Shown piece by piece: positions 1 to 64,000 of a stretch of DNA of 64,000 nt. Source of the stretch: Rhodobacterales bacterium (GTDB taxonomy: Bacteria > Pseudomonadota > Alphaproteobacteria > Caulobacterales > Hyphomonadaceae). Positions within the stretch are counted from its first letter, which is position 1. Each line of letters starts with the position of its first letter. The stretch covers positions 50,365 to 114,364 of the forward strand of contig JACXUV010000013.1 in NCBI GenBank assembly GCA_014763715.1, in the 5' to 3' direction. The notes beneath the pieces were generated by a model. That model was not told the origin of the DNA, did no database searches, and was given only the letters and a program-made list of their open reading frames with translations. Made by a program: the position numbers and the translations under genes.

Positions 1-247
1 GGATCTGGACTGCATCGCCGATCCGGATCGCATCGCAGGGGGAGAAAAGGAGGGCGGTGACACTGTCGCCTGAAATCGAGAGGACCTCACCCAGAATGGT
101 GGTGTCCTGTTTCTCGATTACGATTTCATTGCCAACCCCGGCGAGTTCGCTGATCCCCGCAATCTTCACCATGCCGGGGGCAACCTCCGTCACAGTGCCC
201 CAGAGGTTATAAAGTGTGAACGAGGGCGAAGCTGCACCCATCGGCAT
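1..247 (-). CDS. fliI: Flagellum-specific ATP synthase FliI, N-terminal part (runs off window start)
   Basis: Minus-strand translation MPMGAASPSFTLYNLWGTVTEVAPGMVKIAGISELAGVGNEIVIEKQDTTILGEVLSISGDSVTALLFSPCDAIRIGDAVQI resembles the FliI beta-barrel N-terminus; divergent from flgB. Confidence 0.75.
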   Translation of the reverse strand, partial: MPMGAASPSFTLYNLWGTVTEVAPGMVKIAGISELAGVGNEIVIEKQDTTILGEVLSISGDSVTALLFSPCDAIRIGDAVQI

Positions 248-278
248 GGGGTAAATCCTAACAAAACGCGTCGATCGG

Positions 279-326
279 TTAACTATTTCTTCAACTTATC
301 GCTTGAAGTCTTGTTAACGAGTTAAC
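279..326. promoter_or_regulatory. Divergent fliI/flgB promoter region with CtrA-like TTAA-N7-TTCA and three GTTAAC motifs
   Basis: TTAACTATTTCTTCAAC at 279-295 (one mismatch to TTAA-N7-TTAA); GTTAAC at 278, 313 and 321. Confidence 0.35.
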
Positions 327-341
327 CAAGGCGAATCTGTC

Positions 342-698
342 ATGATTTCCCAGCTTCCGCTTTTCGAAATCTACGGCGCGATGGCCCGTTATGCTGCGGA
401 AAGCCAGAAGGTGAGCGCGACCAATATCGCGCATGCCGACGAGCCTGGGTACAAGGCCAAACAGCTGGAGTCGTTCGAGACGTATCTGGCGCGCACGGCG
501 AACAGCGCAGCGCACACAGGGTTGAACAGCTCGTTCAAGGTAGTCGAATCGGATGCACCGCTCTCGCCAAACGGAAACTCTGTCAGCATTGAGATGGAAA
601 TGTTCCGGTCGGCTGAAGCGGCCGGCCAGCATGAGCAGGCGATGACGGTTTATTCCAAATCGCTCGAATTGTTGCGTACGGCTCTGGGCAAGTATTGA
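342..698 (+). CDS. flgB: Flagellar basal-body rod protein FlgB
   Basis: ORF with FlgB-like N-terminus (LFEIYGAMARYAAESQKVSATNIAHADEPGYKAK), followed by flgC. Confidence 0.85.
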   Translation: MISQLPLFEIYGAMARYAAESQKVSATNIAHADEPGYKAKQLESFETYLARTANSAAHTGLNSSFKVVESDAPLSPNGNSVSIEMEMFRSAEAAGQHEQAMTVYSKSLELLRTALGKY

Positions 699-709
699 GG
701 GAGGTTTGA

Positions 710-1093
710 ATGAATCCACTCAAGACAATCATGATGCAGGCGGTCTCCGGCATGTCGCTGGAGCAGCAGAGGATTACGTTGGCGTCCGAGAATATTTCGA
801 ACGTCGACACGCCCGGCTATCGCCGCAAATTGTTGCTGCAGGAGGCTCTTCCGGGACAAGGGGCGGACTTTTCGGCAACCAAGGTCATGCTGGATGAGGC
901 GCCGGGCCAGAAAGAATATGATCCGTCCAATCCGATGGCTGATCAGGAAGGATATGTCACCATGTCCAATGTTTCGCTGATCACGGAAATGGCAGATTTG
1001 CGCGATGCCAATCGTACCTACGAGGCCAACCTGAACTCCTTTCAGCAGGCCCGGACGATGTATCAGTCGCTGCTGGATGTTTTACGCCGATAA
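710..1093 (+). CDS. flgC: Flagellar basal-body rod protein FlgC
   Basis: ASENISNVDTPGYRRK rod motif and C-terminal EANLNSFQQARTMYQSLLDVLR. Confidence 0.9.
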   Translation: MNPLKTIMMQAVSGMSLEQQRITLASENISNVDTPGYRRKLLLQEALPGQGADFSATKVMLDEAPGQKEYDPSNPMADQEGYVTMSNVSLITEMADLRDANRTYEANLNSFQQARTMYQSLLDVLRR

Positions 1094-1116
1094 GGCGGTA
1101 AGAGGGGATATGGGTC

Positions 1117-1422
1117 ATGTCGATAGTGGGTTTCAATGCCTATACGGCGCTTAACACCGCCCGTCCTGCAGATGCAGCCGGGTCGGCTGGTGCTGCAGCG
1201 AAAACCGGCGACGACAAGAACGTTGTTACGGAAGGTATTTCGGATTTCCGGACGGCCCTTCAGCAAGCGGAAAACTCCGCTATGCAAACAGCCGTTTCCG
1301 GCGCCGATCCGCATGCCATGGTGGCTGCACTCGCCAATGCCGAGATGATGCTCGATGCCGCGGTAACGATCCGTGACAAGGTGGTCGAAGCCTATCAGGA
1401 ACTGCTGCGGATGCCGGTCTGA
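1117..1422 (+). CDS. fliE: Flagellar hook-basal body complex protein FliE
   Basis: C-terminal MLDAAVTIRDKVVEAYQELLRMPV typical of FliE; position after flgC. Confidence 0.9.
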   Translation: MSIVGFNAYTALNTARPADAAGSAGAAAKTGDDKNVVTEGISDFRTALQQAENSAMQTAVSGADPHAMVAALANAEMMLDAAVTIRDKVVEAYQELLRMPV

Positions 1423-1438
1423 GGCCGGATATTGCTGC

Positions 1439-1702
1439 ATGTCTGAAGCGGAAATCTTTGAGATTCTACGCGCGCACATCTGGGGCGCGGCCATGATGGC
1501 GCTGCCGATCCTGGTGACCACGCTGATTCTCGGTTTCGTGATTGGTTTGCTTCAGGCGCTGACGTCCATTCAGGAAATGACGCTGACATTCATTCCGAAG
1601 ATCTTCGCCGTCATCGTCGTGTTCTTCCTGTCACTTGGCTACATGACCCGTATCGTGCTCGACTTGTTCAATAATTACGTCCTGCCCCTCATTTCAGAAT
1701 AG
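1439..1702 (+). CDS. fliQ: Flagellar export protein FliQ
   Basis: Short two-TM protein with FVIGLLQALTSIQEMTLTFIPKI. Confidence 0.9.
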   Translation: MSEAEIFEILRAHIWGAAMMALPILVTTLILGFVIGLLQALTSIQEMTLTFIPKIFAVIVVFFLSLGYMTRIVLDLFNNYVLPLISE

Positions 1703-1710
1703 GTTCCGCC

Positions 1711-3789
1711 GTGGAGACCAAGAAACTTTTAGGGCTTTCAAACCCGACTGCGCTTCTGGCGATCGGCCTGATGATGGTCATCCTGGTCATGATCCTGCCG
1801 GTTCCGGCCTGGGTGATGGACATTGGCCTGACCAGTTCTTTCGCCTTCGCGATCCTGATCTTCACAACGGCGATCTTCATCGAGAAGCCGCTGGACTTCT
1901 CATCCTTTCCGAGCGTGCTTCTGGCTTCGCTGATTCTGCGCCTTGCCCTCAACGTATCGTCCACCAAGCTGATTATCGGTGACGGTCATACGGGTACGGA
2001 TGCTGCAGGCGGTGTTATCCAGGGCTTCGCCATGTTTATCATGGGCGGCAACCTGTTTGTGGGGCTCGTCGTGTTCGGCGTGCTGGTGATCGTGAACTTC
2101 ATGGTCATCACCAAGGGTGCTGGGCGTATGGCTGAGGTCGGCGCTCGCTTTGCCCTGGATGCCATGCCGGGCAAGCAGCTGGCCATCGACTCCGATCTGG
2201 CTGTGGGCGCAATCTCCCATGAGGAAGCCAAGAAGCGCCGCCAGAAAGAACAGGAGGAAGCTGCTTTCCTCGGTTCTCTGGACGGTGCGTCGAAATTCGT
2301 GAAAGGCGATGCAATTGCCGGCCTGCTGATCACAGCGCTGAACCTGCTTGCCGGTATCGGTATCGGCCTCACGGTGCATCATCTCAGCTTTTCCGAGGCG
2401 CTTAGCAATTACTCGATCCTGACAGTTGGTGATGGCCTCGTTTCGCAGATTCCTGCCGTCATCGTTTCGGTCGCAGCAGCTCTCCTTCTGTCGAAGGGCA
2501 GGGAAGATGGCGCCATCGATCTCGCCCTTGTCGCCCAGCTGGGCGGCAACGCGGCGGCACTGTTCATTGTGTCCGGTATTCTGGGTGTATTCGCGCTGTT
2601 TCCGGGTCTGCCATTCATTCCGTTCATGCTGGCGGCAATCGGGTTCGCCACGGCAGGCTGGTTCATTCACCAGCAGCACCAGAAGGCCGAGGCGGCAAAA
2701 GACCTGGTCAGTGATGAAGCAGTGCCGGAGCCGGTCAAGTTCGGCGATTCCATCCATGCCGACGAGATCCACCTCGAAGTCGCACCGGACCTCGTGAACC
2801 TGGTTCTGCTTGGCGACAATGGCTTTGAAAGCCGGATCCAGAAGATCCGGAGATATATCGCCGAGGAATATGGCTTCGTCCTGCCGCCCATACGGATGAC
2901 CGATAATCCGACACTGAAGAAGAACGAATACCGCATTCGTATTCAGGGCGTGCGGATCGATTCCGGTTTCCTTCGGCCGGGATCTGTCTTGGCTCTGCTT
3001 GAAGATGACCAGCTGCCGCATCTCGATGGCGAGAAGGTAAAAGAGCCGGTCTACAAGGCCGCCGCGCGGTGGCTTGCTTCCGGCAAGAAACAGGAGCTGG
3101 CAGCCTCCGGCATTCCGGCTGTTGAGCCGATCGAAGTGCTGGCGACGCACATGCTGGAAGTTATCCAGTCGAACTTCTCGCTGATCTTCACCCGTATGGT
3201 GATGCTGGATACGCTGGATGCCCTGACCAAGGTATCCGATCCGGATCGTGCTGCCTCCAACCGCCGCTTCCTGGACGAGTACATTCCCGGCAAGGTCACG
3301 CCGGAACTGCTGTTGTCGGTTGTCCGTCTCCTGCTGGAAGAGCGTGTGTCGATCCGCAACCTGTTCCTCATCATCGAGACCCTGGCCGAGGCCAAGCAGG
3401 CCGGTGCCAACATCCAGCGCTCGGTCGAGATGGTGCGCCAGCGCCTGGCCTTCCAGATCGTCGACCGTCTGCAGGACGAGCAGGGACGCTTGCCGCTGGT
3501 CCAGCTGTCGACCAATTGGGAACAGAAGTTTGCCCAGTACGAGATTACCAATGAGAATGGCGGGAGCGACATTGCCCTGCCGCCGGAACTGTTTGGTGAG
3601 CTGACGAACTCGGTTCAGACGAAGCTGAATGAAGCGGCCCGCAAAGGCGTGATCGCCTCCGTCGCGACCACATCGCGCCGGCGCCGCTTCCTGCAGACTG
3701 TGCTTGTCAGCAAGGGCATTCGCAATGCCGTGTTGGCCTATGAGGAAATCAACGCCAAGACGAAGCCCTATATTATCGGCGTTGTCTGA
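1711..3789 (+). CDS. flhA: Flagellar biosynthesis protein FlhA
   Basis: 692-aa ORF with FHIPEP-family features (FPSVLLASLILRLALNVSSTKLI, GRMAEVGARFALDAMPGKQLAIDSDL). Confidence 0.97.
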   Translation: METKKLLGLSNPTALLAIGLMMVILVMILPVPAWVMDIGLTSSFAFAILIFTTAIFIEKPLDFSSFPSVLLASLILRLALNVSSTKLIIGDGHTGTDAAGGVIQGFAMFIMGGNLFVGLVVFGVLVIVNFMVITKGAGRMAEVGARFALDAMPGKQLAIDSDLAVGAISHEEAKKRRQKEQEEAAFLGSLDGASKFVKGDAIAGLLITALNLLAGIGIGLTVHHLSFSEALSNYSILTVGDGLVSQIPAVIVSVAAALLLSKGREDGAIDLALVAQLGGNAAALFIVSGILGVFALFPGLPFIPFMLAAIGFATAGWFIHQQHQKAEAAKDLVSDEAVPEPVKFGDSIHADEIHLEVAPDLVNLVLLGDNGFESRIQKIRRYIAEEYGFVLPPIRMTDNPTLKKNEYRIRIQGVRIDSGFLRPGSVLALLEDDQLPHLDGEKVKEPVYKAAARWLASGKKQELAASGIPAVEPIEVLATHMLEVIQSNFSLIFTRMVMLDTLDALTKVSDPDRAASNRRFLDEYIPGKVTPELLLSVVRLLLEERVSIRNLFLIIETLAEAKQAGANIQRSVEMVRQRLAFQIVDRLQDEQGRLPLVQLSTNWEQKFAQYEITNENGGSDIALPPELFGELTNSVQTKLNEAARKGVIASVATTSRRRRFLQTVLVSKGIRNAVLAYEEINAKTKPYIIGVV

Positions 3790-4544
3790 TGCTTGGAGGC
3801 GTCCCGGTTCCGGACGCGCTGTCCAGCTGGATCGCGCTGGTGATGATGATCGTGGCCCGGCTCAGTTTCATCGTCTTCTTCATGCCGGGAATCGGCGAAC
3901 AGACCATACCGCTGCAAATGCGGGTGATGATCCTGCTGGCGCTGTCGGCAGCCTTTTCGATTTCCGGCTTCATGACGGCTCCGCCGACCGATTCCTTTGC
4001 CGCTTATGGCGGCGTCCTGGCAACGGAAGTCGCCATCGGGTTTAGCCTCGGCGTCGTGTTGAGGGCGACGATCTGGATGCTCAGCATTGCTGGCACCGTG
4101 ATCTCGCAATCCATCGGTCTTTCGCAATTGCTCGGGGTCGCGCTGGAGCATGAGCAACAGACCCTGACGGCGAACCTCTTGTCTATGGCAGGGGCGGCGC
4201 TGCTGCTCTCGGCGGATTTTCACATCAAGGCGATTGCAAGCCTGTTGCAGCTCTACACCGATGTGCCGATCGGGGCGCTGGAGGCCATGAACCAGGACAT
4301 GCTTGTCCAGGCGCTCCTGTCTGCCTTCGGGCTCGCCATCATGCTGGCCTGGCCGTTCGTGGCTGTGAACCTCCTGTACAATATCTGCCTCGGCTTCATC
4401 AACAAGGCGCTTCCCTCCCTGATGGTTGCCTTCGTCGGCGCGCCACTGATGATCGGGGCGGGCATCATCCTGCTGGCCCTGTCGATTATGGGGATGCTGG
4501 TGGTGTGGGAGGGCCGGATACCTGATATCGTGGTCTGGCAGTGA
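3789..4544 (+). CDS. fliR: Flagellar biosynthesis protein FliR
   Basis: Multi-TM ORF overlapping flhA stop; FliR-like sequence and synteny. Confidence 0.93.
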   Translation: MLGGVPVPDALSSWIALVMMIVARLSFIVFFMPGIGEQTIPLQMRVMILLALSAAFSISGFMTAPPTDSFAAYGGVLATEVAIGFSLGVVLRATIWMLSIAGTVISQSIGLSQLLGVALEHEQQTLTANLLSMAGAALLLSADFHIKAIASLLQLYTDVPIGALEAMNQDMLVQALLSAFGLAIMLAWPFVAVNLLYNICLGFINKALPSLMVAFVGAPLMIGAGIILLALSIMGMLVVWEGRIPDIVVWQ

Positions 4545-4552
4545 GGTAGGCC

Positions 4553-5629
4553 ATGGCAGAGCAGGACTCCGACAGCGGCGAAAAGGAATTTGAAGCCACC
4601 GAACAGCGACGCCAACAGGCGCGCGAAGAAGGTAATGTTCCGCAGTCGAAGGAAACCAATACGCTGGCGCTGATCGTCGGCACGATGGTGGCTGCGCTGG
4701 TTCTGCAGGTCGCTATTGGTGGCGCCGTATTCCAGGACTTCTCCTCCGTCCTGTATCATGCGGACGCCTTTTCCGATGACATCTTCAATTCCGGCGGCAC
4801 GGAAACACGCAGCTGGCTGTCATCGACCCTGGTCAAGTTTGCGCCGATCCCGCTGATCCTTGCGGCGATTGTGCTTCTGTCGCTTGTGGCCCAGCGCTCG
4901 ATCTCGTTCTCCGCCAAGAAGATCCAGGCAGACCCGAAGAAGCTGTCGCCTTTCGAAAACCTCAAGAAGAAGTATGGCGCGAAGGGCCTGCTGGATTTCC
5001 TCAAGGATACGGTGAAGCTGATCTTCGCCGCGACGCTGGCCATCGTCTTCCTTGTCCAGCTGGCACAGGACTATTACGCCTCCAGCGCGATCCAGCGCGG
5101 GCAGTTTGCTGAGTTCACTTTCAGCCAGGTTCTGAAACTGATCTTCTGGTTCCTCCTTTTCCAATTCGTTCTCGCGGCGATCGACCTGCCGCTACAGCGC
5201 CGCCTTCATGCCAACCAGCTGAAGATGAGCCGTGAGGAAATGAAAAAGGAGATGAAGCAGAGTGAGGGCGACCCGCAGCTGAAACAACAGCGCCGGCAGA
5301 AGGCCTCGCAGATCACACGCGGCCAGATGCTGACCAATGTGAAGGATGCGACGGTCGTCATGGTGAACCCTGAACACTATGCCGTGGCCCTGAAGTGGGA
5401 TCCGGAATCCAGCAAGGCGCCGGTCTGTGTCGCCAAGGGGGTGGACCATCTGGCCGCCCGGATCCGCGAGATCGCAACCGCCAATAATGTGCCGATCTAT
5501 CGCGATCCGCCTGCGACCCGCTCCATGTACAGCCTGGTTGAGGTCGACGAGGAAATCCGGCCTGAGCACTTCGCCGCTGTGGCCGCCGCGATCAATTTCG
5601 TCGAACGTATTCGCAAGCATATGGAGTAG
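4553..5629 (+). CDS. flhB: Flagellar biosynthesis protein FlhB
   Basis: NPEHYAVALKW (NPxH autocleavage motif) and FlhB N-terminus EKEFEATEQRRQQAREEGNVPQS. Confidence 0.97.
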   Translation: MAEQDSDSGEKEFEATEQRRQQAREEGNVPQSKETNTLALIVGTMVAALVLQVAIGGAVFQDFSSVLYHADAFSDDIFNSGGTETRSWLSSTLVKFAPIPLILAAIVLLSLVAQRSISFSAKKIQADPKKLSPFENLKKKYGAKGLLDFLKDTVKLIFAATLAIVFLVQLAQDYYASSAIQRGQFAEFTFSQVLKLIFWFLLFQFVLAAIDLPLQRRLHANQLKMSREEMKKEMKQSEGDPQLKQQRRQKASQITRGQMLTNVKDATVVMVNPEHYAVALKWDPESSKAPVCVAKGVDHLAARIREIATANNVPIYRDPPATRSMYSLVEVDEEIRPEHFAAVAAAINFVERIRKHME

Positions 5630-5632
5630 GGG

Positions 5633-5968
5633 ATGGCAGAGAAGGGTCCCCCTCTGAAAAAGCTCGTCGCCCTGAAGCGCCAGCGGGCCGAGCAGAACCT
5701 GTTGAGTATTCAGCAGGAGCTGACGGCTCTGATGACGGAGCTGAAGCGGCTTGAAACCGATCTTGCCGCGCTCAACGGGGAAGCGGGTGGGATCGAGACC
5801 CATATCCTGGCCTATGAGCATGGCTTTGCCCAGCGGCAGACCTGGGCGATCCAGGCCTGTCGGGCAAAAATTGCGGAGAAAGAGTCCGAGTATGCCGCTG
5901 CCCGTGAAGCTCTGAAGCGGGCCTTCGATTCAGAAGAACGCCTGCGCCGCGAGGACAAGCGGCCCTGA
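5633..5968 (+). CDS. Coiled-coil protein, possibly FliJ/YscO-like
   Basis: 111-aa heptad-rich ORF immediately after flhB; functional call from position and coiled-coil character only. Confidence 0.5.
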   Translation: MAEKGPPLKKLVALKRQRAEQNLLSIQQELTALMTELKRLETDLAALNGEAGGIETHILAYEHGFAQRQTWAIQACRAKIAEKESEYAAAREALKRAFDSEERLRREDKRP

Positions 5969-6013
5969 CGGTGATGCTTGATCTTTGAGGCCCGGTTGGC
6001 CACAAGTCCGCCC

Positions 6014-6988
6014 ATGCTCGATTATCGTTTTTCCGTGGCCCCAATGATGGACTGGACCGACCGGCATTGCCGTGTCTTCCACCGGTGCCTGTCGAAGCGT
6101 GCGCTCTTGTGGACGGAGATGGTCACGGCGGATGCGGTGATCCATGGCGACCGTCAGCGGCTGATCGGGTATGATGATGTGGAACACCCGCTGGTCCTGC
6201 AGCTGGGCGGCAGCGAACCGGTCAAGCTGGCCGAGGCTGCTCGGATTGCGGAGGGCTTCGGCTATGATGAGGTGAACCTCAATTGCGGGTGCCCGTCAGA
6301 GCGCGTGCAGTCCGGCGCGTTCGGAGCTTGCCTGATGGCGGAGCCGGATCTGGTAGCCGATTGCGTTGCGGCGATGAAGGCGGCGGTTTCCATTCCGGTT
6401 ACGGTGAAATGCCGTATTGCCATCGACGACCTGCCAGAGCGCGAGACCCTGTTCACCTTCATCGAGAAAGTATCCGCGGCAGGCTGCAACGTGTTCACGG
6501 TCCACGCGCGCAAGGCCTGGCTGAAAGGTCTCTCGCCGAAGGAAAACCGGGATATTCCGCCGCTCGACTATGAACTGGTCGCGGAGCTGAAAGCCGCCCG
6601 GCCTGACCTGACCCTCATTCTCAATGGTGGCATTCCGGACATTGCGGCGTGCACGGAACACCTGAAGCGGTTTGATGGCGTCATGCTGGGCCGTGCGGCT
6701 TACCAGACGCCAGCCATCCTGGGAGAGGTCGATGCCGTCCTGTTCGGGGAGGGAGAGGTTCTTTCGCCCTTTGAGGCGGTGGAGGCTTACCGGCCCTATA
6801 TGGCGGCGCGGCTGGCAGAAGGGACGGGTCTGCACGCGATGACGCGCCACATGCTGGGGCTCTTCAATGGGCGGCCGGGCGCGCGTCTCTGGCGGCGTAC
6901 CTTGTCGGAACGCGCGCCGCGTGCCGGGGCGGGGCTGGATGTGCTGGGTGCCGCCCTGGACGCCGTAAGAGACTGCAGTCTCGTCTGA
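6014..6988 (+). CDS. dusA: tRNA-dihydrouridine(20/20a) synthase DusA
   Basis: FSVAPMMDWTDRHCRVFHR, LNCGCPSERVQSGAFGACLM, NGGI motifs. Confidence 0.95.
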   Translation: MLDYRFSVAPMMDWTDRHCRVFHRCLSKRALLWTEMVTADAVIHGDRQRLIGYDDVEHPLVLQLGGSEPVKLAEAARIAEGFGYDEVNLNCGCPSERVQSGAFGACLMAEPDLVADCVAAMKAAVSIPVTVKCRIAIDDLPERETLFTFIEKVSAAGCNVFTVHARKAWLKGLSPKENRDIPPLDYELVAELKAARPDLTLILNGGIPDIAACTEHLKRFDGVMLGRAAYQTPAILGEVDAVLFGEGEVLSPFEAVEAYRPYMAARLAEGTGLHAMTRHMLGLFNGRPGARLWRRTLSERAPRAGAGLDVLGAALDAVRDCSLV

Positions 6989-6999
6989 CCTCAAAATTT

Positions 7000-7014
7000 G
7001 TTCTTTATTTGTTC
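7000..7014. promoter_or_regulatory. Predicted LexA (SOS) box GTTCTTTATTTGTTC
   Basis: Exact GTTC-N7-GTTC, 41 bp upstream of the comM-like start. Confidence 0.65.
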
Positions 7015-7055
7015 GCGGTGGCATGTTAATCATTTTCTCGTTTTGAGGGAAACGG

Positions 7056-8606
7056 ATGATGGTCTGCCGGGTTACAACATTTGCGTTTGAGGGCGTCGAC
7101 GCGCAGCCTGTCGATGTTCAGGTGCAACTCACCGGCGGAAATCCGAATTTCCACATTGTCGGCCTGCCGGACAAGGCGGTGGGCGAAAGCCGCGAGCGCG
7201 TGCGGGCCGCCTTTGCCTCACTTGGCCTTGCCCTGCCGCCGAAGCGGGTGATTGTGAACCTCGCCCCGGCGGATCTTCCGAAAGAAGGTAGCCATTATGA
7301 TCTGGCCATCGCGCTGGCCATGCTGGCGATCATGGGCGTGATCCCGGCGGATCAGTTGGAGGCGTATGCGGCGATCGGGGAATTGTCTCTGGATGGCGGT
7401 CTTGGTGAAACGGTGGGCGTGCTGCCCGCAGCCATGGCGGCAGAGGCAATGGACCTGCGCCTGATCTGCCCGGAGGTTTGCGGGGCTGAGGCCGCCTGGG
7501 CGGGTGGAAGTGTCGTGGCAGCGCGCAGCCTGATTGCCCTGATCAATCATTTCACTGGGCGGGAAGCGATCGGCGCGCCGAAAGCGGGCTTGCTGGCAGA
7601 ACCTCCGCCGGGGCCGGACCTGCGCGATGTGAAAGGGCAGGAGGGGGCCAAGCGTGTCCTGGAAATCGCCGCCGCAGGTGGGCACAATTTGCTGTTCTGC
7701 GGACCGCCCGGTTCCGGCAAGTCCATGCTGGCGCAACGTCTGCCCGGCCTGTTGCCGCCGCTCAGTGCGCGGGAATTGCTGGAAGTCTCACAAATTCAAT
7801 CGATTGCGGGCCTGCTGGAACGCGGGCGCCTGTCGCGCACGCGGCCTTTTCGGGCCCCGCACCATTCGGCGTCAATGGCGGCACTGGTTGGCGGCGGCAT
7901 CAAGGCCAAGCCGGGGGAAGTGTCGCTTGCCCATCACGGCGTGCTGTTCCTGGATGAGTTACCGGAATTCCCGGCCCATGTGCTGGACAGCCTGCGCCAG
8001 CCGCTTGAAGCGGGTGAGGCCGTGGTGGCCCGTGCCAACCGGCATGTGCGCTATCCGGCGCGTTTCCAGCTGATCGCGGCGATGAACCCCTGCCGCTGTG
8101 GCGGCGGCCCGGGCGCGGCGGCCTGCACACGTGGGCCGAAGTGCGCCCAGCAATACCAGTCCCGCCTGTCCGGTCCCTTCCTTGACCGGATCGACCTCTA
8201 TTATGACACGCCGCCGGTGACGGCGGTGGACCTTGCCCTACCGCCCCCAACTGAGGGCACGGCTGAAGCGCGTGCCCGTGTGGCGGCTGCGCGGGATATT
8301 CAGGCCGACCGTTTTGGGGAAACGGGCGACGATACGCGCCGGCCGGTCAATGCGGATGCGCCCTTGCCGGAACTGGAACAAGTGGCCCGTCCGGATCAGG
8401 CGGGCGCTACCTTGCTGGCCGATGCAGCCAGCCGTCTCAGCCTGACGGCTCGGGGCTATTCCCGTGTCCTGAAAGTTGCCCGCACGATTGCTGATCTGGA
8501 TGGCGCAGAAGGTGTACGCCGCGTACACATTGCTGAGGCGCTGTCTTATCGCCAGCGTCCGGCCGGGCAGGGGGAAGGCGTCAATGCGGACGCCATGGCG
8601 CGTTAG
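7056..8606 (+). CDS. comM: YifB/ComM-family Mg-chelatase-like AAA+ ATPase
   Basis: [21 protein letters not shown] Walker A, [32 protein letters not shown]-type N-terminus, CRCGG cysteine motif. Confidence 0.93.
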   Translation: [516 protein letters not shown]

Positions 8607-8672
8607 GAAAACGGGCGTGAAACGTGCCCGTGGTTTAAGCAATTCCTAAAGCGTCTGTTGCACGATCCCGGC

Positions 8673-10157
8673 ATGACCAAGCCACCTCTGCTGCCCGGCG
8701 AGTCCCGTCCGGAAGAAACCTTCCTCGCTGCGGCGAGCCATGAAATTCGCACGCCGCTGAACGGGATTCTCGGCACGGTTTCACTGTTGCTGGAGACGGA
8801 ACTGGAACCCTCCCAGCGGGAATATGCCGAGACCATCCGGCAGAGCGGGTCGCGCCTGCTCGATCTTCTGAACAATGTTCTGGACTATGCCCGCCTCGAT
8901 GCGGCTGCCATCGAACTCGAAACCGAGGCCTTCTGCCCGGTACGCCTTGGCCGCGAAGTGGTCGAGTTGCTCAGCCCGCGCGCGCACGCCGCCGGGCTTG
9001 ATATCGCCGCGCGCGCCTCCGACCTGCCGATGCCTTCCTATTCCGGCGATGCGGGCCGCATCCGTCAGATCCTGTTCAATCTGGTCGGCAATGCGCTGAA
9101 GTTCACGGAGCAGGGCGCGGTCCTTCTGGACATCTGTGCACATGCCGATGGGTTGGAATACCGTATCATCGACACAGGGCCCGGTATTGCGCCGGAAGAT
9201 CGCGAGCGCCTGTTCGAAGCCTTCCGTCAGAACAGCCGGCAGGACGCCTACAAGGATGGAGGCGTCGGTCTTGGCCTGGCCATCGTCAAGCGCCTGACGG
9301 ATCTGTTGGGCGGACAGATTGAGGTTTCCGGCGAGCCGGGCCTCGGCACCTGTTTCTCTGTGCGTTTGCCGCTGGCGAAAGCTGAACTGCCGCCCACGCA
9401 TGACCTGCCGGTGCTGGACGCTGTTGTGGGCCTTGCCGGCCTGCCGCCTGCGACGTGCCTGTCGGCGACATCGGCTCTGGTTGATGCGGTGGCCCAGCCG
9501 GTTTGCATCGACATTTCATCCGGCCATGTACCGCCGGAAGTGGATGTCCTTCTGCTCGGGGCGGAACAGCCTGAAGAAACCATTCGCACACTGGCCCGCA
9601 AGGCGCCGAGCCTGATCGTATTGCGGCCGGAAGACCGTGGCGCCATCGCCCGTTTCAAGGCGATGGGTTGTGTCGGCTGGCTGGTGCGTCCGCTGCGGGC
9701 GTCGTCGCTGGTGGAGCGGGTGTTTGTGGTGAAGGCGGGCGGCATGCCGGTGGAAGAGCCCGAAAAGCTGACCGGCGCCGGGCGCGTGCTGATCGCAGAC
9801 GACAATCCGGTCAATGCGATGATTGCACGGCGCGCCTTGGAATCGGCCGGATTTACGGTCACAGTTGCCTCCACAGGTGTTGAAGCGCTGGAGGCTGCGA
9901 AGAGCATGAATCCCGACCTGGTCCTGATGGATCTTCGTATGCCGGAAATGGATGGCTTCGAGGCCATGCGCCGCCTGCGTGCCGATGGTTCTGCTGTGCC
10001 ACTGATCGCTGTGTCTGCCGAGGTGAACTCCGATATCGAGCGTCAGGCCAGGCTGGCCGGTGCCAATGAGGTGGTCGCGAAACCGATTGAGCCGCAGGCG
10101 CTGCGTGCCCTTGCCATCCGCTGGACCGGCGCCGCGGACAAGGCCGGCGCCGCATGA
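8673..10157 (+). CDS. Hybrid histidine kinase / response regulator without an obvious input domain
   Basis: HisKA (AAASHEIRTPLNGILGT), HATPase (NLVGNALKF, DTGPGI, GVGLGLAIVKRL), C-terminal REC (LIADDNPVN, VLMDLRMPEMDG). Confidence 0.9.
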   Translation: MTKPPLLPGESRPEETFLAAASHEIRTPLNGILGTVSLLLETELEPSQREYAETIRQSGSRLLDLLNNVLDYARLDAAAIELETEAFCPVRLGREVVELLSPRAHAAGLDIAARASDLPMPSYSGDAGRIRQILFNLVGNALKFTEQGAVLLDICAHADGLEYRIIDTGPGIAPEDRERLFEAFRQNSRQDAYKDGGVGLGLAIVKRLTDLLGGQIEVSGEPGLGTCFSVRLPLAKAELPPTHDLPVLDAVVGLAGLPPATCLSATSALVDAVAQPVCIDISSGHVPPEVDVLLLGAEQPEETIRTLARKAPSLIVLRPEDRGAIARFKAMGCVGWLVRPLRASSLVERVFVVKAGGMPVEEPEKLTGAGRVLIADDNPVNAMIARRALESAGFTVTVASTGVEALEAAKSMNPDLVLMDLRMPEMDGFEAMRRLRADGSAVPLIAVSAEVNSDIERQARLAGANEVVAKPIEPQALRALAIRWTGAADKAGAA

Positions 10158-11908
10158 GCGGTGAAGCTGCCGCGCCCGTGAAGGCACCACCCTCCCGCGC
10201 GGCCCGTGCATTCAGGGCCCTGAAAGATCGCCGTATGGCGGCGATGCTGATCCTCGCCTTCGCTGCCAGCATTCCCTATGGCGCCATCGTTGGCGTGTTG
10301 ACCGCCTGGCTGACCCAGGAAGGTGTCGATACCGACACGATTGGCGTGCTTTCCCTGGTCGCGATTGGCTATTCCTTCAAATATCTCTGGGCCCCGTTGT
10401 TCCAGATGCCGCATGGCGTGCCATTCATTCCTGTTGGCGGCCGCCGGTCCTGGCTGATCCTCTGCCAGGCGTCGATTGCCGTGCTTCTTGCCGTGCTGGC
10501 CTTTTCAAACCCGCCTCAGAACATTGGCATCGTCGCGCTGATCTGTTTCGTAATCCTGATCCTCGGGCCGACGCATGACATCATCCTCGATGCCTGGCGG
10601 ATCGAGGTAGCCCGCTCGGATGAAGACAAGGATCTGATGTCCGCCCTCTACCAGTTCGGCTACAAATCTGGCGGGTTCATCTCCGGTTTTGTGGCGCTTC
10701 TGGTGGCTGCGCGCGGCGGATGGGCGGTGTCCTATGTGATGATGGCCGGCTTTGTCGGTCTGACCGTGCTGGGCAGCCTGTTGGCGCCCGAGCCGGAATA
10801 CAACAAGCACGAGCACACGACGCGGCTGAGCTTCCTGCCATCAGTGCCTACCCGCGAGGCAGCGCCTGCCGTTGCCTTCGTGGCGGCCTGCTGGGCTACG
10901 GCCTTTGGCATGATCGGCTATTTCGCGATCATGCGGCTGGGCTTCAATGCCGATATTTCCTCACGTGTGTTCGTGTCGGAGCAGGGGCCCATCATCGTCA
11001 GCCTGACCGTGATCGTGCCGTCGGTCGTGGCGGCGATCCTGCTGGTCCGCAACAAGGGCGTGGCCGTTGAGGCGCCGCTGTTCTCACCGGGGCAGAGCCG
11101 CGGCAGCAAGCTGATTTCGACACTGTTCCGCGCCATTTTCGACCCGCTGATGGACCTGATCTACCGGCTGCGCTGGTGGACAATTCTCGTGTTGGCGCTG
11201 GCGCTGACCTACCGGTTCACAGATGCCGTCTGGGGCTCTTTCGCCTATCCCTTCTATCTGCGGACAGATCTTGATGCCCTGGGGCACACGCTGGACGATG
11301 TGGCCATCGCGTCGAAATTCTTCGGCGTGATCGCAACCATTCTGGGTTCTTTGATCGGGGCGACGCTGATTGCCACGATCGGGCGGATGCCTGTCTTCTT
11401 CGTGGGCGGCGTCGTCGCGGCGGCGACCAACCTGCTCTATGCGGACCTTGCTTCAGGCGCGCATGCGGTAGATGCCTTCCTCGCTGTTACGCATCTCGAT
11501 GGGCCAATGATTGCCTTTGCCGACATGGCGGCGAAGCTGCAGCCACAGGAGATCATGTTGCCTGCCGATCACAGCCAGCGTCTGGCGCGGCTGATGATCA
11601 CTATTTTCGCAGAAAACATTGCCGGCGGTTTCGCACTGGTTGCGATGACGGCCTATCTGACGGCGGTGGTGAACCCGCGTTTCGCGGCCGTCCAGTATGC
11701 GCTGCTGGCTTCGCTTACCATGCTGATCGGCACGTTGGGGCGGCCATGGCTGGGGGCGATGATCGAGCAGAGCGGGTTCTACCCGGTCTTCATCGTCACA
11801 TTCTGGCTGGGCGGTGTTGCTGTTATACTGAGCTTGCTCGAATGGTGGCGTCAGGACCGGCTGGCGCGGATGATGAAGAAGGAAACGGCAAATGACACAG
11901 CGTCCTGA
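10154..11908 (+). CDS. AmpG-like MFS permease
   Basis: 12-TM-like protein with ILDAWRIEVA and GYSFKYLWAPLFQ features of the AmpG/PUCC-type MFS; 4-bp overlap with the kinase gene. Confidence 0.7.
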   Translation: MSGEAAAPVKAPPSRAARAFRALKDRRMAAMLILAFAASIPYGAIVGVLTAWLTQEGVDTDTIGVLSLVAIGYSFKYLWAPLFQMPHGVPFIPVGGRRSWLILCQASIAVLLAVLAFSNPPQNIGIVALICFVILILGPTHDIILDAWRIEVARSDEDKDLMSALYQFGYKSGGFISGFVALLVAARGGWAVSYVMMAGFVGLTVLGSLLAPEPEYNKHEHTTRLSFLPSVPTREAAPAVAFVAACWATAFGMIGYFAIMRLGFNADISSRVFVSEQGPIIVSLTVIVPSVVAAILLVRNKGVAVEAPLFSPGQSRGSKLISTLFRAIFDPLMDLIYRLRWWTILVLALALTYRFTDAVWGSFAYPFYLRTDLDALGHTLDDVAIASKFFGVIATILGSLIGATLIATIGRMPVFFVGGVVAAATNLLYADLASGAHAVDAFLAVTHLDGPMIAFADMAAKLQPQEIMLPADHSQRLARLMITIFAENIAGGFALVAMTAYLTAVVNPRFAAVQYALLASLTMLIGTLGRPWLGAMIEQSGFYPVFIVTFWLGGVAVILSLLEWWRQDRLARMMKKETANDTAS

Positions 11909-12425
11909 GGGGCTGGGTGGCCATTGGTGGGTTTATGTCGTGATGGGGGTGCTGTCCCTGCTGGGCGGCATGTTCGCGCTTCTGAACCCCTATATCGCAT
12001 CGGTTTTCGTGCTGCAGCTTGTGGCCTTCCTGTTCATTTTCCTGGGTGTGATGCAGGTCGCTTTCACGCTGCGCTCTCCTTTCGGCCTGTCCTGGTTCGA
12101 CCTTGGCATGGGCGTGCTGCAGATCCTGCTGGGCGTTATGCTGGCGACAAATGTGCTGGGCGGCCTGGTATCGCTGACGCTGATCCTGGCGTTTCTGTTT
12201 ATGCTTGAGGGTGTGATCCTGGTGATGGCGGGGATCAATCTGCGCCCGTTCCGGTCGTGGATCTGGCTGGTGGTTGGCGGGGTCATCTCGATCCTGCTCG
12301 CCGTGTTCGTGCTAATGAACCTGCCGGAAGCGGCCGCGACACTGCTGGGCCTGTTGCTGGGAATCGACCTCATGTCGAACGGGCTGTGGCTGGTTGCGGC
12401 TGGGCTTACCCTGCGCGACCTCTAG
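11892..12425 (+). CDS. HdeD-family (DUF308) membrane protein
   Basis: Small repeated-TM protein; WWVYVVMGVLSLLGGMFALLNP. Confidence 0.75.
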   Translation: MTQRPEGLGGHWWVYVVMGVLSLLGGMFALLNPYIASVFVLQLVAFLFIFLGVMQVAFTLRSPFGLSWFDLGMGVLQILLGVMLATNVLGGLVSLTLILAFLFMLEGVILVMAGINLRPFRSWIWLVVGGVISILLAVFVLMNLPEAAATLLGLLLGIDLMSNGLWLVAAGLTLRDL

Positions 12426-12525
12426 GCACGAGGCAGATCGGGGCGCCGGGAGGGAAGGGGCTGGTCCCCCGGCACGGTGCGCTCTAGGCTGGGCGGGAAC
12501 TCAATCCTGCCGGAGCTGATGCCTC

Positions 12526-12791
12526 ATGAAATCGCTGATCACTGCCGCCGCTGTCGCTTTCCTGCCGCTGGTGGCCTGCACCACACAGGACGGGGCGCCG
12601 ATCGCCGTGACTGCATCGCAGAGTGAGGTTGAGACCGCCGCGATCACGGCGCTGCTGAACGCGCAGGATGCGGCCTGGAACCGGGGGGACATCGATGCCT
12701 TCATGGACGGCTACTGGAAATCGCATTGATCCTGCGCAAGATGGGCGGCGAGTGGAAGATCGTGTCCGACACGACCACATCGGCCGGTTAG
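12526..12791 (+). pseudogene. Internally deleted SnoaL/DUF4440 (NTF2-like) lipoprotein remnant
   Basis: Lipoprotein signal, then ALLNAQDAAWNRGDIDAFMDGYWKS, then a stop; the family-typical C-terminus LILRKMGGEWKIVSDTTTSAG* continues in another frame directly after. Confidence 0.6.
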
Positions 12792-12900
12792 CGCCACCGG
12801 TCTGCCATGAAATGACCTCGCGCCGGTGGCTTGGCAGGCACGGGCTTTGGCGGCAAACAGTGCTCAGGCGGCGGCAATTCCGCATGAGTGGGGACCTGGC

Positions 12901-13794
12901 ATGAAGCGTGCGACACTGGACGTAACGACATCGAATTTTGCTCTGGAGCGTTCGATCGAGCGGCCCTGGTTCCGCAGTTTCATTACCGGCCTCATCATTT
13001 TCAACGCGGTCATTCTGGGCATCCTGACCTATGGGCATTCCCTGCCGGCGGGGCTGGCCTCCACGTTGGGGTTGATGGATCAGGCGATCACCTATGTTTT
13101 CGCGCTGGAAATCCTGCTGAAACTGGTCGTCTACCGTTTTCAGTTCTTCCGGGTGGGCTGGAACTGGTTCGATTTCATCGTTGTCGGCATCTCACTGATT
13201 CCGGGTGGCGAGGCCTTCAGTGTTCTGCGGGCGCTGCGTGTGCTGCGTGTGTTGCGCCTCCTGCACGTTGTGCCGGTGATGAAGCGGATTACCGAGGCGC
13301 TGCTGAAGGCTCTGCCGGGCATGGGCGCGATCGTCGCCGTGCTGGCGCTGGTGACCTATGTTGCCGCCGTGATGGCGACCAACATGTTCGGCAATACCGA
13401 GACAGAGGAAGTGCGCCAGCTGTTCGGGGACCTGCCCAGCTCTGCACTGTCATTGTTCCAGGTGATGACCATGGATGGCTGGCGTTTCGAGGTGATGCAG
13501 AAGGTGATCGACGACGGCCACCCGATGGCCTGGGTCTTCTTCCTGATTTTCATCTTCGTGGCGAGTTTTGCTATCCTCAACCTGTTCATCGCCCTGGTCG
13601 TTGATTCGCTGGCGGCAGAGCAGAAAGCTGTTCTGGAAGAAGGACTTGAGGAGCTGGAGGAGGAGTTCGAGGAAGAGCGCGGTGAAGCCGATGATGCGCG
13701 CCATGAAATCCTATCTATCCTGAAGCAATTGCAACAGGACGTAGCGGAGCTGAAGGCTGCTGCAGGCGGGCAGGCGCCTACGGGCGACGGATGA
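12901..13794 (+). CDS. Voltage-gated cation channel (bacterial NaChBac/CavMr-like)
   Basis: Six-TM ion_trans with S4 (SVLRALRVLRVLRLLHVVPVMKRI), pore LFQVMTMDGWRFEV, S6, and acidic coiled-coil C-terminus. Confidence 0.88.
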   Translation: MKRATLDVTTSNFALERSIERPWFRSFITGLIIFNAVILGILTYGHSLPAGLASTLGLMDQAITYVFALEILLKLVVYRFQFFRVGWNWFDFIVVGISLIPGGEAFSVLRALRVLRVLRLLHVVPVMKRITEALLKALPGMGAIVAVLALVTYVAAVMATNMFGNTETEEVRQLFGDLPSSALSLFQVMTMDGWRFEVMQKVIDDGHPMAWVFFLIFIFVASFAILNLFIALVVDSLAAEQKAVLEEGLEELEEEFEEERGEADDARHEILSILKQLQQDVAELKAAAGGQAPTGDG

Positions 13795-13871
13795 CTCATT
13801 AAACAGGCTTCACGCAACTGTCAGCAACGCGGCCTCCCAAGGCTGGAAAATCCTGCTATAAGGCACGAACG

Positions 13872-14588
13872 ATGAGCCTGTGGACGCGACTTCTTGAAGG
13901 CGGCAAACGCCTTTTCGACCCCGACAGCATGCATGATGACGATCTCCGGGAAACGGGGAAAGTCTCGTGCGCGCCGGATCCGAACGATGTGGGCTTTACG
14001 GCAGCCGTCGTTGGGCTTGGAGCCAAGCTCGCCAAGGCGGATGGAACGGTTTCCGACAAGGAGATCATGGTCTTCTCCCGCGTCTTCCGCGCCCCGCCGG
14101 AAGAGGCTGACAATGTGCGCCGCGTCTTCAATCTCGCCCGCCAGACGGTGCGAGGCTATGAGGGTTATGCCCGGCGGATCGGCAAGCGCTACCACGACCG
14201 GCCATGCCTGCTGGAGGGCGTGATGGACGGCCTGTTCCAGATCGCCGGGGCTGATGGCGTCATTACGCAGGACGAGTTGACCTATTTGCGCAATGTTTCC
14301 GACGCATTCGGCTTCAGCGAGGCGACGTTCCGGCGGATCAAGGCAGCCCATATGGGGCCGGACCGTAACGATCCCTATCATGTGCTGGGCGTTGCCCATG
14401 ACGCAGAGTTCGATGTCATCCGCGCGGCCTATCGCCGGCTGATGGCGGACCATCACCCGGACCGGGTGATCCAGATGGGGGCGCCGCGTGAGTTCGAGGA
14501 CGCGGCCCATGCCAAGGCTGCCGCGATTACGGCGGCCTATGCCCAGATCCGCACGGAACGCGGCCTGCTGATCCGGCACGATTCCTGA
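13872..14588 (+). CDS. TerB-DnaJ domain protein (DjlA-like)
   Basis: TerB-like N-terminus plus J-domain with HHPDR. Confidence 0.85.
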   Translation: MSLWTRLLEGGKRLFDPDSMHDDDLRETGKVSCAPDPNDVGFTAAVVGLGAKLAKADGTVSDKEIMVFSRVFRAPPEEADNVRRVFNLARQTVRGYEGYARRIGKRYHDRPCLLEGVMDGLFQIAGADGVITQDELTYLRNVSDAFGFSEATFRRIKAAHMGPDRNDPYHVLGVAHDAEFDVIRAAYRRLMADHHPDRVIQMGAPREFEDAAHAKAAAITAAYAQIRTERGLLIRHDS

Positions 14589-14678
14589 GCGCTGCACACG
14601 AATCTGTGAAGCACCGCCTGCGTTTCGTTGACGGGCGGCCATGATGCAGCCATGTTGAGGGGGCAAAAGGATTTTGCC

Positions 14679-14957
14679 ATGACCCAGACAGCCCAACACC
14701 CCAGCGGTTTCGATTTCTCCAGCGCCCTCCGCGGCAGCCTTGCCCTTCTGGTGCAGGTGATGATCGGCGTGATGCTGGTGCTGGCGGCCGGGATCGTGGC
14801 GGTGATGACCGCGCTGGCCGGTCTGATGCTGGGAGCGGCTGCGCTGGTGATGCGCTTTGCCGGTGGACGCCGGGTGCGCCGCCGGGCGGACTCTGCCGGA
14901 GAGGCACCTGTGACCCTGGAAGCCCGGCGCACGCCACGCGGCTGGACGGTGGAATAA
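14679..14957 (+). CDS. Small membrane protein, unknown function
   Basis: ORF with central hydrophobic helices and basic tail; ATG at 14679 follows a TTG-started longer ORF. Confidence 0.55.
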   Translation: MTQTAQHPSGFDFSSALRGSLALLVQVMIGVMLVLAAGIVAVMTALAGLMLGAAALVMRFAGGRRVRRRADSAGEAPVTLEARRTPRGWTVE

Positions 14958-14969
14958 GTCCGCTTCCGG

Positions 14970-15012
14970 ACCATGTAAAACACCGTGTAAACACCATGTA
15001 TACACCATGTAA
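14970..15012. repeat. Four ~11-bp direct repeats ACACC(A/G)TGTA(A/T)
   Basis: Units ACCATGTAAAAC / ACCGTGTAAAC / ACCATGTATAC / ACCATGTAA. Confidence 0.7.
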
Positions 15013-15013
15013 G

Positions 15014-15034
15014 CGGCCCGCCTCAGGCGGGCCG
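15014..15034. terminator. Rho-independent-type hairpin CGGCCCGCC-TCA-GGCGGGCCG
   Basis: Perfect 9-bp stem, 3-nt loop, followed by TTT. Confidence 0.7.
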
Positions 15035-15079
15035 TTTGCGTATCTGCTGTGCATTTGAGTGTCACTTGACGTGAGCGCG

Positions 15080-15091
15080 CTACAAGTGTAG
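15080..15091. promoter_or_regulatory. BlaI/MecI-type operator dyad CTACA-AG-TGTAG
   Basis: TACA-N2-TGTA core dyad 29 bp upstream of a BlaI-family gene. Confidence 0.55.
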
Positions 15092-15120
15092 TGAATCGGT
15101 GACCGATATAGTGAGGCACC

Positions 15121-15516
15121 ATGTCCCAGCCCAATTCCTCCGAACTCGCCGTGTTGAAGCACCTCTGGTCCGCCGGGCCGCAGAGTGTGCGGGAAGTGCA
15201 CGATGCCGTGGGGCCGGGGCAGGGCTGGAAGCCCTCCACCACGCGCACCGTGATTGCCCGGATGGAAGAGAAGGGCTGGGTTTCCCGCACTGACGTACAT
15301 GGAATGGCTGTCTTCTCCGCGGTGCTGGACCGTACCGCCACGCTGGGCGGGCTGGTCCGCCATCTGGCGCGTCAGGTGCTCGACATGGATGGCCCGATCC
15401 CAGCAGCCCTGTTTGCCGAAAGCCCGCACCTTTCCGATGCCGAGCTGGACGAACTGGACGCCATCATCAACGCCGCCGAAGACAGCCACAAGGCCGGGAA
15501 GGGGGGCAAGTCATGA
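15121..15516 (+). CDS. BlaI/MecI/CopY-family transcriptional repressor
   Basis: SELAVLKHLWSAGPQSVREVHDAVGPGQGWKPSTTRTVIARMEEKGWV winged-helix signature. Confidence 0.9.
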   Translation: MSQPNSSELAVLKHLWSAGPQSVREVHDAVGPGQGWKPSTTRTVIARMEEKGWVSRTDVHGMAVFSAVLDRTATLGGLVRHLARQVLDMDGPIPAALFAESPHLSDAELDELDAIINAAEDSHKAGKGGKS

Positions 15517-17435
15517 GCCCCGCCGGTCTTGTCGTTCTGGTCCTCGTCTGGAGCGGCCTTGTCTGGGCCGGGGCCAGCCTGATCTGCCGCATGGGCCCGG
15601 CGCCGAAACTGGCACAGGCCATCTGGCGCGGGGCGGCGCTGGTGCTGCTCGCGCCTTTCGTGGCGGCGTTTTTTGTGCCGGGCTTTTCGGTGGCGATTGA
15701 GGCCCCGCTGGCAGACCTGCCCATGCTGGAGCCGGTGATGATTGCCCCGCAGGACGGCGCTGTTGTGGCGGCGCCCGCGCGTGCGATCCGCCTGCCGGAA
15801 ATGGGGGTGCTGATTATCTGTGTGATCGCCGCCGGATGGCTGGTGCGGTTCAGCCTGTGGGGGATCAGCCAGGTGCGCCTGCAGCGGCTGAAGGCCCGCG
15901 CCATGAAAACGCATCGCCCCATCGGCCACTGGGCGGAGGCGGTGGGCCTGTCCCGTACGCCGCAAGTCCATGTCATCCCGCGCGGCGCGCCCTTTCTGGC
16001 GGGTATCCTGAAACGCTCCATCTATGTTCCGGCTGCGCTGATTGGCGGGCAGGGCGCCCAACAGGTGATCGTACACGAACTGGTTCACCTGAAACGGGGG
16101 GATCTGATCGCCAGGCCGCTGGAGCGGATCGTGACGGATCTTTTCTGGTTCTCCCCCTTTGCCTGGTGGATCCGCGGCCAGCTCGACTTCTGGCGTGAGG
16201 CGGTGGTGGATGACGAGACCGTCGAACTGACAGGCGACAGGATCGCCTATGCCAGAACCCTGACGTCCGCGGCGCGCATCTCGCGCGATGAGGCGGTGCT
16301 GCCTGTGGCGGCATTCATCCTCCGGAAGAAAGGAAACCTGAAGATGCGTCTCAATGAATTGCTGACAGAAAAACCCCGTCCGCGCCGCATGGGGCTTGTC
16401 CTTGCCGCCGCCCTGATGTGCGCCGCGCCGCTGGCCGTTGCCCAGGGCATGCTGATCAAGGGTGCCGCGGCTGCGCCGGGCGAAACCCTGTTCTACACCC
16501 ATGCCGTTCTGGACAAGGCCACGCTGACCAGTGCGTTTGGGGAAAGGGTTGATCCCTTCACGAAAAAGACAGCCACGCATCGCGGGGTAGACCTTGCTGC
16601 CGCACGCGGCACACCAGCTTACGCGCCTGCCGCCGGCACCGTTATCTTCGCAGGCGAAAAGGAAGGATATGGAAATGCCGTTGAACTGATGGTCAGCAAT
16701 GACACGGTGCTGCGTTATGGCCAGCTGGATACTCTGTCGGTGGAACAAGGCCAGCTGCTGAAAGCCGGTGATGAAGTCGGCGGAGTTGGCACGTCCGGAC
16801 GCTCCACCGGGCCTCACCTCCACTTTGAAGTCTGGCGCGACGGTGAGCTGACTGATCCGCAGGCAGAAGAGGGACTCGTCCTGGCCGACAGCCTGTTCAT
16901 CACGGCGAGTTCGGGCGCAAAAGCGCCAGCGCCACCAGCATCGTCCGGTGAGCCTGCTGCACCATCGGAGTTTGCACCTCCAGTTGCCCCGGCAGCACCT
17001 GCGATCACACAGGAATTCATCCAGCAGACTTATAACGGCCTGCAGGCATGTGAGAAGGTCAAAGAGGACTTCCTGAAAGAACCGCTTCCGGAAGATTGGG
17101 TGGCCCGGCGCAAGGTTGCACGGGAGGCGAACCGCAGGGCGGGGCTGGCTCTTGATTCTGCAGATCAGGACTGGACACCGGAGGTCATCATCTGGCCAAC
17201 GCCTGTCTATCCGGCTGAACTTGCATCAGCCAGACGGGTCGGGGTGTGCCGTGTACTGTTCGATATCGGTGTGGATGGGGAACCAGAGAACGCCATCGCC
17301 AATTGTTCCGATCCAGCATTTGAAGCTGCAGCTGCAGAGCTGCCTGGCGCGCGCTTCAAACCTGCCACGGATGTGAATGGGAAGCCCATAGAGATGAAAG
17401 GCGCGACGTTCCCCTTACAGTTCTGCGTTAAGTGA
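15513..17435 (+). CDS. BlaR1-like M56 membrane metallopeptidase fused to LytM/M23 and TonB C-terminal domains
   Basis: M56: VIVHELVHLKRGD; M23: HRGVDLAAARGTPAYAP...GRSTGPHLHFEVW; C-terminal TonB-like PVYPAELASARRVGVCRVLFDIGVDGEP; overlaps blaI-like gene by 4 bp. Confidence 0.88.
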   Translation: MSPAGLVVLVLVWSGLVWAGASLICRMGPAPKLAQAIWRGAALVLLAPFVAAFFVPGFSVAIEAPLADLPMLEPVMIAPQDGAVVAAPARAIRLPEMGVLIICVIAAGWLVRFSLWGISQVRLQRLKARAMKTHRPIGHWAEAVGLSRTPQVHVIPRGAPFLAGILKRSIYVPAALIGGQGAQQVIVHELVHLKRGDLIARPLERIVTDLFWFSPFAWWIRGQLDFWREAVVDDETVELTGDRIAYARTLTSAARISRDEAVLPVAAFILRKKGNLKMRLNELLTEKPRPRRMGLVLAAALMCAAPLAVAQGMLIKGAAAAPGETLFYTHAVLDKATLTSAFGERVDPFTKKTATHRGVDLAAARGTPAYAPAAGTVIFAGEKEGYGNAVELMVSNDTVLRYGQLDTLSVEQGQLLKAGDEVGGVGTSGRSTGPHLHFEVWRDGELTDPQAEEGLVLADSLFITASSGAKAPAPPASSGEPAAPSEFAPPVAPAAPAITQEFIQQTYNGLQACEKVKEDFLKEPLPEDWVARRKVAREANRRAGLALDSADQDWTPEVIIWPTPVYPAELASARRVGVCRVLFDIGVDGEPENAIANCSDPAFEAAAAELPGARFKPATDVNGKPIEMKGATFPLQFCVK

Positions 17436-17731
17436 TGAGGGCATCGGCCCTGTTTCTGGCGGCGCTGCTTACGGGTTGCGCCGCCACGCTTTCGGGGGCG
17501 GAGACAGTTGTGCGCACGCAGGCCCTGCTGTTGCAGCCGGGCGGGGAGGCCACGCTGCGGATTGATTGCCCGCCCGGCCTGATGCCTGTGACAGCCAGGC
17601 CAAAGGCGGGCGGTGCCTTCATCATCACCGAAAGCCGCCCGGCAGAGCCCGGCTCATGGTGGGTGAGCTTTGCCAACCCTTCCGATACTCAGGCCCGGGA
17701 GGAGATCTCTATCAGACTTCTATGTCGGTAA
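17432..17731 (+). CDS. Small putative lipoprotein, unknown function
   Basis: Signal with lipobox LLTGC; overlaps the preceding gene by 4 bp. Confidence 0.55.
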   Translation: MMRASALFLAALLTGCAATLSGAETVVRTQALLLQPGGEATLRIDCPPGLMPVTARPKAGGAFIITESRPAEPGSWWVSFANPSDTQAREEISIRLLCR

Positions 17732-17741
17732 GCGCGAAGCC

Positions 17742-18677
17742 TTAGCGGTCGAAGAGTTTCGAGACGCTTTCCTCGTTCGCAATGCGGCGGATGGCTTCGC
17801 CAAGCAGCGGGGCAATCGGCAGGATGCGGATGGATTTCGACTTGAGCGCTTCCTTGGATGGCTCGATCGTGTCGGTCATGACCAGCTCGTCGAGCACCGA
17901 TTTCTCGATCCGCTCCACCGCATTGCCCGACAGGACACCGTGGGTGACATAGGCCGAGACGGATTTCGCGCCGGATTCCTTCAGGGCCGCGGCCGCATTG
18001 GCCAGCGTGCCGCCGGAGTCGCACATGTCGTCCAGCATGATGCAGCGCTTGCCGCTGACATCGCCGATGATGTTCATCACTTCCGACTTGCCAGCCTCAG
18101 GGCGGCGCTTGTCAACGATGGCGAGATCTGCGTCGAGCCGCTTGGCAAGCGAACGTGCGCGCACCACGCCGCCGACATCCGGCGAGACGACGATCAGCTT
18201 GTCCTTGCCGAAGCGTTCCTTGATGTCGTCCACCATGACCGGGCTGCCGAACAGGTTGTCGGTCGGGATGTCGAAGAAACCCTGGATCTGGCCGGCATGC
18301 AGGTCGACGGTGAGAACACGGTCAGCGCCGGCAGCGGAGATCAGGTTGGCGACCAGCTTGGCCGAGATCGGCGTGCGGCCATCGGTTTTCCGGTCCTGGC
18401 GGGCATAGCCGAAATAGGGGATCACAGCCGTGATGCGCCGGGCTGAGGCGCGCCGCAGCGCATCCATCATGATTAGCAGCTGCATCAGATTGTCGTTGGC
18501 GGGGTAGGAGGTAGACTGGATGACGAAGACATCCTCGCCGCGGACGTTCTCGTCGATGCGGACGAAAATCTCCTGGTCCGCAAAGGTTTTCACCTCAGAG
18601 CGGGTCAGTCGCATGTCCAGATAGTCGGCAATGGCTTCGGCCAGCGGGCGGTTTGCGTTGCAGGCGAGAAGTTTCAT
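17742..18677 (-). CDS. prs: Ribose-phosphate pyrophosphokinase
   Basis: PRPP synthetase motifs [38 protein letters not shown]. Confidence 0.97.
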
Positions 18678-18769
18678 GTCGGCATTGACCCTGTGCTGCC
18701 CCGGATGGCGACGCTTTTGTAACACGGAGCGGCGAGTCGCAACCGGACTCTGGCACTGAATGCAGATTT

Positions 18770-19549
18770 TTACGGTTCAAGCAGGATGACTGAGGCATTT
18801 CGGCCATAGTCCGGCTCGCCGCGATGGTTGCGGCGCCGGTTGGAGAAATAGCCATCTTCCAGCGCGCAGGTGTCGAGGGCGAGATCGGCGACGTGGCCGA
18901 TGTCCATGGCGGCGAGGCTGGCGCGGCAATAGCCGGGCAGGTCGAAATGGAAGCGGTCGCCCTTGCCCTTGATGAAGAGGTGTTCGCTGGCCGGGGAGAC
19001 TTCGAGGAAGGTATCGCGGAATTCCGGGCCGACTTCATAGCTCGCCTGTCCGATCGTCGGGCCGATGGCGGCGCGGATGCGGCCGGGCTCTGCGCCAAGC
19101 TCGGTCATCGAGGCGATGGTGGATTCCAGCACGCCGCCGAGTGCCCCCTTCCAGCCGGCATGGGCGGCACCGATCACGCGGGCCTCGGCATCGGCGAAGA
19201 GAACCGGCGTGCAGTCGGCGGTCAGGATGCAGAGCGCGAGGCCCGGCACAGTGGTGACCATGGCATCGGCCTGCGGACGCGCATCCGTCCAGGCTTTGGT
19301 AACGTGCACGACATCGGCCGAATGGATCTGGTGGCAGGAGAGCAGGGCGCTGGCGCCCATGGCCGCGGAAATGCGGGCCCGGTTTTCTGCCACGGCGGAC
19401 GGATCATCATCGGAGCCCGGCCCGGCATTGAGGCTGGCATAGATGCCGCCGGAAACGCCGCCCCGCTTACCGAAGAAGCCGTGGCGCACGCCCTTCAGGC
19501 CGGCAAGGCCGGGGGCGGTTTCGAAAGGGGACGGGGCTGTTTCGGTCAT
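18770..19549 (-). CDS. pgeF: PgeF/YfiH-family multicopper polyphenol oxidase-like protein
   Basis: [37 protein letters not shown] motifs. Confidence 0.9.
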
Positions 19550-19596
19550 GCGTCAGGCGTGCTGTGCCGCGCGCCGCCTGTCAAGTTGCGGGCAGG

Positions 19597-20538
19597 TTAT
19601 GGGGCCGTGCCGGCGTCCGGCTCCACATAGCGGGCCGGGACGGGCAGGGTGCAGATGTCCACCACGTCCGGCGGTGTGTGGACGAAGGCGCTGACACCGG
19701 AATAGTCGCGCTTGCTTTCCTTCAGGGCTTCCCATTCCGGGCTCGGCGTCTTCATGACTTCGAAGGCCGGGCGCGTGTCCGCCGGAAGGTCTGCTGCGAC
19801 ATGGGCCGCGATGATCATGTTGGGATTGAGCATCGAGGCGCGGTATTGCGACATCTGATAGGCGAGCGGGGCATCCTCGCCGAAGAGGGCCGCGGTTTCC
19901 TCTTCATTGAAGGGCTCGACGCGCTGCAGGCGGCTGACCACGTCCATGCCGTCAATCACGCGGCCGACAATCGTGTAGTTCCGGTCGAGATAACGGCGCG
20001 GCTGCAGCGGGATGTAGATTTCCGTCCGCCCGGTGTCCGGGACATCATCGCGGGCAATGCCGACCATGCCGGGGCAATTGAGCAGCCATTCCTGGCCATG
20101 CTGGCGCCCGGCTGGGAAGCCCTGGCGGTGGCCGACGGCCGGGGCGAACAGGTCCCCATTGCCGAAACCGTCAAAGCCCCCGGGATCGGCCTCGCGTTCC
20201 GCCTCCAGTGGAAGGGCAGGCCGGTCTTTCAGGATCTGGTCGAACTCCTTGCCGGCCTGGGCGACATGGTTCTCCACCACGCGGTAGAAGTACTCGCCAT
20301 CATAATACCCGCTCCGCACCGCCTCGCGCACGGCGGCTGTATTTTCCGGGGCGGCCTCCGGGAACAGCTCGATGAAGATCACGCCATTCTGGCCAAGGTC
20401 CAGAAAGATCAGGTTCTCGGGATCGACCGGGCGCCAGTTGCTTTCCATCGCGGGCGCTTCCTGCGCCACGGCATGCAGGCCGGGCAGGGGCAGGCCGGAC
20501 AGGGTCAGGGCGAGAACGGGCAGGATCTGTTTCAGCAT
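19597..20538 (-). CDS. Cyclophilin-type peptidylprolyl isomerase, exported
   Basis: Signal peptide, IFIELFPEAAPENTAAVREAVRSGYYDGEYFYRVV. Confidence 0.85.
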   Translation of the reverse strand: MLKQILPVLALTLSGLPLPGLHAVAQEAPAMESNWRPVDPENLIFLDLGQNGVIFIELFPEAAPENTAAVREAVRSGYYDGEYFYRVVENHVAQAGKEFDQILKDRPALPLEAEREADPGGFDGFGNGDLFAPAVGHRQGFPAGRQHGQEWLLNCPGMVGIARDDVPDTGRTEIYIPLQPRRYLDRNYTIVGRVIDGMDVVSRLQRVEPFNEEETAALFGEDAPLAYQMSQYRASMLNPNMIIAAHVAADLPADTRPAFEVMKTPSPEWEALKESKRDYSGVSAFVHTPPDVVDICTLPVPARYVEPDAGTAP

Positions 20539-20581
20539 GAAGCGAAGTGTTGGCGGGAAAGGGCAGGCGGCGCAAGCGTGC

Positions 20582-21592
20582 TTAGCGCGGCGCAGGCTTC
20601 CCGGATCCGGAAAGGCGGGCGCGCGCCTGCTTGCCCAGCCAGTGCCCGGCCTGCTGGGAGGGGCGCTCGATCAGTGCCCATAAGGCAAACGAGACTGCCG
20701 CCACGGCAAGAATCGAGACAGGCAGGCGCAGGTGCGGCTGCACGAAGGCGCTGACGGCCCGCATTACCGGCAAGTGGCACAGATAAAGGGAGAAGCTGAC
20801 CAGCCCGGCGAGGCGCATGGCCCGGTTGCCAAGCAGCAGGGGAGCCAGGCGCGGAGATGTCAGGGTGAAGACTAACAGTGCCGTATAGAGTGCAAGGCGT
20901 ACACTCGGGTCTTTCCAAAGAGGCAGGTAGAAGCCGAACAGATGATGCGAAACCGCCGGAAGGCTGAGGAACAGTGCAGCCATCATCGAGGCAAAGCCTG
21001 CTTCGTGCAGCCAGCCGGGCAGGGCCTTGCCGAAGGGCGTCGCCCCCACGGCAACCACATAGCCGGCCAGGAAAAAGGGTGCATAGGGCCAGAGGTCAGT
21101 CTTGCTGCCGCCGACAGGTCCAAACAGGAAGAAGGCAAGGAAGGCCAGAAGGATGAGCAGCCGGGCCCAGGCCGGTTTTGCAAGCGTGACGAGCGGGGCC
21201 AGCAGCATGAAGGCAAGATAGTATTTCAGCTCGACCGGGATGGTCCAGAGCACCTCAACGCCTGCGCCGAGCAGGAGGTGCGCGCGCAGGTTTTCCGGTG
21301 TCACCGCATAGGAATAGACCGGCGTGAGGAATGAGACCATCACAACCAGGGCGAACAGGGGGTAGACCCGGAAGAACCTGCGGCAGGCGTAATCAGCCCA
21401 TTGCGCCAGCGACAGACGGCGGCGACCGTAAAGCCATCCCATCAGAAAGCCGGACAGGATGAAGAACAGCATCACGCCAATCTGGCCGGTGCCGGTATTT
21501 TTCGGAACAAGCCCCTGTTGGCCGGCATGGGAGTATACGACCAACAGGGCTGCCAGACCTCTCAGGCCGTCAAGTTGCTTGATGTGTTCCAT
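20582..21592 (-). CDS. Acyltransferase-3 family membrane protein
   Basis: IKQLDGLRGLAALLVVYSHAG N-terminus, many TM segments. Confidence 0.9.
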   Translation of the reverse strand: MEHIKQLDGLRGLAALLVVYSHAGQQGLVPKNTGTGQIGVMLFFILSGFLMGWLYGRRRLSLAQWADYACRRFFRVYPLFALVVMVSFLTPVYSYAVTPENLRAHLLLGAGVEVLWTIPVELKYYLAFMLLAPLVTLAKPAWARLLILLAFLAFFLFGPVGGSKTDLWPYAPFFLAGYVVAVGATPFGKALPGWLHEAGFASMMAALFLSLPAVSHHLFGFYLPLWKDPSVRLALYTALLVFTLTSPRLAPLLLGNRAMRLAGLVSFSLYLCHLPVMRAVSAFVQPHLRLPVSILAVAAVSFALWALIERPSQQAGHWLGKQARARLSGSGKPAPR

Positions 21593-21675
21593 GAAATCCG
21601 GGACGTAAGAGACTGTATGTGACTTGGCTCAGCAGCACGCTGCCTACACAAGCACATCAATCGGAGGTTTTGAAC

Positions 21676-22167
21676 ATGAATCGTCTTGAAATTGCGCGCC
21701 CGCCTTTGCCCTCAACGCCGATCATGGGCGGCTGTCATTGCGGCGCGGTGCGCTATGCGATTACTGCGCGGCCGAAGGCGGTAAATGCCTGCCATTGCGA
21801 TGATTGCAAGCGCCTCTCGGGGGCGACGTTCGGTGTGTACCTGCATGTGGCGAAGGAGGCGCTGGATGTCACCTCCGGCACGTTCGACACGTTCCGCCGG
21901 ACAGGGGGCAGCGGTGGAACGATCCCGATTGATCGGTGTACGGAGTGCGGCACGCGCATGTGGCACCTGCCGGAAGCGGCGCCTGGCCTGGTGATCCTCT
22001 GTGCCGGTACGCTGGACGATCCATCCTGGGCGGTGCCGACATCGCACATCTTCACCGAGGAGGCGGCCCTAGACGCCGTGGCCGCCAGCGATGCCCTGGT
22101 GATCGAAGCCTTTAACTCCACCCGCCAGGCCCTGTGGGACCATTTTGACAGGCTCTATCCGTCTTGA
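21676..22167 (+). CDS. GFA-family (glutathione-dependent formaldehyde-activating-like) protein
   Basis: GGCHCGAVRYAI, CHCDDCKRLSGA, CTECGTRMWH zinc-site pattern. Confidence 0.9.
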   Translation: MNRLEIARPPLPSTPIMGGCHCGAVRYAITARPKAVNACHCDDCKRLSGATFGVYLHVAKEALDVTSGTFDTFRRTGGSGGTIPIDRCTECGTRMWHLPEAAPGLVILCAGTLDDPSWAVPTSHIFTEEAALDAVAASDALVIEAFNSTRQALWDHFDRLYPS

Positions 22168-22341
22168 AACTGTCTTGAATATGGTTTGATCCAGCAGCTT
22201 GTCTGGCTTGTCCTTCTGAGGCGCCACAAAATTCGCCTAACACGCTAATTTTGGATGATTTTTTTGCGTCAAATGTTGCAATTAAGGGTTGCTGGCTGGC
22301 TGGTTATCGACGAAGCCTGAATCTTCCATGGAGGGTTGATT

Positions 22342-25206
22342 ATGGCGAAGCGGGGACTTGCCGCAGCAATGGCGGCAGTGATGTGGGTTGCGGCATGTGG
22401 CGGTGGAGGTGGCGGCACGTCCTCATCGCCCCCTCCGCCACCGCCGCCGCCAAACCAGGCCCCCACGGCCGATGCGGGTGAGGATGTCCAGCAGGATATT
22501 CCGGCGGCGGGTGTTGAGCTGGATGGGGCTGGAAGTTCCGACCCGGATGGTGAGACCCTGTCTTATCAATGGACAATTACGTCTCAGCCGGCCGGCGGAG
22601 ATGGAAGCCTGCAAAATTCGACAAGCGTGAACCCGGTTTTCCTGACCACTGTGCCCGGGGATTTCGAAATCGAGCTGGCGGTGACTGACCCTCGTGGAGC
22701 CTCTGGCTACGATACGGTACTTCTCAGCCTGACCAACACGCCTCCGACACCGGTTGCGGAAGTATCGCTTGAAACACCCGCGGTTGGTGAAGATGTCGAG
22801 TTGTCGGGACTATCCTCGACCGATCCGAACGGCCAGCCGCTGACCTACACCTGGAAACTTGAAAGCGCCCCTGCAGGGACGGCCGTTCCGGTTGATCTGA
22901 CCGGGGGTGTGCAGACAGTCGTGTTCGATCTGGAAGGGGAGTACCAGTTCTCCCTGACCGTCTCCGATGGTGTGGAAGAGGTGAAGGTGGATGCCCCGCT
23001 GATCATCGTCTCGCAATATTCCATCCGGCCGCTGAGCCAGCCTTACCGCTATCTTGCTGTCCAGCCCGGCGGCGGAAAAGTCGTGACAGCCTGGAATGCC
23101 ACGCTTGTTACCTATGATGCCGACGGCATGGAGCAGGGAAGTGTGACCCTGCCGAAAACATCGCGTTCGGTCTCTGTCTCGCCTGATGGGAAGCTGGCTA
23201 TCGTGGGTCATGAGGAAGCGGTGAGCTTCGTGGACCTTGAGGCGCAGGAGGTTCTGGCAACCTATGCCGTGGCTGCCGATATTGGCGATGTCCTCGTCAG
23301 CAATGAAGGATATGGTTATGTGTTCCCGGCAACGGATCAGTGGGTGTCGATCATTTCTGTCGATTCCCGTACCGGGACGATCAACCCCAATTCGAGCGGA
23401 TTGCACCGCGCCGGAACCCAGGTGAAAATGCACCCCAATGGCCGCAAAGGTTATGGTGCTGACAACGGGCTCTCGCCGTCGGATGTGGAGCGGTATGATT
23501 TTGCAGCGACGGGTGCCGTCTCCGTCGTCTATGATTCTCCCTATCATGGTGATTTCCCGTTCTGTGGGGATCTCTGGATTTCGGAGAGCGGGTCGCATGT
23601 CCTGACGCGGTGCGGCGTGGTTGTGCGTGCCACCGATGTGCAGAGTACGGACATGACCTATGCCATGCAGATCGACGGCATCAACGGCGTCATTGAAGAT
23701 GCGTCCTATAATGCATTCAGCAATGACTGGTTCCTTGTGGAAAGCTCGGTCGACCTGCCGGAAGCAGAGGTGCGTGTCGTCAACGCACTGTCCGGCGCTG
23801 AGAGCTACACACTGGACCTGCCGCTCTCACAAGCCACTTCCGGAAAGCAGCTTTATGCCCGGTATGTTGCAGCCAGCCAGGATGAGGAATCGGTCCTGAT
23901 CTTTGCGCAGGACCACCAGACAAATCCGCAAGAGTATTATGTGTTGAAATACAAGGCGCCTGCCGCTTCGACACTGGACCTGCCTCCTGAGGTCCGGCTT
24001 CAGAAATATTCTGCAGGCCAGACGGGGAAGCAGGTTGTCGTCGATGCGGGGGGCAGCTTCGATCCGGAAGGCATGAGCCTGTCTTTCGACTGGACACTCG
24101 TTTCGCAGCCAGATCTCAGCGACGTCGTGCCATCCGGTCTGCAGCAGGCTGCCATCCAGTTCACGCCCCTGGTTGAGGGTTTCTACGTTTTCGATGTCAC
24201 CGTCAGCGATGGAGGGAAGACGTCCGGTCCCGAGCGTGTGACCGTCTACGCCAGCGCCCAGCCTGGGTTGGATTTCTACCGGCTCGAAGGGGAAATAACG
24301 GATGCGGAGTATTCCAAGTCCCTCAATGTGCTGGCGTACATTGCAGACAATGCGCCGGTGCTGCACCTGCTGCATCTGGATGACCTTTCGGAGACACAGA
24401 TAGACTTGCCCCGGCGCGCCTACAGTGTCGGCATTTCGCCAGACGGAACGCATGCTGCCGTCTCGCATGCCGCCCTGGCGTCACTGGTCGACTTGACGGC
24501 GGAAACCGTTCTCGACACGCAGGAATACAGCCAGGATTGGGGCGACATCGTTCTGGACAGCAATCTTCGCGCTCATGTTATCCCGAATCGGGATCAACAT
24601 TCCTATTTCGTCACGCTCGACTTCGCGGCCGACAGCTATGCCTCGCTGTATGGTCCATATGCAGGCACGCGTTTGCGGATGCATCCCAACGGGGTCTGGG
24701 TCTATGGAGCCGATGTCGGGATCAGCCCGTCCGATTTCGAGAAGTGGGATGTGTCAGGGGCCACTGCTGTCTACAAGGGGGACTCGCCCTATCATGGTGA
24801 CTATCAGATCCAGTGGAATCTCTGGGTCAGTGAGGATGGGGACGACATCCTCGTCGCGGGCGGGCATTTGTTCAATGCGTCGGACGACCCGGCCGTCGAC
24901 ATGCGCTATCTCGATACTCTGCCAGGGGTTGCCTATATCGACTGGGCAGACCATTCCGCCGAAAAGAATGAATGGTTCGCCGCCGTTCCCGTTTCCGGCG
25001 ACGGCTATGAGGTTGCCATTTTCGCCGATACGGATTTTCAGCGTACAGGCACACTGGATCTGGAGATCATGCCGCCCGGCGCTGTCACCAATCCGGCGAC
25101 TCCCATTCGCTTGTTTCTGACAGATAATGGCGGTGAGGCCCTGATCCTGTCCCGCCGGAACACGGGAGAAGACCGCTACTTCCTGCAGATTTCCGATACC
25201 CCGTAA
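22342..25206 (+). CDS. Large PKD-domain / beta-propeller-like lipoprotein with internal duplication
   Basis: Lipobox WVAAC followed by GGGGGG and PPPPPPPP; PKD-like segments (LDGAGSSDPDGETLSYQWTI...; VDAGGSFDPEGMSLSFDWTL...); repeated MHPNG...YGAD.G.SPSD...SPYHGD. Confidence 0.8.
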   Translation: MAKRGLAAAMAAVMWVAACGGGGGGTSSSPPPPPPPPNQAPTADAGEDVQQDIPAAGVELDGAGSSDPDGETLSYQWTITSQPAGGDGSLQNSTSVNPVFLTTVPGDFEIELAVTDPRGASGYDTVLLSLTNTPPTPVAEVSLETPAVGEDVELSGLSSTDPNGQPLTYTWKLESAPAGTAVPVDLTGGVQTVVFDLEGEYQFSLTVSDGVEEVKVDAPLIIVSQYSIRPLSQPYRYLAVQPGGGKVVTAWNATLVTYDADGMEQGSVTLPKTSRSVSVSPDGKLAIVGHEEAVSFVDLEAQEVLATYAVAADIGDVLVSNEGYGYVFPATDQWVSIISVDSRTGTINPNSSGLHRAGTQVKMHPNGRKGYGADNGLSPSDVERYDFAATGAVSVVYDSPYHGDFPFCGDLWISESGSHVLTRCGVVVRATDVQSTDMTYAMQIDGINGVIEDASYNAFSNDWFLVESSVDLPEAEVRVVNALSGAESYTLDLPLSQATSGKQLYARYVAASQDEESVLIFAQDHQTNPQEYYVLKYKAPAASTLDLPPEVRLQKYSAGQTGKQVVVDAGGSFDPEGMSLSFDWTLVSQPDLSDVVPSGLQQAAIQFTPLVEGFYVFDVTVSDGGKTSGPERVTVYASAQPGLDFYRLEGEITDAEYSKSLNVLAYIADNAPVLHLLHLDDLSETQIDLPRRAYSVGISPDGTHAAVSHAALASLVDLTAETVLDTQEYSQDWGDIVLDSNLRAHVIPNRDQHSYFVTLDFAADSYASLYGPYAGTRLRMHPNGVWVYGADVGISPSDFEKWDVSGATAVYKGDSPYHGDYQIQWNLWVSEDGDDILVAGGHLFNASDDPAVDMRYLDTLPGVAYIDWADHSAEKNEWFAAVPVSGDGYEVAIFADTDFQRTGTLDLEIMPPGAVTNPATPIRLFLTDNGGEALILSRRNTGEDRYFLQISDTP

Positions 25207-25214
25207 CTGAAAAA

Positions 25215-25242
25215 GCGCCTGTCCGGATTATCGGGCAGGCGC
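25215..25242. terminator. Intergenic hairpin GCGCCTG...CAGGCGC
   Basis: 7-bp perfect stem extended by imperfect pairs, between convergent genes. Confidence 0.6.
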
Positions 25243-25265
25243 CTCTTCATGGAAGAGGGAGTGCC

Positions 25266-25562
25266 TCAGTAAGCGTAGTTGCTGCGGCGGCTGAGGCGGC
25301 CGGCCAGGCGATAGCGCTTGTCGTCGAGGTCGTCTTCGATGATCGAGGGGATCAGGAAGAAGTCGATGAACCACCAGACGAAACCGATCAGGAAGAAATA
25401 GGAAACGATCTGCAGCAGCGCCGTGCCCCATTTGCCGAGATAGAAGCGGTGGGCCGACAGGAAACCGAGGAAGAACCAGAGCAGGTAAGCTGCGCCGGCG
25501 CTTTTCTTCTCATTGGCGACACGTTGCTCAATATAGATCATGTCATTGGTCGAAAGGCTCAT
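25266..25562 (-). CDS. TM2-domain protein
   Basis: AYLLWFFLGFLSAHRFYLGKWGTALLQ typical TM2 motif. Confidence 0.85.
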   Translation of the reverse strand: MSLSTNDMIYIEQRVANEKKSAGAAYLLWFFLGFLSAHRFYLGKWGTALLQIVSYFFLIGFVWWFIDFFLIPSIIEDDLDDKRYRLAGRLSRRSNYAY

Positions 25563-25679
25563 GGCCCAAGTCTCCTTCTTATCGAAAAACAATATATGTG
25601 TTTTTCAGGGGGATTCCAAGGGCAGTGACGAAAAACATGAGTTATTGAGCCGGGCCGCGTGCCCTGCTAAGCGCCGCTG

Positions 25680-26537
25680 ATGTACCAGATTTCGGCAAGA
25701 GGCGCACGGGCGCCAGTGGAAGCGGCGTGGGATGCTCTGGCATGGGCAGACCCTTCGCCCGCAGGCGCGGTGGACTGCAAGGAAGACGGGCGGGGCGTCT
25801 GGCGCCTCGACGCCTTTGCGGAGACGCAGGAAGAGGCCGATGCGTGCGTGGCCATCATCGCCGAGACCAGCCCCGAGCTGAACACAAGGGTCGAGGAAGT
25901 CGTCGAGCGCGACTGGGTGACGATGTCGCTGGAAGGCCTGCCGCCGGTCTCTGCCGGTCCGTTCTTCGTTGCGGGTAGCCATGCGCTGGCAAAAATGGCG
26001 CCGGGCCGTATCCCGGTCCTGATCGAGGCGGGCCCGGCTTTCGGTACGGGGCATCACGGCACGACGCTCGGCTGCCTGCTGGCGCTGGACGATGTGCGCC
26101 GCCGCCGTGCCATCGGCAAGGTGCTGGACCTTGGCACCGGCTCCGGCGTGTTGGCGATTGCCGCGCTGAAAGCGGGCGCCACCATGGCGCTCGGCACGGA
26201 TATCGACTTCGACAGCGTGGTTGTGGCGAACGAGAATGCCAAGAAGAACAATGTGACCGGCTTCACGGCGATGCATGTCACCGGGGCGCGCCATCCGCGT
26301 ATCCGTGGGGCGGCGCCTTATGACACCGTGTTCGCGAATATCCTGATGAAGCCGCTGATCGGCCTCGCGCCGGAGATTGCGAAACTGACGGCGCCGGGTG
26401 GCACAATCATTCTTTCCGGCCTGCTGCATCATCAGGCCGGGCAGGTGCGTCAGGCCTTCGAGGGCCATGGCATCCTGTTTGTCCGCCGCATCCGCAAGGA
26501 TGGGTGGTCAACGCTGGTCATGCGCCAGAGAGACTAA
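25680..26537 (+). CDS. prmA: Ribosomal protein L11 methyltransferase
   Basis: GPAFGTGHHGTTLGCL, VLDLGTGSGVLAIAA, FANILMKPL. Confidence 0.93.
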   Translation: MYQISARGARAPVEAAWDALAWADPSPAGAVDCKEDGRGVWRLDAFAETQEEADACVAIIAETSPELNTRVEEVVERDWVTMSLEGLPPVSAGPFFVAGSHALAKMAPGRIPVLIEAGPAFGTGHHGTTLGCLLALDDVRRRRAIGKVLDLGTGSGVLAIAALKAGATMALGTDIDFDSVVVANENAKKNNVTGFTAMHVTGARHPRIRGAAPYDTVFANILMKPLIGLAPEIAKLTAPGGTIILSGLLHHQAGQVRQAFEGHGILFVRRIRKDGWSTLVMRQRD

Positions 26538-26547
26538 GCGCAACATT

Positions 26548-26727
26548 TCAGGCATGGGCGTTCCGGCGTTCCCAGCGATGTCCGCGGCGTTCCAGAAGGT
26601 GCAGGCGGTGGATATGCGTGTCGTCTGTCATTTCCTGCTCTGAAGGTTCAGGTAAGGGAGGCGGCCGTTCAGGCTTTCTGCCGCTGCGGTTGGCTGTGTT
26701 GCGGATATTCTGCAGGTCGTTTTTCAT
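26548..26727 (-). CDS. Small Arg-rich protein, unknown (paralogue of 26953-27129)
   Basis: MKNDLQNIRN...HRLHLLERRGHRWERRNAHA; C-terminus shared with the neighbouring small ORF. Confidence 0.5.
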   Translation of the reverse strand: MKNDLQNIRNTANRSGRKPERPPPLPEPSEQEMTDDTHIHRLHLLERRGHRWERRNAHA

Positions 26728-26849
26728 CGTCTGGCTCCCTTTGAGGGCCGGACGTGATGTGCGCCGCACCCAACGTCCGGCATATTTTCAGTATGAACCT
26801 CGACAGGTGAAACGTCCAGAAGAGGCGTTTTGCCCGCCCAAATAAAAAT

Positions 26850-26882
26850 CTCCCGCCGCATCCCAGGGAGGATGGGCGGGAG
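26850..26882 (-). terminator. Hairpin terminator for the minus-strand small gene
   Basis: CTCCCGCC-GCATCC...GGAT-GGGCGGGAG, followed on the minus strand by ATTTTTATTT. Confidence 0.7.
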
Positions 26883-26952
26883 AAGGGTACGCTACACTCA
26901 GGGATGGGGCCGGCTCAGGAGGTGAAGAAGCGGGCCCCGGTAGGGATCGGGA

Positions 26953-27129
26953 TCAGGCGTGCGCGGCGCGGCGAGCCCAGCGTGCCATGCGGCGGGCCAG
27001 GATCTGCGGACGGTTCACCGGCATCTGCACGGCTTCGCCGGCGATGATCGCGCGGGTGATTTCGTTGACTTCCGGGCCGCGGGTTTCTGCGGTTACGGGG
27101 CGGTCGGAGGTCATAAGATTGGTATTCAT
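26953..27129 (-). CDS. Small Arg-rich protein, unknown (paralogue of 26548-26727)
   Basis: MNTNLMTSDRPV...NRPQILARRMARWARRAAHA; followed by a clear terminator. Confidence 0.6.
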   Translation of the reverse strand: MNTNLMTSDRPVTAETRGPEVNEITRAIIAGEAVQMPVNRPQILARRMARWARRAAHA

Positions 27130-27328
27130 CAGTTTGCTTTCTTTATTCTTGCGATTTTTATTTTGCGTTCTTTTTTCGAACTCGCTGTGTCCTTCACAAC
27201 AACTTCGGAGCGGCGCCATATAGGGCGCGGAGGTAAACAAAAAAGAGGGGAAATGCCGGAAATACTATGCGATTTTGCATAGCTTCATTGCGCTTTCCTT
27301 GGGGCAGACGCAGCGGTAAGACTCCGGC

Positions 27329-29140
27329 ATGAAACAGACCTTCGAAATCAAGGGCGGCCCCCAGGATGGGCGCGCGCACCTCCCGCTGCTCCGCAAGGAG
27401 CTTTCCGCCATGGGCCTCGACGGCTTTTATGTGCCGCATGATGACGAGTATCAGAACGAGTACCTGCCGGATGCGAATGAGCGCCTGGCCTGGGTGTCAG
27501 GCTTCACCGGCTCTTTCGGCTCGGCCTTCGTGTTTGCCGACAAGGCCGTGATCTTCGCCGACGGGCGTTACACGCTGCAGGCGGCGGACCAGACCGCGCC
27601 GGAGCTGTGGGAGCGTCAGGCGATTCCGGAGCCGGGCGCCTTTGGCTGGCTGGCAAAGCAGAAGCTCTCCGGCAAGACGGTCGGTTACGATCCGCGCCTG
27701 ATGAGCCCGAACGATGTGACGGCCCTGCAGGCTGCTGCGAAGAAGGCCGGTGCCACGCTGGTTGCGGCCCTGGAAAACCCGATCGACAAGGCCTGGGCTG
27801 ACCGCCCGCCGCAGCCGACGGCGGAGGTTGCCCCTTATCATGTGAAATATGCGGGCATCGCGCATGATGAGAAGCGCGCCGAGATTGGCAGGACTCTGGA
27901 AGAAGACGGCATCGACGCCGCGGTGCTGACCTCGCCGGCTTCGCTTGCCTGGGCGTTCAATATCCGGGGCGGGGATGTGATGTGCACGCCGCTGCCGCTG
28001 GGCCGTGCCATTCTGCACAAGGACGGTACCGCAGACCTGTTCCTCGACGAAGTGAAAGTCTCGCCGAAACTGCGCAAGCATCTCGGCAATACGGTTACGG
28101 TACGCCCGCTCTCGGAGATTGAGGAGGGGCTCGGCGAACTGGCTGGCAAAACGGTCAGCCTGGATCCGGATCTTGCCTCGGCCTGGTTCTTCGACACGGT
28201 GGAGGCCGCCGGCGGCAAGATTGTACGCCAGCGCGACCCTGTGGCCCTGCCTCGTGCCTGCAAGAACGAAGCGGAGATCAAGGGCACAACCGCCGCGCAC
28301 ATCCGCGATGGCGTGGCGTTGACGCGTTTCCTGCACTGGCTCGATACCGAAGCGCAGAGCGGCAAGGTGACGGAAATCGAAGCGGCCATCCGCCTCGAAA
28401 ACTTCCGGGATGAGTATGACTCGCTGAAAGACCTGTCTTTCCCCTCCATCTCCGGCGCCGTCGAGCATGGCGCGCTGCCGCACTATCGTGTGTCCGAAGC
28501 CTCCGACCGCACGCTGGAGCGCGGCTCGCTCTACCTGATCGATTCAGGCGGTCAGTATCCGGATGGTACGACGGATGTGACCCGTACGGTGCCGATCGGG
28601 GAGCCTACAGCCGACATGATCCGGCACTATACGCTGGTGCTGAAGGGGCATATCGCACTGGCAACCGTGCGTTTCCCGGCGGGCACGACGGGCACACATC
28701 TCGATGTGCTGGCACGTCATGCGCTGTGGCAGGCCGGGCTCGACTACCAGCATGGCACGGGCCATGGGGTCGGCGTGTATCTCGGCGTGCATGAAGGTCC
28801 TCACCGGATCGCAAAGCCGTGGAACGCCGTGCCGCTGATGCCGGGCATGATCGTCTCGAACGAGCCGGGATATTACCGCGAAGGCCAGTACGGCATCCGC
28901 ATCGAGAACCTGCAATATGTGACCCCGCCGGCGCCCATCGAAGGCGGCGAGATCGACATGCTGGGCTTCGAATGCCTGACTTTCGCACCGCTCGCGCGTG
29001 ACCTGATCGACGTGAAGCTGCTCACCAAAGAGGAGCGCGCCTATGTCAATGACTATCACAAGCGCGTCTGGAAACTGCTGAACCGCAAGCTGCCCGACGA
29101 TGTGAAAACCTGGCTGAAAGATGCGACGAAACGGATCTAG
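27329..29140 (+). CDS. Xaa-Pro aminopeptidase (M24B, aminopeptidase P-like)
   Basis: LIDSGGQYPDGTTDVTRT, HGTGHGVG, SNEPGYYREGQYGIRIENL. Confidence 0.95.
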   Translation: MKQTFEIKGGPQDGRAHLPLLRKELSAMGLDGFYVPHDDEYQNEYLPDANERLAWVSGFTGSFGSAFVFADKAVIFADGRYTLQAADQTAPELWERQAIPEPGAFGWLAKQKLSGKTVGYDPRLMSPNDVTALQAAAKKAGATLVAALENPIDKAWADRPPQPTAEVAPYHVKYAGIAHDEKRAEIGRTLEEDGIDAAVLTSPASLAWAFNIRGGDVMCTPLPLGRAILHKDGTADLFLDEVKVSPKLRKHLGNTVTVRPLSEIEEGLGELAGKTVSLDPDLASAWFFDTVEAAGGKIVRQRDPVALPRACKNEAEIKGTTAAHIRDGVALTRFLHWLDTEAQSGKVTEIEAAIRLENFRDEYDSLKDLSFPSISGAVEHGALPHYRVSEASDRTLERGSLYLIDSGGQYPDGTTDVTRTVPIGEPTADMIRHYTLVLKGHIALATVRFPAGTTGTHLDVLARHALWQAGLDYQHGTGHGVGVYLGVHEGPHRIAKPWNAVPLMPGMIVSNEPGYYREGQYGIRIENLQYVTPPAPIEGGEIDMLGFECLTFAPLARDLIDVKLLTKEERAYVNDYHKRVWKLLNRKLPDDVKTWLKDATKRI

Positions 29141-29931
29141 ACGGCGTAATAGATGATGGTCTTCAGGGCCGGGTTTTCGATGACCTGAAGGGCGACATAT
29201 TCGTATTTTGTCTTGTTGCCGCCGGGCGGGTGGAGCGTCTTCTGCCCGGCGCCACCGGCCTTGATGTCATGCTGGCGCCACCATTTTGCGAAGGGGGCGC
29301 TCTCTGCCTGTAGCCGTGCTGCAAGCTTCGCGAAGCGTGGATCGGCGGCATTGATGTCGTGGATGGGCCTGAATTCGGCCAGCATACGTCTTGCTTCGGC
29401 TTCCCAGCTTGCGCCGAACAGCTTGCGTGAGGCAGGGCGCAGGAACATGCCGATATAGATATTCCGCTCTGTGTCCGGAATATCTCCGAATCCGAACAAG
29501 ATCTCCGCGGCAGGGTTCCAGTGCAGCACATCGCCCAGCCTGTTGGTGACATAAGCCGGCTGCGCCAGCCTGTCGATCATGCGCTGTACAGTGGGCGGAA
29601 CGGCCTCGTCGGTCATATTCCGGGGCAGGGCGATGCCGGACAGGGCGTAGAGGTGGGCCGTTTCAATCGTGTCTAGCTGCAGCGCCCCGGCAATCGCATC
29701 GACCGTCTGACGTGACGGGCTGACGGGGCGGCCCTGTTCCAGCCTTGTGTACCAGTCGATCGAAATGTCTGCGAGTTCGGCCACTTCATCGCGGCGGAGG
29801 CCCGGCGTACGGCGTCGCCCGCCCGCAGGCAAGCCAATGGCTTCCGGCCGGATTGCTTCGCGCCGGGAACGGAGGAACTGCCCGAGTTCATTGCGGTCAG
29901 CACATGCAGTAGCAGATGTCGGCATTGGCAT
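29137..29931 (-). CDS. XRE-family regulator with MmyB-like ligand-binding domain
   Basis: LGQFLRSRREAIRPEAIGLPAGGRRRTPGLRRDEVAELADISIDWYTRLEQGR. Confidence 0.9.
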   Translation of the reverse strand: MPMPTSATACADRNELGQFLRSRREAIRPEAIGLPAGGRRRTPGLRRDEVAELADISIDWYTRLEQGRPVSPSRQTVDAIAGALQLDTIETAHLYALSGIALPRNMTDEAVPPTVQRMIDRLAQPAYVTNRLGDVLHWNPAAEILFGFGDIPDTERNIYIGMFLRPASRKLFGASWEAEARRMLAEFRPIHDINAADPRFAKLAARLQAESAPFAKWWRQHDIKAGGAGQKTLHPPGGNKTKYEYVALQVIENPALKTIIYYAV

Positions 29932-29952
29932 TGCAGGGTAGGTCCAATTTAT

Positions 29953-29969
29953 CCCAGGATAATCCTGGG
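29953..29969. promoter_or_regulatory. 17-bp palindrome CCCAGGAT-A-ATCCTGGG, candidate operator
   Basis: Perfect 8-bp arms, 22 bp upstream of the XRE gene, divergent from tautomerase gene. Confidence 0.65.
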
Positions 29970-30048
29970 CCTGTTTAGACTGAGAAATTCACCCTAATCT
30001 TAACAGATGATCCGTCAACGGCGAGTCGAAAGAGAAGGAGATACCCCT

Positions 30049-30456
30049 ATGCCACTGATTCAAGTCTGGATGCGTGCCGGCAAGGACAAGGCCTACAAGG
30101 CGGCCATTTCAAATGGCATCCATCAGGCGATGATGTCGGTCATGAACCTGCCGGAGGACGACTATTTCCAGGTCACGCACGAACTGGAAGAAGAGAATTA
30201 TATCTTTGACCCGAACTATTTCGGTATGCCGCGCAGCCCGGATTTCCTGATGATCCGGTTGTCGTTCAATGCCCGGCCAGCGGCGATGAAACAGCGCCTG
30301 TTTGAAGCGATTGCCGACAATCTGGTGAAATCGCCCGGCCTTCGCCGGGAAGATCTCGGTATGAGTATTGTCGAGACCGCGTTCGAGAACTGGTGGGCCC
30401 ATGGGCGCCGTGTCGACAAGGACACGGGCACGGACGCGCGGATGGGGGGCACTTAG
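30049..30456 (+). CDS. Tautomerase-family protein
   Basis: N-terminal Pro after Met (MPLIQVWMRAG) and tautomerase-like fold sequence. Confidence 0.85.
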   Translation: MPLIQVWMRAGKDKAYKAAISNGIHQAMMSVMNLPEDDYFQVTHELEEENYIFDPNYFGMPRSPDFLMIRLSFNARPAAMKQRLFEAIADNLVKSPGLRREDLGMSIVETAFENWWAHGRRVDKDTGTDARMGGT

Positions 30457-30505
30457 GCATCTTCGAAAAGTCATCCACCTTGCTGCGGCTGGAATAGGGA
30501 TCGTG

Positions 30506-31192
30506 TCAGAATGCCCTTTCCCTGCCAGTCCACTCAATAAACTGGCCCGTACGGGCAAGGGTGAGCCCGTCTGCAACGGCAATGATGCCGCGGGCGACTT
30601 CGGTTGGTGTGAGGTTCGCGCCGGGGCCGCCCATATCGGTCTGAACCCAACCGGGATCGATCAGGCAGACCGCGATGCCTTCGGGCGCGAGATCCGTTGC
30701 AAGGCCCTGCATCACCTTGTTCACAGCAGCCTTCGAGGCGCGGTAGGCGATCCGGTCTGACGCGGCATAGCCCATCCACGACATCTGGCTGGAAATGGTC
30801 AGGATGCGTCCATGTTCTGATTTCCGGATATTCGGCAGGAATGCTTGGGCAATGGCGAGTGGGGCCAATGTGTTGATCTCTAGCGTCCGGGCGAAGCCAT
30901 CGAAATCCGTCTGCAGCGTCGTTTGTTCTTCGCCGGGTGGGCCGATGATGCCGGCATTGTTGATCAGGATGTCGACAGGCTCATCCAGCGAGGATGCTGC
31001 GGCAGAGATGGCGGCCCGGTCGGTCACGTCGAAGACGAGCGGCGTGAACCCGATGCCCAGCTTCGTGGCGGTTTCTTCCGCCTGAGCCTGTGTGCGCATA
31101 CTCCCGAAGACGCGCCAGCCCTTCTCCAGTGCTTCCCGGGCGAGATGAAAGCCGATGCCGCGATTTGCGCCGGTGATGAGGATGGTCGTCAT
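30506..31192 (-). CDS. SDR-family oxidoreductase
   Basis: TGANRGIGFHLA, NNAG, YRASKAAVNK. Confidence 0.92.
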   Translation of the reverse strand: MTTILITGANRGIGFHLAREALEKGWRVFGSMRTQAQAEETATKLGIGFTPLVFDVTDRAAISAAASSLDEPVDILINNAGIIGPPGEEQTTLQTDFDGFARTLEINTLAPLAIAQAFLPNIRKSEHGRILTISSQMSWMGYAASDRIAYRASKAAVNKVMQGLATDLAPEGIAVCLIDPGWVQTDMGGPGANLTPTEVARGIIAVADGLTLARTGQFIEWTGRERAF

Positions 31193-31210
31193 GGGTCAGG
31201 TCAGTCCTAA

Positions 31211-31996
31211 TTATTTCAGGCCTAATTGCCGGATGGCATCGCGTACGCCCTCGTAACGCGGGCGGATGTCCTCCCCGATATGGGCATGGGTCGGGATATA
31301 GAAAAGGCCGAGGTCCAGGCCTTTCAGGGCAATCTCTGCGCAAAGCTCCGGCATGATGACATTGAATTCGGGTGGGATCATAGCGGGATCCGGAATGCCG
31401 CTGGCGATCAGCGGCGTGTAGACGCCGCCGGGCATCAGCACGTGCACATCCATTAGCTCGCCGCCCAGGTCCTCGCGCAGCCATTCGGCCATGATCAGTA
31501 CGCCGTGCTTCGTGGCTCCATATGCACCGATATGGCTGCGTTTGACGGCATGCGGCAGGCTGAGGGAGTTCTCGGAGCCCGTAATCATCAGCCGGCCTCG
31601 CTTGTCCGATTCAGCCAGCGTAGCGGCATAGGCTGTCGCAATGCGGAAGGGGGCAAACATGTTCACTTCGAACATGCGCATTGTGTCTGGTCCGAAATCC
31701 TCCTTCATCATGCGCTTGTGGCGGTCGATGCCTGCATTGGCGCAGATGAGATCCACATGCCCCTTCCTGTCGAGGGCCTCCTTCACCAGAGCGGCAGGCG
31801 CGTCCGGATCAGACAGGTCACAGCTGATGGAGAGGCCGGGGCGGGGCAGGTTCGCGGCAACGTCGCGGGCGAGGTCTTCCTGTATGTCCACTACGATGAC
31901 ATCCGCCCCGCGCGTACTGAGCGCTGTGGCCAGCGCCTTGCCGATGCCGGATGCTCCGCCGGTGATCAGCGCCACCTTGCCTGTGTAATCGATCAT
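31211..31996 (-). CDS. SDR-family oxidoreductase
   Basis: TGGASGIGKALA, ANAG, YGATKHGV. Confidence 0.92.
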   Translation of the reverse strand: MIDYTGKVALITGGASGIGKALATALSTRGADVIVVDIQEDLARDVAANLPRPGLSISCDLSDPDAPAALVKEALDRKGHVDLICANAGIDRHKRMMKEDFGPDTMRMFEVNMFAPFRIATAYAATLAESDKRGRLMITGSENSLSLPHAVKRSHIGAYGATKHGVLIMAEWLREDLGGELMDVHVLMPGGVYTPLIASGIPDPAMIPPEFNVIMPELCAEIALKGLDLGLFYIPTHAHIGEDIRPRYEGVRDAIRQLGLK

Positions 31997-32095
31997 GATT
32001 GCGGCCTCCCTGAATTTCGCCTTTTTTGGCAGGCTATACTGAAAGCGCGCCAGAACAGAGGGCTGGCGAAAGATCTGTCCGTGCAGATTCTGTTT

Positions 32096-32110
32096 GTTCT
32101 GTTTTTGTTC
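32096..32110. promoter_or_regulatory. Predicted LexA (SOS) box GTTCTGTTTTTGTTC
   Basis: Exact GTTC-N7-GTTC, 39 bp upstream of recN. Confidence 0.8.
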
Positions 32111-32149
32111 TCGTGGTAAAAGCGCCTCCGTAGAGTTGGGAGTGCGCCC

Positions 32150-35940
<3,791 letters not shown>

Positions 35941-35954
35941 GGCGCGCCTGCCTG

Positions 35955-36785
35955 TTATTTCCCGCCGGGAATGATCTTCTGCAGCAGGGTGCGTTTTGGC
36001 GCCGATGTTTCCAGCATGACACCTTCCGACGTCATGAGGTTGTAGGCCATCTTGTACCAGTCCGAATTCGGATAGTTGTAGCCGAGCGTTGCGGCGGCTT
36101 CGGTCGCCTGCGGACGCATGCCGAGCGAGAGATACGCCTCCACGAGACGGTAGAGCGCTTCCTCGGAGTGCGAGGTCCGGTCGTAGTCTGTTACAACGGT
36201 GCGGAAGCGGTTGATGGCTGCCAGCGTCTGGTTGGAACGCAGGTACCAGCGGCCAACCTCCATCTCCTTGCCGGCGAGCTGGTCGTTCACCATGTCCAGC
36301 TTCAGCTGCGCATCGCGCGCATATTCGCTGTTGGGGAACCGGCGCAGCACATCCTGCAACGAGGCCCTGGCCTGTTCGGTCATGCCTTGGTCGCGGCCGA
36401 CATCGACGATCTGCTCGAACTGGCTGATGGCGATGAGGTAATAGGCATAGGCCGCTTCCGTGCCGCCCGGGTGCAGCGAGATGTAACGCTGCGCGGCCGA
36501 CATCGCCTCATCATAGTCGTGGCGCTGATAGTGGGCATAAGCCGTCATCACCATCGCCTTGCGGGCCCATTCGGAATAAGGGTGCTGGCGCTCGACTTCG
36601 TTGAACAGCAGGATCGCGGTGTCGTAATCGTGCTGGTCCATCTCCTTGCCGGCCTGATTGTAGAGCTGCTCAACCGGGCGCTCGACATAGGCGAGTTCGC
36701 GCTGGCGCTTCTCCCGGCTCTGGCATGCGGTGAGGCTGACAGCCACGGCAATGAGGGCGAGGGCGAGGGGCTTGGCAGGCTTCAT
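35955..36785 (-). CDS. bamD: Outer membrane assembly lipoprotein BamD
   Basis: Lipobox SLTAC, TPR-like repeats, YxxA lipoprotein family; next to lpxC. Confidence 0.9.
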   Translation of the reverse strand: MKPAKPLALALIAVAVSLTACQSREKRQRELAYVERPVEQLYNQAGKEMDQHDYDTAILLFNEVERQHPYSEWARKAMVMTAYAHYQRHDYDEAMSAAQRYISLHPGGTEAAYAYYLIAISQFEQIVDVGRDQGMTEQARASLQDVLRRFPNSEYARDAQLKLDMVNDQLAGKEMEVGRWYLRSNQTLAAINRFRTVVTDYDRTSHSEEALYRLVEAYLSLGMRPQATEAAATLGYNYPNSDWYKMAYNLMTSEGVMLETSAPKRTLLQKIIPGGK

Positions 36786-36940
36786 GGGCTCTGGCGCGCT
36801 TTCTGCAATTCTTGTCGCTCTTTGATTAGCGCGAACCCGGCCTGTATTCCAAGGAACTTTCACAGGCTGGAAACCTTAATTGGCCGCCTGTTAGGTGAGT
36901 CTTGCAGACTTTTAAGAAAGCAGGGGTGGCTTGCTGCAGG

Positions 36941-37858
36941 CTAGAGCGCGACGCCGGCCCGCAATGCCTCGGTCACCAGGTCCGTATCGGCATCGCTTTC
37001 CCAGCACCAGGCCTCCGGCGTTTCCAGCAGCTTGCGGACAAGCTTGTTGTTGAGCGCATGGCCCGGCTGAACGGCCTCATAGGCACCGGCAATCGGCGCG
37101 CCGGCCAGCATCAGATCGCCCACGGCGTCAAGCATCTTGTGACGCACGAATTCGTCTTCGATACGCAGGCCTTCCGGGTTCATGATGGCTTCGTCGTCAT
37201 CGATCACGACGGCATTGTCGAGCGAGCCGCCGCGGGCAAGGCCCATGGAACGCAGCATTTCGACATCGCGTGCAAAGCCATAGGTGCGGGCAAAGGCGAG
37301 GTCCCGGGCGAACATGCCGGGCGCCAGGCGCAGGGCCATTTGCTGTATGCCGATGACGTTGTTGTCGTATTCGATCCGGGCGCGCAGCGTGAGGTGCCTG
37401 TCAGTCGAAGGCGACAGAGTGGCCCGCTTCGGCCCATCGACGACTTCGATCGTGTCGAGAATGCGGATGCGGCGGCGCGGGGCGCCCTGCGTCTTCAGGC
37501 CTGCCTGCAGAAGCAGTTCGCAATAGACTGCGGAGGAGCCATCCATGATCGGCACTTCCGGCCCGTCGATTTCGATCAGGAGGTTATCGATGCCGAGGCC
37601 GCAGACGGCAGCCATCAGGTGCTCCACCACAGCAACAGAAATGCCTGCCTCGTTGGTGATAGTGGTGCCGAGCTGTGTGTCGGATACATTGGCGGCATGG
37701 GCGCGGATGTCCGGCTTGGGTAGGCCGAGATCGGTACGGCGGAAAACGACGCCTGTGCCAACGGGCGCTGGTTTCAGGACGAGCCGGGCTTTCTCGCCGC
37801 TATGGACGCCAACACCGGCACACATGGCGGGCCGCTCGATGGTTTGCTGCATTTCCAT
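36941..37858 (-). CDS. lpxC: UDP-3-O-acyl-N-acetylglucosamine deacetylase
   Basis: GVGVHSGEKARLVLKPA, VEHLMAAVCGLGIDN, DEFVRHKMLDAVGDL. Confidence 0.97.
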   Translation of the reverse strand: MEMQQTIERPAMCAGVGVHSGEKARLVLKPAPVGTGVVFRRTDLGLPKPDIRAHAANVSDTQLGTTITNEAGISVAVVEHLMAAVCGLGIDNLLIEIDGPEVPIMDGSSAVYCELLLQAGLKTQGAPRRRIRILDTIEVVDGPKRATLSPSTDRHLTLRARIEYDNNVIGIQQMALRLAPGMFARDLAFARTYGFARDVEMLRSMGLARGGSLDNAVVIDDDEAIMNPEGLRIEDEFVRHKMLDAVGDLMLAGAPIAGAYEAVQPGHALNNKLVRKLLETPEAWCWESDADTDLVTEALRAGVAL

Positions 37859-37928
37859 GCCGGTTCTACTCACAACTACCCGAAACTTAACTCTCGATCT
37901 TTGTGGGGGTAGGGGCGCCAAGGGGCAA

Positions 37929-37951
37929 AACACGGCTTGTTTCGCCGTGTT
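37929..37951. terminator. Hairpin AACACGGC...GCCGTGTT
   Basis: Perfect 8-bp stem between ftsZ and lpxC. Confidence 0.6.
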
Positions 37952-37953
37952 AC

Positions 37954-37987
37954 AAACAGGGCCGCATCATACGATACGGCCCTGTTT
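37954..37987. terminator. Hairpin AAACAGGGCCG...CGGCCCTGTTT
   Basis: Perfect 11-bp stem between ftsZ and lpxC. Confidence 0.75.
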
Positions 37988-38067
37988 AGTATGGGTTTTT
38001 ATTGTAATAGTCGGATCTGTTTCAGACTGTGATTTCCTACATCAGGAAGACTAGGCCGGGGCCTGCC

Positions 38068-39537
38068 TCAATGATTGGCTGAGCGGCGAAGGAAAGCCGG
38101 GATTTCCAGGTCCGCATCATCGAACGGAGCGGGCTCCGGGTGATCGTCCGGAGACGAGACGATCGGTGCGGGCTCTGCCATGTCATCGTTTTCGCCCTGC
38201 GGATTGCTGCGGCGCCAGCCGAACAGGTTGGCGAAGCCGGAGCCACCATGCTCGGCTTTTGGTTTGTCGGCGACAGGCGTGTCGCGGCGGGCGGAGAATA
38301 CGGAATCTGCGGACACTTCTTCGTCTCCTTCTGCGCCTTCGTAGTGACCCTCTTCCAGGGAGGCCGTTTCAGTTCCTGCTTCCGCCGTGGTCGAGCGGTG
38401 AGTGATGATGGTCGGGCGGTCCTCGTCGTGAAGCGGGGCTTCGGCTGCGGCTTCCCCGGTAACCTCTTCTTGGGCTTCAACAGGGACTTCAGCGGTTTCC
38501 GCTTCCAGTTCGGGCTCCGGATCGTCCACCGGGGCGGCGATCGGCTGGCGCACCGTGGCCGGGGTAGCGGCAGGCTGCGCGGGCTGGACCCCATAGGCTG
38601 CCTCGACGCCCGCTGCGATCACGGAGACGCGCAGGCGGCCTTCCAGTTCGGTATCGAAGGCCGAGCCGAGGATGATATTGGCATCCGGGTCCACCTCACG
38701 GCGGATCTCGTTGGCGGCCTCGTCCAGTTCGAACAGGGTCATGTCATAGCCGCCGGTGATGTTGATGAGCACACCCTTGGCGCCCTTCATCGAGATATCG
38801 TCCAGCAGCGGGTTGTCGATGGCCTGGCGGGCGGCTTCCAGAGCGCGGTTCTCGCCGGTTGCTTCGCCCATGCCCATCATGGCTGTGCCCATGCCGCGCA
38901 TGATGGAGCTGACATCTGCGAAATCGAGGTTGATGAGGCCGGGCATGACCATCAGGTCGGTAATGCCGCGCACGCCGGAATAGAGCACGTCGTCGGCCAT
39001 GCGGAAGGCTTCGGCGAAGGTCGTGCGGTCATTGGCAATGCGGAACAGGTTCTGGTTCGGCACCACGATCATCGTATCGACGTGGCTACGGATCAGATCC
39101 AGCCCGTTCTCGGCAACATGCATGCGGCGGTTGCCCTCAAAGCCGAACGGCTTGGTGACGACGGCCACGGTGAGGATGTCCATCTCGCGGGCAGCGCGGG
39201 CGATGACAGGCGCTGCGCCGGTGCCGGTGCCGCCGCCCATGCCGGCAGCGATGAACACCATGTGCGACCCTTCGAGATACTGCTTGATCTCGTCGATCGA
39301 TTCCTCAGCCGCTTTCTCGCCGATTTCCGGGCGGGCGCCGGCGCCGAGGCCCGAGGTTGTGACCGGGCCGAGCTGGATGCAGGTTTCAGCCTTGGAGCGC
39401 GAAAGGGCCTGCGCGTCAGTATTGGCGGCAATGAACTCGACGCCCTGCAGGTTCGCTTCGATCATGTTGTCGACTGCGTTGCCACCGGCACCGCCGACGC
39501 CAAAGACCAGGATCCTGGGCTTCAGTTCATAGTTCAT
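38068..39537 (-). CDS. ftsZ: Cell division protein FtsZ
   Basis: [23 protein letters not shown] tubulin signature; C-terminal [17 protein letters not shown]. Confidence 0.99.
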
Positions 39538-39602
39538 TGCATCCCTCACTTCACTCTACTTGCTCGCGGACCCCTGCCGTATGGCAAGATGACGTGATGC
39601 GG

Positions 39603-39617
39603 CTAAGAAGCAGTTAA
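39603..39617 (-). promoter_or_regulatory. CtrA-like site TTAA-N7-TTAG upstream of ftsZ
   Basis: Minus-strand TTAACTGCTTCTTAG; one mismatch to TTAA-N7-TTAA. Confidence 0.4.
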
Positions 39618-39633
39618 GTGGAGTGAAATCGGC

Positions 39634-40926
39634 TCAGAAATTTTCTTCGAGCCAATGGAACACTTTGTTCACCACGCCGCTTCTCGACTCTGGTCCATCC
39701 ATGCGCGAAGCAGCTGCCCTTACTGCGTCCGCAAACCCCAACTCGGAGTACAGTAGCAGACCAGAGGCTGTGGAGAAAGCAGGCGTTGCCAGTGTTTCGC
39801 CGAGAAATTCGGCAATGGTCGGACGCCCAAGCCGTACTGGCGCCTGCAGGATGCGGCTGGCGACGTCGCGCACGCCCGGCAGCTGCGATGCGCCGCCTGT
39901 CAGCACCACTCGGTGAGGGAGTACTTTGCGTACACCACTGGAATCGAGCGTTTTGCGGACCAGTTCGAATGTCTCTTCAACGCGTGGTGCGATGATCTCT
40001 GCGAGTTGGCCCCGTTCCATGCGCGTTGCCTGCAGGCGGCCATCATCGCCGAGGCGGGGAACCTCGATCCGTTCGGCAAGGCCAGGGCCTTCGAGATTGG
40101 CCGTGCCATAGACGCTCTTCAGGCGCTCTGCGGCGGCGAAGGTGGTGCCGAGGCCCTGGGCAAGATCGGAGGTCACATGCGAGCCGCCCGCCGGGACGAG
40201 GCCCAGCCAGGCGGGGGAGCCATTGAGGTACACCGACACAGCCGTCACGCCCGCGCCCATGTCGATACAGATGGCGCCGTTCTCGATCTCGTCGTCGATC
40301 AGAGTGCCTGCACCGCTCGCAATGGAGGAGGGGATCAGGGCCGTCACCCCGATATGTGCCCGGCCGACGCATTCGACGAGGTTCTTCACGACCGATTTCG
40401 GCGCGGTAACGATGGAAAGCAGCAGGCTGAGCTCGCTGGCATACATGCCCTGCGGCTCGCGCACGCCTTCCTGATCGTCCACACGGTAGGCGACCGGCCA
40501 GGCGGCAAGGGTTTCCTCGCCGCGTGCAGGCACCTTGGCCAGTGCCTGGGCCTGAATGCGACGGACATCCTTCTGGGTGATCTCGCGTCCGCCGATCTCG
40601 ATGCGGGCGGTAACCAGCGTAGAGGCGAGTTTCTGTCCGGTGATGCCCAGCATCACATTGGAGATCTGCTCTCCAGCTTCGCGCTCGGCATCTTCCACAG
40701 CGAGACGGATGGCGCGTTCCAGGCCTTCCATGTCGGTGATCGTGCCGCCGGTGAACCCGCGCGACTGCTGGCGGCCTGCACCCAGAATCCGGAAACTGCG
40801 AGGACCGGCACCGTCATTGCGGCCGATCAGGCAGGTGATTTTCGAGCAGCCGATGTCCAGCGCGGCCACCGTGCCGGTGTTCGAACGCCCCATGCGGGGG
40901 GCACGGCGGGACTGGACATTGGCCAT
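39634..40926 (-). CDS. ftsA: Cell division protein FtsA
   Basis: VAALDIGCSKITCLIG, ICIDMGAGVTAVSVY, VLTGGASQLPG. Confidence 0.97.
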   Translation of the reverse strand: MANVQSRRAPRMGRSNTGTVAALDIGCSKITCLIGRNDGAGPRSFRILGAGRQQSRGFTGGTITDMEGLERAIRLAVEDAEREAGEQISNVMLGITGQKLASTLVTARIEIGGREITQKDVRRIQAQALAKVPARGEETLAAWPVAYRVDDQEGVREPQGMYASELSLLLSIVTAPKSVVKNLVECVGRAHIGVTALIPSSIASGAGTLIDDEIENGAICIDMGAGVTAVSVYLNGSPAWLGLVPAGGSHVTSDLAQGLGTTFAAAERLKSVYGTANLEGPGLAERIEVPRLGDDGRLQATRMERGQLAEIIAPRVEETFELVRKTLDSSGVRKVLPHRVVLTGGASQLPGVRDVASRILQAPVRLGRPTIAEFLGETLATPAFSTASGLLLYSELGFADAVRAAASRMDGPESRSGVVNKVFHWLEENF

Positions 40927-41792
40927 CAGGAACGCGCCGCCTTCTCACGGGCCTTGAAATCCGGTGCATTCACCGGGCCGAGATAGACGCGGCCGGCATT
41001 GCGCATGTCGATCAGTTTCAGCGGGCGCTGCATCAGGGCGGTGCGTACCTGCAGCTCGGTCAGGCGGTCGAGGGCGCTGACCAGTTGGATGTCTTCCGGC
41101 AGGCGCACGGTCGCGCCGGAGATGAGGCGCATGTCCCAGCGGCGGTCGTTAATGCGTGTGGCAATGGCGAGATCACCGGTAACAACCGGGGCATCGGCCA
41201 GCGCCTTGACGAGGGAAGGGGCCGCTTCCGGGGCGCCGCGTCCCGCCACCCGGACCAGATCCGGATGGTCGCTGGCGCGCTCGCCGGGGATGACGCGGCC
41301 AAGACCGTCCACGACAGTCCATTCGGTGCCGTCATGCCAGATGGCAACCGGCTCTGCGGCATCGGCGATGATCACGACCTGGTCCGGCCAGAGGCGGTGC
41401 ACACGCACGTTCAGCACCTTGTGGGTGCCTTCTACTCGGCGGCGGATGATGTAGGGGTCGGCGCGGAACATGTTCTCGCCCGGCTCGATCATGGCGGCCG
41501 CGCGGATTTCCTGCTGCAGGCGAGGGTCCTGTTCCAGGCCCAGCACGGAAACTTCGTTCACCGAAACGCCAGCCACACGGGCCGTATCATCCATGAAGCC
41601 GGCGAACCGGCTTTCGATCTGCGACATGGACCCGCCCATCCAGGCAGCCAGGGCCACCACGATCGCGATCAGCATGACAAAGCCGAACAGGACGGAGGAG
41701 ACGCGCACTTCCTCACCTGTGACCTCGTCGACGAAGGTCATCGGCTCGCGCCTGGATTTCCGGGTGGGCTGGTTGCGGCTTATCTTCGGCAT
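40926..41792 (-). CDS. ftsQ: Cell division protein FtsQ
   Basis: Single TM then POTRA-like domain; between ftsA and ddl. Confidence 0.93.
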
Positions 41793-42688
41793 GAAGCGTC
41801 CTCAATCATCCATGCGACCAGATCTTCGAAGGACATGCCAACGAAGGCGGCCTGTTCAGGGACAAGCGAGGTCGGCGTCATGCCGGGCTGGGTATTGGTC
41901 TCAAGGATCACGAGCCGGTCTCTCTTGTCGTCATAGCGAAAGTCGGACCGCGTCGCGCCCCGGCAGCCGAGGGCCTGATGCGCCCGCAAGGCGAAGTCCA
42001 TCGCCATGGCGGTAATATGCTCAGGCAGCTCTGCCGGGATCACATGGCGCGATCCACCAGCTGAATATTTTGCATCGAAATCGTAATAGTCCCTTAAGGT
42101 CGTGATCTCTGTCACGGCGAGGGCGCGGTCCCCCAGCACGGCGACAGTGAGTTCCCGGCCGGGAATGAACTCTTCGGCCATCAGGTAATCGCCATAGTGC
42201 CAGCTCTCGCCCAGCAATTCCTGCGGCGGGCCATTGGTCCCTTCGCGCACGATCAGCACGCCGAAACTGGAGCCTTCATTGACGGGTTTGACCACATAGG
42301 GCGGCTTCAGAGGGTGCGCGGCGGCGGCTTCCTCGCGGGTGACCTGCTTGTCTTCGGCCACGGGCAGGCCGGCAGAGCGGTAGACGGCCTTGGATTTCAG
42401 CTTGTCCATGGCGAGCGCCGAGGCGAGCACACCGGAATGGGAGTAGGGCAGGCCCATGATCTCCAGCAGGCCCTGCACACAGCCATCCTCGCCCCAAGGG
42501 CCATGCAGGCCGTTCAGCACGACGTCGGGTTCCGCCTCCGCCAGTTGGGCGGCGAGGTCACGCCCCGCATCAATGCCGACAGCATCATACCCGGCCGCCT
42601 TGGCAGCCTTAAGCATCTGCGTTCCCGAAGAGACCGAAACTTCCCGTTCGGAAGACCAGCCGCCATAGATCACTGCGACACGTTTCAT
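41780..42688 (-). CDS. ddl: D-alanine--D-alanine ligase
   Basis: [51 protein letters not shown]. Confidence 0.97.
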
Positions 42689-42832
42689 TCTGAAAGTCCT
42701 TCCTGTCAGGCCCTGTCCGGACATCGCCCGTGCAGGATCGCCTGTTTCCTATCGTCTTTTCTGCTTCGTGCCGGTGAATAGGGGCTTAAGCGAGGCGATG
42801 GGGAGGCAAGTGTCGTGCAGATCCTTACCGGG

Positions 42833-43789
42833 TCATGTTCCAGCTTCCGTCTGTAGCTGGCCGATGCGGCGCACTTCCCAGCGCAGCTCCACGCCTTGCG
42901 TTTCCAGAACGCGGCGGCGGACGAGTTCGCCCAGCGCCTCAAGGTCTGCCGCAGTGGCATCACCGGTATTGATCAGGAAGTTGCAGTGCTTGGGTGAAAC
43001 CTGTGCACCACCCACCTTCAGCCCGCGGCATCCGGCGGCGTCGATCAGCTTCCAGGCAGAGCGTTGGTCTGGTGTGCCGGGCGGATCGGGATTGGCGAAG
43101 GTGGAGCCGGATGTTTTTTCCTTGATCGGTTGGGTCTCTGCCCTGCGGGCCTGCAGCTGCGTGATATCTGCGAGAATTTTTTCCGGTTCGTCCGTGTCCG
43201 TGCCTTCAAGGATAAGGCGGGTGACGATCAGATCGTCCGGCAAGTCTGTATGGCGGTAGGAGAAATGTGCCTCAGGTTGTGCGCCCGGCCGGGCGGGGCC
43301 TCGATAGGCCGCCCTAGTGCCGTCACGGCGAAACCCATGTAACGCCACAAGCACATCGCGCAATTCCCTGCCATAGCATCCGGCATTCGTCCGCGTTGCC
43401 CCGCCAACCGAGCCGGGAATGCCCGAGAGAAATTCCAGCCCACGAATGCCGTTTTCCGCAGCGGCCCTTGCCACGGAAAGATCCAGCGCGCCCGCTCTCG
43501 CCGACAGGCTGATCCCGTCCAGCGCCTCGACCTCGCCCCAGTAGCGGCCCATCAGGCGGATCACGACGCCTCTTATGCCGCCGTCGCGGACGATGACATT
43601 CGAGCCGACGCCCAGCACGGTGACCGGCACCGCCGGGTCCAGTGCCTTGAGGAAGGCTTCGAGATCTTCTTCATCAGCAGGCAGGAACAGCGCGTCAGCC
43701 GGCCCGCCCACGCGGAACCAGGTGTAGGGGGCAAGCGAGGCGTTCTCGATCAGCTTGCCGCGCACGGGGGGGAGGGGGAATGCCGTCAT
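42833..43789 (-). CDS. murB: UDP-N-acetylmuramate dehydrogenase MurB
   Basis: [47 protein letters not shown]. Confidence 0.97.
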
Positions 43790-43995
43790 GCCTTGGCGTT
43801 CTCCCGACTTGGGCATGAAGTCAAGCGGTACGCCCGGTGCAGCTCAGTCTTTGGGGAGCGCTCATGGGCGGGGTCGCTGAAAAAAGCGGCACCGAAATGC
43901 CACGAGCCCGATTTTTTCCAAATCCCTTGGACATGCTGCAGCTTCTGCTGAACCAGTGGGCCTCCCATTCTGTCACCTGCATTGGAGTTGCTGAC

Positions 43996-45345
43996 ATGTC
44001 CCTGTCCCTGAAATCACGTTTGGCCTGCACAGGCCTCGGAGGCTTGATCGCGCTGGCCGCGTTTACGGCACCCGCAAACGCGAAACCGTCGGACATCAAC
44101 AGCCGCTTCAAATCCAACCTGTCTGAAATGGTGGATGAGAATCTGGATGACTGGGTCGATGTCTACAAGGACTTCCATGCCAATCCGGAACTCGGCCTGC
44201 ATGAAACCCGCTCCGCCGGGATCATCGCGGAACGCTTGAAAGAGCTTGGCTTCGAAGTGACCGAAGGTATCGGCCAGACAGGTGTGGTTGGTATCCTGAA
44301 GAATGGCAAAGGCCCGCTCGTCATGGTGCGGGCTGACATGGATGGCCTGCCAGTGCAGGAAAAGACCGGGCTCGATTATGGCAGCACGGTACAGACCGAA
44401 TGGAATGGCGAACCCAAATATGTGATGCATGCCTGCGGGCATGATGCCCACATGGCCATCTTCCTCGCCACGGCGCAGACGCTTGTCGAGATGAAGAAAG
44501 ACTGGAAGGGCACGCTTATGTTCGTGGCCCAGCCTGCCGAGGAAGGGGGCGGCGGTGCCAGCAAGATGATGGCGGACGGTATTTTCGACCGGTTCGGTGT
44601 GCCGGACTACGGCTTCGCCCTGCATGTGACGCCTGCGGCCTATGATTCGGTTCAGATCGTGAAGGGACAGATGAACTCCTTCGCGGGCGGTTTCGACATT
44701 GTCTTCAACGGCGTCGGCGGCCATGGCTCTCGCCCCAGCACCACGATTGACCCGGTGATGATGGCCTCCAAATTCGTGGTGGACCTGCAAAGCGTGGTCA
44801 GCCGGGAGAAACCGGAGCAGGAATTCGGTGTGATCAGCGTTGGGGCCATTCAGGGCGGATCGGCAGGAAACATCATTCCGGACTCCGTGCGCGTGCGCGG
44901 CACGGTCCGCTGGTACAAGCCGGAAGTGGGTGAGAAGTTGCTGGCAGGCGTACGCCGCACAGCTGATGCCATTGTTGCCATGACGGGTGCGCCGGAGGCA
45001 GACATCAGTATCCGCAGCGGCGGTACGGCAGTCTACAACGATCCCAATCTGTCGGAAGATACGCTGGCAGCGATGAGTCGCGTCTTCCCGGAGGGCAAGG
45101 TCACATTCGCGGCGCCGACAACAGGTAGCGAGGACTATGGCGAATTCCTGAAGTCGTTCAGCAATTCGGTCTATTTCCGCGTTGGTGTCTATGATCCGGC
45201 CCTGTTTGACGAGAATGGCAAGACGATCGACTTCATGAGAACGCCGGGCAACCACTCGCCCTTCTTCGCGCCGGTTCCGGCACCGACGATCGATACGGGC
45301 GTTACTGCGATGACGACGGCTGTGATGAACGTCATGGCGAAGTAG
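43996..45345 (+). CDS. Exported M20-family amidohydrolase/peptidase
   Basis: Signal peptide; HANPELGLHETRSAGI, RADMDGLPVQEKTG, HACGHDAHMA, GSEDYGEF. Confidence 0.93.
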   Translation: MSLSLKSRLACTGLGGLIALAAFTAPANAKPSDINSRFKSNLSEMVDENLDDWVDVYKDFHANPELGLHETRSAGIIAERLKELGFEVTEGIGQTGVVGILKNGKGPLVMVRADMDGLPVQEKTGLDYGSTVQTEWNGEPKYVMHACGHDAHMAIFLATAQTLVEMKKDWKGTLMFVAQPAEEGGGGASKMMADGIFDRFGVPDYGFALHVTPAAYDSVQIVKGQMNSFAGGFDIVFNGVGGHGSRPSTTIDPVMMASKFVVDLQSVVSREKPEQEFGVISVGAIQGGSAGNIIPDSVRVRGTVRWYKPEVGEKLLAGVRRTADAIVAMTGAPEADISIRSGGTAVYNDPNLSEDTLAAMSRVFPEGKVTFAAPTTGSEDYGEFLKSFSNSVYFRVGVYDPALFDENGKTIDFMRTPGNHSPFFAPVPAPTIDTGVTAMTTAVMNVMAK

Positions 45346-45388
45346 AGCGGGCTGCAGGCTTTCTGCTTGCAACGTGCACAGACAAAGG

Positions 45389-45419
45389 GAAGGGCGCCCT
45401 GATCGTGGGGCGCCCTTCC
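45389..45419. terminator. Hairpin GGAAGGGCGCCC...GGGCGCCCTTCC
   Basis: Long GC-rich perfect stem between convergent genes. Confidence 0.75.
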
Positions 45420-45433
45420 TGTCTTGTACGGCA

Positions 45434-46873
45434 TCAGGCAGGTGATTTCTGCCCACGGGATCCATACCAGTCGACATTGCGGGTCATGTACATGGTCAGG
45501 GCGATGGCGGCAAAACTGGCCAGTGCGCCAGCCAGCAGCGCCTGGCTTTCAGCCCGCATCAGGACATAGATCAGCGCATAAATGCCGCTGAGAATGCCGA
45601 GTGCTTTCAGGCCATAGGCACGGGACCGGAAGACGCTCGTCGCATAGGCCGAGATCAGGCCCACCGTCATCAGCGCCGCGATGGCAAAGGCGGCATCGAA
45701 TCCAGTCCGTTCGGCAAAGGCCAAAAGCAGGATGTAGAAGATCGACTGGGCCAGCCCCACCAGCACATATTGCGCTGGGTGGGCGCGCGCACCGCTCGTT
45801 ACCTCGAACAGGAACCAGGCGAGGAAGACAAAGCCGATGAACATGGCGGCATATTTCAGGGCGCGCTCCACGCTCTGGTAGGGGCTGACTTCCTTGAGGA
45901 AGCGCACGCCCATGTCGCGGCGGCCATAGGCGACGATTTCACCAAGGTCGATATTGCTGCCAGCCCCAGGAATGCCGCGGGCAAGATAGGGCACACGCCA
46001 ATTGGCGATGAAGCCGTCGACGCCTTTTTCTCCGACATTGTGCGTGTCCGGCAGTTTTCCACCCTGGAAACTCGGGTCTTCCCAGTTGCTGGTCAGGGTC
46101 ACAGACGTGTCCTTGGCAAATGGGCCGATGGCGAAACGGTCTGCGCCTGTGATGTGCAGGCGGGCGTTGATGTTGAGGGGTGCGGTTGCCGTCGCCAGCC
46201 CGTCGATCCGGCCTCCGGCCAGGCGTGAGCCTGCTTGCGGAACGGGCGAATAACCATCATTCGCCAGGGCACTGCGGTTGGCTGGTTCCATGGCGATATC
46301 GCGCCCGTTGACCGTGACGATGTAGGCATCACGAATGCCCCGCATGTCGGAGACACCAAGATAGAGGCGGGCATCGTCCCAGACGGGTTCGGCGCCTTCT
46401 GGCAAGTTCTTCAGGAGGGCAGTGGGGTCGAAGGTCGCGCGGAAGTCTACCGTCGCATCGAAGACAGGGATCGTATGGATACCGCGCTTGCGTTCGGTCA
46501 CGTCCACATCGGCCGTCGCTTCGCCTTGTTCCGCGAACACGACGACATGGCCGTAGACCTGGGCTTCTGACCGGCCGGTTCCGATCGTCTTGGCATAAGG
46601 CAGGACCAGGACGGGGCCGAGCAGGCTTTGTTGTCCGCCGATGGCTTCGCTCACTTCGCGCAGGGCCCGGTCAGCCCCCATGCGCCTGTCCTGCACAACG
46701 CCGAACACGAACAGTGCCGGGATCGCCATCAACAGGGCGAGCGCGCAGACCAATAGCAGTTTCAGTCCGGCAGAGCGTTGAGGCAGATATTGAGCAAGCG
46801 GATTGGGGGGCGGTGCCCCCGGCATACTGGGAGACGCACTGGCTGGCGCGCCTGTTGGCGGGATATCGGACAT
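45434..46873 (-). CDS. creD: CreD-family inner membrane protein
   Basis: RSAGLKLLLVCALALLMAIPALFVFGVVQDR; C-terminal multi-TM region typical of CreD. Confidence 0.9.
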   Translation of the reverse strand: MSDIPPTGAPASASPSMPGAPPPNPLAQYLPQRSAGLKLLLVCALALLMAIPALFVFGVVQDRRMGADRALREVSEAIGGQQSLLGPVLVLPYAKTIGTGRSEAQVYGHVVVFAEQGEATADVDVTERKRGIHTIPVFDATVDFRATFDPTALLKNLPEGAEPVWDDARLYLGVSDMRGIRDAYIVTVNGRDIAMEPANRSALANDGYSPVPQAGSRLAGGRIDGLATATAPLNINARLHITGADRFAIGPFAKDTSVTLTSNWEDPSFQGGKLPDTHNVGEKGVDGFIANWRVPYLARGIPGAGSNIDLGEIVAYGRRDMGVRFLKEVSPYQSVERALKYAAMFIGFVFLAWFLFEVTSGARAHPAQYVLVGLAQSIFYILLLAFAERTGFDAAFAIAALMTVGLISAYATSVFRSRAYGLKALGILSGIYALIYVLMRAESQALLAGALASFAAIALTMYMTRNVDWYGSRGQKSPA

Positions 46874-47005
46874 GGGAACCTCCTTGCAAATGGAGGTTTC
46901 CGGAATGACCGGCCTGCGCGGCAACCACAGGGCGACGAGACGGCGCCGAGACGGAAAGATTACGGAAAGTTCAGGGCAGGGAAGATTACTTCCCTGCGTC
47001 TTGTC

Positions 47006-49780
<2,775 letters not shown>

Positions 49781-49967
49781 ATCAGGCTGCACCAATCAGG
49801 TCTGGGGCGAAGAAACAGGGATCCTGACCGTATGACCGCACAGGAATACGCGGGTTCTCCCACCGTGATTACACCAGCCAAACCCACTCGACCAGCGCGC
49901 GGGTGAGACTTAAGAACGCCGCATTGGGGTGTCAATGCGGCGCCATCAGACAGCTGGAGTGATAACT

Positions 49968-50942
49968 GTGTTGAATCTGAAGGCTTTGCGGGTCCGCCCG
50001 CGCATCCTGTTCGCCGGTCTCGTTGCGGGTCTGGCGCTTCTGGCGGCCCCTGCCTGTAATGCGCCACCTGAGGAGGAAGTGCCCGTGCGGGTTGAGGGCG
50101 CAACGGCAGCCACTGTGAATGGCGAAAAAATCTATGTCAGCGATGTTGAGCTGGAGGCGGTTGCTCGCGGTCTTGTTCCCGCCGGCAAAAAGGTCAAAGC
50201 CGGGGACCCGGAATACGACACCGTCCTGAACCAGCTGGTCGAGCAGAAGCTGATGGCGCAGGAAGCAATTCGGCGCGGGCTGGACAAGGATCCGGCCGGG
50301 CGCAGGCGGCTCGAAATGGCTGCGGAGCGTATCCTGGGCAATCTCCTGGTCGAAAATCTCGTCGCCGAAGACGTGACCGAAGACCAGATCGAGGCGATGT
50401 ACCAGAAGCAGGTCGCCCTGCAGCAGGATGATGACGAAGTACGCATCGCCCATATTCTGGTGGACACGAAAGAAGAGGCTCAGGCCCTGTTCGAGCGTAT
50501 CCAGGCGGGCGAGAGCTTCGAAAGCCTAGTCAGCGCCAACTCCCTCGATAGTGCAACGCGTATGGAGCAGGGGGATCTCGGCTATGTCTCTCCGAATGAT
50601 GAGCCCGCACCTTTCCCGCTGGTCATCGCCAATACGGGCGTTGGCGAGGTTTCCCCGCCCTTCGAGTCGGCCGATGGCTGGCACATCTTGAAAGTGAAGG
50701 ACCGCCGTTCGCGTGCCCCGAAAACGCGGGAGGAAATGCGGCCGGACATCGTGACCTTCCTGACGCTCGAACAGGTCGCCAAGATCGTCCGGCGTCTCAA
50801 GGCAGAGGCGCAGATCCAGCAGGGTGAACCGGGGCTCGACGACGCCAGCGCAACGCCTTACAGGCTTCCCGATACGGACACCGGCGCAGGCGATGCGCCG
50901 GCAGACAAGGCATCCCCGGCTCCTGAAGGAACTGAACTTTGA
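49968..50942 (+). CDS. Parvulin-type peptidylprolyl isomerase lipoprotein
   Basis: Lipobox LAAPAC; RIAHILVDTKEEAQALFERIQAGESFESLV...GDLGYV rotamase; GTG start. Confidence 0.88.
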   Translation: MLNLKALRVRPRILFAGLVAGLALLAAPACNAPPEEEVPVRVEGATAATVNGEKIYVSDVELEAVARGLVPAGKKVKAGDPEYDTVLNQLVEQKLMAQEAIRRGLDKDPAGRRRLEMAAERILGNLLVENLVAEDVTEDQIEAMYQKQVALQQDDDEVRIAHILVDTKEEAQALFERIQAGESFESLVSANSLDSATRMEQGDLGYVSPNDEPAPFPLVIANTGVGEVSPPFESADGWHILKVKDRRSRAPKTREEMRPDIVTFLTLEQVAKIVRRLKAEAQIQQGEPGLDDASATPYRLPDTDTGAGDAPADKASPAPEGTEL

Positions 50943-52186
50943 ACCTCACACCCTCGCCCTTTGCGGCACCCTTCCCGAAACTGCCTGAGGTGAAAGGCGT
51001 TCGCGCTGCCACCGGCTCGCGCGGCTTCTATGCAAGGCGCGGCGTGACGCGGGATGACGTGTTCCTGTTCGCCTTCGATGAGGGCACGACCTGTGCGGGC
51101 GTCTATACGGTTTCGCGTACGGCTTCGGCAGATGTGCTGTGGTGCCGGGAAGCGTTGCAGACCGGCGGCGGCGTGGCCCGTGCGCTGGTTGCCAATTCCG
51201 GCAATTCCAATGCCTTCACCGGCCCGAAAGGCCGGGAGAAGAACGAAGCGACGCTGAAAGCCATGAGCGAGACGCTGGGTGTGGCGAAGGAGCATTGCTT
51301 CCTGGCCGCAACAGGTGTGATCGGCGAGCCGCTGGCCGATCCGAACTATGTCGGCGCATTTGTGCCGGACCTGGCTGCCAGGCTTGGCGCGCCGGACTGG
51401 GAAGCCGCCACCCGCGCTTTCATGACCACCGACACGTTCGCCAAGGGCGCCGGTGCGACCCTGGATATTGACGGTATCACCGTGAACTTCGCCGGCATCG
51501 TGAAGGGTTCCGGCATGATCGCGCCGAACATGGCGACCATGCTGGCCTATGTCTTCACCGATGCCGCCATCTCCCATGATGTGCTCCAGGACCTGCTGGA
51601 AGACATCACGAACGAGACGTTCAATTCGATCACCGTGGATGGTGACACGTCCACCTCCGACACGCTGATGGTGTTTGCCACCGGCAAGTCGGGCATGGCG
51701 CCGATCACCTCGAAGGACGATCCGCGCCTCGACTCAGTTGCGATGGCGCTGCACTCGGTCTGCCTGGAGCTGGCCCAGCTTGTTGTGAAGGACGGAGAAG
51801 GGGCGCAGAAATTCGTCACCGTACAGGTAGACAGTGCCAGCTCGCACCTGTCGGCCAAGATCATTGCCTGCGAGATTGCCAATTCACCGCTGATCAAGAC
51901 GGCGATGGCGGCAGGCGATGCGAACTGGGGCCGGATCGTGATGGCCGTCGGCAAATCGCTGGAGCCGATCGATGCGAGCCGTCTCGCCATCTGGTTCGAC
52001 GACATCCAGGTCGCGAAGGACGGCGCACGCGTGCCTGATTATGATGACGCGGCGGCCAGCGCCGTCTTTGCCCAGCCGGAATTCACCATCCGCGTCGATG
52101 TTGCCGCCGGGGAGCAGTCGGCCACGGTGTGGACCTGCGACCTGACGCACGGCTATGTCGACATCAATGGCGCCTACCGGACGTGA
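50939..52186 (+). CDS. argJ: Bifunctional glutamate N-acetyltransferase/amino-acid acetyltransferase ArgJ
   Basis: NSGNSNAFTG, KGSGMIAPNMATMLAYVFTDA autocleavage region. Confidence 0.97.
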   Translation: MNLTPSPFAAPFPKLPEVKGVRAATGSRGFYARRGVTRDDVFLFAFDEGTTCAGVYTVSRTASADVLWCREALQTGGGVARALVANSGNSNAFTGPKGREKNEATLKAMSETLGVAKEHCFLAATGVIGEPLADPNYVGAFVPDLAARLGAPDWEAATRAFMTTDTFAKGAGATLDIDGITVNFAGIVKGSGMIAPNMATMLAYVFTDAAISHDVLQDLLEDITNETFNSITVDGDTSTSDTLMVFATGKSGMAPITSKDDPRLDSVAMALHSVCLELAQLVVKDGEGAQKFVTVQVDSASSHLSAKIIACEIANSPLIKTAMAAGDANWGRIVMAVGKSLEPIDASRLAIWFDDIQVAKDGARVPDYDDAAASAVFAQPEFTIRVDVAAGEQSATVWTCDLTHGYVDINGAYRT

Positions 52187-52193
52187 GCTGCAA

Positions 52194-52613
52194 ATGAGCC
52201 ATCGTCTCATTCTGGTGGTCGCCGTCGCGCTTTACAATGAAAAGGGCGAAATCCTGCTGGCCCAGCGGCCGGAGGGCAAGCAGCTGGCCGGGCTGTGGGA
52301 GTTTCCGGGCGGCAAGGTGGAGCCGGGCGAGACGCCGGAGGCTGCACTTGTGCGCGAGCTGCAGGAAGAACTTTCCATTACGGTTAAGGAATCGGAACTC
52401 GAACCGCTCACATTCGCCAGTCATACTTACGCTGACTTTCATCTTCTCATGCCACTCTACAAGTGTCAGGCATGGTCGGGCGAGATCTATCCACGGGAAG
52501 GCCAGGCCATCGCGTGGGTTCCTCCGGCAAACCTGTTCAACTTTCCGGCACCCCCGGCGGACATCCCGCTATTCGAGGTTCTGTCGGGAAAAGGTGCGAC
52601 GGAGGAACCATGA
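52194..52613 (+). CDS. mutT: (d)CTP/8-oxo-dGTP pyrophosphatase-like Nudix protein MutT
   Basis: GKVEPGETPEAALVRELQEEL Nudix box. Confidence 0.92.
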   Translation: MSHRLILVVAVALYNEKGEILLAQRPEGKQLAGLWEFPGGKVEPGETPEAALVRELQEELSITVKESELEPLTFASHTYADFHLLMPLYKCQAWSGEIYPREGQAIAWVPPANLFNFPAPPADIPLFEVLSGKGATEEP

Positions 52614-52792
52614 GAGCCGCACGCGAATATATGATGGATTTCCTCGCCGACGATGGCGGGGCGACGGCAATTGAATACGCCCTCATCGCTGGCCTGATCG
52701 CGATTGCGATTGTCGGTGGTGCCGCGTCTGTCGGATCGTCCGCCAATGATGCGTATCAGAAGGCGGCGGACGGTTTCCCGGACCCGGCCTAA
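52610..52792 (+). CDS. Flp/Fap-type pilin component
   Basis: FLADDGGATAIEYALIAGLIAIAIVGGA; ATGA overlap with mutT. Confidence 0.9.
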   Translation: MRAAREYMMDFLADDGGATAIEYALIAGLIAIAIVGGAASVGSSANDAYQKAADGFPDPA

Positions 52793-52795
52793 ACG

Positions 52796-53698
52796 TCACG
52801 CATCTTTGCCTTGCTGGCGCACGGCGTCGGCAAGGCTGGCCCTGGCGGAGCCGGGCTTCAGCGGCTTTGGCTGTCCCGGCGCAGGGGCCCAGCCGGATAT
52901 ATGCACAATTTCGAATGTGGCCCGCACGCACCCGTCTGGGTCTGCATGCCGTTCGCGATAGAGGGCCAGCGCCCGGTCCAGGACGGCGCGCGGCAGGGGG
53001 CGGATCATGCCGGGGGCCAGGGCGCTCTGCTCGGCCATGCCTTTCAGGTCTGACAACAGGCGTGCCGGATCACGGTAACGCACGATAACCGTATCCCGGT
53101 CCGCCACCGGCAGTGCAAAGCCTGCGCGTTGCATGAGGTCTGCCATGTCCTTCAGGCCTGGCAGGGGCGATAGGCGGGGGGAGACGCCGCCGGAAACTTC
53201 CATTTCCGCTTCCATGAGGCATTCCCGCAGCTCGGCCAGCGTGCCGGCACCGAACAGGGCCCCGAGAAACAGGCCATCCGGCTTCAGGCCCTGCCGGATC
53301 CGCACCAGCGTACCCGGCAGGTCGTTCACCCAGTGCAGGGACAGGGCCGAGACAACAAGATCATAGCGGTCTGCGGGCAGGGCGGGGGTTTCCTCGTCCA
53401 GCACGTCTGCCGCGATGCCGGCTGCCCGGGCCATGCTTACCATGGCCGGCGACAGGTCGCTTGCCTCTACCGTGTCCGCCCGTCCGGTCTCTGCGAGGAT
53501 GCGGGCAAGGCGTCCATCATGGCAGCCAAGGTCCAGCGCGCATTCGAACTGGCGGGGTGTATCCTGCACGCGATCGGCGAGATCCCTCGACACGCGCTCC
53601 TTCAGGAATGCATAGTCGTCATAGCGGGGCGCGGCCCGGTCACGGTTGCGCGCAACACGGGCACGGTCGAACAGGCGCGGGGGAGCGGCGGGCGTCAT
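52796..53698 (-). CDS. SAM-dependent methyltransferase (BioC/NDUFAF5-like)
   Basis: LFDRARVARNRDRAAPRYDDYAFLKERV; ALDLGCHDGRLARIL. Confidence 0.88.
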   Translation of the reverse strand: MTPAAPPRLFDRARVARNRDRAAPRYDDYAFLKERVSRDLADRVQDTPRQFECALDLGCHDGRLARILAETGRADTVEASDLSPAMVSMARAAGIAADVLDEETPALPADRYDLVVSALSLHWVNDLPGTLVRIRQGLKPDGLFLGALFGAGTLAELRECLMEAEMEVSGGVSPRLSPLPGLKDMADLMQRAGFALPVADRDTVIVRYRDPARLLSDLKGMAEQSALAPGMIRPLPRAVLDRALALYRERHADPDGCVRATFEIVHISGWAPAPGQPKPLKPGSARASLADAVRQQGKDA

Positions 53699-54467
53699 GG
53701 CACGCGATATGGAGCAGAGGCGGAGCCGTTCAAAGGTCTTTCTGCGGAATGCCGCGGATTTCCTCTGGCCGCCGCGTTCCCTGGTCAGCCGTGAGCGCGG
53801 TCTCGGCAAGGGGCCTCTGGCCCCGCATGAATTCGGGCAGATCCACTTTCTGGGCGGAGCGGTTTGCGACCGGTGCGGCGCCCCGCTGGGCGCTGAGATG
53901 GACGAGGGGGCTGTCTGTGCCGCCTGTATCGCCCGCCCGCCGCGCTGGGACAGGGCGCGGGCGGCTTTCGTGTATGAGGCATCCTCCCGGCGTCTGGTGC
54001 TGGACCTCAAACGCTCCGGACGGCGTGACGGGCTCGGCACGTTTTCCGGCTGGATGGCGCAGGCAGGCCGGTCCTTGCTGGACGAGGCGGATGTCATGGC
54101 GCCCGTACCGTTGCACTATGCGCGCCTGGTCAGCCGCGGTTTCAACCAGTCCGCCTGGCTGGCCGGGGCCCTTGCGCGGCGGACAGGCGTACCTGTCGCG
54201 GTGGACGCGCTGAAGCGGACCCGCCGGACCCCGACTCAGGGCGGGCTTTCCGCCAGGGCCCGCCGCCGCAATGTGGCGGGCGCCTTTGCCGTGCGGCCAC
54301 GGCGTGCCGGGTCTGTCCAGGGTAAACGCGTCCTGTTGATCGACGATGTGCTGACCACAGGTGCGACGCTCGGCGCATGCACCCGTGCCCTGAAAAAGGC
54401 AGGGGCGCGGCATGTCGACGTTCTGGTGCTTGCGCGCGTTGTACGGGAAACCGACGTTACCATATAG
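53697..54467 (+). CDS. comF: ComF-family phosphoribosyltransferase-like protein
   Basis: Zn-binding CDRCGAPLG...CAAC and PRTase motif VLLIDDVLTTGATLGACTRAL. Confidence 0.93.
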   Translation: MARDMEQRRSRSKVFLRNAADFLWPPRSLVSRERGLGKGPLAPHEFGQIHFLGGAVCDRCGAPLGAEMDEGAVCAACIARPPRWDRARAAFVYEASSRRLVLDLKRSGRRDGLGTFSGWMAQAGRSLLDEADVMAPVPLHYARLVSRGFNQSAWLAGALARRTGVPVAVDALKRTRRTPTQGGLSARARRRNVAGAFAVRPRRAGSVQGKRVLLIDDVLTTGATLGACTRALKKAGARHVDVLVLARVVRETDVTI

Positions 54468-54497
54468 TTCCTGTAACGGTTCCAAGGAGCTTACTTG

Positions 54498-54758
54498 ATG
54501 GCGAAAGTCACGATCTACACCCGGGCCTTCTGTCCCTATTGTTCGCGCGCGGTATCGCTGCTGCGGCAGAAGCAGGTCGACTTTGAAGAAATCGACGCCG
54601 GCATGAATGTCGAGAAGAAGGCCGAGATGGTCCAGCGTTCCAATGGCGGGCGCACCTTCCCGCAGATCTTTATCGGGGAGCATCATATCGGCGGCTGCGA
54701 TGACATGATGGCGCTGGAACGGGCTGGCAAGCTGGACCCGATGCTGGCGGCGCCCTGA
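54498..54758 (+). CDS. grxC: Glutaredoxin 3
   Basis: YTRAFCPYCSRAVSLL, GGRTFPQIFIGEHHIGGCDD. Confidence 0.96.
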   Translation: MAKVTIYTRAFCPYCSRAVSLLRQKQVDFEEIDAGMNVEKKAEMVQRSNGGRTFPQIFIGEHHIGGCDDMMALERAGKLDPMLAAP

Positions 54759-54772
54759 GAAGGAACTGACCG

Positions 54773-55219
54773 GTGATCCGCTATGCCCTCCATTGCAAGG
54801 CCTGCGGCGGGGAGTTCGAGGCGTGGTTCGCTTCTTCCTCGGCCTATGAGCAACAGAAGGAAAAACGGCTCGTCCGTTGCACGGCGTGCAATTCCTCGCG
54901 CGTGGATAAGCAGATCATGGCGCCTGCCGTGAAAACCGCGAAAGCGAAAGAGGCCGCGCCAGACCCTGAGAAAATGTTCGCGGCCTTCGCCGAGAAGGCC
55001 CGCCAGCATGTGGCGGAAAATTTCGACTATGTCGGCGGCAATTTTGCTGAAGAGGCCCGCTCCATGTTCTACGGCGAACAGGACGAGCGCCCGATCTGGG
55101 GCGAAACGACCGAGGAAGAGCGCGAAGCCCTGAAGGAAGAGGGGGTGCCGGCCAGCCCGCTGCCCGCCCCGTTCACGCCGCCCGTGCCAAAGGTGAAGTC
55201 CAAGGGTCGGTTGAACTGA
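54773..55219 (+). CDS. DUF1178 family protein
   Basis: MIRYALHCKACGGEFEAWFASSSAYEQQ typical start. Confidence 0.9.
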   Translation: MIRYALHCKACGGEFEAWFASSSAYEQQKEKRLVRCTACNSSRVDKQIMAPAVKTAKAKEAAPDPEKMFAAFAEKARQHVAENFDYVGGNFAEEARSMFYGEQDERPIWGETTEEEREALKEEGVPASPLPAPFTPPVPKVKSKGRLN

Positions 55220-55269
55220 CAAACCGGCGGGCGGCTGCGATCTGCGGCATTCCGGGCACCATGATCCGC

Positions 55270-55304
55270 TTGACCCTTGGCCTGCCTTCGATAATACGGC
55301 AGGC
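55270..55304 (+). promoter_or_regulatory. Sigma70-like promoter TTGACC-N16-TAATAC overlapped by inverted repeat GCCTGCC/GGCAGGC
   Basis: TTGACC at 55270, TAATAC at 55292, 7-bp inverted repeat 55280-55304. Confidence 0.5.
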
Positions 55305-55333
55305 AGCAATGATTTCACGGGGAGAGCCCTTAC

Positions 55334-55636
55334 ATGGCCGCCAGCGAATACCACCACGGGGAAATGGATATCCACGACCAGCAAGCCACTTGGGACGGCT
55401 TCATCAAGGCCACCACTTGGGGCAGCCTGATCCTGGCTCTGATTCTGGGTCATGCCGTTCTCTCCATCGCCATTGGCCTGCACTGGGCTGTTTCGATGGG
55501 TCTGATGGCGCTGGTCGGGATCGGTTCGGGCCTCCTGCTGAACATGAGCGGCCGCTGGTATGCGACGCTGGTCATCCTGATCGGCCTTGGCCTCTTCGTT
55601 CAGTTCATGATCTGGCTGTTCGGCGTTCTCGTCTGA
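55334..55636 (+). CDS. aa3-type cytochrome c oxidase subunit IV family protein
   Basis: HGEMDIHDQQATWDGFIKATTWGSLILALIL. Confidence 0.88.
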   Translation: MAASEYHHGEMDIHDQQATWDGFIKATTWGSLILALILGHAVLSIAIGLHWAVSMGLMALVGIGSGLLLNMSGRWYATLVILIGLGLFVQFMIWLFGVLV

Positions 55637-55669
55637 TACGGCTTTCCAGCCAGCCCTGATGGGCGCCGC

Positions 55670-55930
55670 CTAGGTGCCTTTCCCATTATCGCAGGTACCG
55701 CACACCGTTTCGGCCGGATCGGCTTCGAGGCGGTGTAGTGCTATGCGGCCTTCACATGTCAGGCAGAAGCCGTAACGGCCCTTGTCCATACGGGCGAGGG
55801 CCGCTTCGATACGGGCCAGTTTGCGGGCATAGTGTGCCAGCGGGGTGTCAGCCGCCTGACCGCCCTGTTTTGCCGCCAGCCCCAAGCATGACGGTGCAAG
55901 AGAAGTTACATCCGTCTTCATCAAAATCAT
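55670..55930 (-). CDS. TraR/DksA C4-type zinc finger protein
   Basis: RIEAALARMDKGRYGFCLTCEGRIALHRLEADPAETVCGTCDNG. Confidence 0.9.
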   Translation of the reverse strand: MILMKTDVTSLAPSCLGLAAKQGGQAADTPLAHYARKLARIEAALARMDKGRYGFCLTCEGRIALHRLEADPAETVCGTCDNGKGT

Positions 55931-56037
55931 GCTGCGACGGCTTTAAGGGGTTGGCAAGGCGCATCGGGGCAAAGAATGGGCAGCCATATCGACTCTCGGG
56001 AAAAGCGAGTCATTTTCAGGCCTAACCGGAGATACGG

Positions 56038-57009
56038 ATGGCGCAGTCCCCCCTTGTCCTGAGAGATGTCACCAAGCGCTTTGGTGGCTTCACGGCCGTT
56101 CAGGGCCTGTCGCTGGATGTGCCGGAAGGGCGCATTATCGGCTTTCTGGGCCCCAATGGTGCCGGCAAGTCGACCAGCCTGCGCATGTCGCTGGGCGTGA
56201 TCCCGCCGGACGAGGGGGAAGTGCGCCTGTTCGGAGCAGCACCGAATATCCTGTCCCTGCGCCGGGTCGGCTTCCTGCCGGAGGAGCGCGGCCTCTACAA
56301 GAAGATGACCGCGCGCGACACGATCGCCTATTTTGCCCGCCTGAAGGGCATGAGTGCCGGGGCGGCGAGGGCCCGCGCGAACGAGCTGATGGAGTCCACT
56401 GGCCTGGCTGAGTTCCGTGCCTCGCGCGTGTCGAAACTCTCCAAGGGCATGGCGCAGAAGGTCCAGATCCTGGCCACGCTGGCCCATCAGCCGGATTTCC
56501 TGATCCTGGACGAGCCGTTCTCCGGCCTCGACCCGGTAAACCAGCAGGTTCTGGAAGACCTGATCCGGGCCGAGCATGCGCGCGGGGCGACGATCCTGTT
56601 CTCCACCCATGTCATGGAACATGCTGAGCGTCTCTGCGACCGGATCGTGATGATGGCGCGCGGACGGAAGGTGTTCGACGGCACGCTGCCGGAGGCCTTC
56701 GCGACGCTGGACAAGGGCGCCAGCCTGGAAGTGGAGCAGGGGTTCGATCTGGCCGCCGCGCTCGCCCCGAAAGGGTTTGACGCTCAGCGTACGGCAGACC
56801 GCGGCCATGGCGATGCGTGGCGGATTGCCCTGCCGAAGGGAACCGGCCCGCAGGACGCCTTGCGTGCCGCCATCGAAGCCGGGGCGCCGATTACGGGCTT
56901 TGCGCCCGACGAAGCGCGCCTGCGCGATGTGTTCGTGTCCCTGGTAGGGGAGGCGGAGGCCGCCGTGCTCGATACGCCTGCGGATGCGGATGAGGGAGTG
57001 CCCGCCTGA
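56038..57009 (+). CDS. ABC transporter ATP-binding protein (NatA-like)
   Basis: GPNGAGKST, LSKGMAQKVQI, LILDEPFSGLDP. Confidence 0.95.
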   Translation: MAQSPLVLRDVTKRFGGFTAVQGLSLDVPEGRIIGFLGPNGAGKSTSLRMSLGVIPPDEGEVRLFGAAPNILSLRRVGFLPEERGLYKKMTARDTIAYFARLKGMSAGAARARANELMESTGLAEFRASRVSKLSKGMAQKVQILATLAHQPDFLILDEPFSGLDPVNQQVLEDLIRAEHARGATILFSTHVMEHAERLCDRIVMMARGRKVFDGTLPEAFATLDKGASLEVEQGFDLAAALAPKGFDAQRTADRGHGDAWRIALPKGTGPQDALRAAIEAGAPITGFAPDEARLRDVFVSLVGEAEAAVLDTPADADEGVPA

Positions 57010-58391
57010 TGCGCAATATCTATCTCATCTTCCGCCGGGACTATTTCGGCTATGTGAAGGCCTGGGGCTTCTGGCTCAGCCTGGCGGCGGTGCCGCTGCT
57101 GATGCTGGTTGGCTCGCTGTTCACGGTGTTCGCGGCACAATCCTCACCCATCCGCTATTATACGGTGGTGGAGCCCGGGCATGTCTTTGCCGAGGCGATC
57201 GACGCGGAATTTGAACGGTCTGAAGCCGCCGCCATGGCGCAGGAAATTACCAGCCAGATGCAACTGCCCGAAGGGAGCATGGATAATGGCGCCATGCAGG
57301 CACTCCGTGAGCGAAAATTCATCGAAGTTCCGTCCCCGGCAAGCGATCTGGATGGCCTGCGCCCATACCTTCTAGGTGAGAAATTCGTGTCCGGCCCGCT
57401 GGGCGACAAGCCGCTCTTTGCTGCCTTCATCCTGTCGGAGGATGGCAAGGCGCTCGAATACTGGAGCGATGACGTCAACATCAACTCCCTGCGCTATGAG
57501 GCTGAGGACGCCGTGCGGCGCCTTGCCCGCAAACATGCGCTGGAAGCCGCAGGCCTGAGCCCTGACTTCATCCAGCAGGCGGACGATGCTGCTGTGCAGG
57601 TTCCGGCCCGGCGTATCCGCACCGTGGCCGAGCAGGAAACGACGGGCGGGGAAGTCACGCTGGCTGACAAGGCACCTGTCTTCGTCGCCGGGGCGCTCGC
57701 CTATTTCCTGTGGCTGATGGTGTTCTCGATCATCCAGTACCTCTTGATGGGCACGATTGAGGAACGCTCCAACAAGATCTTCGACACGCTGCTGACGTCT
57801 GTACGCATGCCGGAACTGCTGGCGGGCAAGCTGCTGGCCGTGTTTGCGGTGACCTCCACCATGATGCTGGTCTGGAGCCTTTTCGCGCTGTCAGGCTCTG
57901 CCTTCCTTGCGACGCAGGTGCCGGGGGCAGGGGACATGATCACGCCTTTCCTGGCCGCCGCGGCGAGCCCTCAGATCATGGTGCCGGCGCTGGTCAGCTT
58001 CGTGCTCGGCTACATCATGTATGGCATGATCTTCATGGCGCTGGGCTCCCTCTGCGACACGATCCAGGAAGCTCAGACATTGCTCAGCCCGATGATGATC
58101 CTGCTCATGCTGCCCATGTTTGCGATTTTCATCGCCTTTCAGGACCCGGGCTCGCCTGTGGTGGACGTGGCCACCTGGGTGCCGCTGTTCACGCCCTTCC
58201 TGCTGATCCTGCGCATGCCGCATGACCCGCCCATGTGGGAAGTCGCCCTGCAGATGGGCCTGATGGTGGTGACGACGCTGGCCGTGCTCTGGGTCTCCGT
58301 CCGCGTCTACCGCGCCGGGGCCGTCAACGGCGCCAGCATCGGCGACCTCGGCAAAATGCTGAAGGGTCTGGGGCGCAAGAAGGCGGCATAA
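57009..58391 (+). CDS. ABC transporter permease (NatB-like, ABC-2 family)
   Basis: N-terminal TM, large periplasmic domain, C-terminal five-TM region; overlaps the ATPase gene. Confidence 0.9.
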   Translation: MRNIYLIFRRDYFGYVKAWGFWLSLAAVPLLMLVGSLFTVFAAQSSPIRYYTVVEPGHVFAEAIDAEFERSEAAAMAQEITSQMQLPEGSMDNGAMQALRERKFIEVPSPASDLDGLRPYLLGEKFVSGPLGDKPLFAAFILSEDGKALEYWSDDVNINSLRYEAEDAVRRLARKHALEAAGLSPDFIQQADDAAVQVPARRIRTVAEQETTGGEVTLADKAPVFVAGALAYFLWLMVFSIIQYLLMGTIEERSNKIFDTLLTSVRMPELLAGKLLAVFAVTSTMMLVWSLFALSGSAFLATQVPGAGDMITPFLAAAASPQIMVPALVSFVLGYIMYGMIFMALGSLCDTIQEAQTLLSPMMILLMLPMFAIFIAFQDPGSPVVDVATWVPLFTPFLLILRMPHDPPMWEVALQMGLMVVTTLAVLWVSVRVYRAGAVNGASIGDLGKMLKGLGRKKAA

Positions 58392-58476
58392 CAAAAACCC
58401 CGCCAGATCGCTCTGACGGGGTTTTGGTTATCTTGTGATAAGCAGCGCCTTGGAGGGGGCTGTCGCGCTGGGCGCG
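58391..58476. repeat. Duplicated rpsU terminator plus decayed rpsU 3' end, copy 1
   Basis: Near-identical to 60316-60402, including hairpin AAAACCCCG...CGGGGTTTT. Confidence 0.85.
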
Positions 58477-58500
58477 TGCGGAGGGAAGTTGGTCACAGGC

Positions 58501-60219
58501 TCAGAGGCCCGAAAGGCGCTTGAGGCATGCCGCTTCGTCTTTCCCGGAAAGTTCTGCCGCAATTTCAAGCGACCGCACGGGGCGGGTTTCCCGGCCCATG
58601 GGCCGCCAGGTGATGGCACGCAGTTTGTCGCCGTCGGCGACCTGAGCGGTTTTCTCCTGCATCGGGTCTCGTTCGTTCTGGTTTTCGGACCAGGCTCGAA
58701 GTTCCATCCCGTTGCGTAGGCCGGCTTCCCAGGCGGCGCTACCCTCGGTAACGCCCTGGATCTTCCAGCCGGCGGCCCGGGTCGCGGCGAAATCGAAGCC
58801 GCGCTCCCATACTGCCTGTTCTTCGGTGGAAATCCTGCCGCAGGGGGCGAACAGGTCTTCGGGCAGGGATACGGGGCCGCCGTTCATGGCCATGGTTTCG
58901 AGGTCAGCCGAAGGATCCCAGCCGCTGACCTTTTTCACGCTGCGGATCAGGAGGTCGTAGATGCCAGCCTGATCGTCCTTCGCGGCAGCCTTCTGCATGC
59001 GCAGGAGCACATCGTCGAGATCGCGCTTGCCCTTGGTCTTTTCACGGATCTTTCCATCGAGCCATGAGGCGATCAGCATACCTTTCTGATAGGGTAGCCG
59101 GCCCATGTCCGGATTCGACCAGAAGCCATCGGCGATGGCCTCGGCATCAGCATCGCGTACGGGGGAAAGGTCCAGCGCCTTTGCGGACTTGTTGAAGGCG
59201 TCCGCGAAATCCGCTGCCGACCAGATGCCTTCGCGGACGAGGATGCGGAAGCTTGCCCATTCCGTGAAACCCTCGGACAGCCAGTAATGGCGCGCCTCGT
59301 TTTCCTCGGGCATCCGGCCGATCCGGTGCGGGATCCAGGAGTGCATCATTTCATGCGCCAGCAGGGGCGCGACATCCTTGCCATCGATATTGGCGCTGGC
59401 GAAGATCGAAAAGGCGTCGCCGAGGCCGGTGCCGCCGATGGAATAAACCTCCGGGGCCATCTGTTCGGCGATGACGGTGACGAGAAATGGCGCGTCTTTC
59501 GATTTCCAGTATGCGCGTTCGGCGCGGGAGATGCGGCTGAACGTGTCCTGCCAGTAGGCATCGTCTACCGTGTCGAATGTGCCGACGAGACCGAGGCGGG
59601 CGCCGCCGCCAGCGTCGATGATCCGTATATCCCCGCCGAGCATCGCGCTTTGTCCCAGGGCGCTGAACGTGGTGTTTCCGTCCGGATCGTGTTGAAGGTC
59701 CGAGACGATTTGCAGGCCCTGTGTGGGCTCAAGGCGGACGTGTGCCGGCGTCGTATCGCTGACATGTTCCGGCCAGGGCAGGGCCGTGTACCCGATGAAG
59801 AAGAAATAGTCCGGTTCGAAGCGCGGGCGGTAATCGTTTCCGCCGCGCTTTGCGGGCGGGGCATCGGAGCCGCCGCCGAGCGTCCAGGTCAGCGTGACGG
59901 TTGCACCCGGTGCATGCCGCAGCACGAGATGAGCGGCATCAGCGCCGGGCTCGAGGCTTGCACCACTGGCGGAGAAATCCCTCAATCCGCGATAGAGTTC
60001 CCGCTGACCGCCCCATTGATCGGGCAGCTCCACGACGGTTTCGCCGTCTTCGTCACCGGAGAAGATCAGGGAAAAGTCGATATGAGTGACGTGCCCGTCT
60101 TCCAGCACCGGTACGATCTGCCAGTCGATTGGCTCTGGTGCAGGTGCGGCCCCAACAAGAAATGCCAAAGCGGCCACAATTGGCCCGGACCTCAAAAACA
60201 TAAGTAACCCCGCAGACAA
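58501..60219 (-). CDS. M61-like gluzincin metallopeptidase, exported
   Basis: LLAHEMMHSWIPHRIG (HEXXH), YWLSEGFTEWASF; PDZ-like C-terminus. Confidence 0.75.
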   Translation of the reverse strand: MSAGLLMFLRSGPIVAALAFLVGAAPAPEPIDWQIVPVLEDGHVTHIDFSLIFSGDEDGETVVELPDQWGGQRELYRGLRDFSASGASLEPGADAAHLVLRHAPGATVTLTWTLGGGSDAPPAKRGGNDYRPRFEPDYFFFIGYTALPWPEHVSDTTPAHVRLEPTQGLQIVSDLQHDPDGNTTFSALGQSAMLGGDIRIIDAGGGARLGLVGTFDTVDDAYWQDTFSRISRAERAYWKSKDAPFLVTVIAEQMAPEVYSIGGTGLGDAFSIFASANIDGKDVAPLLAHEMMHSWIPHRIGRMPEENEARHYWLSEGFTEWASFRILVREGIWSAADFADAFNKSAKALDLSPVRDADAEAIADGFWSNPDMGRLPYQKGMLIASWLDGKIREKTKGKRDLDDVLLRMQKAAAKDDQAGIYDLLIRSVKKVSGWDPSADLETMAMNGGPVSLPEDLFAPCGRISTEEQAVWERGFDFAATRAAGWKIQGVTEGSAAWEAGLRNGMELRAWSENQNERDPMQEKTAQVADGDKLRAITWRPMGRETRPVRSLEIAAELSGKDEAACLKRLSGL

Positions 60220-60315
60220 AAGAACCTCGTTGCGAACGGGCAGCCTGACGACAAGTGTAATCTTTGTAAGGGGCTGTATTCATTGCAGCTGCGACGGCTG
60301 GGTGGGCAGGTGCAA

Positions 60316-60402
60316 ACAAAAACCCCGCCAGATCGCTCTGACGGGGTTTTGATTATCTTGCGATAGAAGCAGCGTCCTAGAGGATGCCTTCGCGCTGGGC
60401 GC
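60316..60402. repeat. rpsU 3' end and terminator, copy 2 (functional)
   Basis: Covers the rpsU stop codon and its hairpin; matches 58391-58476. Confidence 0.85.
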
Positions 60403-60598
60403 GCTTGCGAGCCAGTTTGCGGGCGCGGCGGACGGCCTCAGCGCGCTGGCGTGCTTTTTTCTCGGACGGCTTTTCGAAATGCTGGCGGGCCTTCATTTCG
60501 CGGAACAGGCCTTCACGCTGCATCTTCTTCTTCAGAGCGCGCAGGGCTTGCTCAACATTGTTATCGCGGACGACGATCTGTACGATGGGAATCTCCAT
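60377..60598 (-). CDS. rpsU: 30S ribosomal protein S21
   Basis: [61 protein letters not shown]. Confidence 0.98.
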
Positions 60599-60715
60599 TG
60601 GGTTGGGGGCGTCGCCCCGATTGTGACTTTGTGTCGGCCAGACAGGCCGGAAAGCGGGCGCTATATCACGTCAAAAGGGATTTGGCCAAGCCCCCCTTTG
60701 CCATGGAGTTCAGTC

Positions 60716-61363
60716 ATGACTGTCACACCCTCTCGGAAACTTCGCCGCCGCTGGCTGGATGCGCTCCTGCCGGAGGTGCCGTTTGACGGCTGGACAGAGG
60801 CCGCAGCCGCCCGAGCGGCCAGTCAGGCCGGGCTCAGCGATGGTGAACAGGCCCTTGCCGCCCCGAGGGGCGTGATCGACCTGATCGACGGCTTTTTCGA
60901 GGAAGCGGGCGAGGCCGCAAAGGCAGATCTCGCGGCGCAGGACCTCTCCTCCATGCGCGTTCCGGACAAGGTGAAGGCCGGCGTGCTGGCCTGGCTGAAG
61001 GCGCTGGAGCCCAACCGGGAGGCCGTCCGCCGGGCCGTTTCGCGCGGCATGGTGCCGTGGAACACGGGGCCCGCGTTGCAGCGCGGCTGGGCCGTGGCCG
61101 ATTTCGTCTGGGAAGCTGCCGGTGATACGGCAGAGGATTACAACCGCTATTCCAAGCGCGGCTTGCTCACGGCCATCCTGCCGCCGATCGTCATGTACTG
61201 GCTGGACAACCCCTCTGAGGAAGACCTCGACGAATATGTCTCCCGCCGCCTTGCCCAGGCTTCGGGCGTCGGGCGCACGGCGGGCAAGATCCTCCGCCCC
61301 TTGCTTGACGTCATCGGCTCAAAGGGGCCCAATAGCGAAAAAGCGCCAGGCGCGCGCCATTAA
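60716..61363 (+). CDS. COQ9 family protein
   Basis: COQ9-like C-terminal RGWAVADFVWEAAGDTAEDYNRYSKRGLLTAILPPIVMYWLDN. Confidence 0.92.
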   Translation: MTVTPSRKLRRRWLDALLPEVPFDGWTEAAAARAASQAGLSDGEQALAAPRGVIDLIDGFFEEAGEAAKADLAAQDLSSMRVPDKVKAGVLAWLKALEPNREAVRRAVSRGMVPWNTGPALQRGWAVADFVWEAAGDTAEDYNRYSKRGLLTAILPPIVMYWLDNPSEEDLDEYVSRRLAQASGVGRTAGKILRPLLDVIGSKGPNSEKAPGARH

Positions 61364-61397
61364 GCGGAGACGGCTTGCAGTCAGATTGTCGGAAAGT

Positions 61398-61483
61398 GTG
61401 TCGGACGGAAGTTGATCAAGCGCCCCAGGGGGCTGGGGGGGCTGATGGGTCCGGGGTGCGTGATGTTCACCTCCGTCCGACAA
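61398..61483. other. Large intergenic hairpin with G-quadruplex-type loop; possible structured RNA
   Basis: 11-bp perfect outer stem (61399-61409 / 61472-61482), inner stem GCGCCCC/GGGGTGC, loop with four G-tracts. Confidence 0.5.
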
Positions 61484-61637
61484 GACAAAGATGGCCGTGT
61501 GCGAGGGCGCAAGCAAGACCGAAAGGTGGCGGGATTGCCCCATTTCGCAGTGTTTCAGTGGAAATCCGGATTAAATGTCGGTTAGGCGAGCCTGACCGGC
61601 CCCGATTCGCATTACAGGGGAGTCATAAACAGAGAAA

Positions 61638-61973
61638 ATGAGTGAATTTCCGTCCCGTCAGGCCGCGTCAGAGCCCCGAATCGCTTTCCACAAAACCGAG
61701 ATGCAACCGATTCTCGACGTCTACGGACGATTGGTCATGGCCGGTGAGGCCCGTGACTATGCCATCGGCATGCACAAGGACCACGCGATCTTCGCGATCT
61801 ACCGCCGTCACGCGGAAAATCCGACCTGGCGGATCGAGAAACAGCCCCACCTCGCGAACATGCAGGGACAGTATGTGGTGTACGGACAGGCCGGCCAGGT
61901 GCTGCGCCGGGGCCGCGAGCTGCAGCAGGTATTGAGGGTTTTCGACCGCAAGCGTTTCACCATCGTGAAGTAA
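61638..61973 (+). CDS. DUF2794 family protein
   Basis: FHKTEMQPILDVYGRLVMAGEARDYAIGMHKDHAIFAIYRR. Confidence 0.85.
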   Translation: MSEFPSRQAASEPRIAFHKTEMQPILDVYGRLVMAGEARDYAIGMHKDHAIFAIYRRHAENPTWRIEKQPHLANMQGQYVVYGQAGQVLRRGRELQQVLRVFDRKRFTIVK

Positions 61974-62019
61974 TTCCACAGGCGCGGCGTTAACCCTCTG
62001 TTTACTAAAAACTTCTTGC

Positions 62020-62045
62020 GAACAAGATGAGAACAAGATAGGAAC
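62020..62045. promoter_or_regulatory. Tandem overlapping LexA boxes GAAC-N7-GAAC-N7-GAAC
   Basis: GAACAAGATGAGAACAAGATAGGAAC, two exact alphaproteobacterial SOS motifs sharing the middle half-site. Confidence 0.8.
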
Positions 62046-62064
62046 ATGCTCATCGGAACGGAGC

Positions 62065-62415
62065 ATGAACATGAGCATTGCAGTCAGTTTTCGGGGACGC
62101 TCTGGCAAGGCATGGGACTTCCAGCGTGTTCCAAAGGACGCTCCCTGGGCGCGCAGCCCGGGTGCCGTCATCTTCGCGGCCCCAGACTCGTTCGGCTGGC
62201 GCATCATCCGCGTGATGGAACTGTCCGGCCGGCCGCATGACCTGCAGCCCATCTGGGCGCTGGCAGAGGCGGAACGCTACGGCGCCACGGCCGTGTTCCT
62301 CGCGCTCGAATTCGACGCCCGGGAGCGCAAGCGCCTGGTCGCTGATATCGAGGAAGGGTTCAGCCCGGTCTGTCTGGGTCCGCGTGAGGCGCCGGAAACA
62401 TCGCTTGCTGCCTGA
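62065..62415 (+). CDS. Conserved-looking protein of unknown function, predicted SOS-regulated
   Basis: 115-117 aa; GGAG ribosome-binding site suits the ATG at 62071; directly downstream of tandem LexA boxes. Confidence 0.75.
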   Translation: MNMSIAVSFRGRSGKAWDFQRVPKDAPWARSPGAVIFAAPDSFGWRIIRVMELSGRPHDLQPIWALAEAERYGATAVFLALEFDARERKRLVADIEEGFSPVCLGPREAPETSLAA

Positions 62416-62457
62416 TTTCCGGGCCTGATTACGGGGCCTGATTGCGCGCCCTGATCC

Positions 62458-63999
62458 TTATTGCTCGGGCGCAGGCCGGTTCAGCGCTGCCTGCGCCTCA
62501 GCCGTCTCGGCCAGCCGGGTCAGCTCGATGAACTCGGCGCGATAGCCGAACTCATCCTCGCCTTTCGCCCCTGCGGCCAGCGTGCGGATCTCTTTCCAGC
62601 CGAAGCCGGGGGAGAGGGCCTCGCCGCCGCGCAGCATTTCCCCGAAGCCTGCCACGGCGGTGGCAAAGCGGGTCCATTGCGGGGCGGCCTCCAAGCTGTC
62701 TGACTTGTCGGCATCGGTGACGGCATGGGTCAGCAGGATGGACTCGGCCTCGCCCGGCGGTTTGTAGCGCAGCTTCACGAAGGCGTATTCGCCGGACGGG
62801 TCGTCTGCGGCGGCTGACTGGTTGCCATAGCGCAGTGGGTCGATCTGCGCGGCGCCTGAGCCTGTGGGCGTGATGTCATAGATCGCTGTCACGCTGGCGC
62901 CTGCGCCGATGTCTCCGGCATCCACCTGGTCATTGTTGAAGTCCGCCCGGTCCAGCATGCGTGTCTCGTAGCCGATCAGGCGGTATTCCGCGACGCGGGC
63001 CGGGTTGAACTCGACCTGGATTTTCACATCGTCGGCAATCGGGAACATGTTGCCGCCAAGGTCGTCCGCCAGCACTTTGCGGGCTTCGCTCAGCGTGTCG
63101 ACATAGCTCGCCGTGCCATTGCCCGACTGGGCGAGTTTCTGCATCAGCGCATCATTGTAATTGCCGCGCCCGAAGCCGAGCACGGAGAGATAGATGCCGC
63201 TCTCGCGCTTGCGGGAGATGAAATCCTCCAGCTGTTCGGAATCCGTGATGCCGACATTGAAGTCGCCATCGGTCAGCAGCATCACACGGTTTACCGCATC
63301 CTTTTTCAGGCCCTGTTCGGCGAGGGAATAGGCAAGGCGAAGGCCCTCACCGCCAGCGGTCGAGCCGCCTGCCTGCAGGTTTTCGAGCGCGGCGACGATC
63401 TTGCGCTTGTCGCTGACCGGCGTCGGCGGCAGTATTTCGCCAGCTGCGCCCGCATAGACGGCGATGGAGATCGTATCGGCCGGGTCCATTTCTTCCAGCA
63501 TCAGCTTCAGCGCCTGCTTGGCCAGCGGCAGCTTGTCCTCGGAATGCATGGAGCCGGACACATCCACCAGCAACGTCAGGTTCACCGGCGGGCGGGCCTC
63601 ATGGTCGATGTCGCGGCCCTGAATGCCGATCTGCATCAGCTGGCGTCCCTCGGCAAAGGGTGAGGGGGCAAGCGTCACATAGGTCGCAAAGGGAGCTTCA
63701 CCCGCCTTTGGCTGCGGGTAGGTATAATCGAAATAATTGATCAGTTCCTCGATCCGCACGGCATCTTTCGGCGGCAGGACGCCGCTCTTCAGGAAGCGGC
63801 GCACATTGGCGTAAGCGGCCGTATCGACATCGATGGAGAAGGTCGAAACCGGCTCCTCGCGGGTCAGCTTCACCGGGTTCGGTTTGACGTCTTCATATTT
63901 GTCCCGGAATTCCGGTTCCGGCGTGGGCATCATCACCATGGCCGGGGGCGGGGCGCCTGCCACAGCCTCTGCGGCGCGTAAGGCGCCTGTCACTTTCAC
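62458..63999 (-). CDS. YfbK-like von Willebrand factor A domain protein (runs off window end)
   Basis: VSTFSIDVDTAAYANVRRFL, LTLLVDVSGSMHSEDKLPLAKQALKLML (MIDAS DxSGS). Confidence 0.92.
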   Translation of the reverse strand: MKVTGALRAAEAVAGAPPPAMVMMPTPEPEFRDKYEDVKPNPVKLTREEPVSTFSIDVDTAAYANVRRFLKSGVLPPKDAVRIEELINYFDYTYPQPKAGEAPFATYVTLAPSPFAEGRQLMQIGIQGRDIDHEARPPVNLTLLVDVSGSMHSEDKLPLAKQALKLMLEEMDPADTISIAVYAGAAGEILPPTPVSDKRKIVAALENLQAGGSTAGGEGLRLAYSLAEQGLKKDAVNRVMLLTDGDFNVGITDSEQLEDFISRKRESGIYLSVLGFGRGNYNDALMQKLAQSGNGTASYVDTLSEARKVLADDLGGNMFPIADDVKIQVEFNPARVAEYRLIGYETRMLDRADFNNDQVDAGDIGAGASVTAIYDITPTGSGAAQIDPLRYGNQSAAADDPSGEYAFVKLRYKPPGEAESILLTHAVTDADKSDSLEAAPQWTRFATAVAGFGEMLRGGEALSPGFGWKEIRTLAAGAKGEDEFGYRAEFIELTRLAETAEAQAALNRPAPEQ

Positions 64000-64000
64000 C

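Follow-up and report, generated by a model that had tools for sequence, protein, structure and literature searches.

A small gene behind predicted LexA boxes in Hyphomonadaceae encodes a probable nuclease-dead relative of the UvrC GIY-YIG domain

The roles of many SOS genes outside the model species have still to be assigned, and a small gene of a Hyphomonadaceae bacterium with a Hyphomonas-type genome, a gene for which we found no description in the literature searched, raises two such questions: is it controlled by LexA, and what would its product do in a damaged cell? The gene lies in a stretch of 64,000 nucleotides (the window, whose numbering is used below) and had been singled out from the sequence of that stretch as a candidate SOS effector. 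Comparison with its relatives yields a testable identity, that of an SOS pseudo-nuclease whose operators, probable degron and cell-cycle site are all conserved. The features of the locus are these:

61990–62005, + strand: CtrA-like site, TTAA-N7-TTTAC, conserved in the genus
62016–62021, + strand: candidate −35 element TTGCGA, within the conserved block AAAAACTTCTTGC
62020–62034, + strand: predicted LexA box 1, GAACAAGATGAGAAC, GAAC-N7-GAAC
62031–62045, + strand: predicted LexA box 2, GAACAAGATAGGAAC, GAAC-N7-GAAC, overlapping the candidate −10 region
62056–62070, + strand: predicted LexA box 3, GAACGGAGCATGAAC, a perfect GAAC-N7-GAAC that adjoins the start codon at 62071
62071–62415, + strand: gene for a GIY-YIG-derived protein of 114 aa, predicted to be nuclease-dead (from orthologues, codon pattern and profile links)
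62404–62412, + strand: C-terminal -LAA, candidate ClpXP degron
62458–63999, − strand: convergent VWA-type gene, a synteny marker outside the system

The LexA motif described for alphaproteobacteria is GTTC-N7-GTTC (PMC8565304). In the window, GAAC half-sites start at 62020, 62031 and 62042, spaced exactly 11 bp apart, and form boxes 1 and 2, which overlap by sharing the middle GAAC of the triple. The original prediction had described these two boxes correctly but had missed the third, perfect one, which covers the ribosome-binding site and encloses the Shine-Dalgarno sequence GGAG (62060–62063). It had also placed the end of the triple 19 bp before the ATG, taking the start to be at 62065. The join of box 3 and start codon, GAACATG, is conserved in relatives, which fixes the start at 62071, so that the distance is 25 bp and the protein has 114 aa rather than the ~115 aa first given; the peptide MSIAV, already quoted in that prediction, begins at the ATG at 62071. 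Chance alone would yield, under a first-order Markov model of the window, ~1.5 GAAC doubles but no more than 0.01 triples per 64 kb. The block that contains TTGCGA consists of columns that are at least 95% conserved in the same-genus alignment, and it may act as part of the promoter.

Boxes of the same form are found elsewhere in the genome (G000, 3.55 Mb), which has one match each to lexA and recA. They precede lexA, uvrA/ssb, uvrB (with two boxes), recN, comM and mmcB, as well as a dinB-like polymerase gene, a photolyase gene, rmuC and a radical-SAM gene. Two of these boxes lie in the window and mark what would be two more of its SOS genes:

32096–32110: predicted LexA box GAACAAAAACAGAAC, upstream of recN (32150–33838, + strand)
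7000–7014: predicted LexA box GAACAAATAAAGAAC, upstream of a comM/Mg-chelatase-type gene (7056–8606, + strand)

We built a weight matrix from 11 boxes upstream of repair genes in this genome, including the two in the window. Boxes 1 and 2 scored 17.9 and 17.4, within the span of 12.2 to 26.2 that the repair-gene sites cover when each is left out in turn, and ranked third and fourth in the window, directly behind comM and recN, although the matrix tests mainly the spacer because its sites had been chosen by their match to GAAC-N7-GAAC. Box 3 scored lower (10.4, rank 14 in the window). Other promoters of interest include that of lexA itself (L216, about 2202–2232, − strand), which also has three GAAC half-sites, spaced by 11 and then 10 bp. 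The region upstream of recA reads GTTCCGTAGAAC and has no GAAC-N7-GAAC repeat. A radical-SAM gene (L125:1715–2845) is preceded by the LexA-type box GAACAAAGCAAGAAC, and an identical box occurs at G000:C27:281–295.

If the boxes are operators, they should be kept upstream of orthologues, and they were. Orthologues are present in 58 of 101 relatives, comprising nearly the whole genus and most of the Hyphomonadaceae. Among 41 same-genus loci, which are not independent samples, 40 retain a perfect box upstream in the promoter, and all 41 the one at the start codon. The half-sites of box 2 are 93–100% identical and its spacer averages 77%, with 59% identity in the downstream gap and 53% in the region further upstream. 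The first GAAC of the triple, which opens box 1, is the least conserved half-site (columns 66–93% identical), and the full triple is found in only 23 of the 41 loci, which points to box 2 and the start-codon box as the genus-wide operator. In the other genera of the family, GAAC-N7-GAA[TC] occurs at the matching upstream place in 31 of 32 loci, its second half being GAAT or GAAC, and all 32 have a start-codon box, which starts 15–21 bp upstream of the ATG and within which the position of the Shine-Dalgarno sequence differs from locus to locus. A second family of the order (f3) has putative orthologues too, and two perfect boxes, ~31–37 bp apart, precede 25 of 25 of these. Orthology between the two families is putative and rests on synteny and regulation rather than on the tree, which does not show them as sister groups: the convergent VWA-type gene lies downstream in many Hyphomonadaceae loci and in 15 of the 25 f3 loci, in support of the assignment. 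Comparison of neighbourhoods revealed no operon partner, the upstream DUF2794 and COQ9 genes being kept within the genus only and the VWA-type gene being convergent. Viral contigs yielded no relatives, and there is thus no sign of a phage origin. Phylogenetic footprinting, which spans two families, and the like boxes in front of known repair genes together lend strong support to the original proposal of LexA control, and we consider the gene very probably part of the SOS regulon.

The CtrA-like site upstream of the boxes had been noticed before and called a weak hint. It is present at 61990–62005 as described, but the label underrates it: the form TTAA-N7-TT[AT]A is kept in 41 of 41 same-genus loci (TTAA-N7-TTAA in 15 of them) and, in other genera of the Hyphomonadaceae, in 17 of 32 loci. 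The second half of the window copy reads TTTAC, as against TTAAC in the CtrA consensus; the motif obtained by CtrA ChIP-seq in H. neptunium is TTAA-N7-TTAAC (PMC7200025). In Dinoroseobacter, joint CtrA and LexA sites have been predicted in single promoters, as here, albeit in another alphaproteobacterial order and at other genes (lexA and those for pilus, flagella and c-di-GMP) (PMC6473078). The conservation of the site, the H. neptunium motif and these joint promoters make CtrA input more likely than was first thought, though unproven.

What the gene encodes was less readily seen. The original prediction had recognised no known repair gene, and the 114-aa protein indeed had no match in scans of Pfam and NCBIfam, nor did a PDB sequence search with the Hyphomonadaceae family profile alone give a credible match. 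The protein nevertheless appears to be related to one. A class-wide profile search returned few relatives, all distant, yet these bridge to GIY-YIG domains, and the relatives gained in class- and order-wide searches have readable GIY-YIG motifs. A profile of five relatives matched, among PDB sequences, the GIY-YIG domain at the N terminus of UvrC (E=7e-5), while single relatives gave weak matches to Pfam GIY-YIG, below the Pfam cut-off. Pairwise profile–profile comparisons, whose E-values hold for one comparison, connected the Hyphomonadaceae family to f3 with 98% probability and f3 to an intact GIY-YIG family, paralogue B, with 99%; the direct comparison between Hyphomonadaceae and paralogue B gave 92%. 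The protein therefore most likely descends from a GIY-YIG domain, by a link that runs through intermediates. In its AF2 model (pLDDT 80, pTM 0.70), a hairpin at the N terminus precedes a predicted core of strand-strand-helix-strand-helix, the order expected of a GIY-YIG domain. A Foldseek search of the PDB with this model returned no significant match, which leaves the fold a prediction.

The active site has fared differently in the three groups. We examined six catalytic positions: the Tyr of GIY, the Tyr of YIG, Arg, His, Glu and Asn. All six are intact in 11 of 11 paralogue B proteins. In f3, the Tyr of GIY and the Arg, His, Glu and Asn are kept in 25 of 25, and Phe replaces the Tyr of YIG. 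In the Hyphomonadaceae all six positions are replaced, none of the 58 proteins keeping any of the residues, and we accordingly class the protein as a derived, nuclease-dead relative, a predicted pseudo-nuclease, rather than as a GIY-YIG nuclease. It nonetheless appears to be under strong constraint, with substitutions mostly at codon position 3 and with W26, W43, R44, G53, D57, P60, W62, R69, G71 and D92 invariant in an alignment of 48 sequences.

The C terminus is conserved as well. All 58 Hyphomonadaceae proteins end in -AA (33 -LAA, 14 -IAA, 5 -MAA, 3 -VAA and 3 -RAA), as do 21 of 25 f3 proteins, 19 of them with -WAA; the corresponding counts are 0 of 11 for paralogue B and 14 of 240 for a background of ORFs taken mechanically from these loci. 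The tail before the -AA is variable in sequence and modelled by AF2 with low confidence, so that the protein ends, like ssrA-like ClpXP substrates, in a hydrophobic residue and two alanines after a flexible tail. The genome's own tmRNA tag, ANDNFAEGELMAA, ends in -LMAA. Judged by these features, the -LAA end is likely to be a ClpXP degron.

We arrive at a reading in which the gene is repressed by LexA and induced by damage, and encodes a rapidly destroyed, nuclease-dead GIY-YIG modulator of repair; as a whole, we give it a probability of roughly 0.6. LexA on box 2 (and box 1) would block the promoter and LexA on box 3 would cover the region of the ribosome-binding site, until RecA-driven cleavage of LexA after damage freed both operators; CtrA would probably contribute from its conserved upstream site. 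Rather than cutting, the product would probably bind, either to DNA that is damaged or branched or to a partner of the GIY-YIG kind (UvrC or the intact paralogue). In this way it might modulate incision during repair or shield the DNA or the partner. Its -LAA end would probably pass it to ClpXP, and, like E. coli RecN, the protein would then be gone once the SOS response is over. For the role in repair, the part of the original suggestion of a 'checkpoint or repair modulator' that is still the best guess, we consider the odds about even. Some observations count against the reading as a whole: box 3 is weak in the matrix and overlaps the ribosome-binding site, and the promoter box ends in GAAT in other genera.

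Two known systems resemble the proposed one in part. Cho is SOS-controlled in E. coli. It is a one-incision relative of UvrC in excision repair (PMC1564403), and the protein is distantly homologous, via the intermediates, to Cho and to the N-terminal GIY-YIG domain of UvrC; unlike them it is small and free-standing, without their C-terminal domains, and in the Hyphomonadaceae it has lost the active-site residues. The recN gene of E. coli has three SOS boxes, and RecN carries a signal for ClpXP at its C terminus (PMC10714372). The present gene likewise combines several boxes with a protease signal (here a candidate one) that would confine the protein to damaged cells, although the 114-aa GIY-YIG-derived protein is unrelated to RecN, an SMC-like ATPase.

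The alternatives concern mainly what the product does. Its target might be the intact paralogue B that the genome also encodes, which it would inhibit or dimerise with, rather than UvrC or general repair. The two genes co-occur in most Hyphomonadaceae genomes searched, which have two matches each, and the G000 copy of paralogue B (L174; G000:C112:39504–39794, − strand), which shares a contig with recA and lies ~5 kb from it, is preceded by a perfect TTAA-N7-TTAA but not by a LexA box. What speaks for such a partnership is, however, co-occurrence, and a role has yet to be assigned to paralogue B; we think this alternative unlikely. The form TTAA-N7-TTWA recurs upstream of several other copies of paralogue B.

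Another possibility is that the protein serves, as SidA does, as an SOS-induced checkpoint that halts division for a time and is then degraded by a protease. SidA and DidA of Caulobacter are division inhibitors and very small membrane proteins. They belong to the same order and are likewise small products of the damage response, SidA being under LexA. DidA is SOS-independent (PMC4211646). LexA control and likely rapid turnover would suit a reversible brake, and the CtrA-like site would suit a link to the cell cycle, but descent from a nuclease domain points instead to a nucleic acid or a repair partner, and what is predicted is a soluble alpha/beta protein of 114 aa without a membrane segment (maximum 19-residue hydropathy 0.99). 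The length, the hydropathy and the model rule against a very small membrane peptide of the SidA/DidA type, leaving a division inhibitor of that kind unsupported, and a checkpoint role in general strikes us as a slim prospect.

Still less probable is that the protein is an active SOS nuclease like Cho, which is a UvrC-like GIY-YIG endonuclease, and works with a rearranged active site: GIY-YIG descent favours it and the residues kept in f3 make an enzyme plausible there, but the replacement of six out of six catalytic positions in 58 of 58 Hyphomonadaceae proteins argues against it in this family. Least probable of all is that the GAAC repeats are not LexA operators but belong to the promoter or the ribosome-binding site and have some other origin. 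Box 3 does overlap the ribosome-binding site, and LexA binding is a prediction. Against this alternative stand the form of the repeats, which is that of the boxes at this genome's repair genes; the promoter box, which conserves its half-sites and not its spacers; box 3, in which GAAC-N7-GAAC persists although the spacing from the ATG and the position of the Shine-Dalgarno sequence vary; and f3, which has a two-box arrangement of its own.

The non-cutting repair modulator can be cast in a more specific form, which we offer tentatively as the less probable step. A former GIY-YIG SOS nuclease may have become, in the Hyphomonadaceae, a dedicated, self-limiting repair regulator that kept its LexA operators and degron and gained, in place of its active site, a new conserved surface (W26, W43-R44, G53, D57, P60, W62 and R69), with which it would compete with or escort UvrC or the intact paralogue, under joint control by LexA and CtrA. 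If so, the gene would be an example of an enzyme that lost its chemistry yet kept its damage control, and Hyphomonas, for which CtrA ChIP-seq has been published, would be a simple system in which to study how damage and cell-cycle signals meet at one promoter.

The survey also turned up variation in the families themselves. Genomes of f3, including G090, G483 and G540, have 3–4 paralogues of the GIY-YIG-like family each, some with an altered YIG. Five near-complete genomes of one genus of the Hyphomonadaceae, g4 (G044, G053, G517, G522 and G551), match neither the SOS gene nor paralogue B, an apparent joint loss. In one copy of the gene (L123:1979–2452), similarity ends at residue 71 and the frame runs to 158 aa without an -AA end; this is a frameshift or an assembly error. 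Four loci titled Candidatus Sulfopaludibacter or Acidobacteria (L098, L099, L100 and L105) have Hyphomonas-type genes with 69–73% identity and the same synteny, and are probably mislabelled metagenome bins.
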